From positions 1 to 40,496 of the forward strand of contig NZ_WJWY01000020.1 in assembly GCF_010367435.1 (NCBI RefSeq): a stretch of DNA of 40,496 nt, read 5' to 3'. Under the pieces are notes generated by a model, which did not search any database, was not told the DNA's origin, and saw only the letters and a program-made list of their open reading frames with translations. This stretch comes from Fusobacterium sp. IOR10 (GTDB taxonomy: Bacteria > Fusobacteriota > Fusobacteriia > Fusobacteriales > Fusobacteriaceae). Positions 1 through 40,496 of this stretch are shown one piece after another; position 1 is the first letter of the stretch; each line of letters opens with the position of its first letter. The translations under genes were made by a program, and so were the position numbers.

Positions 1-127
1 ATTATATTGATTATTATAATAATCAGAGAATTAAAATAAAATTAAAAGGATTAACTCCTGCAGAATACAGGAATCAATCCTTAAATTAAATATTAAATTT
101 CATGTCCAAGAAAATGGGTTCACTACA
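1..127 (+). mobile_element. Right end of an IS3-family insertion sequence (partial)
   Basis: The left edge of the window holds the 3' end of a transposase gene, followed at 103-127 by a sequence whose reverse complement begins TGTAGTGAACCCATTTTC and ends TTGGACA. This is the form of the terminal inverted repeat of IS3-family (IS150-like) elements. The element therefore ends at about 127, only 12 bases beyond the argF stop codon on the opposite strand. The left end is outside the window, so completeness and target-site duplication cannot be judged. Confidence 0.8.
3..89 (+). CDS. IS3-family transposase OrfB, C-terminal 28 residues
   Basis: An open frame enters from the left edge and stops at 87-89. 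It reads YIDYYNNQRIKIKLKGLTPA and then EYRNQSLN. This is the characteristic C-terminus of the IS3-family DDE integrase (the YNxxRIxxxLxGLTPxxYR motif that follows the catalytic core). The start and the DDE residues lie outside the window. It would catalyse copy-out/paste-in transposition if the rest of the element is intact. Confidence 0.85.
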   Translation, partial: YIDYYNNQRIKIKLKGLTPAEYRNQSLN

Positions 128-139
128 AAGGGAGCTTTT

Positions 140-1123
140 TTAATTATTGAAAGATGAAACCATTATAGCTTTTATTGAATGAAGTCTATTTTCAGCTTGA
201 TCAAAAACAACTGAATTCTCACTTTGGAAAACTTCATCAGAAACTTCAAGTTCCTTTATTCCAAATTCTTGGAAAATATTATTTCCAACATCAGTTTCTA
301 AATCATGGAAAGAAGGAAGACAATGTAAAAATATAGCGTCTTTTTTAGCGTAAGACATTGATTTGCTGTTCACTTGATAAGGCTTTAATAGGTCAATTCT
401 TTTTTTCCAAGTGTCCTTTGTTTCACCCATGGAAACCCATACATCTGTATATACAGCCTCAGCATCTTTTAAACCCTTTTCAATTGAATCTGTTAAAGTT
501 AATTTAGCTCCTGTTTCCTTTGAGATTTTTAAACAAGTATCAATTAATTCTTTTTTAGGAAACAAAGATATAGGAGTTACAATTCTAAAATCAAGTCCCA
601 GTTTAGCAGCACCTACCAAAAGAGAATTAGCTACGTTATTTCTTCCATCTCCAATATATGCTAGTTTAATATTTTTTAGTTTTCCCTTGTGTTCTAGTAT
701 AGTTAAAAAATCTGCAATTATTTGTGTAGGATGAAAATCATTTGTAAGACCGTTCCAAACAGGTACTCCAGAGTAAGTGGCTAAATCCTCTACTTTTTCC
801 TGTTCATAACCTCTATATTGTATTCCATCAAACATTCTTCCAAGTACCTTAGCAGTATCTTTAATTGATTCTTTTTTTCCTATTTGACTTCCAGAAGAAT
901 CAAGGTATGTGGTATTAGCCCCTTGATCTGAAGCTGCAACTTCAAAGGCACATCTGGTTCTAGTTGAAGTTTTCTCAAAAATAAGAGCAATATTTTTTCC
1001 TATTAGAGTTTTTTCCTCTATTCCTAATTTTTTATCTTTTTTTAATTTAGCTGATAGTTTTATTAAATTATTAATTTCATCCTCTGTAAAATCTAATAAT
1101 TTTAAAAAATGTTTTTCATTCAT
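140..1123 (-). CDS. argF: Ornithine carbamoyltransferase
   Basis: Cytosolic enzyme that carbamoylates ornithine to citrulline in arginine synthesis. The 327-residue product has the carbamoyl-phosphate motif STRTR at residues 53-57, HPTQ at 131-134, SMG at about 231 and the ornithine-loop HCLP at 267-270, all typical of OTCases rather than aspartate carbamoyltransferases. I chose the ATG at 1123 because GGAGGGG stands 6-8 bases upstream; a longer reading from a TTG at 1138 would run through that ribosome site. It is the last gene of argC-J-B-D-F, 21 bases after argD. A catabolic OTC (arcB) is the alternative role, but the biosynthetic neighbours argue against it. No clear terminator follows; an IS end lies 12 bases downstream. 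Confidence 0.95.
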
Positions 1124-1144
1124 TATTTTCCCCTCCAAGTAATA

Positions 1145-2314
1145 TTAAAATTCTTTTATGGTCTCTTCCAAAAGCATAACAGCCTTATCCAATTCTTCAT
1201 ATGTAACATTTAAAGGGGGAAGTAATCTAACAGTATTATTCCCTGCTCCAACTAATAGAAAATGTTTTTCAAAGGCTTTTTTTACAAAATCTCCAGAACT
1301 TATTTTATCATTAATTTTTAATCCAAGTAAAAGTCCCATTCCACTTATACTTTCAAATGCATCATATTTTTTTATTAAATCATTAATTTTTTCTTTAAAG
1401 TAAGCACTTTTGTTACTAACTTCATCTAGAAAATTTTCAGAAGTTAAACAATCTACAACAGTGTTAGCAACAGAACATGCAAGGGGATTCCCACCAAAAG
1501 TTGAACCATGATCCCCTGGTTTTAATGTTTCACAAGCTTTTTTCCCAACAATTACTCCACCAATTGGGAAACCTCCCCCAAGTCCCTTGGCAACAGTTAT
1601 AATATCTGGTATTACTGAAAATTTTTCATAGGCAAAGAAAGTTCCAAGTCTACCAATACCACACTGTACATCATCTGTTATAAGTAGGGCGTTATTAATG
1701 TCACATAGATTTTTAACAGTTTGTAAAAATTCAGGGTCTATTGGAATAATTCCCCCTTCCCCTTGTATAAGTTCAATAATTACTCCACAGACATTTTTAT
1801 CAAATTTAGAATAAAAATCCTTAATATTATTAAATTCACATTGAACTGTTCCCCCAAGTATAGGTCTGTATGGAGCTTGATATTTTTCTTGTCCAGTTAC
1901 AGAAAGAGCTCCTAAAGTTCTTCCATGGAAGGAATTTTTCATGTAAATAATTTTATTTTTATCTGGGCAAAATTCTTTTCCAAATTTTCTAGCTATTTTC
2001 AAAGCAAGTTCATTTGCTTCAGTTCCACTATTGCAGAAAAAGACCTTATCCAAATCTCCAATTTTAATTAATTTATCAGCTAGTTTTATTTGTTGATCAT
2101 TCCAATAAAGGTTTGATATATGCATAAGATTTTCACTTTGATTTTTTATAGTGTTTATAATTTTAGGATTACTATGACCTAAACAGTTAACAGCTATTCC
2201 AGAAACAAAATCAAAATATTTATTGTCATTAATATCGTAAAGATATACTCCTTTCCCCTTTTTAAAAATAACATCAAATCTATTATAAGTGTTTAAAATA
2301 TTATTAGTTTCCAT
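1145..2314 (-). CDS. argD: Acetylornithine aminotransferase
   Basis: PLP-dependent class III aminotransferase converting N-acetylglutamate semialdehyde to N-acetylornithine, with glutamate as amino donor. The 389 residues match the usual family length. Visible are NSGTEANE near residue 95, SFHGRT near 128, and the Schiff-base lysine K243 in ITVAKGLGGGFPIGG. The PLP-binding stretch reads LITDDVQCGIGR, where most relatives have DEVQ, so one acidic residue is exchanged conservatively. It starts 12 bases after argB and is followed by argF. The substrate could extend to succinyl-diaminopimelate (DapC activity), as in several bacteria, but the operon makes arginine synthesis the main role. Confidence 0.95.
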   Translation of the reverse strand: METNNILNTYNRFDVIFKKGKGVYLYDINDNKYFDFVSGIAVNCLGHSNPKIINTIKNQSENLMHISNLYWNDQQIKLADKLIKIGDLDKVFFCNSGTEANELALKIARKFGKEFCPDKNKIIYMKNSFHGRTLGALSVTGQEKYQAPYRPILGGTVQCEFNNIKDFYSKFDKNVCGVIIELIQGEGGIIPIDPEFLQTVKNLCDINNALLITDDVQCGIGRLGTFFAYEKFSVIPDIITVAKGLGGGFPIGGVIVGKKACETLKPGDHGSTFGGNPLACSVANTVVDCLTSENFLDEVSNKSAYFKEKINDLIKKYDAFESISGMGLLLGLKINDKISSGDFVKKAFEKHFLLVGAGNNTVRLLPPLNVTYEELDKAVMLLEETIKEF

Positions 2315-2326
2315 GTTTTCTCCCCT

Positions 2327-3202
2327 TTAATTTTTAATAAGTTTAGTTCCAGTGTTTAAATCTGTAAGTAATTCCACAAGTAGTGAATGTTCAAGATTTC
2401 CATCAATTATATGAACATTATCAACTCCATTTTTTAAAGACGAAAGGCAAGCTTCAACTTTAGGGATCATTCCCTCAGTTATTATTTTATCTTTAATAAG
2501 AGTGATAGCTTCATCATAGTTTAAAGTTTCAATTTTAGTGTTTATATTGTTCATTTCCATCATAATCCCAGGGGCATTTGTGATAAATATAAACTTATGT
2601 GCCTTTAGTTCACTGGCAATTGAACTAGCAGCATAGTCAGCATTTATATTATAGGTATTTCCATTGTAATCAGTTCCAACACTGGAAATAACAGGAATAT
2701 AGTCTTCTTTAATAAGTGTATATATAATTTTTCCATTAATCTTTAGAATCTCTCCAACATTCCCAATATCTATTTTTTCATTATCATTAATAATATATTT
2801 TTTTTCTGCTATTATTAGATTGCTATCTTTTCCACTTATACCAACAGAATTTCCCCCATATTTATTAATTAATGACACTAGATTTTTATTAACTTTTCCA
2901 GAGAGAATCATTTCTACAATTTCCATAGTTTCATTGTCAGTAATTCTATTTCCCTTTAAAAATTTAGATTCCTTATTAATTTTCCCAAGCATTGCATTAA
3001 TATCAGGGCCACCTCCGTGGATAATAACAGGATAAGCTCCTAGTTTTTTTAGAAAAACAATGTCCTTAATAAATTGAATTTTTTTAGTCTCATTTATTAG
3101 AGCATTTCCCCCATATTTAATAACAATAATTTTTCCAATTAAGCTATCAATGTATGGGATTATTTCAATAATATTATTTATTTTTGTATATTTATTTTCC
3201 AT
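2327..3202 (-). CDS. argB: Acetylglutamate kinase
   Basis: Phosphorylates N-acetylglutamate, the second step of arginine synthesis. The product has 291 residues from the ATG at 3202, which is preceded by AAAGGAGATTTT; an upstream in-frame ATG at 3238 would overlap the end of argJ and has no ribosome site. The amino-acid-kinase fold shows KYGGNA near residue 30, IIHGGGPDIN near 65 and a RITD segment. The roughly 28-residue N-terminal extension ahead of KYGG (NNIIEIIPYIDSLIGK) resembles the N-helix of hexameric, arginine-inhibited kinases such as that of Thermotoga and is absent in the E. coli type. That fits the ArgJ-type cyclic pathway, where this step is the feedback point (inference). Confidence 0.95.
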   Translation of the reverse strand: MENKYTKINNIIEIIPYIDSLIGKIIVIKYGGNALINETKKIQFIKDIVFLKKLGAYPVIIHGGGPDINAMLGKINKESKFLKGNRITDNETMEIVEMILSGKVNKNLVSLINKYGGNSVGISGKDSNLIIAEKKYIINDNEKIDIGNVGEILKINGKIIYTLIKEDYIPVISSVGTDYNGNTYNINADYAASSIASELKAHKFIFITNAPGIMMEMNNINTKIETLNYDEAITLIKDKIITEGMIPKVEACLSSLKNGVDNVHIIDGNLEHSLLVELLTDLNTGTKLIKN

Positions 3203-3218
3203 AAAATCTCCTTTTAAT

Positions 3219-4436
3219 TTAAGAACGATAAGATCCATTAATTTTTACATATTCATAGCTAAGATCACATCCCCAAGCTTTAGCATTGTGCTTTCCATTT
3301 TTTAAATCCACAAGTATATTTATTTTATCTTCTTCTAAAATATTTTTAATATAGTCTTCATCAAAGGATAGCCCTGCACCATCTTTAACAACTTGTACAG
3401 AATTTCCCTTTGAGTTTAAATGAATATCAATGCTTTCAATGTTTAAATCAGCTTTGGAATATCCAATGGCACATAGGATTCTTCCCCAGTTAGCATCCTC
3501 TCCAAAGAAGGCGCATTTAGTTAAATTAGATGTGATAATTGATTTAGCAACTAATTTAGAATCTTTTTTTGTTTTCCCATTTGAAACAGATACTTCTAAA
3601 AGTTTTGTTGCCCCTTCACCATCCTTTGCAATTAATTTAGCTAGGCTTTCATTTACATAATCAAGGGCATCTTTAAAAATCTTAAAGTTTTCATCCTTTG
3701 TATCTATTAATTTATTTTCAGCAGCTCCATTTGCAATAATTATACACATGTCATTGGTACTAGTGTCCCCATCCACAGATATCATATTAAAGGTATTATC
3801 AATACTTTCTTTAAAAGTTTCATTAAGTAATTCTTTAGAAATATTAACATCTGTAAATATATTTCCAAGCATAGTTGCCATATTAGGATGGATCATCCCA
3901 GAACCCTTAGCTATCCCAGCTATAGTGACAGTTTTATTATCTATTTCAATTTGCACAGTAACTGTTTTAGGAAAAGTGTCAGTTGTAAGTATTGCTAAAG
4001 AAGCATCTTCTCCTCCATCTTTAGATAGTTTAGGACAAATATTATTTATCCCAGAAATTAATTTATCCATTGGAAGGGGAAGACCAATAATTCCAGTTGA
4101 CTGTACAAGAACTTCACTAGGTAATATGTTTAAGTTTTTAGCAACAAGTTCAGTTGTTGTAACAGCGTCTTCATATCCTTTGGCTCCATTACATGCATTT
4201 GCATTTCCACTATTTATTATTAGAGCTTGAACATTTTCACTTTCAACGTTTTTCATACTTAAAAGAACAGGAGCAGCTTTAACTTGATTTTGGGTAAAGG
4301 CTCCAGCAGAAATACCTTTCTCTTCACTGTATATTAGACACAGATCTTTTTTTCCACTTTTTTTCAATCCACAAGATATTCCTGCAGCTTTTATTCCCTT
4401 AACAAGGGTAAATGATTTATTTTCTAAAATTTTCAT
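3219..4436 (-). CDS. argJ: Bifunctional ornithine acetyltransferase / N-acetylglutamate synthase
   Basis: Transfers the acetyl group from N-acetylornithine to glutamate, recycling it; bifunctional forms also use acetyl-CoA. The 405-residue precursor is expected to self-cleave before the nucleophilic threonine T188 in KGSGMIHPNMATML into alpha and beta chains. NSGNANAC at about residue 75 and STGIIG at about 113 (oxyanion region) are present, as is GEDANWGRI in the beta chain. The ATG at 4436 follows AAAGGAGAATAAC. No argA or argE is seen, which agrees with a cyclic pathway. Whether the enzyme is mono- or bifunctional cannot be decided from sequence alone. Confidence 0.95.
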   Translation of the reverse strand: MKILENKSFTLVKGIKAAGISCGLKKSGKKDLCLIYSEEKGISAGAFTQNQVKAAPVLLSMKNVESENVQALIINSGNANACNGAKGYEDAVTTTELVAKNLNILPSEVLVQSTGIIGLPLPMDKLISGINNICPKLSKDGGEDASLAILTTDTFPKTVTVQIEIDNKTVTIAGIAKGSGMIHPNMATMLGNIFTDVNISKELLNETFKESIDNTFNMISVDGDTSTNDMCIIIANGAAENKLIDTKDENFKIFKDALDYVNESLAKLIAKDGEGATKLLEVSVSNGKTKKDSKLVAKSIITSNLTKCAFFGEDANWGRILCAIGYSKADLNIESIDIHLNSKGNSVQVVKDGAGLSFDEDYIKNILEEDKINILVDLKNGKHNAKAWGCDLSYEYVKINGSYRS

Positions 4437-4447
4437 GTTATTCTCCT

Positions 4448-5488
4448 TTATATATTTATTCCTAAAGTTGTTATTCCTTGAAATTCATCAAGATCAAATG
4501 AAATATTCATATTTTGAATAGCTTGTCCTGCAGCTCCCTTTACTAGATTATCAATAGCTGAAATAACTATAATTTTATTAGTTCTAGTATCTATCTTAAT
4601 ACCAATATCACAGAAGTTGCTCCCCTTTACAAATCTTGTTTCAGGAAGGGAGTCTAAAATTCTCACAAAATAACTAGATTTATAGAAATCTTTATATATT
4701 TCATAAATCTCTTGTAAACTTTTAGAAGTATCCAAATTAGCATATGACACAGCTAAAATTCCACGATTCATAGGAACAAGATGAGGTGTAAATAAAGTTG
4801 TTATTTTTTCATTTTCAAGTAAAGAAAGTTCTTGCTCTATTTCAGCTGTATGTCTATGATTTCCAACAGAGTAAGCCTTTATAGACTCGTTACATTCAGA
4901 GAAAAGACTTCCAACTTTTAATGATCTTCCAGCTCCAGAAACTCCAGATTTTGCATCTATTACAATTGAATTTAAATCAATTAATTTATTTTTAACTAAA
5001 GGTGCCAATGCAAGTAAACTAGCTGTAGCATAGCATCCAGGATTTGCAATTATTTTTGCATTTTTAATATCTTCCTTTGATTTTAATTCAGGTAAACTAT
5101 ATATAGAGTCTTTTATTAGCTCAGGATAATTAAATTTCATTTTATACCAATAAAGAAAATCCTCAGGATTTGTTAATCTAAAATCTGCTCCTAGGTCAAT
5201 TACCTTAACAGAATTTTCCACAGATAATTTTACAAGGTCAGCTGACTTTCCATGGGGAAGAGCTAAAAACAAAACATCAATATCCTTTATTTTATCTTTA
5301 GCCTCTTCAATGGAAATAAGTTTAGAATCCAGCCTGTTTTTAAAATTAGGATATATTTCACTAAATTCTTTACCTGCATAGGTATTAGAAGCCATAAATT
5401 CAATTTGTGAAAATTTGTGATTCATCAGTAACCAAACAAGTTGTTGCCCTGCATAACCAGTAGCTCCAAAAATTCCTACTTTTAACAT
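4448..5488 (-). CDS. argC: N-acetyl-gamma-glutamyl-phosphate reductase
   Basis: NADPH-dependent reduction of N-acetylglutamyl phosphate to the semialdehyde. The 346-residue protein opens with the Rossmann motif GATGYAGQQL and has catalytic C152 in NPGCYATAS and HRHTAEIEQEL further on, as in type 1 ArgC. The ATG at 5488 has TAGGAGGTTAAC directly upstream; an 11-residue longer reading from 5521 would start inside a terminator hairpin and was rejected. It is the first structural gene of the arginine operon and is separated from its promoter by a leader ORF and two terminators. Confidence 0.95.
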   Translation of the reverse strand: MLKVGIFGATGYAGQQLVWLLMNHKFSQIEFMASNTYAGKEFSEIYPNFKNRLDSKLISIEEAKDKIKDIDVLFLALPHGKSADLVKLSVENSVKVIDLGADFRLTNPEDFLYWYKMKFNYPELIKDSIYSLPELKSKEDIKNAKIIANPGCYATASLLALAPLVKNKLIDLNSIVIDAKSGVSGAGRSLKVGSLFSECNESIKAYSVGNHRHTAEIEQELSLLENEKITTLFTPHLVPMNRGILAVSYANLDTSKSLQEIYEIYKDFYKSSYFVRILDSLPETRFVKGSNFCDIGIKIDTRTNKIIVISAIDNLVKGAAGQAIQNMNISFDLDEFQGITTLGINI

Positions 5489-5513
5489 TGTTAACCTCCT
5501 ACAAAATAAAAAA

Positions 5514-5549
5514 ACCAGCATGCTTAGATATTATTCTAAACATACTGGT
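5514..5549 (-). terminator. Second (argC-proximal) terminator of the arginine leader
   Basis: On the minus strand a 15-bp stem, ACCAGTATGTTTAGA paired with TCTAAGCATGCTGGT (two G-U pairs), encloses a six-base loop and runs straight into eight T residues. It ends about 15 bases upstream of the argC ribosome site. It follows the first terminator after only four bases. Confidence 0.85.
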
Positions 5550-5553
5550 GCAT

Positions 5554-5582
5554 AAAAAAAGCCAGCATATATGAATGCTGGC
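5554..5582 (-). terminator. First terminator of the arginine leader
   Basis: On the minus strand GCCAGCAT and ATGCTGGC form a perfect 8-bp stem around TCATAT, followed by seven T residues. It lies about 50 bases after the stop codon of the leader ORF. Its 3' arm (ATGCTGG) can alternatively pair with the 5' arm of the next hairpin (CCAGTAT), which would open both terminators. Confidence 0.85.
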
Positions 5583-5632
5583 AAAAGAATTCTAATAATT
5601 TTATTAATTAAAAATTTTCAAAGAAAAAAATT

Positions 5633-5725
5633 CTAAGTTAAAAAATCATGATCTCTAGTTGAACATTCAGAATAATAGTTTCTATTATATTTGTTGATTA
5701 TCCTGAAATGCCTTAGTAACATCAT
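5633..5725 (-). CDS. Putative leader peptide of the arginine operon (30 codons)
   Basis: A 30-residue ORF begins ATG-ATG at 5725 with an excellent ribosome site (GGGGAGG, 5732-5738) and ends with TAG at 5633. It begins MMLLRHFRIINKYNRNYY and continues SECSTRDHDFLT. It has four arginine codons (AGG, AGG, AGA, AGA at residues 5, 8, 15 and 24) but no run of arginines. Its position between the promoter and two terminators ahead of argC suggests a translated attenuator. I do not recognise the family. The peptide could instead act as a nascent-chain sensor, or be chance, but the ribosome site and position make chance unlikely. Confidence 0.7.
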   Translation of the reverse strand: MMLLRHFRIINKYNRNYYSECSTRDHDFLT

Positions 5726-5752
5726 AATTTTCCTCCCCATTAATTTTCTAGA

Positions 5753-5781
5753 ATACTAACATAATTTTATTTCCATGTCAA
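5753..5781 (-). promoter_or_regulatory. Promoter of the arginine operon
   Basis: On the minus strand TTGACA (5776-5781) and TAGTAT (5753-5758) are separated by exactly 17 bases. Transcription would start about 20 bases before the leader ORF. The promoter begins inside the short gap after the galT stop. Confidence 0.75.
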
Positions 5782-5787
5782 GAAAAA

Positions 5788-7314
5788 TTAATTTAGAGAT
5801 GAAATGAAGTTGTCAAATCCCCTTCTTCCATTTTCATCATTCTTGAACACTCCTGAGTTTTCAAGAACTTGGGAGAAGACTAATCCAACTTCTTTTTTTA
5901 AAATGAGTTCTATATTATTTTCATTTAGTTTTTCACTATATTTTTCAAGTAAACCTTCACACCAATTTAAATGTTTTACAACCTTTGGATTTTTATTAAT
6001 TAAATCAAGGGGATCTTTTTTTAATAAAAGTTCCCTAAGTGTTGAAAGTTCTTCCTTTAATCTTCCTGGTAAAACAGCTAGACCCATAACTTCAATAAGT
6101 CCAATATTTTCTTTTTTTATGTGATGAAATTCTTTGTGAGGATGAAATATCCCAAGGGGATACTTTTCAGAAGTTCTATTGTTTCTTAAAACAAGATCAA
6201 TCTCATAGAAATCTTCTTTTCTCCTAACTATTGGAGTAATTGTGTTATGTGGAGTATTATTTGAAAATGCTAAAATATCACATTTTTCATCTGAATAATT
6301 TTTCCAATTAGCAAAAATTTTATCAGCTAGTTCAATTAGTTCTTTCTTGCTTTTACCCCTAAGTCTTATAACAGACATTGGCCATTTTATTTTTTCAACT
6401 TGAATATCCTCATAATTTTTAATTGTGAAAGTTTTTTCCATTTTTCCCATTGCCATTGGAAAATCATGACATCCCCCTTGAAAATGTTCATGGGCTAAAA
6501 TAGATCCTCCAACTATTGGTAAATCAGCATTTGAACCAATGAAATAATGTGGGAACACATCTACAAAGTCTAGTAATTTTTCAAAGGTATTTTTATTTAT
6601 TGTCATTGGAGCATGTTCCCCTGAAAAAACTATACAGTGTTCATTATAGTATACATAGGGTGAGTACTGTAAAAACCAAGATTTATCTTTTAAAGTTATA
6701 GGAATAATTCTATGATTTTGTCTTGCAGGGTGATTAATTCTTCCTGCATATCCAACATTTTCTTTGCAAAGGAGACATTTAGGATAAGAGGAAGCTTTAA
6801 TAAGCTTAGCTTTTTCAATGTCCCTTGGATCCTTTTCAGGCTTTGAAAGATTAATTGTTATTTCTAAATTTCCATAGCTAGTTTCACATAGCCAATGTAG
6901 ATTTTTATTAATTCTATCAGTTCTTATGTAGTTTGTGTCTTTGGAAAATTTATAGAAATTATCAGTGGCCCTTTTAGGGGAAACTTGATAATCCCTTTTA
7001 AAATTATTAATTACATCACTAGGTTTAGGAGTTAACTCTCCAATTATTTTAGTATCAAATAAATCCCTTTCAGGAACAGTGTTTTCAATTAAATTATTTT
7101 CAACAGCAAAATTACAAATTTCATCTAAAATTTCATAGGGATATTTTCCATTTATTATTTCAATATTTTCTAAATTTTCTTCATTAACTTCAATATTTAA
7201 AATATTATAAATTTTATTTCTGAAATATATTATATCTTCATTTTCAATAAAAGATACATTTACAGCATAGTTTAATAAGTTTTCAATTTCTATATATATA
7301 TTTTTTTTATTCAT
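5788..7314 (-). CDS. galT: Galactose-1-phosphate uridylyltransferase (type 2)
   Basis: Leloir-pathway enzyme exchanging UMP between UDP-glucose and galactose-1-phosphate. The 508-residue length and the order of motifs fit the Firmicutes/Fusobacteria-type GalT (type 2), which differs from the 350-residue E. coli form. CLLCKENVGYAGRINHPARQ and LAHEHFQGGCHDFPM are recognisable; the latter carries the histidines around the nucleotide-binding site. Its ATG overlaps the galK stop (TAATG), so the two are translationally coupled, with GGTGAT as a weak ribosome site within galK. No galE is present in this window, so the epimerase must be encoded elsewhere. Confidence 0.93.
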   Translation of the reverse strand: MNKKNIYIEIENLLNYAVNVSFIENEDIIYFRNKIYNILNIEVNEENLENIEIINGKYPYEILDEICNFAVENNLIENTVPERDLFDTKIIGELTPKPSDVINNFKRDYQVSPKRATDNFYKFSKDTNYIRTDRINKNLHWLCETSYGNLEITINLSKPEKDPRDIEKAKLIKASSYPKCLLCKENVGYAGRINHPARQNHRIIPITLKDKSWFLQYSPYVYYNEHCIVFSGEHAPMTINKNTFEKLLDFVDVFPHYFIGSNADLPIVGGSILAHEHFQGGCHDFPMAMGKMEKTFTIKNYEDIQVEKIKWPMSVIRLRGKSKKELIELADKIFANWKNYSDEKCDILAFSNNTPHNTITPIVRRKEDFYEIDLVLRNNRTSEKYPLGIFHPHKEFHHIKKENIGLIEVMGLAVLPGRLKEELSTLRELLLKKDPLDLINKNPKVVKHLNWCEGLLEKYSEKLNENNIELILKKEVGLVFSQVLENSGVFKNDENGRRGFDNFISSLN

Positions 7315-8489
7315 TATAAATCACCTATTTTTCTAGAACCATCACCAATATTAGCAATATAAAAATCAGCAACAAGATTAGTTTTCTTTGTATATTTTTC
7401 CCCAACATTTTTAATGAAACTATCTATAAAATCATTTTCAACAATACTCACAGCACATCCACCAAATCCAGCTCCTGTCATTCTAGAACCTATTATTCCA
7501 GGTTCCTCCCAAGCTGCCTTTACAATTGTGTCAAGTTCAAATCCAGTAACCTCATAATTATCCCTAAGGGAAATATGTGATTCATTCATTAATTTTCCAA
7601 AGGTTTTTATGTCATTGTTTTTCAAAGCTGTAATACCATTTAAAACCCTATCATTTTCACTAATAGCATGGGTTGCCCTTAGAAGAGCTTCATTTTCCCC
7701 TATAAAGTGTTTAACCTTTTTAAAATCTTCCATGGAAAGGTCACATAAATATTCAATGTTAACTTTAGAATTTTTTAAATCTTGTAAGGCTTTTTCACAG
7801 TAAATTCTTCTTTCATTATATTTAGAATCAGCAAGGCCTCTTCTTTTGTTAGTGTTCATAATAACAATTGAAGCATTTTTAAGTAAAATAGGAACATATT
7901 CATATTTTAAAGTGTTACAGTTTAATAAAATAGCATTATCCTTTTTACCCATTCCCACTGCAAATTGATCCATAATTCCACAACTAACTCCTATAAAATC
8001 ATTTTCAGCCCTTTGGGAATATTTAACAATATCTACCATAGGTATATTTAAATTAAAAGTTTCATTTAAAATAGTTCCCATTAAAACTTCCAAAGAAGCA
8101 GATGAAGAAAGGCCAGCTCCATTTGGAATATTTCCATAAAAAACTATATCCAAGCCAAAGGGTATGTTATGATTATTATCTTGAAAGATTTTAATTACTC
8201 CTTTACAATAATCACCCCAAACACCTGACTTTTTTAAGTTATTACCTTGGAAAGTTATTGTTTTGTCATTAGGAAAATTAATAGAAAATAGATTAAAATT
8301 TTGATCTTTTCTTTTTCTACAAATAGCGTAAGTTCCAAAGCTTAGAGCACATGGAAAAACAAAACCCCCATTATAATCAATATGTTCTCCTATAAGATTA
8401 ACTCTTCCAGGAGTAAAATAAAATTCCTCACTTCCTAAATTTCCAAATAATTCATGAAATTTAACAAGCATTGTATTTTTAACATCCAT
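7314..8489 (-). CDS. galK: Galactokinase
   Basis: GHMP-family kinase making galactose-1-phosphate from galactose and ATP. The 391 residues have the galactokinase signature GRVNLIGEHIDYNGG at residues 28-42 (with the catalytic arginine), the ATP-binding GAGLSSSASLEV near 130, the base aspartate in SCGIMDQFAVG, and GAGFGGCAVSIV near the C-terminus. The ATG at 8489 follows TTTAGGAGGATAAAA. First gene of a two-gene galK-galT operon, divergent from the ROK regulator. Confidence 0.95.
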   Translation of the reverse strand: MDVKNTMLVKFHELFGNLGSEEFYFTPGRVNLIGEHIDYNGGFVFPCALSFGTYAICRKRKDQNFNLFSINFPNDKTITFQGNNLKKSGVWGDYCKGVIKIFQDNNHNIPFGLDIVFYGNIPNGAGLSSSASLEVLMGTILNETFNLNIPMVDIVKYSQRAENDFIGVSCGIMDQFAVGMGKKDNAILLNCNTLKYEYVPILLKNASIVIMNTNKRRGLADSKYNERRIYCEKALQDLKNSKVNIEYLCDLSMEDFKKVKHFIGENEALLRATHAISENDRVLNGITALKNNDIKTFGKLMNESHISLRDNYEVTGFELDTIVKAAWEEPGIIGSRMTGAGFGGCAVSIVENDFIDSFIKNVGEKYTKKTNLVADFYIANIGDGSRKIGDL

Positions 8490-8523
8490 TTTTATCCTCC
8501 TAAATTACATACTATGTATCTTA

Positions 8524-8551
8524 ATTATACTTTGTGTTAAAAAAAAAACAA
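8524..8551 (-). promoter_or_regulatory. galK-galT promoter
   Basis: On the minus strand TTGTTT (8546-8551) and a perfect TATAAT (8524-8529) lie 16 bases apart, about 35 bases upstream of the galK start. The -35 region lies in an imperfect inverted repeat (AACAAATTGTTTTGTT on the plus strand) that resembles ROK-type (NagC/XylR) operators. Confidence 0.6.
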
Positions 8552-8576
8552 ATTGTTTTGTTAAAAAGATAGGGGA

Positions 8577-8620
8577 CTTAATTAAGTTTATTAATTAAGT
8601 TTTTTTATTAATTAAGTTTT
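8577..8620. promoter_or_regulatory. Three direct repeats, candidate operator of the ROK regulator
   Basis: The 13-mer (A/C)TTAATTAAGTTT occurs at 8577-8589, 8590-8602 and 8607-8619. Its core TTAATTAA is itself palindromic. The array lies between the divergent galK and ROK promoters, and its last copy touches the ROK -35. A related TATTAATTAAAGT lies inside the mglB promoter. Confidence 0.5.
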
Positions 8621-8623
8621 CTT

Positions 8624-8652
8624 TTGACAAATCAAGTAAAATATATTAAAAA
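8624..8652 (+). promoter_or_regulatory. Probable promoter of the ROK regulator
   Basis: A consensus TTGACA at 8624-8629 is followed by an AT-rich stretch. The -10 is uncertain: TAAAAA at 8647 has the right 17-base spacing but is weak, while TATATT at 8642 is closer to consensus but too near. Confidence 0.45.
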
Positions 8653-8680
8653 TAGATATAAGATATTTTAGGAGAGTACA

Positions 8681-9871
8681 ATGAAAGAGAGCCTGAGAGA
8701 GTATGAAATATTAAAAATAATAAAGAATAGAATAAGTATTTCAAGGATGGATTTAGCTAAGTTATTTGGTCTTACTCCAGCTAGGATTTCTAGATTAATC
8801 AATAATTTATTAGAAAATAATATTATTGTTGAAAAAAATGAAGGAAAATCAACAGGGGGAAGACGTCCAATGTTGTTATCCATAAATGAGGATAATTTTA
8901 AAAATATTTTAGGAATAAACATAACAGCTGACGACAAAATATATTTATCTGTGAGTAAGGTAAATGGGGACTTTATTAAAAAAATTAAAATAGCTATACT
9001 TAGTAAGAACAAAAAAAATATGTTGAATTTTTTAGATAATATTATAAAGAAAAATTTAGAAGCACATAAAAACATAGGGGTTATAGTTCTTATTGTAACT
9101 GGTCCAGTGGACAAGGATTTTTCTAAAATATTAATGTCACCTCATTATGAGTGGGAAACTAATAATATTGTTAAGTACTTAGGTAGAAAGTATGATTTAC
9201 CAATTATTTTGGAAAATGATGTGAGAGCCATGGCCTATACAGAAAAGCAAATAGGTTCTTGTAAGGATGTTGATAATTTTCTAGTTTTAAACCTATGTCA
9301 AGGTATAGGAACTTCATATTTTATTGATAATAAAATGTACAGGGGTTTTCATTCTATGGCTGGAGAAATAGGACATATAGTTATAAACACAAATAGTATA
9401 AGAAAATGTTCCTGTGGGAAAAGAGGATGTTTAGAGGCAGAAGCCTCTGATAAGGCCATATTAAAAAGATTAGAATCTGAAATAAAAGTTGGTAAATATA
9501 GTATATTAAAAGAAACTTTACAAAAAAATAATAAATTAGAAATAAAAGATGTTCTTTATGGAATAAAAAAAAGAGATTTTTTAGTTATTAAAGCAATAAC
9601 AGAAGCTGTGGAATATATTGCCCAGGGGTTGAACATTATTATTTCAATAGTGGATCCTGAGAAAATTATTCTAGCAGGGGAACTTTTTAAAAGTGATTTT
9701 GTAATGGAGAACTTAAATTTTTATTTAAACAAAATATCTCTAGATATTCAAAAATGTGAAATAAAAAGCACTAAATTAGGGGAAGAACTAATGTATTACT
9801 CTGCAATATCTGTAGTAAGGGAAAATTTGTTTGAAAATTTAAAATTTACAGAAAAATATATACAAAGTTAG
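8681..9871 (+). CDS. ROK-family transcriptional regulator, probable galactose repressor
   Basis: Cytosolic DNA-binding regulator. The 396 residues have an N-terminal winged helix-turn-helix (about residues 10-60, with ISRMDLAKLFGLTPARISRL) and a ROK sugar-kinase-like domain with ENDVRAMAY, MAGEIGHIVIN and the zinc motif CSCGKRGCLEAE. The kinase-type N-terminal phosphate loop is not evident, as usual for XylR/NagC-type regulators. It starts at ATG 8681 after TTAGGAGAG and overlaps the galM ribosome site at its stop. Its position between galKT and galM-mglBAC suggests it senses galactose or glucose and controls both directions (inference). Confidence 0.88.
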   Translation: MKESLREYEILKIIKNRISISRMDLAKLFGLTPARISRLINNLLENNIIVEKNEGKSTGGRRPMLLSINEDNFKNILGINITADDKIYLSVSKVNGDFIKKIKIAILSKNKKNMLNFLDNIIKKNLEAHKNIGVIVLIVTGPVDKDFSKILMSPHYEWETNNIVKYLGRKYDLPIILENDVRAMAYTEKQIGSCKDVDNFLVLNLCQGIGTSYFIDNKMYRGFHSMAGEIGHIVINTNSIRKCSCGKRGCLEAEASDKAILKRLESEIKVGKYSILKETLQKNNKLEIKDVLYGIKKRDFLVIKAITEAVEYIAQGLNIIISIVDPEKIILAGELFKSDFVMENLNFYLNKISLDIQKCEIKSTKLGEELMYYSAISVVRENLFENLKFTEKYIQS

Positions 9872-9880
9872 GTGATAATA

Positions 9881-10909
9881 ATGGCAGTTATTAAAAGAAA
9901 TTTTTTTGGGAAACTAAAAACAGGGGAAGAGGTGTTTGCCTATAGTTTAAAAGATGATGATTTGGAAGTTGAAATATTAGATTATGGTGGGATTATTAGA
10001 AAGATTTTAACCAAGGATAGGAAGGGAAATGTTGAAAATGTGGTTTTAAATTTTGAAACCCTAGAAGAATATGAAGATAACCCGTCCTATCATGTAGGTG
10101 GGATAGTAGGAAGAAATGCAGGAAGAATAGCAAATGGACAACTGAATATTCAAGGGGAAATATACCAATTAGAATTAAATAATAATGGGAATAATTTACA
10201 TGGATACCCAGATTATTTTGTTACTAAGTTGTGGAGAGGGGCAACTATTATTCAAGGGGATAGGGTAAAACTAATTCTCACTAGAAGCTCTCCTCATATG
10301 GAAGGAAATTTTCCAGGAAAGGTTGATTTTAAAGTTATTTATACTTTGGAAAAAAATGAATTAACAGTGGAATATGAAGGTATTCCAGATAGGGAAACCT
10401 ATATGAATTTAGCTAATCACACTTATTTTAATCTCAGTGGAGATGCTAAAGAGGACATTGGCAATCAAAAAATACAATTATATTGTGATGAATATATACA
10501 AGTTGATGAGAGAACATTACCTAAAATAATTTCAAATGTGGATTCTAAAATATTTGATCTAAGAAATGGAGTGAAGTTTAAAGATATTTTAAATTCTCAA
10601 GATGAGCAAATAAAAATAGTTAATGGTGGATTAGATCATCCCTTTATACTTTCAAAAAAAGAAAATATAGATGGAATAATAGAGGATGAAAAAAGTGGAC
10701 GAGGCTTAAAAATAAAAACCAATCAGCCAGTTGTTGTTCTTTACACAGGAAATTATCTAGAGGATATATTCAAAAAAAATCATTTGGGATTTTGTTTGGA
10801 AATGCAAGATTATCCAGATGTATTACAATTTTATGATGAAAAAAGTAAGCTTTATTCTGAAAAAGATAAATACTATAGCAAAAGTCAGTATACTTTTTAT
10901 AATTTTTGA
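9881..10909 (+). CDS. galM: Aldose 1-epimerase (galactose mutarotase)
   Basis: Interconverts beta- and alpha-galactose before galactokinase. The 342-residue protein shows GGIVGRNAGRIANGQ, NNLHG (H107), ANHTYFNLSG with the catalytic H180, and CLEMQDYPD near the C-terminus with the catalytic glutamate. I place the start at the ATG 9881, 5 bases after AGGTGA; a GTG at 9872 lies within this ribosome site. It follows the ROK gene after 9 bases and is probably cotranscribed with it. Confidence 0.92.
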   Translation: MAVIKRNFFGKLKTGEEVFAYSLKDDDLEVEILDYGGIIRKILTKDRKGNVENVVLNFETLEEYEDNPSYHVGGIVGRNAGRIANGQLNIQGEIYQLELNNNGNNLHGYPDYFVTKLWRGATIIQGDRVKLILTRSSPHMEGNFPGKVDFKVIYTLEKNELTVEYEGIPDRETYMNLANHTYFNLSGDAKEDIGNQKIQLYCDEYIQVDERTLPKIISNVDSKIFDLRNGVKFKDILNSQDEQIKIVNGGLDHPFILSKKENIDGIIEDEKSGRGLKIKTNQPVVVLYTGNYLEDIFKKNHLGFCLEMQDYPDVLQFYDEKSKLYSEKDKYYSKSQYTFYNF

Positions 10910-10915
10910 TAAAAC

Positions 10916-10935
10916 TTTAAACAAAAAACGTTTAA
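10916..10935. promoter_or_regulatory. Inverted repeat upstream of mglB, possible operator
   Basis: TTAAAC and GTTTAA form 6-bp arms around AAAAAAC just upstream of the mglB -35. It could be an operator for a sugar regulator or a weak galM terminator; the lack of GC in the stem favours an operator. Confidence 0.35.
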
Positions 10936-10939
10936 TTTA

Positions 10940-10968
10940 TTGACAAAAAATATTAATTAAAGTATAAC
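10940..10968 (+). promoter_or_regulatory. mglBAC promoter
   Basis: TTGACA (10940-10945) and TATAAC (10963-10968) are separated by 17 bases. The spacer contains ATTAATTAAAG, close to the repeats of the gal divergent region, so the same regulator may bind here. The 5' untranslated region is about 65 bases. Confidence 0.75.
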
Positions 10969-11039
10969 TATAGATAGCAAGAGATTGAAAAACAAAATGA
11001 AAATTATGAATTGACTAAAAATTAGGAGGGATTTATATT

Positions 11040-12047
11040 ATGAAAAAAATGGGATTGTTATTGGGGTCAGTTATATTAGCAGCAGGTTTAGTAGGGTGTG
11101 GGGGAGATAAAAAATCAGATGAGCCACAAAAATTAAGAGTTGGATTTACAGCTTATAAATTTGACGATAACTTTATAGCATTACTAAGAAAATCTGTGGA
11201 AAGTGAAGCAGCTAAGGTTTCTGATAAGGTAGAATTACAAATGAACGATTCTCAAAATAGTCAAACTACACAAAATGATCAAATAGACGTTATGTTGTCT
11301 AAGGGTGTTGACTCTTTAGCTATTAATTTAGTTGACCCAGCTTCTGGACAAACAGTATGTAATAAAATAAAAGAATCTGGAATACCAGTTGTATTCTATA
11401 ATAAAAGACCACAAGATTCAGTTATTGAATCTTATGATAAAGCTTATTATGTTGGAGTAGATCCTGATGCTCAAGGAATTGCCCAAGGAGAATTAATTGG
11501 AAAATATTGGAAAGAACATCCTGAAACAGATTTAAATGGTGATGGAGTAATTCAATATGTAATGTTAAAGGGAGAACCTGGACATCCTGATGCAGAAGCA
11601 AGAACTAAATATTCTGTAAAAACATTAAATGATATGGGAATTGAAACTGAAGAATTACATTTGGACACTGCTTTGTGGGATACTGCAATGGCAAAGGATA
11701 AAATGGATGCATGGTTATCTGGTCCCAATGGAGATAAGATAGAAGTTATAATTTGTAACAATGATGGTATGGCTTTAGGTGCTATAGAATCACAAAAGGC
11801 ATTTGGAAAAACATTACCAGTATTTGGTGTTGACGCACTTCCAGAAGCTCTTGTAAAAATTAAAAAGGGTGAAATGGCTGGAACAGTTTTAAATGATGCA
11901 GATAGTCAAGGTAGAGGAACATTTAATATTGCAGTTAATTTAGCAGCAGGTAAAGATGCAACTGAAGGTCTTGATCTAGTATTAGATAATAAAATTTTAT
12001 TAGTTCCTAGTATAGGAATAGATTCTGACAATGTGGATCAATATTAA
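11040..12047 (+). CDS. mglB: Galactose/methyl-galactoside-binding lipoprotein
   Basis: Solute-binding subunit of the galactose/glucose ABC importer, probably lipid-anchored: a lysine-rich N-terminus and hydrophobic segment lead to the lipobox LVGC with C20. The mature part begins like MglB ([20 protein letters not shown]) and contains a calcium-type loop DLNGDGVIQ, as in the E. coli protein. 335 residues is a normal length. The ATG at 11040 follows TTAGGAGGGATTTA. First gene of mglBAC; a hairpin after the gene probably limits read-through into mglA. Confidence 0.95.
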
Positions 12048-12080
12048 TTTCTTTTGGAAATTAAATAAAAATTAAATTAA

Positions 12081-12108
12081 AGAGGGAGTGGTTTTCACTC
12101 TCTCTTTT
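12081..12108 (+). terminator. Intercistronic hairpin/attenuator between mglB and mglA
   Basis: AGAGGGAGTG and CACTCTCTCT form a 10-bp stem (one G-U pair) with a GTTTT loop, followed by a short T run. In binding-protein-dependent operons such a hairpin typically lowers downstream transcription or stabilises the mglB message. Confidence 0.7.
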
Positions 12109-12150
12109 AATGAAATAAACAACTTATAATTATATGAAATGGAGAAAGTT

Positions 12151-13653
12151 ATGGAAAATAAAGAATATTTATTAGAAATGAAAAATATTTCTAAATCATT
12201 CCCTGGTGTAAAAGCATTGGATGAAGTTTCTTTAAAGGTTAGATCTCATAGTGTTCACGCTCTTATGGGAGAAAATGGAGCTGGGAAATCAACTCTTATG
12301 AAATGTCTTTTTGGGATTTACAAAAAAGATGGTGGAACTATTTCCTTTGATGGAAAAGAAATAAATTTTACATCAACAAGGGAAGCTTTAGATAATGGAG
12401 TTTCCATGGTTCATCAAGAATTAAATCAAGTTACTCAAACAAATGTACTAGATAATATTTGGTTAGGGAGATTTCCAACTAAGGGATTCTTTGTTGATGA
12501 AAAGGCCATGTATGACAAAACAATTGAAATATTTAAAAATTTAGAAATAAATATAAATCCAAAAATGAAAGTAAGAGATTTATCTGTATCTCAAAGACAA
12601 ATGATTGAAATAGCTAAAGCTGTTTCTTATAATTCAAAAATAATAGTTATGGACGAGCCAACTTCTTCTTTAACAGAAAATGAAGTGGAACATTTATTTA
12701 AAATAATAAGAAGGCTAAGGGAAGATGGCTGTGGAATAATATATATATCTCATAAAATGGAAGAAATTAAAGCTATATCTGATGACATTACCATAATGAG
12801 AGATGGAAAATGGATAGCAACAGAAGAAAGTGACAAGTTAACAACAGATGAAATTATAAATCTTATGGTTGGAAGGGATTTAACAGATAGATTCCCACCA
12901 AAGGACAACGAACCTAGTGAGTTTATATTAGAGGTGGAAAACCTTTCAGCAAAACATCAACCTTCAATAAATGATATTAGTTTTAAGTTACGTAAGGGAG
13001 AAATTTTAGGTGTTGCAGGGTTAGTTGGAGCTAAAAGAACTGATATAGTTGAAACTATATTTGGAATTAGAGAGAAAGCAAAGGGAAAAATTAAATTATT
13101 TGGTAAAGAAATAAATAATAAATCTCCAAAAGTAGCTGTTAAAAATGGTTTTGCTTTAGTTACAGAGGAACGTAGAGCAACAGGAATATTTTCCATGTTA
13201 GACATTAAAGAAAATACAATTTTAGCTAATATAGATAGTTATGTAAAGAAAAATAAATTATTAGATAACGAAAAAATGGTTAAGGACACTCAATGGGGAA
13301 TTGATAGTATGAGAACCAAAACTCCTACTCAGAGAACTCATATTGGAAGTCTTTCAGGGGGAAATCAACAAAAGGTAATACTTTCTAGATGGCTTTTAAC
13401 AGAACCTGATATTCTTATGTTAGATGAACCAACTAGAGGTATTGACGTTGGGGCTAAATATGAAATATATCAACTTATGATAGAACTTGCAAAAAAAGGT
13501 AAGGGAGTTATTATGGTATCTTCAGAAATGTCAGAACTTTTAGGTGTTAGTGATAGAATAATTGTAATGAGTAATGGAAAACTAGCTGGGATAGTTAATA
13601 CAAAGGAAACTACCCAAGAGGAATTATTGAGCCTTTCAGCAAAGTACTTATAA
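12151..13653 (+). CDS. mglA: Galactose/methyl-galactoside ABC importer, ATP-binding protein
   Basis: Two tandem ABC domains energise sugar import. The first has Walker [10 protein letters not shown] at about residue 40, signature [12 protein letters not shown] and Walker [12 protein letters not shown]. The second has a degenerate P-loop (GLVGAKRTD) but an intact signature [15 protein letters not shown] and [13 protein letters not shown]. This asymmetry is typical of the MglA/RbsA family. I prefer the ATG at 12151, 6 bases after GGAG; an ATG at 12139 lacks a ribosome site. 500 residues is the usual family length. Confidence 0.95.
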
Positions 13654-13683
13654 CTAATATTTTAAAATTTAAGGAGATAAATT

Positions 13684-14712
13684 ATGGATTTAAGATTACA
13701 AAAGAAAAAGAACGGGAAAATAGATATTAAGGATTTATTTATTAGAAGTGGTTTATACTTAGTTTTATTTTTAATGCTTGTTATGATAGTTGTTAAGGAA
13801 CCTACATTTCTAAGTATTAGAAATTTCAAGAATATTTTAACTCAATCTTCAGTAAGAGCTATAATTGCTCTTGGTGTTGGAGGAATTATAGTTACCCAAG
13901 GAACAGACCTTTCAGCAGGAAGACAAGTTGGGTTAGCAGCAGTTGTATCAGCTTCTCTATTACAAGCTTCAGATAATATAAATAAGGTTTACCCAGATAT
14001 GGGTCAAATGCCATTAATAGCAGTTATACTTATAGTTATGGTAATAGGTGCAATAATAGGAGCTTTTAACGGGGTAATAACAGTGTGTTTGAACATCCAT
14101 CCATTTATAGTTACAATGGGGTCTATGACAATTATCTATGGTATTAATTCCCTTTATTATGACTTTGCAGGGGCTTCTCCTATTTCAGGGTTTAACGAAA
14201 GTTATTCTCATTTTGCCCAAGGGTCCTTTAATGTTTTTGGGTTTAAGCTACCATTTTTGATAATTTATGCAACTATAGCTATGGTTATTATGTGGGTATT
14301 GTGGAATAAAACTAAATTTGGTAAAAATGTTTTTGCTGCTGGGGGAAATCCAGAAGCAGCTAGAGTTTCAGGAGTTAATGTAGTAGTTACAATGGTATTA
14401 ATTTACGCTTTATCAGGAATGTACTATGCCTTTGGTGGATTTTTAGAAGCTGGTCGTATTGGTTCTGCAACTAATAATCTAGGTTTCATGTATGAAATGG
14501 ATGCAATAGCAGCTTGTGTTATAGGTGGAGTATCATTTTATGGAGGTATTGGTAGAATATCAGGTGTAATGATTGGTGTAATTATATTAACTGTTTTAAA
14601 CTATGGTCTAACTTATGTTGGAGTAAGTCCATATTGGCAATATATAATCAAAGGGGCAATAATAATTGCAGCAGTAGCCTTTGATTCAATGAAATATGCT
14701 AAGAAAAGTTAA
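13684..14712 (+). CDS. mglC: Galactose/methyl-galactoside ABC importer, permease
   Basis: Inner-membrane subunit of the importer, 342 residues with about ten hydrophobic segments. QGTDLSAGRQVGLAAVV and AAGGNPEAARVSGVNV are the conserved loops of the MglC/RbsC family, the latter being the contact region for the ATPase. ATG 13684 follows AAGGAGATAAATT, 30 bases after mglA. Last gene of the mgl operon; a strong terminator follows. Confidence 0.95.
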   Translation: MDLRLQKKKNGKIDIKDLFIRSGLYLVLFLMLVMIVVKEPTFLSIRNFKNILTQSSVRAIIALGVGGIIVTQGTDLSAGRQVGLAAVVSASLLQASDNINKVYPDMGQMPLIAVILIVMVIGAIIGAFNGVITVCLNIHPFIVTMGSMTIIYGINSLYYDFAGASPISGFNESYSHFAQGSFNVFGFKLPFLIIYATIAMVIMWVLWNKTKFGKNVFAAGGNPEAARVSGVNVVVTMVLIYALSGMYYAFGGFLEAGRIGSATNNLGFMYEMDAIAACVIGGVSFYGGIGRISGVMIGVIILTVLNYGLTYVGVSPYWQYIIKGAIIIAAVAFDSMKYAKKS

Positions 14713-14736
14713 AAATATAATAATAACAAAAAATAA

Positions 14737-14765
14737 AAAAATAGCGAGATTACTCGCTATTTTTT
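14737..14765. terminator. Bidirectional terminator between mglC and rubredoxin
   Basis: ATAGCGAG and CTCGCTAT form a perfect stem (14741-14760), flanked by A-rich sequence on the left and T-rich on the right. It can end both the mgl transcript and the convergent rubredoxin transcript. Confidence 0.88.
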
Positions 14766-14767
14766 AT

Positions 14768-14929
14768 TTAGTCTAATTCTTTAAAATCTTCTTTTCCAAC
14801 ACCACAAACTGGGCAAACCCAATCAGCTGGTAAATCTTCAAAAGATGTTCCTGGAGCTATTCCTGCATCTTCATCCCCTAAAGCTGGATCATAAATGTAT
14901 CCACATGGTTCACATTCCCATTTTTTCAT
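14768..14929 (-). CDS. Rubredoxin
   Basis: A 53-residue iron protein too short for routine ORF listing. It begins [20 protein letters not shown] and has the two iron-binding knuckles CEPCG and CPVCG (in [14 protein letters not shown]), plus the PGT and DLP-DW segments typical of rubredoxins. It carries electrons in the cytosol of anaerobes, usually to superoxide reductase, peroxidase or flavodiiron partners; none is adjacent here. The ATG at 14929 follows AAGGAGGTTATTGATT. Confidence 0.96.
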
Positions 14930-14997
14930 AATCAATAACCTCCTTTTCCTTATTTTAGTATATTATTGTGATAAGATTGTTACCTAATTTAGATATA

Positions 14998-15279
14998 TTA
15001 GAAGCTTACAATTTCAGCAGTGGCCTCATACCAAGGTCCCTCTTCATCTTCACCGTATTCAAGGTAAAAACTAACTTGTAAATCTTCCAAAGTAAACCCA
15101 ACTGAATCTTCTTCTTTAATATCAAAGAATTCTATTTTTTTAAATTTAGTTTTTGATAGTTCTTCAGCAATCATTTCATTAGTTTCAAGAAGTTCCTGTA
15201 AATCATCTTTAATTTCATAACCTCTTTTTTGAAATTCTTCATTTATTCTTAGCATTAATTTTGTTAATTTTTCTTCCAT
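14998..15279 (-). CDS. Small acidic protein of unknown function (93 aa)
   Basis: I do not recognise a family. The 93 residues are strongly acidic: a helical N-terminal half rich in Glu/Lys (residues 1-50) and a C-terminal half with alternating hydrophobic residues ending in a DEEGPWYEATAEIVSF segment, suggesting a small alpha/beta domain. No signal peptide, cysteine or membrane segment. A good ribosome site (GGAGG) precedes the ATG at 15279. It starts 12 bases after a 44-codon ORF and may be cotranscribed with it. Length, ribosome site and amino-acid composition support a real gene. Confidence 0.7.
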   Translation of the reverse strand: MEEKLTKLMLRINEEFQKRGYEIKDDLQELLETNEMIAEELSKTKFKKIEFFDIKEEDSVGFTLEDLQVSFYLEYGEDEEGPWYEATAEIVSF

Positions 15280-15291
15280 ATTTCCTCCATA

Positions 15292-15426
15292 TTAATTTAA
15301 TTTAAATAGGTTTAATAAATTTTTCCATTTTTTTATGAAAAATAAAATAAATTTTATCTTTCTAACCTCAAGGGGAACTTTCTTTAATGCCTTATTCATT
15401 TGCATTTCAATTTCATTATCTGTCAT
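15292..15426 (-). CDS. Small basic, possibly membrane-associated protein (44 aa)
   Basis: Short ORF of 44 codons, beginning MTDNEIEMQMNKALKKVPLE and ending in an alternating hydrophobic/lysine stretch (KFILFFIKKWKNLLNLF) that could be an amphipathic or membrane-inserting helix. The ribosome site (GGATGTGG) is mediocre. A TATAAT at 15444-15449 lies just upstream. It ends 12 bases before the 93-residue gene on the same strand, which favours a real two-gene unit. I do not recognise it; a small regulatory or membrane peptide is possible. Confidence 0.5.
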   Translation of the reverse strand: MTDNEIEMQMNKALKKVPLEVRKIKFILFFIKKWKNLLNLFKLN

Positions 15427-15469
15427 AATCCACATCCTATTTCATTATATCCTAATTATAGTATTTTTT

Positions 15470-16420
15470 CTATAAAAAGCCAAGAGTTTTTAAAGAAAAT
15501 ATCCAAACAAATAATGTGAAAATAGATAATACAGAGGAAGAGACAATTAATTCTGCTGCTAAATTTTCATCTCCACCAATTTCTTTAACCATTATAAAGG
15601 AAGCAATGGCAATAGGTGACCCAGTAGCTCCTAAAATAGCAAGTAAATGTTCATTTACAAATCCAAATTTTATTCCCAAGGTAATGGCCACAAGGGGTAA
15701 AATAATTAATTTCATAAAACTAGCTACAAATATAAATTTTAAATTTTTAATAAGACTAGAAAATTTTAAGGTAGCTCCTAGAATAATAAATGCAAGGGGT
15801 GTTGCAACTCCTCCCATACTAACTAGTGGTTTTAATAATAGATTAGGTATTTTAATTCCCAAAACAACAAACATTATTCCAAGAAAGCATGAAATAATTA
15901 AAGGGTTTTTTAAAATAGACATAACCAATTTCTTTTTACTAGCATTCTTATTAGCATATCCTTCTAGTATTAGTATAGCTAGTACATTAAATAGTGGGAT
16001 AGCCCCTGCAATTGCTATTGAAATTATTCCAGCACCATTTTCCCCGTAAAGGGCAGTTGCCATGGGAATTCCAAATAGTATTAGATTTGCCCTATAGGAT
16101 CCTTGAATCATTACAGGAACCTTGTTAATGTCTGAAACAGTTTTTCTATAGATTAAAAAATAAAATAATACCATAGAAGTAATAACTCCATATAAAAGTA
16201 AAATAAGTGTGAGATTTTGAATATCAACTAAGGCTCCAATATCCATTTTAGAAACATTAACAAACAGAAGAATAGCCATAAAAACTCTAAAAACTAAGTT
16301 GTTCATAATAGTTAGAGAATGATCATCTACCATATTTAATTTTCTAATTAAATATCCAACACTCATCATAAAAAAAATCGGGAAAACTACATTTAAAGAT
16401 AGTAATAAATTGCTCGTCAT
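15470..16420 (-). CDS. AEC-family (auxin efflux carrier-like) permease
   Basis: Integral membrane protein of 316 residues with about ten hydrophobic segments in the two-halves arrangement of the AEC/bile-acid transporter fold. The N-terminal VVFPIFFMMSVGYLIRKLN and the C-terminal GATGSPIAIASFIMVKEIGG match the bacterial AEC permeases, which export or exchange organic acids such as malate or malonate. The substrate cannot be read from sequence. The ribosome site (GGATGAAG) before ATG 16420 is weak. It is preceded by the terminator of the purine permease, so it probably has its own promoter. Confidence 0.85.
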   Translation of the reverse strand: MTSNLLLSLNVVFPIFFMMSVGYLIRKLNMVDDHSLTIMNNLVFRVFMAILLFVNVSKMDIGALVDIQNLTLILLLYGVITSMVLFYFLIYRKTVSDINKVPVMIQGSYRANLILFGIPMATALYGENGAGIISIAIAGAIPLFNVLAILILEGYANKNASKKKLVMSILKNPLIISCFLGIMFVVLGIKIPNLLLKPLVSMGGVATPLAFIILGATLKFSSLIKNLKFIFVASFMKLIILPLVAITLGIKFGFVNEHLLAILGATGSPIAIASFIMVKEIGGDENLAAELIVSSSVLSIFTLFVWIFSLKTLGFL

Positions 16421-16452
16421 ATTAATTCTTCATCCTTTTTTAAATTTTAGTA

Positions 16453-16486
16453 TAAAAAATACGGTATAATTAATATTATACCGTAT
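16453..16486 (-). terminator. Terminator of the purine permease gene
   Basis: ATACGGTATAAT and ATTATACCGTAT form a perfect 12-bp inverted repeat (16459-16486) followed on the minus strand by six T residues. It stands about 40 bases after the permease stop and about 39 upstream of the AEC gene. Because the palindrome is perfect, a second role as operator for the AEC gene is possible. Confidence 0.75.
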
Positions 16487-16525
16487 GATGTATATTATAA
16501 TATATTTATAAAAATTTTGCTATGA

Positions 16526-17842
16526 CTATTTCATAAATATTGACATTAAACTTTTTGTAAGACCTGTAACTTCTAGAAAAGAGAAAACAGCAACGATCCA
16601 AAGAATAAATGGAACTTCCTTAACTTTTCCAACAAATATTTTAATTAGAACATAAGATACAAATCCAAATGCTAATCCTAAAGAGATACTATAAGTTAAA
16701 GGCATCATTATAATAGTTAAGAAACAAGGAATAGCAGTTTCTAAATTTCTTAAGTCAATGTCCAAAAGATTTTTAAACATAAATACTCCAACTATTACAA
16801 GGGCTGGTGCAGTTGCATAACCAGGAACAGCTCCTATAACTGGTGAAAAGAATAAAGCTACAAAGAATAAAAGTGCAGTGGTAACAGAAGTAAGTCCTGT
16901 TCTTCCTCCAGCAGCAATTCCAGAAGCTGACTCAACAAATGTAGTTACAGTTGATGTACCTATTAAAGAACCAACTATTGTAGCAGCAGCATCTGCTTCT
17001 AAAACTTTATCTATTTTATCAACATTTCCATTTTCATCAATAAGTCCAGCTTCATTTGCACAAGCTAATATAGTTCCAAGGGAATCGAATAAATCAACAA
17101 ATAAGAAAGAAAATATAGAAGCGATTAATGAAGGTTTCAAAGCTCCTAGTATATCTAGTTTAAATGCAATTGGAGCAATGCTTGGAGGCATTGACATTAG
17201 AGTTTTAGGTAAAGTTATTTCACCAACTATAATTCCAAGTACAGTTGTGATTAAGATTCCAAGTAATATACCACCTTTTATATTTCTAACTTCTAGATAG
17301 ATCATAACAATAAGACCAATTACTGATAAGGCAAGCTTAGTATCAAAATGTCCAAGTCCAACTAAAGTAGCAGGATTGTCAACTATAAGTCCCATTGTTT
17401 GCATTCCAAGAAAGGCAATAAATAAACCAATTCCAGCACCAACAGCAAGTCTTAATTCCATAGGTATTGACTTAATAAGAGATTTTCTAACTCCTGTTAA
17501 TGTTAATATTACAAATATAACACCAGAAAGAAAAACAACTCCAAGTGCTTCTTGCCAAGTAGCCCCTTGCCCTAATACTAAAGTATAAGCAAAGAAAGCA
17601 TTAAGTCCCATTCCAGGTGCCATTGCAAAGGGTGCATTAACCCAAACACCACAAAGTCCAGTACCAACAATTGCAGATAAACAAGTTGCAGTAATAAGTG
17701 CTCCTTGATCCATATGAGTAGCTGATAAAATAGCAGGATTTACAAAAACTATATATGCCATAGTTAAAAATGTAGTGGCCCCTGCGATAATCTCTTGTCT
17801 CACTGTTGTCTTGTTTTCAGACAATCTAAAAAATTTTTCCAT
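16526..17842 (-). CDS. Purine (guanine/hypoxanthine/adenine) permease, AzgA/PbuG type
   Basis: Membrane importer of nucleobases, 438 residues with about twelve hydrophobic segments. APGMGLNAFFAY near residue 80, DLFDSLGT and STVTTFVESASGIAAGGRTG are the signatures of the AzgA branch of NCS2-like permeases. I use the ATG at 17842, preceded by CGGAGGGTATA; a longer reading from 17956 would translate the riboswitch expression platform. The guanine-type riboswitch ahead of it supports guanine or hypoxanthine as substrate and repression when purine is plentiful (inference). Confidence 0.93.
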   Translation of the reverse strand: MEKFFRLSENKTTVRQEIIAGATTFLTMAYIVFVNPAILSATHMDQGALITATCLSAIVGTGLCGVWVNAPFAMAPGMGLNAFFAYTLVLGQGATWQEALGVVFLSGVIFVILTLTGVRKSLIKSIPMELRLAVGAGIGLFIAFLGMQTMGLIVDNPATLVGLGHFDTKLALSVIGLIVMIYLEVRNIKGGILLGILITTVLGIIVGEITLPKTLMSMPPSIAPIAFKLDILGALKPSLIASIFSFLFVDLFDSLGTILACANEAGLIDENGNVDKIDKVLEADAAATIVGSLIGTSTVTTFVESASGIAAGGRTGLTSVTTALLFFVALFFSPVIGAVPGYATAPALVIVGVFMFKNLLDIDLRNLETAIPCFLTIIMMPLTYSISLGLAFGFVSYVLIKIFVGKVKEVPFILWIVAVFSFLEVTGLTKSLMSIFMK

Positions 17843-17875
17843 TATACCCTCCGATTTAAATTTGTTAAAAAATAA

Positions 17876-17901
17876 AAGGTCTATAATTTTATAGGCCCTT
17901 A
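17876..17901 (-). terminator. Second terminator in the purine permease leader
   Basis: On the minus strand an 11-bp stem with one mismatch (AGGGCCTATAA with TTATAGACCTT) precedes TTTTATTTTTT. It lies about 20 bases upstream of the ribosome site and behind the first terminator of the riboswitch. Confidence 0.65.
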
Positions 17902-17920
17902 GATACGTTGTAATTTTAGA

Positions 17921-17950
17921 AATATAAAAGGCCTGTAAAATTACAGGCCT
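17921..17950 (-). terminator. Riboswitch-controlled terminator of the purine permease
   Basis: AGGCCTGTAA and TTACAGGCCT form a perfect 10-bp stem with a two-base loop, followed by TTTATATTT on the minus strand. The 3' arm (ACAGGCC) can instead pair with GGCCTGT at the end of the aptamer, which gives the expected antiterminator. Confidence 0.8.
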
Positions 17951-17969
17951 ATACATCTAAAAAAACAGG

Positions 17970-18030
17970 CCATAGTATACTATTTAAGGTAGTATGTAGA
18001 GACGCCCCACCATATTAAGGGCTTATACGG
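17970..18030 (-). promoter_or_regulatory. Guanine-type purine riboswitch aptamer
   Basis: On the minus strand the sequence carries the conserved three-way junction: CCGTATAA, then AATATGG within the P2 hairpin, the invariant TCTCTAC between P2 and P3, a P3 stem (ATACTA/TAGTAT) and ACTATGG closing P1. The specificity position before TATGG is C (ACTATGG), as in guanine/hypoxanthine aptamers; adenine aptamers have T. The two loops carry complementary GG/CC-type bases as expected. It should turn the permease off when guanine binds. Confidence 0.93.
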
Positions 18031-18064
18031 TTGTTAAATATTATTTTTTATTTAAGATAGATAC

Positions 18065-18093
18065 ATAATAAATTAAAAACCTGAATTTGTCAA
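18065..18093 (-). promoter_or_regulatory. Promoter of the purine permease transcript
   Basis: TTGACA (18088-18093) and TATTAT (18065-18070) on the minus strand, 17 bases apart, about 30 bases upstream of the aptamer. Confidence 0.75.
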
Positions 18094-18143
18094 GGATAAA
18101 TTCCCATATTTTATGAAAAAAAAATATAAATATTTTCCAAATA

Positions 18144-18172
18144 TTGACAACTAAAAATAATTGTGATAATAT
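18144..18172 (+). promoter_or_regulatory. fhs promoter
   Basis: TTGACA at 18144-18149 with either TAATAT at 18167 (17-base spacing) or an extended -10 TGTGATAAT ending at 18170. Transcription would begin close to the start of the ZTP riboswitch. Confidence 0.7.
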
Positions 18173-18182
18173 TTATTTTAAT

Positions 18183-18278
18183 TATACGACTGACGGAAGT
18201 GGAATTAACCACAGGGAGTATAATATTAGTAGCCGACCGTCTGGGCACAAAGAAGCCTGGTTAGTGTTGGTTTTTTTT
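18183..18278 (+). promoter_or_regulatory. ZTP (pfl) riboswitch with terminator, upstream of fhs
   Basis: The sequence has the pfl hallmarks: ACTGACGG, a small hairpin GTGG...CCAC, AGGGAG, and the conserved 3' box GCCGACCGTCTGGGC, in which CCGTC can form the pseudoknot with GACGG. The 3' box also pairs with GCCTGG and GTTGG downstream to make a terminator followed by eight T residues (18271-18278). In this family ZTP/ZMP binding blocks the terminator and raises expression when 10-formyl-tetrahydrofolate is short. That suits control of formate-THF ligase. Confidence 0.92.
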
Positions 18279-18318
18279 ATACAGTAATATATAAAAGGAA
18301 AAATTAAGGGAGGTTTTT

Positions 18319-19983
18319 GTGAAGACAGATATACAAATAGCTCAAGAGGCAAATATTTTAAACATTAATGATATTGCAAAAAAGGTAGGTATACCTGAGG
18401 ACAAATATGATCAATATGGGAAATATAAGGCAAAAATAGACTTAAGTTTATTAAAGGATATGGAGGATAAAAAGGATGGTAATTTAATCCTAGTAACAGC
18501 AATAACTCCAACACCTGCAGGGGAAGGAAAATCAACAGTTAGTGTTGGTCTTACTGAAGCTTTAAATGGTTTAGGTTATAGTTCCATAGCAGCTTTAAGA
18601 GAACCTTCTTTAGGACCTGTTTTTGGGATGAAAGGTGGAGCAACAGGGGGAGGTTACTCTCAAGTTATTCCAATGGAAGATATAAATTTACATTTTACAG
18701 GGGATCTTCATGCAATTGGAGTAGCTCATAATTTAGTTTCTGCAATAATTGATAATCATTTGAAATTTGGAAATGAATTAAACATAGATATAACAAAAAT
18801 TATATGGAAAAGAGTTGTAGATATGAATGACAGAGCTCTAAGAAATACAGTTATAGGACTTGGAGGAAAAGCTTCAGGAATTCCTAGGGAAAATTCATAT
18901 CAAATAACAGTTGCCTCAGAAATTATGGCATCCCTTTGTTTAGCAACTTCCCTAAAGAATTTAAAGGAAAGAATAGGGAAAATTATTTTTGCCTATGATG
19001 TAAATGGGAAACCATTAAGTATTTCCCAACTAAAAGTTACAGGTGCAGTTACTGCTCTTTTAAAGGAAGCTATAAAACCAAATTTAGTTCAAACTTTGGA
19101 AAACACACCTGTTTTAATTCACGGAGGACCCTTTGCAAATATAGCCCATGGATGTAATTCTGTTCTAGCTACAAAAATGGCATTGAAACTAAGTGATTAT
19201 GCTATTACAGAGGCTGGATTTGCTGCAGATTTAGGAGCTGAAAAGTTTTTAGATATTAAATGTAGACAAGCAGGGCTATCTCCAAATTGTGTAGTTTTAG
19301 TTGCAACAGTTAGAGCGTTAAAACATCACGGTGGAGCAAAAGATTTAGGAATAGAAGATTTAGAAGCTCTATCAAAGGGACTTGAAAACTTAGATAAACA
19401 TATAGAAAATATGAAAAAGTATAACTTACCAGTTGTAGTTGCTATGAATAGATTTTTAAGTGACACAGAGGAAGAATTTAAGTTAATTATAGAAAGATGT
19501 AAAAAACATAATGTGAAAGTTGCCCTATGTGATGTTTGGGAAAAGGGTGGAAAAGGTGGAGAAGAATTAGCTAAATTAGTTGTAGAAGAAATTGCAAATA
19601 ACACTGAAAAATATTCACCAATATATGATTTAAAGGACACACCAATTAAGAAAATAGAAACTATAGTTAAAGAAATATATGGTGGAGATGGTGTTGAGTA
19701 TTCAGTAAAAGCTAAAAAAATGTTTAAATTAATAGAAGAAAATGGATATAATGACCTTCCAATTTGTGTATCAAAAACTCAAAAATCCCTATCAGATAAT
19801 GCTAAGCTATTAGGAAGACCTAGTGGATTTACTGTTACTATTAATGATATAAAAATAGCTGCAGGAGCAGGATTTATAATTGCCATGGCAGGGGACATAA
19901 TAGATATGCCAGGATTACCAAAAAAACCAGCTGCACAGTTAATAGATATTGACGATGATGGTAAAATAACAGGATTATTTTAA
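18319..19983 (+). CDS. fhs: Formate-tetrahydrofolate ligase
   Basis: ATP-dependent synthesis of 10-formyl-THF from formate, feeding purine synthesis and formylmethionine. The 554 residues match the family length. The P-loop TPAGEGKST is at about 65-73, and GMKGGATGGGYSQVIPMED with INLHFTGD follows, as in all FTHFS enzymes. The start is a GTG at 18319, preceded by AAGGGAGG with 5-base spacing. It is under a ZTP riboswitch and is monocistronic, with a terminator after the stop. Confidence 0.97.
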   Translation: MKTDIQIAQEANILNINDIAKKVGIPEDKYDQYGKYKAKIDLSLLKDMEDKKDGNLILVTAITPTPAGEGKSTVSVGLTEALNGLGYSSIAALREPSLGPVFGMKGGATGGGYSQVIPMEDINLHFTGDLHAIGVAHNLVSAIIDNHLKFGNELNIDITKIIWKRVVDMNDRALRNTVIGLGGKASGIPRENSYQITVASEIMASLCLATSLKNLKERIGKIIFAYDVNGKPLSISQLKVTGAVTALLKEAIKPNLVQTLENTPVLIHGGPFANIAHGCNSVLATKMALKLSDYAITEAGFAADLGAEKFLDIKCRQAGLSPNCVVLVATVRALKHHGGAKDLGIEDLEALSKGLENLDKHIENMKKYNLPVVVAMNRFLSDTEEEFKLIIERCKKHNVKVALCDVWEKGGKGGEELAKLVVEEIANNTEKYSPIYDLKDTPIKKIETIVKEIYGGDGVEYSVKAKKMFKLIEENGYNDLPICVSKTQKSLSDNAKLLGRPSGFTVTINDIKIAAGAGFIIAMAGDIIDMPGLPKKPAAQLIDIDDDGKITGLF

Positions 19984-20005
19984 TTGGTTATATATTTTAA
20001 ACTAC

Positions 20006-20043
20006 AAAAAAGGATAGAAAGTTTTTGCTTCTATCCTTTTTTA
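20006..20043 (+). terminator. fhs terminator
   Basis: AAAAAGGATAGAA and TTCTATCCTTTTT form a long stem around an AGTTTTTGC loop and end in a T run, 23 bases after the fhs stop. Confidence 0.88.
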
Positions 20044-20068
20044 TTTAAATATCTTTAATAAAAACATT

Positions 20069-20096
20069 TTGAAAACATAAATAATTATGATATAAT
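20069..20096 (+). promoter_or_regulatory. glmS promoter
   Basis: TTGAAA (20069-20074) and a perfect TATAAT (20091-20096) are 16 bases apart, about 30 bases before the ribozyme. Confidence 0.75.
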
Positions 20097-20123
20097 TTAC
20101 ATTGAAAGAAGAAAATATAAAAT

Positions 20124-20266
20124 AGCGCCAGAACTTATAATTTTATAAGTTGACGAGGACTAAGGTTATCGAAACATTCGGCGGATGCCTTAGAGGTGGT
20201 TACAACCATTATTTTTAAAACTATAAAGTGATTTATAGGACAAAGAAATAATTGTAACATTCTTCT
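20124..20266 (+). ncRNA. glmS ribozyme (glucosamine-6-phosphate-activated)
   Basis: The glmS ribozyme core is clear: the cleavage site A|GCGCCAGAACT (between 20124 and 20125), GACGAGGAC, GGTTATCGAAACATTCGGCGGATGCC interrupted only by the usual bases, GGTTACAACCA, and the 3' elements GGACAAAGAAATAATTGTAACA. With glucosamine-6-phosphate bound it cleaves its own mRNA leader, and the product is degraded, so GlmS synthesis falls. The P1 loop (ACTTATAATTTTATAAGT) is a long AT stem, as in other low-GC hosts. Confidence 0.97.
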
Positions 20267-20272
20267 AAATAT

Positions 20273-20321
20273 AACATTACTAAAGTATGAATATACTAGT
20301 TTTAGTATACTTAATAATGTT
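20273..20321 (+). promoter_or_regulatory. Hairpin between ribozyme and glmS start
   Basis: AACATTA...TAAAGTAT pairs with ATACTTA...TAATGTT to form a long AT stem without a T run, ending 11 bases before the ribosome site (TAGGAGGAAG). An inner alternative (ATACTA/TTAGTAT) exists. It may stabilise the leader or affect processing after ribozyme cleavage; function unknown. Confidence 0.45.
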
Positions 20322-20347
20322 GTATTAAAATTTTAGGAGGAAGAAAT

Positions 20348-22174
20348 ATGTGTGGAATAGTAGGATATGTAGGAAATGATGAAAAAGCTGTAGAAGTTAT
20401 ATTAGAAGGACTTGGTAAATTAGAATATAGAGGTTATGATTCTGCAGGAATTGCTGTAGTTGAAGATGGTAAAATCTTCATAGAGAAAAAAAGTGGAAAA
20501 CTATCTAATTTAGTAGATGCCTTGGATAATGATGATCACCATTCTAAAGTTGGAATAGGTCATACAAGATGGGCAACTCACGGTGTACCAACTGATAATA
20601 ATGCTCATCCTCATTTAAGTAATGATGGAAAAGTAGCAGTTGTTCACAATGGAATTATTGAAAATTTCTCTTCCCTTAAGGAAGAGCTAATAAAAAAAGG
20701 ATATGTATTTCATTCAGATACAGATACAGAGGTTATAGCTCAATTATTTTCAGAACTTTATACTGGAGATTTAGTTGAAACTTTTTATATATTAAAAGAA
20801 AAAATTAGAGGTTCCTATGCCTTTGGTATAATTCATAAGGATCATCCAGGAAAAATAATATGTGCTAGAAAAGAAAGTCCTTTAATTATTGGTCTTGGAA
20901 AGCATAAAAATTTCATAGCTTCAGATGTACCAGCTATTTTAAAATATACTAGGGATGTAATGTTCTTAGATAATGGAGAAGTGGCATTACTAGAAGAAAA
21001 TAAAGTAACAGTATATAATGATAAAAAAGAAATAATAAAAAAAGAAATTACAAAAATAGACTGGAGTATGGAACAAGCAACTAAAAATGGTTATCCTCAT
21101 TTTATGATAAAGGAAATAGAGGAACAACCTTCAGCAGTTGAAAAAACTCTATCTTCTTATATTAATATTCAAGGGGAAATAAATTTTGGTAAATCCTTTG
21201 AAAATATTGATTTTGACAAAATAAAAGAAATACAAATAATAGCTTGTGGAACAGCTTATTATGCTGGACTTCAAGGAAGTTATTTTTTCAAAAAAATAAA
21301 TGGTCTTAAAACATATATAGATATAGCATCAGAATATAGATATAACGATCCCTTTGTAGATGAACATACACTGGCAATATTCTTAAGTCAATCAGGGGAA
21401 ACTTTAGATACTCTTATGGCTATGAAATTAGCTAAGGAAAAAGGCGCTACAACTTTAGCAGTTACAAATGTTTTAGGTTCTACAATTTCAAGGGAAGCAG
21501 ATGAGGTTATATATACTTTAGCAGGTGCAGAAATATCAGTTGCTTCAACAAAGGCATATACAACTCAAGCTTTAACTATGTATTTATTATCTTTATACTT
21601 TGCAAAAAGATCAGGTAAAATAACAGATGATCAATATGAGAAATATTTAGATGATGCATATAAATTGTCAGAAAATATTGAAGAGATTTTACAAAACAAA
21701 GAAAAAATAAGAGAAATAGCTAAAAAAATCAAAGATAGAAAAAATGGATTTTATTTAGGTAGAGGAATTGATGACAAAATAGCTAAAGAGGGTTCTTTAA
21801 AAATGAAAGAGGTTAGCTATGTTCATACTGAATCTTTCCCTGCAGGGGAATTAAAACATGGACCAATTGCTTTAATAGAAGAGGGAACTATGGTTGTAGT
21901 TGTTTCTACCCAAGATAAAATGGTAGAAAAAGTAGCATCAAATATAAAAGAAGTTAGAGCTAGAGGAGCTTACGTATTAGCAATAACAAAGAAAAATCAT
22001 AAGGAAGTAATAGAGGTAGCAGATGATGTTATATTAGTAGGGGATAATGGAGAATTATTAACTCCAGAATTAGCAGTTATTCCAATGCAGCTTTTAGCTT
22101 ATTATACAGCAGTTGAAAAGGGATTAGATGTTGATAAACCTAGAAACTTAGCAAAATCAGTTACAGTTGAATAA
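20348..22174 (+). CDS. glmS: Glutamine-fructose-6-phosphate aminotransferase (isomerizing)
   Basis: First enzyme of amino-sugar synthesis, making glucosamine-6-phosphate for peptidoglycan and LPS. The 608 residues comprise an N-terminal class II glutaminase (MCGIVGYVG with nucleophile C2, GHTRWATHG, NGIIEN) and two SIS domains (SQSGETLDTL near 350; ESFPAGELKHGPIALI near 490), ending with the conserved DKPRNLAKSVTVE. ATG 20348 follows TTAGGAGGAAGAA. Controlled by the glmS ribozyme in its leader. Confidence 0.98.
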   Translation: MCGIVGYVGNDEKAVEVILEGLGKLEYRGYDSAGIAVVEDGKIFIEKKSGKLSNLVDALDNDDHHSKVGIGHTRWATHGVPTDNNAHPHLSNDGKVAVVHNGIIENFSSLKEELIKKGYVFHSDTDTEVIAQLFSELYTGDLVETFYILKEKIRGSYAFGIIHKDHPGKIICARKESPLIIGLGKHKNFIASDVPAILKYTRDVMFLDNGEVALLEENKVTVYNDKKEIIKKEITKIDWSMEQATKNGYPHFMIKEIEEQPSAVEKTLSSYINIQGEINFGKSFENIDFDKIKEIQIIACGTAYYAGLQGSYFFKKINGLKTYIDIASEYRYNDPFVDEHTLAIFLSQSGETLDTLMAMKLAKEKGATTLAVTNVLGSTISREADEVIYTLAGAEISVASTKAYTTQALTMYLLSLYFAKRSGKITDDQYEKYLDDAYKLSENIEEILQNKEKIREIAKKIKDRKNGFYLGRGIDDKIAKEGSLKMKEVSYVHTESFPAGELKHGPIALIEEGTMVVVVSTQDKMVEKVASNIKEVRARGAYVLAITKKNHKEVIEVADDVILVGDNGELLTPELAVIPMQLLAYYTAVEKGLDVDKPRNLAKSVTVE

Positions 22175-22193
22175 AAATAAATAATACACAATT

Positions 22194-22217
22194 GACTCTC
22201 TTAATTTTAAGGGAGTC
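22194..22217 (+). terminator. glmS terminator
   Basis: GACTCTCTTAA and TTAAGGGAGTC form an 11-bp stem (one G-U) with a two-base loop, followed by ATTTTATATT. The weak T run may let some transcripts continue into the photolyase gene. Confidence 0.65.
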
Positions 22218-22243
22218 ATTTTATATTAAAATGAGGTGAGCTT

Positions 22244-23563
22244 ATGGTAAATATAGTAAAGGAAAATAATAGTATACAAAAGGGTTATGTGGTTTATTGG
22301 ATGCAAGAGGCTCAAAGAACAAAATATAACTATGCTTTAGAATATTCAATAGGGATAGCTAATAAATATAATGTCCCTGTATATGTTTTTTTTAACTATA
22401 TTTCCAATTATCCAGAGGCTCAAAAAAGACATTTTGATTTTATGCTTCAAGGACTTTTAGATGTAAAGGAAAATTTATTAAAAAGAAATATAGAGTTCAT
22501 TATGTTAGATGGGAGCATAGAGGAAAACCTAAAGGAAATATGTGAAGAATCAAGGTATTTAGTGTGGGATAAATCCTATTTAAAATTTCAAAGAAAGCAA
22601 AGGGAAAAATTAAAGGAAATTATTAACTGTAATATTATTGAAATAGAGGGGAGTGTTTTAATCCCAGTTGAAAAAGTTTCAGTAAAGGAAGAATATAGTG
22701 CTAGAAATTTGAGATTAAAGTATAGTAAATTACTTAGTGATTTTGATAATTTTTTCTTGAAAATACCCTATGAACACAAGTTAACACAATTAAAAAAAAT
22801 AGATAATTTAGCAAATGATATTTTACCAAAGAAGAAGAAATTTTTAGATGGGAAATTTATAGGTGGTGAAAAGGAAGCTATAAAAAAATTAAGATTTTTT
22901 ATAAGGGAAAATTTAAAAAATTATGATAAATCTTCCCCAGAAAATGATTTTTCATCAAAATTATCTCCATATTTACATTTTGGACAAATTTCCCCATATT
23001 ATATATATAATGAAATAATAAAGGTTAAAGAACATAAAGAACAAAGGGATAAATTTTTAGAAGAGTTATTAATAAGAAGGGAACTCGCTTTTAATTTTGT
23101 TTATTATAATAAAAATTATGACAATTGGGATGGGATAACCTACAAATGGGCATATGATTCTCTTGAATTACATAGTAAAGATCAAAGGGAATATTTATAT
23201 TCACTAGAAGATTTAGAAAACTTCAAAACCCATGATATTTATTGGAATGCTGCTCAAAGGGAAATGCTTTGCACAGGATTTATGAATAGCTATATGAGAA
23301 TGTACTGGGGTAAAAAAATTATAGAATGGAGCAAATCTTCAATTGAAGCATATAAAACTATTATATATTTAAATAATAAATATTTTTATGATGGTAGAGA
23401 TCCAAATTCCTATGCAGGTGTAGCTTGGTGTTTTGGAAAACATGATAGAGCATGGAAGGAAAGAGAAATATTTGGGAAAATTAGATATATGAATGCAAAG
23501 GGATTAGAAAGAAAATTTAATATGGATGTATATATAACCAAAGTGGAAAATTGCTATAAATAG
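22244..23563 (+). CDS. Class II deoxyribodipyrimidine photolyase
   Basis: Light-driven flavoenzyme that splits UV-induced cyclobutane pyrimidine dimers. The 439 residues follow the class II pattern: YWMQEAQRTKYNYALEYS in the N-terminal alpha/beta domain, and in the FAD domain ELLIRRELAFNF, MLCTGFMNSYMRMYWGKKI and DGRDPNSYAGVAWCFG with IFGKIRYMN. Class II enzymes are best known from eukaryotes, methanogenic archaea and some bacteria and differ from the E. coli PhrB type. ATG 22244 follows GAGGTGAG. A uracil-DNA glycosylase gene follows after 10 bases, so the pair is probably cotranscribed for DNA repair. No light test can be made from sequence. Confidence 0.92.
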   Translation: MVNIVKENNSIQKGYVVYWMQEAQRTKYNYALEYSIGIANKYNVPVYVFFNYISNYPEAQKRHFDFMLQGLLDVKENLLKRNIEFIMLDGSIEENLKEICEESRYLVWDKSYLKFQRKQREKLKEIINCNIIEIEGSVLIPVEKVSVKEEYSARNLRLKYSKLLSDFDNFFLKIPYEHKLTQLKKIDNLANDILPKKKKFLDGKFIGGEKEAIKKLRFFIRENLKNYDKSSPENDFSSKLSPYLHFGQISPYYIYNEIIKVKEHKEQRDKFLEELLIRRELAFNFVYYNKNYDNWDGITYKWAYDSLELHSKDQREYLYSLEDLENFKTHDIYWNAAQREMLCTGFMNSYMRMYWGKKIIEWSKSSIEAYKTIIYLNNKYFYDGRDPNSYAGVAWCFGKHDRAWKEREIFGKIRYMNAKGLERKFNMDVYITKVENCYK

Positions 23564-23573
23564 GGGAGGAGAA

Positions 23574-24125
23574 ATGAATTTAGAAAAGTTAAAGGAAGAA
23601 TGTAAAAACTGTCATAAATGTAATTTGTCTAAAACTAGAAACAGAATGGTTTTTGGAAATGGAAATCCAAATGCTACTATTATGCTTATAGGGGAAGGTC
23701 CAGGAAAGCAAGAGGATTTATCAGGGGAAGTCTTTGTAGGTCAAGCAGGGCATCTTTTGGATAAGATGTTAAAAGCTATTGACTTAAAAAGAGAAGACAT
23801 TTATATTGGAAATATAGTTAAATGTAGACCTCCTGGTAATAGGGACCCTTTTCCTGAGGAGCAACAAGCTTGTATAGAATATTTACGAAATCAAGTTAGG
23901 ATCATTAAACCAAAAATATTAGTTTGTTTAGGGAGGGTAGCAGGAACTAGAATAATTCATCCTAATTTTAAAATAACAATGGAACATGGAACATGGATTA
24001 AACGGGGTGATTTTTGGATTATAGGAACCTATCATCCTGCAGCTTTGCTATATGATCCAAGTAAAAAAAGAGATGCTTGGGAAGATTTGAAAAAAATAAA
24101 AGAAAAGTTAGAAAGCTTAAAATAA
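23574..24125 (+). CDS. Uracil-DNA glycosylase, family 4 (iron-sulfur type)
   Basis: Removes uracil from DNA to start base-excision repair. The 183 residues have motif A GEGPGKQED, motif B YHPAALL, and four cysteines expected to hold a [4Fe-4S] cluster (C13 and C16 in NCHKC, then the pair in VKCRPPGNRDPFPEEQQAC). This is the family 4 UDG layout, common in anaerobes and thermophiles. It starts 10 bases after the photolyase, with GGGGAGGAG as ribosome site. A bidirectional terminator follows. Confidence 0.92.
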   Translation: MNLEKLKEECKNCHKCNLSKTRNRMVFGNGNPNATIMLIGEGPGKQEDLSGEVFVGQAGHLLDKMLKAIDLKREDIYIGNIVKCRPPGNRDPFPEEQQACIEYLRNQVRIIKPKILVCLGRVAGTRIIHPNFKITMEHGTWIKRGDFWIIGTYHPAALLYDPSKKRDAWEDLKKIKEKLESLK

Positions 24126-24126
24126 A

Positions 24127-24152
24127 AAAAGCACAACTAAGGTTGTGCTTTT
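24127..24152. terminator. Bidirectional terminator between UDG and cupin genes
   Basis: AAAAGCACAAC and GTTGTGCTTTT form a perfect 11-bp stem with loop TAAG, which with its A/T flanks can stop transcripts from both sides. The same stem recurs at 24922-24947. Confidence 0.9.
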
Positions 24153-24171
24153 ATATTTTAATTATATTATT

Positions 24172-24501
24172 TTATTTGACAACAGTTAACCACATTTTAA
24201 ATTTTGTTAAGGCTTTTAATCCATGGGGCAATCCTGCAGGCATAAGGATACCTTCTCCCTCTTTTACAATATTTACCTTACCATCTATTGTTATTTGTGC
24301 TTGTCCTTCTAGTATCATAGCAATAGCATCCCCTGAAGCAGTATGAGTGCTAAGCTCTTCCCCCTCATCAACTGAAATAACAGTTAAGTTCAATCCAGGT
24401 TTTTGAACAAGATTTAAACTTGTGACTTTTTTTTCATTATAATTTATTAATTCCTTTGCTTTAAATACCTTTGCTTTTTCTAAATTTTTTACTAATTCCA
24501 T
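24172..24501 (-). CDS. Small cupin-domain protein (109 aa)
   Basis: Single-domain cupin of the cupin_2 type. The core reads LTVISVDEGEELSTHTASGDAIAMILEGQAQITIDGK, then EGILMPAGLPHGLKAL. H53 and H88 (approximate positions), with nearby acidic residues, could bind a metal, but the first motif has THTASGD in place of the usual HxHxxxxxE, so metal binding is uncertain. Function unknown: such proteins act as small-molecule binders, isomerases or regulators. It follows a second, related cupin after 15 bases and is probably cotranscribed with it; ATG 24501 has GGAGGTG upstream. Confidence 0.85.
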   Translation of the reverse strand: MELVKNLEKAKVFKAKELINYNEKKVTSLNLVQKPGLNLTVISVDEGEELSTHTASGDAIAMILEGQAQITIDGKVNIVKEGEGILMPAGLPHGLKALTKFKMWLTVVK

Positions 24502-24516
24502 ATAGCACCTCCATAG

Positions 24517-24843
24517 TTAAATATTTATTTGTAGAAGTTTAAAAGCTTTTTTTCCACCTATTTCATGGAAAACATCAGCAGGAACCATGAAAACTTCCCC
24601 TTCTTTTAGTATATTAATTTTATCACCTTGCTTTATTATTACTTCCCCTTCAACTGCTAAGTACATAGTATTTAAAGGATATTTTTCCTCTTCTAACATT
24701 TCTCCCTGTGGAAAACTAAAGAGCATCATATGGGAATATTCACTGTTAGAAAGAGACATACTGACAACTTGATTTTTTTCAGAGTTAATTAAATCTCCTA
24801 ATTTTTTAGGATTATCTATTGGTAAATTTTTAAGTCCTTTCAT
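24517..24843 (-). CDS. Small cupin-domain protein (108 aa)
   Basis: Second cupin_2-type protein, distantly similar to its neighbour in length and barrel pattern: MMLFSFPQGEMLEEEKYPLNTMYLAVEGEVIIKQGDK, then EGEVFMVPADVFHEIGGKKAF. Only one barrel histidine (in VFHEI) is obvious and the first metal motif is degenerate, so it may bind a ligand rather than catalyse. It is the first gene of the cupin pair, with AAGGAGGTATTT before ATG 24843. The arrangement suggests duplication followed by divergence (inference). Confidence 0.82.
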   Translation of the reverse strand: MKGLKNLPIDNPKKLGDLINSEKNQVVSMSLSNSEYSHMMLFSFPQGEMLEEEKYPLNTMYLAVEGEVIIKQGDKINILKEGEVFMVPADVFHEIGGKKAFKLLQINI

Positions 24844-24921
24844 AAATACCTCCTTTTCTATAGTATAAGTATACCACTTCTTTTTAATTATTTTTGTTGC
24901 ATAGGTAACGTAAATAAAAAA

Positions 24922-24947
24922 AAAAGCACAACTTATGTTGTGCTTTT
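24922..24947. terminator. Terminator of the psd-to-cyclophilin transcript
   Basis: AAAAGCACAAC and GTTGTGCTTTT, loop TTAT, preceded on the plus strand by a run of A so that the minus strand has a long T tract. It lies 5 bases beyond the cyclophilin stop. The stem is identical to that at 24127-24152. Confidence 0.9.
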
Positions 24948-24951
24948 AGTA

Positions 24952-25617
24952 CTAATATTTTAAATTAGGAAATCTGTCTTTTAAATTAGCATCAATTTGA
25001 GCAACAGTTTCTTTTACTTCTTCAGTGTAAAGAGAATCAATATCTCCAGTAATTTCTATTTTTGTAATTGTATCACCTTGTTTAACAGCATTTACAACTT
25101 TTTGGTCTTCTTCACTAATAACTTCACCAAAAATAGTATGTTTATGGTTAAGCCAAGGAGTTTCAACATGAGTTATGAAAAATTGAGAACCGTTGGTATT
25201 TTTTCCAGCATTTGCCATTGCTAAAAGTCCAGGTTTATCAAAAACAACTTCTTTAGTAAATTCATCAGCAAATTGATAACCAGGTCCCCCTGCACCAGTT
25301 CCTTCAGGATCTCCCCCTTGAATCATAAAGTCAGAAATAACTCTATGGAATTTTAAACCGTCATAATAACCTAATTGTGATAAATGTACAAAGTTTAAAA
25401 CAGTGAAAGGAGCAGTTTCTGGAAATAATTTAATATTTATTTCTCCTCTATCAGTTATAATTTTTGCATTTAAATTAATGTCTTTCATTAATTTTACCTC
25501 CGTATTAATATTTATTTTATTACTTCCACCTTTTAATTTAATAAAAAATGCTTTAGTAAGTAGAAATAGCACAAATATACCTAGAATAATAGATACATAC
25601 TTAATTGTATTAGTCAT
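24952..25617 (-). CDS. Cyclophilin-type peptidyl-prolyl isomerase, N-terminally anchored
   Basis: Prolyl isomerase assisting protein folding. Residues 7-24 form one hydrophobic segment (likely a membrane anchor or uncleaved signal). The cyclophilin domain runs from about 50 to 195, with LNFVHLSQLGYYDGLKFHRV, FMIQGGDPEGTG and NGSQFFITHVETPWL, including the catalytic FHRV arginine. ATG 25617 has AGGAGA upstream. A second ATG at 25488 (residue 44), just before the catalytic domain, has an ideal ribosome site GGAGGT 7 bases away, so a soluble 178-residue form may also be made. Last gene of the operon from psd. Confidence 0.92.
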   Translation of the reverse strand: MTNTIKYVSIILGIFVLFLLTKAFFIKLKGGSNKININTEVKLMKDINLNAKIITDRGEINIKLFPETAPFTVLNFVHLSQLGYYDGLKFHRVISDFMIQGGDPEGTGAGGPGYQFADEFTKEVVFDKPGLLAMANAGKNTNGSQFFITHVETPWLNHKHTIFGEVISEEDQKVVNAVKQGDTITKIEITGDIDSLYTEEVKETVAQIDANLKDRFPNLKY

Positions 25618-25632
25618 TATAGTTTTCTCCTA

Positions 25633-26262
25633 TTATATATTTTTTTTAAGTTCTTCCTTGGAAATAGTGCCAAATATTTCATATTTCCAACCACAATCTA
25701 AATCGTAATTAATTTGATTAATTAAAAAGTCAATGTGATCAAATTTTTCATTTAGCTCTCTTTTTTCTTCCATTAGATCAATAATTTCACCAGAAATTCT
25801 CATTTCTTCATCATATTGAATACATTCCTTTAAATCAGCTTCCAATTGTTTTTCCTTTTCAAGTAATGGTTTTAACTTATCATGAAGAATTCCCTTTTTC
25901 TTTTCTAGTTCCTTTATAGTATAAAGAAATAAATTTTTAGTAACTTCTGCTCCAGAATTTTCCTTTAGAGCCTCTCTTTTTTCAATACATTTTTTTATAT
26001 ATGTTTTTGAAATATTGTTTTTTTCTAAAATATCATTAATTGTTTTTTCTATTCCTTGAATTTCTTCATTGGTTTTTTCTTTAAAATCAGTATGTTTAAA
26101 ACCAAAATAAAGTCTGTCATATTTAGGAATAATTTCTTCTTTTAATAATTTAATTTTTTCTGTGTCATTTTCCTTTTCAGCTATTTTCAATTCCAAATCA
26201 TATTTTTTTAGAACTTGTAAAATACTTTCTAAAGAAAAATATATAAAGTCTTTTCTTTCCAT
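25633..26262 (-). CDS. Coiled-coil protein of unknown function (209 aa)
   Basis: I do not recognise a family. The 209 residues are almost entirely charged and helical (Glu/Lys-rich heptads, e.g. IKELEKKKGILHDKLKPLLE and ISGEIIDLMEEKRELNEKF), suggesting two long coiled-coil stretches without signal peptide or membrane segment. The C-terminus has a more globular DCGWKYEIFGTISKEEL. ATG 26262 lies 2 bases after the methyltransferase stop, with GGAG inside that gene, so the two are translationally coupled. A structural or adaptor role is possible; nothing in it shows an activity. Confidence 0.75.
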   Translation of the reverse strand: MERKDFIYFSLESILQVLKKYDLELKIAEKENDTEKIKLLKEEIIPKYDRLYFGFKHTDFKEKTNEEIQGIEKTINDILEKNNISKTYIKKCIEKREALKENSGAEVTKNLFLYTIKELEKKKGILHDKLKPLLEKEKQLEADLKECIQYDEEMRISGEIIDLMEEKRELNEKFDHIDFLINQINYDLDCGWKYEIFGTISKEELKKNI

Positions 26263-26264
26263 AA

Positions 26265-27398
26265 TTATTTAGCTCCAAAATATTGATAATAATGACATTC
26301 TATTCCACCATTATAAAGTTTTCTATTTTTAGTACATCTTTTTCCAAAAGATCCTTCGAAATTTCTGTATGATGTGATTATATAATAAGACCATTTAGGG
26401 AATCTTTTAGTGCATACATCTCCAAGTAATCCATATAGTCTTTCAACTTTATCATCATTTAAAAGTCTTTCTCCATAAGGAGGGTTAGAAACAATGCATC
26501 CTGTTTCACTAGGTGACTCCAATTCTAAAAAGTTTTTAGTTTCAAAGATAATATCATCTTCCACTCCAGCTTTTTTAGCATTTTCAATGGCAATTTCAAT
26601 AGTTTCAGGATCAATATCAGAAGCATAAATTTTAACTTCCTTGTCTAAATCCTCATTTGAAAAAGCCTCGTCCCTAGCATCAATCCATAGATCTCTAGGA
26701 ATTATTTTCCATTCTTCACTGACAAAATTTCTATTTACCCCAGGGGCAACATTTCTAGCTATCATAGCAGCTTCTATAGCAAGGGTTCCAGTACCACACA
26801 TTGGATCTATGAAAGGTCTTTCTCCACCTTTCCATCTAGTAAGCTTAACTAGGGCAGCAGCCATAGTTTCCTTTAAAGGAGCCTCATTAATTAAAGCTCT
26901 ATAACCTCTTCTATGAAGTCCTTCTCCAGATGTATCTATCATAACATTGAAAAGATCCTTGTTTCCTTGTATCTTAATTTTAAATTTAGCTCCAGTTTCA
27001 GGGAATTGGTCAATACCATATACTTCACTTAAATTATCAACCATGGCTTTTTTTGATATTCTTTGAATATCAGATTTTGAAAATAATGTACATTTAACAG
27101 CACTTACCCAACTAATTGGAAATTCCCCATCTTTTTCTATAAATTCACTCCAATTTATTTTTTTTATATGTTGAAATAATTCTTCAAAGGTATAAGCTTT
27201 AAATTCACCCATTTTTATAAAAACTCTATCAGCACATCTTAAATGAAGATTTGCCTTTACAACGTCTTTTAAAGTTCCTTTAAACTGAATTTTACCATTG
27301 AATGTTTCAATGTCTTTAAAACCTAACTCCTTGCATTCATCTCTCACAAGACTTTCAAGACCCATTGTAGATGATGCAATTATTGTGTATTCTTTCAT
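26265..27398 (-). CDS. THUMP-domain class I SAM-dependent RNA methyltransferase (RlmL/YpsC-like)
   Basis: Probable guanine-N2 methyltransferase of 23S rRNA. The 377 residues begin with a THUMP RNA-binding region (about 1-160), followed by a Rossmann methyltransferase with FIDPMCGTGTLAIEAAMIA (SAM binding), ASDIDPETIEIAIENA and the catalytic NPPYGERL. This matches the stand-alone N-terminal half of E. coli RlmL and B. subtilis YpsC. The exact target nucleotide is inferred from family only. ATG 27398 follows TAAGGAGGATC. Part of the run from psd to the cyclophilin gene. Confidence 0.9.
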   Translation of the reverse strand: MKEYTIIASSTMGLESLVRDECKELGFKDIETFNGKIQFKGTLKDVVKANLHLRCADRVFIKMGEFKAYTFEELFQHIKKINWSEFIEKDGEFPISWVSAVKCTLFSKSDIQRISKKAMVDNLSEVYGIDQFPETGAKFKIKIQGNKDLFNVMIDTSGEGLHRRGYRALINEAPLKETMAAALVKLTRWKGGERPFIDPMCGTGTLAIEAAMIARNVAPGVNRNFVSEEWKIIPRDLWIDARDEAFSNEDLDKEVKIYASDIDPETIEIAIENAKKAGVEDDIIFETKNFLELESPSETGCIVSNPPYGERLLNDDKVERLYGLLGDVCTKRFPKWSYYIITSYRNFEGSFGKRCTKNRKLYNGGIECHYYQYFGAK

Positions 27399-27419
27399 TG
27401 ATCCTCCTTAAATATATAA

Positions 27420-28508
27420 CTAATTCTTTTCTTTTTTTGCCTCTAATAAATGTATATAAATTAATTTTAAAATAGCAAATATAGGAACTCCTAAGAACAT
27501 TCCCAAGGTTCCCATAATATTTCCCATTATTATAATTGATGTAACAATCCAAAATGAACTAAGTCCTACGCTTTCCCCTAGTATTTTAGGTCCAATAATA
27601 TAACCATCAACCATTTGTGCTATAAATATTGCTAAAAAAACATATAGCACTTTTATAGGAGCCACTAGGACTACCAAAATAAATGCAATTGTTCCAGCAA
27701 TTAAAGATCCAAAATATGGAATCATATTACCTATACCTAACATAATTGCATTGATGGAAGCATAGGGAACTTTAAATATTCTCATAATAATATAAGCTAT
27801 AATTCCGACAGCAATTGATACTATAGTACGACCTTGTAAATATTTTAGAAATATATTTTTACATTTTATTAAAAATTCATATCCCTCTTGGGATTTTTTC
27901 TCATCAAAAATTAGGAAAATAATTCTTTTAATAAAGGTTGTAAAATATGATTTTTCAAGAATAAAGTACATAGCAATAAATCCTCCAAGTAAAATTATAA
28001 AAGCTTCCATAACTAAATCAATTATATTTAAACTAAAGGATAATATAAAATTTCTTATATTTGAAATATTTTTAATGAAAAAGTCCTCAATTGTATTTTT
28101 AGCTTGGTCAATATTCATAATTAAAAGATTTTTTTCCTTTAAAAAAGCTAAAATATTTTCAAGATACTTAGTAAATCTAATTTTAAATGTAGGCATTTGA
28201 TTTGAAATCTCTTTAAAACTGTCAACAATACTTGGAAGAATTAAAAAGATAACCCCTACAAAAAACAATATTATAAATATCATGGAAATAAAAAGAGATA
28301 TTCCTTTGGAAATTTTAAATTTTTTCTCTATAAATTCTACCATAGGATTTATAATTATTGCAATGAAAATTCCATAAATAAATGGTCTTATGTAATTTAT
28401 AATTAATCCTAAAACGTTAGTTAAAGAGGAAGTGTTTTGAAATAATGATTGGACAGTTACAATAAGTAATCCTAACATAAAAAAAGGTAAAAAATTTTTT
28501 CTTTTCAT
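27420..28508 (-). CDS. AI-2E-family (PerM/YdiK-like) membrane protein
   Basis: Integral membrane protein of 362 residues with about eight hydrophobic segments and the family's long soluble loop after the third segment (roughly 85-155). The C-terminal half shows FKVPYASINAIMLGIGNMIPYFG and DGYIIGPKILGESVGL, typical of the AI-2E transporter family (TqsA, PerM, and Na+/H+ antiporter-like members). Substrate unknown. ATG 28508 follows AAAAGGAGAATGGTCT. It lies between the NusG-II gene and the methyltransferase gene. Confidence 0.88.
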   Translation of the reverse strand: MKRKNFLPFFMLGLLIVTVQSLFQNTSSLTNVLGLIINYIRPFIYGIFIAIIINPMVEFIEKKFKISKGISLFISMIFIILFFVGVIFLILPSIVDSFKEISNQMPTFKIRFTKYLENILAFLKEKNLLIMNIDQAKNTIEDFFIKNISNIRNFILSFSLNIIDLVMEAFIILLGGFIAMYFILEKSYFTTFIKRIIFLIFDEKKSQEGYEFLIKCKNIFLKYLQGRTIVSIAVGIIAYIIMRIFKVPYASINAIMLGIGNMIPYFGSLIAGTIAFILVVLVAPIKVLYVFLAIFIAQMVDGYIIGPKILGESVGLSSFWIVTSIIIMGNIMGTLGMFLGVPIFAILKLIYIHLLEAKKEKN

Positions 28509-28531
28509 AGACCATTCTCCTTTTAAATAGA

Positions 28532-28921
28532 TTATCTAGCGATTCCATCTAAATCATTTTCAGGTTCCCCTGTAATTTTAATAAGAAGCTTATCTGGGAT
28601 ACCTATTATAGTTTGACCTGATTTTGATATGAACCCTTGTTTCACACAAATTTTCAGTGGAGAATTAGAGGATGTTACTCGAACTTTCATATTAACAAAT
28701 TCCACATTAACTCCCCCTATATTTGTATCTATAAAATAATTTTTTTTCTCTTTTATAAGGGGGTAAACATACTTTAATTGGTTATTTACGTATATTTCTA
28801 CCTTTTCTCCCCTTTGTACTTTTAAAGATAAAGCATAGGTTATTCCTAAAAAAAATATTAAAGAAATAAAAAAATATATAATTAAATCACATTTTTTAAA
28901 ATAACAAGGTTTTCTTCTCAC
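28532..28921 (-). CDS. NusG domain II-like membrane-anchored protein (129 aa)
   Basis: Small protein with one N-terminal membrane segment (about residues 13-32, IIYFFISLIFFLGITYAL) and an extracytoplasmic NusG domain II-like beta domain. The domain ends in CVKQGFISKSGQTIIGIPDKLLIKI, the pattern of the DUF1312/NusG_II family found in Firmicutes and Fusobacteria. Function is not established. It starts with GTG at 28921 (TTAGGAGAAAATT upstream), 9 bases after psd. In many genomes such proteins neighbour FAD:protein FMN transferase (apbE) or rnf genes, which are not seen here. Confidence 0.8.
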   Translation of the reverse strand: MRRKPCYFKKCDLIIYFFISLIFFLGITYALSLKVQRGEKVEIYVNNQLKYVYPLIKEKKNYFIDTNIGGVNVEFVNMKVRVTSSNSPLKICVKQGFISKSGQTIIGIPDKLLIKITGEPENDLDGIAR

Positions 28922-28930
28922 AATTTTCTC

Positions 28931-29830
28931 CTAAATACTAATTCCCACTTTTTCACCCATTTTAATTTGAGTTTCAATTCCTCTGTTGCTGTTTTCTAAA
29001 ATGTCTTCATCAATAATTATTTTATTTTTTTCAATAAGTAAGATAACTGTAGAGCCTCCAAAATAAAAATAACCCTTTTCCTCACCTTTTTTAACCATTG
29101 AGTTAGCCTTGTATGTTTGCACAATTCCTCCAACCATAGTAGCTCCAATTTCAGCTATACAAACATCTCCAAAATTTTTAGATTTTAAAATAGAAAATTC
29201 TCTTTTATTTTCACAAAAAATTCTAAAATTTTGTTTTATTGCATGGGGAGAAACAGAAAAATAATTTCCACCTATTAGTTTACTTGGTAAAATTTTTCCT
29301 TCACAAGGAAAATGATATCTATGATAGTCAACAGGAGCAAGTCTAATTATAAGCATAGTTCCACTAAAAAACTTTTTAGCAAGCTTCTCATCTTTAAAAA
29401 ACTCTCCTAAACTAAATTCATCTCCCTTTAAGAAAAATTTAGAACTGTCATTAATACGTTCCAAAGCAAAAATTTTCCCATCACAGGGACTAACTAAAGT
29501 ATTTTTATTAAAGTCTATTTTTCTAGACTCAGGTTTTAATTTTCTGATAAAAAAATCATTGAAAGATGTAAATTCATGAATTTTTTTTACAGATTCTTCC
29601 ATATTAATATTATAAGTTTTCACAAAATTCTCTATTAAATTAACAGATTTGTGAGAATTCATTTTTCTCCCATATAGGCTAGATAAAAATTTTCTTTTAA
29701 CTATTAAATTTAAAGCTAGTTTCCCAAAGGGATTGTAATACAAAAACTTTAAAAACTTTTCCCCAGGAACATCCTCTGTTAATATTTCACTGGTCTTTCT
29801 ATCTTTATATTTTATTTTTTCAAAATTCAT
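28931..29830 (-). CDS. psd: Phosphatidylserine decarboxylase proenzyme
   Basis: Makes phosphatidylethanolamine from phosphatidylserine at the inner membrane. The 299-residue proenzyme is of the PSD-B type 2 class: NDFFIRKLKPESRKID, VSPCDGKIF, RLAPVDYHRYHFPCEG, GATMVGGI, and the self-cleavage motif in FGGSTVILL. There the serine of GGST becomes the pyruvoyl group (the usual motif is LGST; here G replaces L). ATG 29830 follows CAGGAGTGAGTTT. First gene of the six-gene minus-strand run. An extended -10 promoter stands upstream. Confidence 0.95.
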   Translation of the reverse strand: MNFEKIKYKDRKTSEILTEDVPGEKFLKFLYYNPFGKLALNLIVKRKFLSSLYGRKMNSHKSVNLIENFVKTYNINMEESVKKIHEFTSFNDFFIRKLKPESRKIDFNKNTLVSPCDGKIFALERINDSSKFFLKGDEFSLGEFFKDEKLAKKFFSGTMLIIRLAPVDYHRYHFPCEGKILPSKLIGGNYFSVSPHAIKQNFRIFCENKREFSILKSKNFGDVCIAEIGATMVGGIVQTYKANSMVKKGEEKGYFYFGGSTVILLIEKNKIIIDEDILENSNRGIETQIKMGEKVGISI

Positions 29831-29865
29831 AAACTCACTCCTGATTTTAAATTATCTTACTAAAC

Positions 29866-29874
29866 ATTATAGCA
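29866..29874 (-). promoter_or_regulatory. Extended -10 promoter of the psd operon
   Basis: On the minus strand TGCTATAAT, an extended -10 element, lies about 36 bases upstream of psd. A TTGACA nearby is only 11 bases away and therefore not a proper -35. Confidence 0.5.
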
Positions 29875-29956
29875 TATTAGAATGTCAATTATATACCATT
29901 TAATAAAAAAAAGCAAAAAGTTCTTTTAAAGTTGTGTTTTTTTAGGGATTATGAGG

Positions 29957-29962
29957 TATAAT
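29957..29962 (+). promoter_or_regulatory. Probable -10 of the giant repeat protein gene
   Basis: A perfect TATAAT at 29957-29962 lies 62 bases before the start codon. The -35 is poor (GTGTTT at 17 bases or TTGTGT at 19 bases). Confidence 0.45.
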
Positions 29963-30024
29963 TACATAAATAAGATAGAGAATATTTAAATTTAAATTTT
30001 TATGTATATAAAGGGGAGGAAAGT

Positions 30025-30636
30025 ATGGAAAATCATATTAATAGTTCTATAATAAAAAGATTATCGAAAATGTTTGTAAGTGTGATCTTACTTTTATTTT
30101 TTAGTTTAAACATATTTGCAGCTGGAGAAGTTGTTAATTTAGAAAGAGAAACAGAAACGGTCCATTATGAAAATGGGGATTATATTGAATATATTTTGGA
30201 GCTGGAAAATAAAACCAGCACAGTTCAAGAAAATTTACAGTTAACAGACACTTTATTTAATTCAAGTGGGTTAGAGGATCTTTCAGTTGAAGTACTTGAA
30301 AGTAGAGGGGATGGAACTTCTATAAATATTCCAAGTTCACCAAGTGAGGGTAATTTGATAATTTCAGGAATCACCTTAGGACACACTAATGAAGTTTTAA
30401 CTGATGAAGTAATTACAACAGCTGAAGAAAAAGGATATATAAAGTTAAAAATTAAAGGGAAAGTAAAGGACAATTTTAGTGAGAATATAGTAAGTAACGG
30501 GGAACTATCTAGAGCTTCAGATAATATATTAGAAGTGACAGTGGATTCAACATTATCTAGAGTAGTTTATGATTATAGTGCGACTTTAGAATCTGTTGAG
30601 TCAACATATGCACCAGGTAGTTTAGTAACTTATTAA
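30025..30636 (+). CDS. Giant DUF11-type repeat surface protein, N-terminal part (reading frame 1)
   Basis: Begins at ATG 30025 after an excellent ribosome site (GGGGAGGAAAGT). Residues 11-33 form a signal peptide (KRLSKMFVSVILLLFFSLNI, then FAA), so the product is secreted. Mature residues 34-190 form a first module (YENGDYIEYILELENKTS ... GYIKLKIKGKVKDNF) like those that follow. The frame ends with TAA at 30634-30636, in the middle of a second module at YAPGSLVTY. The adjacent frame continues the module as KLRLENNSS with no break in sense. One extra base at about 30630-30634 therefore separates this part from the remaining 9.8 kb. Either it is a sequencing/assembly error, a disabling mutation, or a deliberate shift. 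Confidence 0.85.
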   Translation: MENHINSSIIKRLSKMFVSVILLLFFSLNIFAAGEVVNLERETETVHYENGDYIEYILELENKTSTVQENLQLTDTLFNSSGLEDLSVEVLESRGDGTSINIPSSPSEGNLIISGITLGHTNEVLTDEVITTAEEKGYIKLKIKGKVKDNFSENIVSNGELSRASDNILEVTVDSTLSRVVYDYSATLESVESTYAPGSLVTY

Positions 30637-33600
30637 GTTACGTTTGGAAAATAACAGCTCTATAGACACGATAAAAGGATTAAAAGCTGAAAATAATTGG
30701 GGCAATATTTTAACAGATATATTAAATGAAGATGGAACAGTTGAAGCAAATCAAGAGGCTTTTGACTATTCAAATGTTAGTATAACAGCAGTAGTTTCAG
30801 GGATAGATTCTAGTTATGGAGATATTGGACAAGAGGGGAATCTTGAAAATATAATTTTAGGACCAAATGGGGTAATTGAATATACGATAATAGTTTCAAC
30901 AAAGGAAAGAGCTATTGGAGAAATTGGAACCATTGGTACAAGTGGAGAAAAACTAGTTAAGGTATATGAAGCGTTAAGAAATAATAATGAAAAACTAGTA
31001 AATGCTTTGAATAAATTATCCCCTAAAGAACCAGATATTACAATAATAAAAGAGAAGACAAATACAGGAAAATATTTACCAGGGGATGAAATAGAATATA
31101 ATATTACCATAACTAACAATGGAGAAGGTTATGCCTATGGATATACTTTATCAGATGATTTAAGTATAATAACTACTGATTTAGCAAATGATAGCACAGG
31201 TTCCATAGATGATTCAAGTGATATAACTTTAGGAAGTGCATTTGATTCAGCAATTATTACTCTTACTGAAAAAGGTGATAATTCTGGATCTAGTAATTAT
31301 ACAGAAGGGAATTCTCAAAATACATTAAATCTAAATGATGATATTTATATTGGACCAGGGGAAACTTTAGCCTATACTATTATTGGGAAAGTTAATGAAT
31401 CTGCAATTGGTAAAATTGATAATCAAGTATCATTTACAAATGGAACAGATGTAAATGATAGTAGTATAATATCAATGGATCCTGAAGACTTGAATGTTTC
31501 AGACATAACCATTGAAAAAACAGTTGGAGTAACTCAGTATGAACCAGATACAGATGTTGTTTATACAATTAAAGTTAAAAATAATGCTGATGATAAATTT
31601 GTGAATAACTATAATATTATAGACAATATAAGTGATATTTTAACTACCCAAGCTGATGGAACACAAGGGCAAGCTTTCAGTAATTGGACTTTAAATGTAG
31701 TGTCTCCTACAACTTCAACTAATGGAACAAAGGTTGGAACTAACATTGCTGGGTCACAAATAACAGATAATATAAATTTAACTGTTGATATGGCTCCAGG
31801 GGAAGAAATTATATATGAATTAGTAGCTCATGTTTCAGTTACCTCTGTTGGAGATATTTTAGATAATACAAGTAGTGGTTTAGATAACGTTATGGAAAGT
31901 GGAAATGGAATCAAATCTTTCCCATCTCAAATTGCTATAAGAAAAACAGTTGATAAAACACAGTATAGCCCAAATGAAGTATTAACATATAATATTATTA
32001 TTGAAAATAAGGGGAAAGGTTATGATGTAGAAGTAAATATTAAGGATTTGTTAAGTTCCATTAAAGATAAGGACGGAGCTGGTATAAATAATGCATTTAA
32101 ATCATGGAATATAACTTCTTCCTTTGAAGGAATTGATACTAATATTACTCCTAGTGGTGATTCAGGATTAATTACAGAACCACTTGTGGATGAGGATTTA
32201 AATACTACAGCTAGAATAGGAGCTGCAACAAGATTAATATATACAGTACAGGCAACTGTTAGTGGAGAAGCTTGTGGTAAAATAAAAAATATAGCAACTA
32301 TTAATGATGAACTTTATTCAGACAAAGGTTCTTTTGCAATTGATCCAGACATAAATGTTTCAATTTCAAGTGATTATCCTAGTTATCCCAAAACAGGGGA
32401 AGATTTAGAGTCACCATTTGATATAACATATACAGTGAAAATTTCAAATGATAGTGAAGCAGGGTTTGCTAAGGGCGTTAAAATAGAAGATGCATTAAGT
32501 AATGTATCAACTACAGCTTTAGATGGAAGTACAATATCAAATTTATTTGAAAGTTGGGATATATCAACTAATGTTTATGGAGATGGTACTGTTTTAACTA
32601 GTTCTAGTGCTTATCCACTAACAAGTACAACTACAGATATTGACGATACTGCAAATATTACAGCTGGTGGGTATGTGGAATATATAATTAAAGCAAAGGC
32701 AAAAAGAGATCCAAGTATGGATATAATCCCATATGAAAATATAATAAATACTGTGACAGTAACTCCAAAGGATAAAAATGAAGTTATTATGTCTCCTATA
32801 AATGTATCTTATACAACAAGTAAAAAACTTCCAGCTTTAAGGATAGAAAAATCAACTTCAAATTTATCATATACTCTAGGTGGAACAGTTGAATATTTAT
32901 TAAAAGTTGAAAATATAGGTGAAGGTTATGCAGATAATGCAACTATTTCAGATGAATTATCAAATAATTTTAGTGAATGGACTATAGAAGAAGAAGTTCC
33001 TTCTCCATTTGTAGGAACTGATGCAGATGTTAATGGAAATATTTCAAATAACACAGATATAAATGGAACTATAGATATAGCTCCAGGGGAAATAATTACA
33101 TATAAAATAACAGGAACAGTAAAATCTCTTCTTTCAGGGGAAACAATTACAAATATAGGAACAGTTACAGATACTCAAAGGGGAAATACATATAAAGCTT
33201 CAGCTAAATTAATGCTAGCTGATCCAACTGGAATATACATTACAAAAAATGCATCTCAGTATTCATATAGCCCAGGGGGGGAAATAAATTATACAGTTAC
33301 ACTTTACAATACAACATCTCTTCCTCTTGATTTTGGAGTTTTAGGGTATGAATTTAGAGACAAATTTTCTGAAATTGATGCTAATTTAGCAAATGATATG
33401 GGTGGAACAATAGCAGATACAACAGGAAGTCCTTTTAAAAAATTATTTGTTTCAGTAAATGGTGGATCAGAAACTGAAATAACAGCAGAAGCAGATTATG
33501 TGCATCAACCAAGTTTATTAGCAGGAATAGTTGAATCAGGGAACTTAATTAAGCCTAGTGAATACACTTATAAATTTAGAGGAATTTTGAAAGATAGGGT

Positions 33601-36600
33601 TCTTTCTGGAGAAATAAAAAATGAAGCAGTTATAGAAAAAACAGACGGAACACAAATAGCAATTACTTCCCATGAAATAGATGGAAGTAACAGTGGTTCT
33701 TATACAAGAAATGTTGATAAAAGTTTGTATATTCCAGGTGAAGAATTAACATACACATTTACAGCTAAGGGAAATAATGGATATTTAAACAACTATAGTG
33801 TTAATGAGGATGTAAAGAATATTCAAGTTGAATTATTAGATGGAACTACAGGAAATCCATTTTCAATAGATGATGGTGAGCCTCAATTTACAGTGGAAAG
33901 ATATGTAAATGGAGTTTTAGATGGAACTTCTAATTCTAATGGTACTGTAACTAGTCCTGTGTCAGATAATGAAAATATAGTTCAAACTATAGATGTATCT
34001 CCAGAGGACACTATTATATATAAGGTGAAAGGAACTATAAGAAAGGATATAGTTGGAGCAATTAATTTTAATGGTCTAGTAACAGAACCCTATAGACATA
34101 ATTTATCAATAGAGACAACAGTGGAAGAGGGAGGATATATTCCAGGTGAAGAAATAACACTAAAGACAACAATAGAAAATAATAGTAATGGTAATGCAGG
34201 AAATATAGATTTGCAAGATCTTATTGACAGTCTAGAGTTAGAACTCTCTGATGGAACCACAGGAAAATTATTCCCAAATGGTTGGACAATAACAGCTGAA
34301 AAATCAGGGGATAATTCACAGTATATAAATGCAGGAACTTATACAGATTTAAGTGATATTAATACTGAAATTGGTATTCCTATTGGAGGAAAATTAATTT
34401 ATAAAATTACAGGAAAGGTAAATGAACTTGCAGTTGGAGCTACAGTTAATAAAGTAATACTTGATGGTGACACTGTTTCTGCAAATGTACAAAGTTTATC
34501 TTCCAATTTAACTGTAAAAAAAGAAGTAGTATCTTATTATAGAAATAATGGAACAAGTGAAGTAAATGGAGGATATGTTCCAAATGGTTGGATAAAATAT
34601 AAAATAACTATAAATAACATTGGAAAGGGAATAGCAGATGATATAGCTGTTTCAGATACTTTGGCAAGTATAAAAACAACAGCCTATGATGATGATGGAT
34701 CAACTAAAGAGATAAATGCTTTTTCAGAATGGGAAATTTTAAGCTGTGAAAAAACAGGAACAGATAGTCAATCTAATATTAACTTAACTAGTGGTACAGA
34801 AGCCCTAGGAAGTACTTCTCTAGGATGGGAAATGGATATTCCTTCTATGGGTAGTGTAACTATAAATATTTTAGCCCATGTGGATGAAGGAGCAATTGGG
34901 GATATTAAAAATACAGTATCAGTTGATGGAAAAGATTATAGTTCAGAAACTTCAAAATCTTTAGTTGGGAAAGCTGTATTAACTAAGAAAGCTTACGAAG
35001 AAGATGGAGTTACTTCTAAAAGCAGATATATTTCAGGGGAAAAAATAGTATACAAGGTTATTGTTAAAAACACAGGGGAAGGAATAATCTCTGGAACAAT
35101 TAAAGATGGAATAAGTAGTATTTTATCTTTAGTTGAAGAAACTGGAAGCAATGGAAATAATCCAAAGGAAGCTAGTTTTGATAGCTTTACAATAACAGCA
35201 AGTAAAACTAGTAGTAATGATATAGATAATATAACAAAAATAGGAACTTTTGAATTAAATTCAACTAAAGAAAATATTGATATAGATGATGTATTAATTA
35301 TTGCTCCAGGAGCTACAGTTGAATTTGAAATTACTGGAATAACTAAAGAAAATATTATGGGAAATATTGTTAATAAAGTTACATTTGGAAATATTTCTAA
35401 AAGTGTAACAGTAAGAGAAAAATCTTCAAATATCTCCCTTGATAAAAAAGTTATTAAAGTAGGGGATACAACTATTCCAGAAGGAACAGACCCTATTAAT
35501 TATGATCCAGGGGATACAGTTGAATATGAGATAACAATTACAAACACAGGATATGGACATAAAAATAATTTAGTTTTAAATGAAAATATAGATGAAATTC
35601 AAGCTAAAATAGCTGGGAATACATTATCAGAAGCTTTTGAAAATTATTCATTTGAAGTTATTGATAGTGGAAATAGTTATATTAGACAGGTTGGCTTAAA
35701 GACAGTAATTGATATGGATCCAGGAAAAGAAAATGCTCCAGAAGTTGTAACAATAAAAGTTACAGGAAAATTAAAGGATAATATTATAGGAGAAATAGAT
35801 GAAAATATAGTAACTTACAATAATATAATTGCAAAAAGTGAAAAGTTACAACAAAAAACTCCAGAAATAACATATTATAAATCTTTTACTGATTCTTTAA
35901 AGAATGAAATTCCAAATAAAGAGAATTTTGCACCAGAAGAAACACTTTTCTACAAACTTGTAATTAAAAATACAGGGGAAGGTTATGCTAATGACTTAAG
36001 TGTAATTGATAAGATTTATGATTTGAAAACAAGTCAAAATGATAAGGCCTTTCAAGATGGAGAGGTAACAGTGACAACAAAAATTTATAATGGAACTTCT
36101 TCATTAGAAGGAACAAATGATGGTAAAACTTATGTTACTGGAGATACTTCAGGAAGTTCTTTAATAAATACAACTATAGATTTAGCTCCAAATTCAACAG
36201 TGGAATTTTATATTGCTGGTAAAACAACTGCCTATGCAATAGGTTCTATTACAAATAAAATATTAGTTGAAGGAGAAGGAAATCCAACTATTGAATCAGG
36301 AAAATCTGATAGTGTAACAACAGAATCAATTCCATCAGACATAGTTGGAAGAAAAATAGCAGGAACAGATCCAAATACTACAGATGTATACTATACTCCA
36401 GGGGGAGATATTTCATATACTTTAACCTTTGAAAATAATGGAGATGGACCTGGGATAATTTATATTAAGGATATAGTTTCTAATTTAAAAGTAACTGGAC
36501 CAGGTGGGGAAGAAATTAATGCTTTCCAATCAGACTATAAATTTGTTTTAAAAACAGAAAGTGGAGATGTTTATTGTCCATCTAGTTCCATAGAGCTTTT

Positions 36601-39600
36601 ATCAGGAGAAAAAATAATAACTGGGGACTTGGATACAGATATAAGGTTAGGAGAAAATTCTTCATGTTCCTTTACTTTAACAGGAAAAGCTAATGTGAAA
36701 GCTGTAGGTTCTATAAAAAATATAGCAACCTATAATATAAATTCTCCTGCAGGAACTGAGGTAACTATATCAGATACAATTGAACCAACTCCAGGTGTGG
36801 TAGAAATTACAAATGTAGCAGATGGAGATATTATTGCTTCAGGAGAACAAGCAACTTATACTCCAGGAGAACAAGCAACTTATACTTTAACAATTAAAAA
36901 TACAGGGGATGGATATGCTCAAAATGTAAATGTTGAAGACTTATTAAGTACTATGACAGGAGAAGCTTCAGGGGATGGAAGTCTTGAAGCAGTTTTCCAA
37001 TCAATAGATAGTGTGAGCACAACTATTGGAGATAATAGTGCTTCTATAGGAACAGGAACTACAACTAATGGATATCAAGGTAACTTTGATATAGCCCCAG
37101 GAGAAAGTATAGTAATAACATTAACAGGAACTGTTAATGACAATATGCTTGGAGAAATAATAAATAATCCAGTAGTAACATATAATGAAGAGGAATTATT
37201 AGCTCCAGTATCTTTAACAACTGTTCTTCCTGAGTTAAATATAGTGACAAAAATATCAACAGATGGAAGTATTTATTCAGAAAATTCAGTTAACTATATA
37301 CCAGGTGAAAAACTATATTATGAAGTAACATTATCAAATATAGGTAAAGGTTGGGATAATGATGTTAAATTGAGTAATTTAATTAATGAAATAAAGGCAA
37401 CTAATTCAGATACTTCTGTTGGGACTGAAAGTCTTGCATTTGATGAAAGTAGTATAATTATTACTTTAGAATCTGGGGATAATGTAGTTTTTGATTCAAG
37501 TGCACATAATATAGATGCGACTATGGATATTGCTCCAGGGGAAAGTATTATTTTCAAAATAGAAGGAATTGTTAATTCTGATATAATTGGAGAAATTAAG
37601 CTTGATTCAAAATATGAAAATTCAAAGGGAACAATAACTACTGAAACTTCAAATGAGGTTGTAGCTACACAAGGGATAGGGGAAGTATCAATAGAAGAAA
37701 AAATTAAAGATCCTAATACAGGAGTATTTAATTTAGATGAGTCAAATTATATACCAGGTGAAAATGTAACATTTAAAGTATTTATAAAAAATACTGCAGA
37801 CACCTTTGCACAGAATATAGAAATAAATAATCTATTAACTAATATGGAAGTAACCTTAGCAGATGGAAGCCAAGGTGATGCCTTTAGTGAATGGGAAATA
37901 ATGCAAGAGGGGCCTTTAAAATCAGAAAGTGTGCTAACTAATATTTTTACCAATGGAAATGATTTGAAGTCAGAAGGTAATTTAGCACCAAATGATGAAT
38001 ATGCCTTTATAATTACAGCAAAGGTAAATGAAAATGCAGTTGGAACAATAGAAAATAAATCCCTATTAACTGTAAATGGTATAGTTAAAGATCCTAGCAA
38101 TACTATTATATTTACTCCAAATGAAAATGAAATAGAAATGATAAAATCGACAGATTCTACAACATATTATCCAAATGGAGAAATGGTCTATAAGGTAGTT
38201 ATAGAAAATACAGGAAATTCAATTATTAATGATATAGTTTTTGAAGATGCTATAAACAGTGAACAAGTTTTATTAGGAGATGGAAATAATGGAGATCCAT
38301 TTAATAGTACAACTGTTCAAGGGGAAGTTGTTTCAGGAGAAACAACTATAACAACAACTCATCCAAATGTTTCAGCAGACAGTACAACAGGAAAGGTTAC
38401 TTCAACTTCCTTTGATATTAAAATAGGAGAAAAGATAACCTTCCAAATAACAGCAACAGTTAATAATAATGTTGTGGGAGATATAAAAAATGTTGCAACA
38501 TATACAGTTGATGGTGGAACGCCAGTTAGCAGTAATCAAGTAACTACTATATCTGAAGAGTCTGAAATTGTGTTAACGAAAGTTGTAGAAGAACCTACAT
38601 CCAATGAGTATATTCCTGGAGAAAAAATAAAATATAAAATAACAATAGAAAATACAGGAAAAGGATTTGGAGACAATATAAATATAGTAGATGAAATTTC
38701 AAAAATAATGGTTGATACAGTTAATGGAAGTGCAGTTGCATTTAGTGAAAATGATTGGGAATGGACAAAGGAAACAGAAGAACTTCCAAATGTTATTCCA
38801 GATTTAACATCATTTACTGGAAAGGATTTGGATATAGATGTGGATATAGAAAGTGGTAAAACTTTAACACTTTATGTTGAAGGAACTGTAAATTCACAGG
38901 CTTATGGAGATATATCAAATACAGTTACAGGTAAAAATGGAGAGGATGATATACCAGAATCAACTGTAAATATAAGCTCTTCATTGGGAAAAGTTGAAAT
39001 TACAAATACAGCAGATGTAGGCAGTTATACTCCAGGAGAGCCAGTAACTTATATTTTAACAGTAACAAATAATGGTGATGGATATGCTCAAAATGTAAAT
39101 GTTGAAGATTTGTTAAGTACTATGACAGGGGAAATATCAGGAGATGGAAGTCCTCTGGGATTAGTTTTTAAATCAATAGATACTGTAAATACAACTATTG
39201 GAGATAATAGCGCTTCTATAGGAACTCCAAGTACAAGTAATGGATATGAAGGAAATTTCAATATTGCGCCAGGAGAAAGTATAGTTATAACATTAACAGG
39301 AACTGTTAATGATAATATACTTGGAGAAATAGTAAATGATCCAGTAGTAACATATAATGGAACTAAATTAAAAGATCCTGTAAGTTTAGAAACAGTTCTT
39401 CCAAAGTTAAATATAGTAACTAGAATATCAGAATATGGACATGTTTACTCAGAAACTCCAGTTAACTATATTCCAGGTGAAACATTATATTATGAGGTAA
39501 CACTATCAAATACAGGTGAAGGTTGGGACAATAATGTTAAATTGAGTAATTTAATTAATGAAATTAAAGCAGATGCTTCAGATGGAACTGAAAGTCTTGC

Positions 39601-40496
39601 ATTTAAGGAAAGCACTATAATTATTACTTTAGAATCTGGGAATAATGTAGTTTTTGATTCAAGTGATTATAATCTAGATGCAACTATGGATATTGCTCCA
39701 GGGGAAGATATTATTTTCAAAATAGAAGGAGTTGTTAATGATAATATTACTGGAACAATAACACTTGATTCAAAATATGAAAATTCAAAGGGAACAATAA
39801 CTTCTAAAACTTCAAATGAAGTTTTGGCCACACAAAAAAATGAAGGTCTATCTGTAACAGAAAGGATTAAAAATCCAGATACAGGGGAATTTGATTTATT
39901 TGAATCAAGTTATGTGCCAGGTGAAGATGTAATATTCAAAGTATTCATAGAGAATCCTGAAGATACATTTGCTCAAAATATAGATATAAATAACTATTTA
40001 AAATCTATGAAAGTAGAACTAGCAGATGGAAGTGATGGAGATGCCTTTAGCAGCTGGACAATAGTACAGTCTGAGTTTCCAACTAATAATAATAGTGTCA
40101 TAACTAATACAATAACAAATGATAATAATTTAAAATCAACAGGAAATCTAGCTTCAAAGGATAAGTATTCATTTATAATAACAGCAAAGGTAAATGAAAA
40201 TGCAGTTGGAGAAATAAAAAACAATTCAACTTATACTTTAGGTGCTGGAAGTGAAAATTATAGTAATTTAATTGCATTTAAGCCAGAAGAAAATAAAATA
40301 GAAATAACAAAAACAGCAGAAACTGAAACTTACTATCCAAATGGTGAAATGGTCTATAATGTAGTAATCGAAAATACAGGAAATTCAATTATTAATGATA
40401 TAAGTTTTGAAGATGATGTTAATAAAGAACAAGTATTATTAGCAGATGGAACTGATGGAGATCCATTTGATAGTACAACTGTAACAGGTGAAGTTG
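30629..40496 (+). CDS. Giant DUF11-type repeat surface protein, continuation (partial, frame 2, no stop in window)
   Basis: From 30629 to the right edge the second frame stays open for about 3,287 codons, with no start of its own and no stop. It consists of about 23 modules of 130-160 residues (TIGR01451/DUF11-like, Ig-like beta folds). Each starts with a strand and YxPGExVxYxIxIxNTGxGYA, then xVxDxLSxI, often DGSxGxAFxxW, then IAPGExIxYxITGxVNxxAxGxIxN. Cysteine is very rare. The family is found on bacterial surfaces as stalks or adhesins, but no ligand can be inferred. The cell-anchoring C-terminus lies outside the window. Together with the N-terminal part the visible product has about 3,490 residues. 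Confidence 0.85.
36803..38995 (+). repeat. Higher-order repeat, copy 1 (five modules)
   Basis: A block of five consecutive modules that is repeated in the same order from 38996. Matching landmarks (GAAATTAC at 36803/38996, GGATATGCTC at 36911/39080, CAGGAAATTC at 38211/40377) give a period of about 2,166-2,193 bases, i.e. roughly 723 residues. The difference is explained by an extra 24-base unit in copy 1. Confidence 0.88.
36842..36889 (+). repeat. 24-base tandem duplication within a module
   Basis: GGAGAACAAGCAACTTATACT with three further bases (CCA, then TTA) occurs twice in direct succession, encoding GEQATYTP-GEQATYTL. Copy 2 of the higher-order repeat has only one unit at this place, so the event probably followed the block duplication. 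Confidence 0.9.
38996..40496 (+). repeat. Higher-order repeat, copy 2 (cut by the window edge)
   Basis: Second copy of the five-module block: long near-identical stretches such as GDGYAQNVNVEDLLSTMTGE, GNFxIAPGESIVITLTGTVN and ENTGNSIINDI recur at the same spacing as in copy 1. The window ends in its fourth module. Further copies may follow. Confidence 0.88.

Follow-up and report, generated by a model that had tools for sequence, protein, structure and literature searches.

Predicted Arginine-Codon Attenuator Ahead of argCJBDF in Fusobacterium sp. IOR10 and Related Leaders in the Fusobacteriales

The DNA analyzed here, a stretch of 40,496 nucleotides from Fusobacterium sp. IOR10 (contig NZ_WJWY01000020.1) that we refer to as the window, carries on its minus strand the arginine biosynthetic operon argCJBDF, in which argC (4448–5488; TIGR01850) is followed by argJ (4436–3219), argB (3238–2327), argD (2314–1145), and argF (1138–140). 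Between positions 5781 and 5488 of this strand, a promoter, a Shine–Dalgarno sequence, a short open reading frame (ORF), and two intrinsic terminators succeed one another before argC is reached. The promoter (5753–5781) comprises TTGACA (5781–5776) and TAGTAT (5758–5753), which are spaced by 17 nt and accompanied by an upstream TG (10 of 12 matches), and it is kept in the sister genome G006 as TTGACA...TAATAT. The Shine–Dalgarno sequence GGGGAGG (5732–5738) is located 6 nt ahead of the ATG (5725) of the leader ORF MMLLRHFRIINKYNRNYYSECSTRDHDFLT, which consists of 30 codons and a stop codon (5633–5725). The first terminator, T1 (GCCAGCATTCATATATGCTGGC followed by T7; 5561–5582), and the second, T2 (15-bp stem with U-tract; 5514–5549), come next, the latter directly 5′ of the Shine–Dalgarno sequence of argC. 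The promoter with its 17-nt spacer, the 30-codon ORF with its ribosome site, and the paired terminators ahead of argC had all been named in a preliminary description of this DNA, and all are present. The two terminator-like sites of the leader compare with 0.1 expected from dinucleotide shuffles, and folding of the leader RNA confirmed that it is strongly structured (z = −6.7 vs shuffles).

The leader ORF, which is putatively translated, contains four Arg codons on the minus strand: AGG5 (5713–5711), AGG8 (5704–5702), AGA15 (5683–5681), and AGA24 (5656–5654). Across 17 representative leaders, Arg accounts for 61 of the 238 codons at positions 2–15 (26%), compared to 2.7% in the genes of the window. 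The preliminary description had considered the four codons to be of a rare type, which is correct for AGG but not for AGA: only 41 of the 234 Arg codons in the window genes are AGG, whereas AGA is the major Arg codon with 182. In the leaders, AGG makes up 40 of 65 Arg codons, an excess that may reflect slow decoding, the needs of base pairing, or both.

ArgC is encoded in 31 of 96 genomes of the order Fusobacteriales, and in 26 of these 31 a Shine–Dalgarno sequence and a short ORF with clustered Arg codons, followed by terminators, precede argC; in a few of these 26 loci, T1 and T2 were recognized by inspection of the folds rather than by the terminator scan. The relatives' leaders were gathered by ArgC-anchored retrieval of loci; with the whole leader as a nucleotide BLAST query, G006 was the sole match beyond low-complexity ones. 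A Shine–Dalgarno sequence stands ahead of every aligned leader ORF, and conservation throughout the order extends to Arg codons 4–13, to the two terminators, and to the alternative folds. The encoded peptides include MKMIRRIRDNRI, MIKFIRRIRER, MMFRISRTRRQ, and MLIRSSRMRK. Two further genomes (G008 and G021) have the operon argH-argG-argC, where a leader encoding MRSRYNxKE and one terminator are situated ahead of argH. Of the 31 argC-bearing genomes, G014, G061, and G062 yielded no leader; the gene ahead of argC is hisE in G061, and argH-argG precedes it in G014. Two leaders in series occur in G028, G017, G010, and G039, and at the loci L020, L022, L032, and L138 a serial pair of Arg leader ORFs, each followed by terminators, lies upstream of argC. 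An extra hairpin and a nearly invariant AUGAGUAUA(C/U)AAAA are seen in L006 (about 1263–1335), L007, L008, L020, L022, and L032, that is, in three genera, where they sit between the leader ORF and T1. In the record of Ilyobacter polytropus (G030, plasmid pILYOP01) the leader region is unannotated. The genus names Leptotrichia and Sebaldella, which we presume to apply to certain relatives, rest on their position in the order. Looser matches to the leader pattern were obtained at 5 of 80 argC loci from outside the order; at L055, from a metagenome bin, the mini-ORF MFSFNITTTTNRRRREFLVNSGSIA (NRRRREF) and a strong terminator are found upstream of argC and may constitute an independent Arg attenuator.

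The first conserved fold pairs the start region and the early Arg codons with the second half of the ORF: In IOR10, the Arg-codon strand AGGCATTTCAGGATAAT (segment 1; 5697–5713) pairs with TATTATTCTGAATGTTC (segment 2; 5661–5677) and is the predicted anti-antiterminator for this antiterminator strand. Analysis of 15 Leptotrichiaceae leaders with RNAalifold yielded an outer stem between the Shine–Dalgarno/start region and the stop region, an inner stem in which the Arg codons AGGAUAAGGGA pair with UCCUUURUC, and T1. For the leader hairpin together with T1, 95.2% of the cells in these leaders are paired and 12 pairs are doubly changed, while slid controls for the same structure reach at most 53% paired; the covariation score is 0.377 as opposed to at most 0.103 when slid.

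Segment 2 in turn is complementary to both terminators. Its part TGAATGTT is the complement of AGCATTCA (segment 3; 5572–5579), which lies within the 5′ arm and the loop of T1, and its part TATTATTCT is the complement of AGAATAATA (segment 5; 5529–5537), located in the apex of the 5′ arm and in the loop of T2, so that in IOR10 and G006 one half of a single 17-nt strand, UAUUAUUCUGAAUGUU, complements T1 and the other half T2. The pairing with the 5′ arm of T1 reads UGAAUGUU:AGCAUUCA in IOR10 (segment 3 with segment 2: −8.0 kcal/mol, p = 0.014), GAAUGUU:AACAUUC in G006, and, with one bulge, UGUCAUGACUAAU:GUUAGUCAAUGGC in the Sebaldella-like group; that with the 5′ arm and loop of T2 reads UAUUAUUCU:AGAAUAAUA in IOR10. 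These antiterminator pairings, which exclude the terminators, have p = 0.012–0.014 in IOR10 and p = 0.014–0.017 in G006. When the 17 representative leaders are taken together, pairing with either 5′ arm, that of T1 or that of T2, is stronger than in dinucleotide shuffles (combined p ≈ 4e-5 each), values that ignore shared ancestry and comprise individual ones from 0.002 to 0.7; the T1 antiterminator is not significant against shuffles in L006, L020, L022, and L032. A different alternative had been put forward in the preliminary description, namely that the 3′ arm of T1 (ATGCTGG) pairs with the 5′ arm of T2 (CCAGTAT) and thereby melts both. The lower arm of T2, ACCAGTATG, can indeed pair in this way, and the 7 bp with one G-U have p = 0.03 against shuffles in IOR10, compared with 0.6 for the nearest relative. 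As the main conserved switch this pairing was rejected, the p-values being scattered among relatives, and the alternative that appears better conserved than a mutual melting of T1 and T2 is the pairing of segment 2 with their 5′ arms.

The energetics of these folds depend on how far transcription has proceeded. If a ribosome is taken to occupy AGG8, a transcript that extends to the T1 loop has the T1 antiterminator as its unconstrained minimum free energy structure in both IOR10 and G006, and for one that extends to the T2 loop this structure is segment 2 paired with T2. At equilibrium, the terminator is favored once T1 is complete (−26.9 vs −21.4 kcal/mol for the antiterminator), and so are both terminators once T2 is complete (−51.2 vs −34.7 kcal/mol). 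The completed terminators are more stable than the antiterminators, and any switching must therefore be kinetic. A nested fold that combines segment 2 with T1 and T2 and also the 3′ arm of T1 with the 5′ arm of T2 amounts to −31.3 kcal/mol, compared to a minimum of −35.2 kcal/mol.

A leader of this kind could act through its codons or through the peptide it encodes. Like SpeFL or the fungal arginine attenuator peptide, the nascent chain might sense arginine (or ornithine) and arrest the ribosome at high or low ligand; the peptide is short and Arg-rich, and an N-terminal motif, RRIR(D/E), along with FRI, is partly conserved across families. However, the motif takes forms as different as MLLRxFRI, LIRSSRMRK, and MIKFIRRIRER, and the C-terminal half is conserved neither in sequence nor in length or frame: In G006, the loss of a single nucleotide changes the reading frame behind codon 14, whereby NYYSECS becomes TIILNV, while the RNA of segment 2 is identical over 19 nt and is read in another frame; in L031, the ORF stops after 13 codons and the RNA is kept. 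Retention of the RNA while the frame and length of the peptide change is what a mechanism based on codons plus RNA predicts, and not what an arrest peptide does. The arginine-sensing nascent peptide ending in STRDHDFLT that the preliminary description had offered is disfavored by the same frameshift and by the 13-codon ORF, and we regard a sensing peptide as improbable. The search for the same peptide and hairpins in relatives was answered in two ways: The Arg leader, the terminators, and the folds are conserved, the C-terminal half of the peptide is not.

Arginine operons are textbook targets of ArgR and, in some Gram-positives, of T-boxes; elsewhere among bacteria, control of these biosynthetic operons falls to ArgR/AhrC and arginine T-boxes. 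No ArgR domain PF02863 was detected in any genome of the order that was searched, including that of IOR10, and PF01316 is absent from the IOR10 genome; controls were detected in both cases. At gathering as well as relaxed thresholds, Rfam returned no leader, T-box, or riboswitch family in the IOR10 leader and none that fits the relatives' loci, and no T-box was found in the window; the leader thus differs from ArgR/AhrC and T-box systems alike. The Rfam matches in the window, all outside the leader, are a purine riboswitch (17953–18050, minus strand) ahead of a xanthine/uracil permease gene, a ZMP/ZTP riboswitch (18176–18253, plus strand) ahead of a formate-THF ligase gene, and a glmS ribozyme (20113–20263, plus strand) upstream of a 608-aa ORF at 20348, three elements that lie within about 2.3 kb. 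Elsewhere in the window (30644–40495, plus strand), a 3284-aa frame of a giant protein runs off the contig end.

Alternatively, the two hairpins might terminate constitutively or mark a processing or insulation site, with the ORF being incidental and any regulation exerted by a repressor at the promoter. T1 and T2 are thermodynamically dominant, and the promoter region is likewise conserved in G006. Yet a constitutive double terminator right ahead of argC would silence the operon, the enrichment of Arg codons, the covarying stems over the ORF, and the complementarity of the antiterminator would be left without explanation, and no ArgR is encoded; we consider this scenario about as improbable as the sensing peptide. 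Even less credible is an RNA aptamer or protein-binding attenuator of the riboswitch type with the ORF as a passenger, for which the strong structure (z of −6.7) and the extra conserved hairpin with AUGAGUAUA ahead of T1 in some genera might speak, but to which no Rfam family corresponds in the leader or the relatives' loci, while AUGAGUAUA is absent from the IOR10 leader and window and the conserved nucleotides coincide with the Arg codons and their complements.

The association with arginine genes extends beyond argC. A scan for a Shine–Dalgarno sequence, an Arg-rich mini-ORF, and a terminator gave 43 matches including duplicates, just one of which is away from an arginine locus; it covered 583 kb of Fusobacteriales DNA (both strands counted) that is enriched for arg loci, and the figure is no unbiased genome rate. 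The same pattern scan found a second leader, MLLVVNIRSRRLCKNKYSS..., with a strong terminator in IOR10 and G006 (L147, reverse strand 530–628; L144, 472–588), which precedes a gene for a family-3 solute-binding protein and then argG, a candidate arginine-uptake operon. In a Sebaldella-like genome, MRNNFRIMFSHNFIQ and a terminator are located ahead of argG. A strict pattern for the Arg stem of the Leptotrichiaceae matched argC leaders only, and a covariance model, searched genome-wide in this family alone, matched each of the 17 argC-bearing Leptotrichiaceae genomes exactly once, at argC, and one other genome marginally. The model recognizes the L013 leader from the Fusobacteriaceae, outside its training set (E = 3e-8); the IOR10 leader scores weakly (14 bits) and is too diverged for it.

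From these features we infer, with a probability of roughly 0.8, that the leader attenuates transcription by a ribosome-mediated mechanism, with charged Arg-tRNA as the sensed signal, and stands in for the absent ArgR. That leader translation tunes read-through by codon stalling, one of the two options suggested in the preliminary description, is supported by the Arg codons, the terminators, the alternative folds, and the lack of ArgR. In the absence of translation, the closed leader hairpin would represent the off state: The start region and segment 1 with the early Arg codons would hold segment 2 and allow T1 and T2 to form. When Arg-tRNA is scarce, the ribosome would stall at AGG5/AGG8, cover segment 1, and release segment 2, which could then pair with the 5′ arm of T1 and subsequently with the 5′ arm and loop of the emerging T2; the released 3′ arm of T1 may additionally pair with the lower 5′ arm of T2. 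With both terminators disturbed, transcription would continue into argCJBDF. Ample arginine would instead let the ribosome proceed to the stop codon; with the antiterminator then masked or folded otherwise, T1 would terminate transcription, and T2 would serve as a backup or second gate. By anatomy, four of the five features that define classical attenuation are in place, namely a short leader ORF with a Shine–Dalgarno sequence and clustered cognate codons, an anti-antiterminator (1:2) that holds these codons, an antiterminator (2:3) exclusive with the terminator, and an intrinsic terminator between the leader ORF and the first structural gene, of which there are two in the argC leaders of IOR10 and its relatives; the fifth feature would be a response in vivo, in which starvation for the cognate amino acid increases read-through in a manner dependent on leader translation. 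More tentatively, and at slightly less than even odds, the whole order may have swapped ArgR for Arg-codon attenuators (argCJBDF, solute-binding protein-argG, and argHGC), with one ORF strand opening both argC terminators simultaneously, its halves on T1 and T2, and with stacked leaders steepening the response in some genera.

The cognate codons in a leader ORF, the intrinsic terminator before a biosynthetic operon, and the mutually exclusive 1:2, 2:3, and 3:4 pairings resemble the trp, his, leu, thr, phe, and ilv leaders of Proteobacteria and Actinobacteria. Unlike these classical attenuators, the Fusobacteriales leader would sense arginine, is order-wide, fits no Rfam family, and has two serial terminators in the argC leaders examined as well as two serial leader ORFs in some genera. 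A 2005 survey listed T-boxes as the sole RNA regulation of arginine operons (PMC1262725), and the open-licence PMC papers that we searched do not describe arginine leaders in Fusobacteria. Functionally, the speF orf34 and rbfL leaders come closest; they share the Arg codons but have other outputs. In Salmonella and E. coli, Arg codons of the upstream ORF orf34/SpeFL sense arginine and alter the fate of the mRNA (PMC6386406); its target, however, is ornithine decarboxylase, it acts via Rho, RNase G, and sequestration of the ribosome-binding site, and it has a conserved peptide core (HIRR) and no intrinsic-terminator attenuation of an arg operon. In the rbfL leader of S. aureus, AGA/AGG codons, which are also present here, pause ribosomes at low arginine (PMC13009471), but its 8-aa ORF serves translational repression of a biofilm regulator by occlusion of the ribosome-binding site. 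If true, our reading would add a new amino acid pathway, and a lineage at the level of a phylum without ArgR, to the known range of ribosome-mediated attenuation. From the serial terminators and leaders, which would amount to a natural experiment, one could learn how attenuators limit leakage and make their response sharper, and the regulation of arginine synthesis in Fusobacteriota would become a directly testable question.
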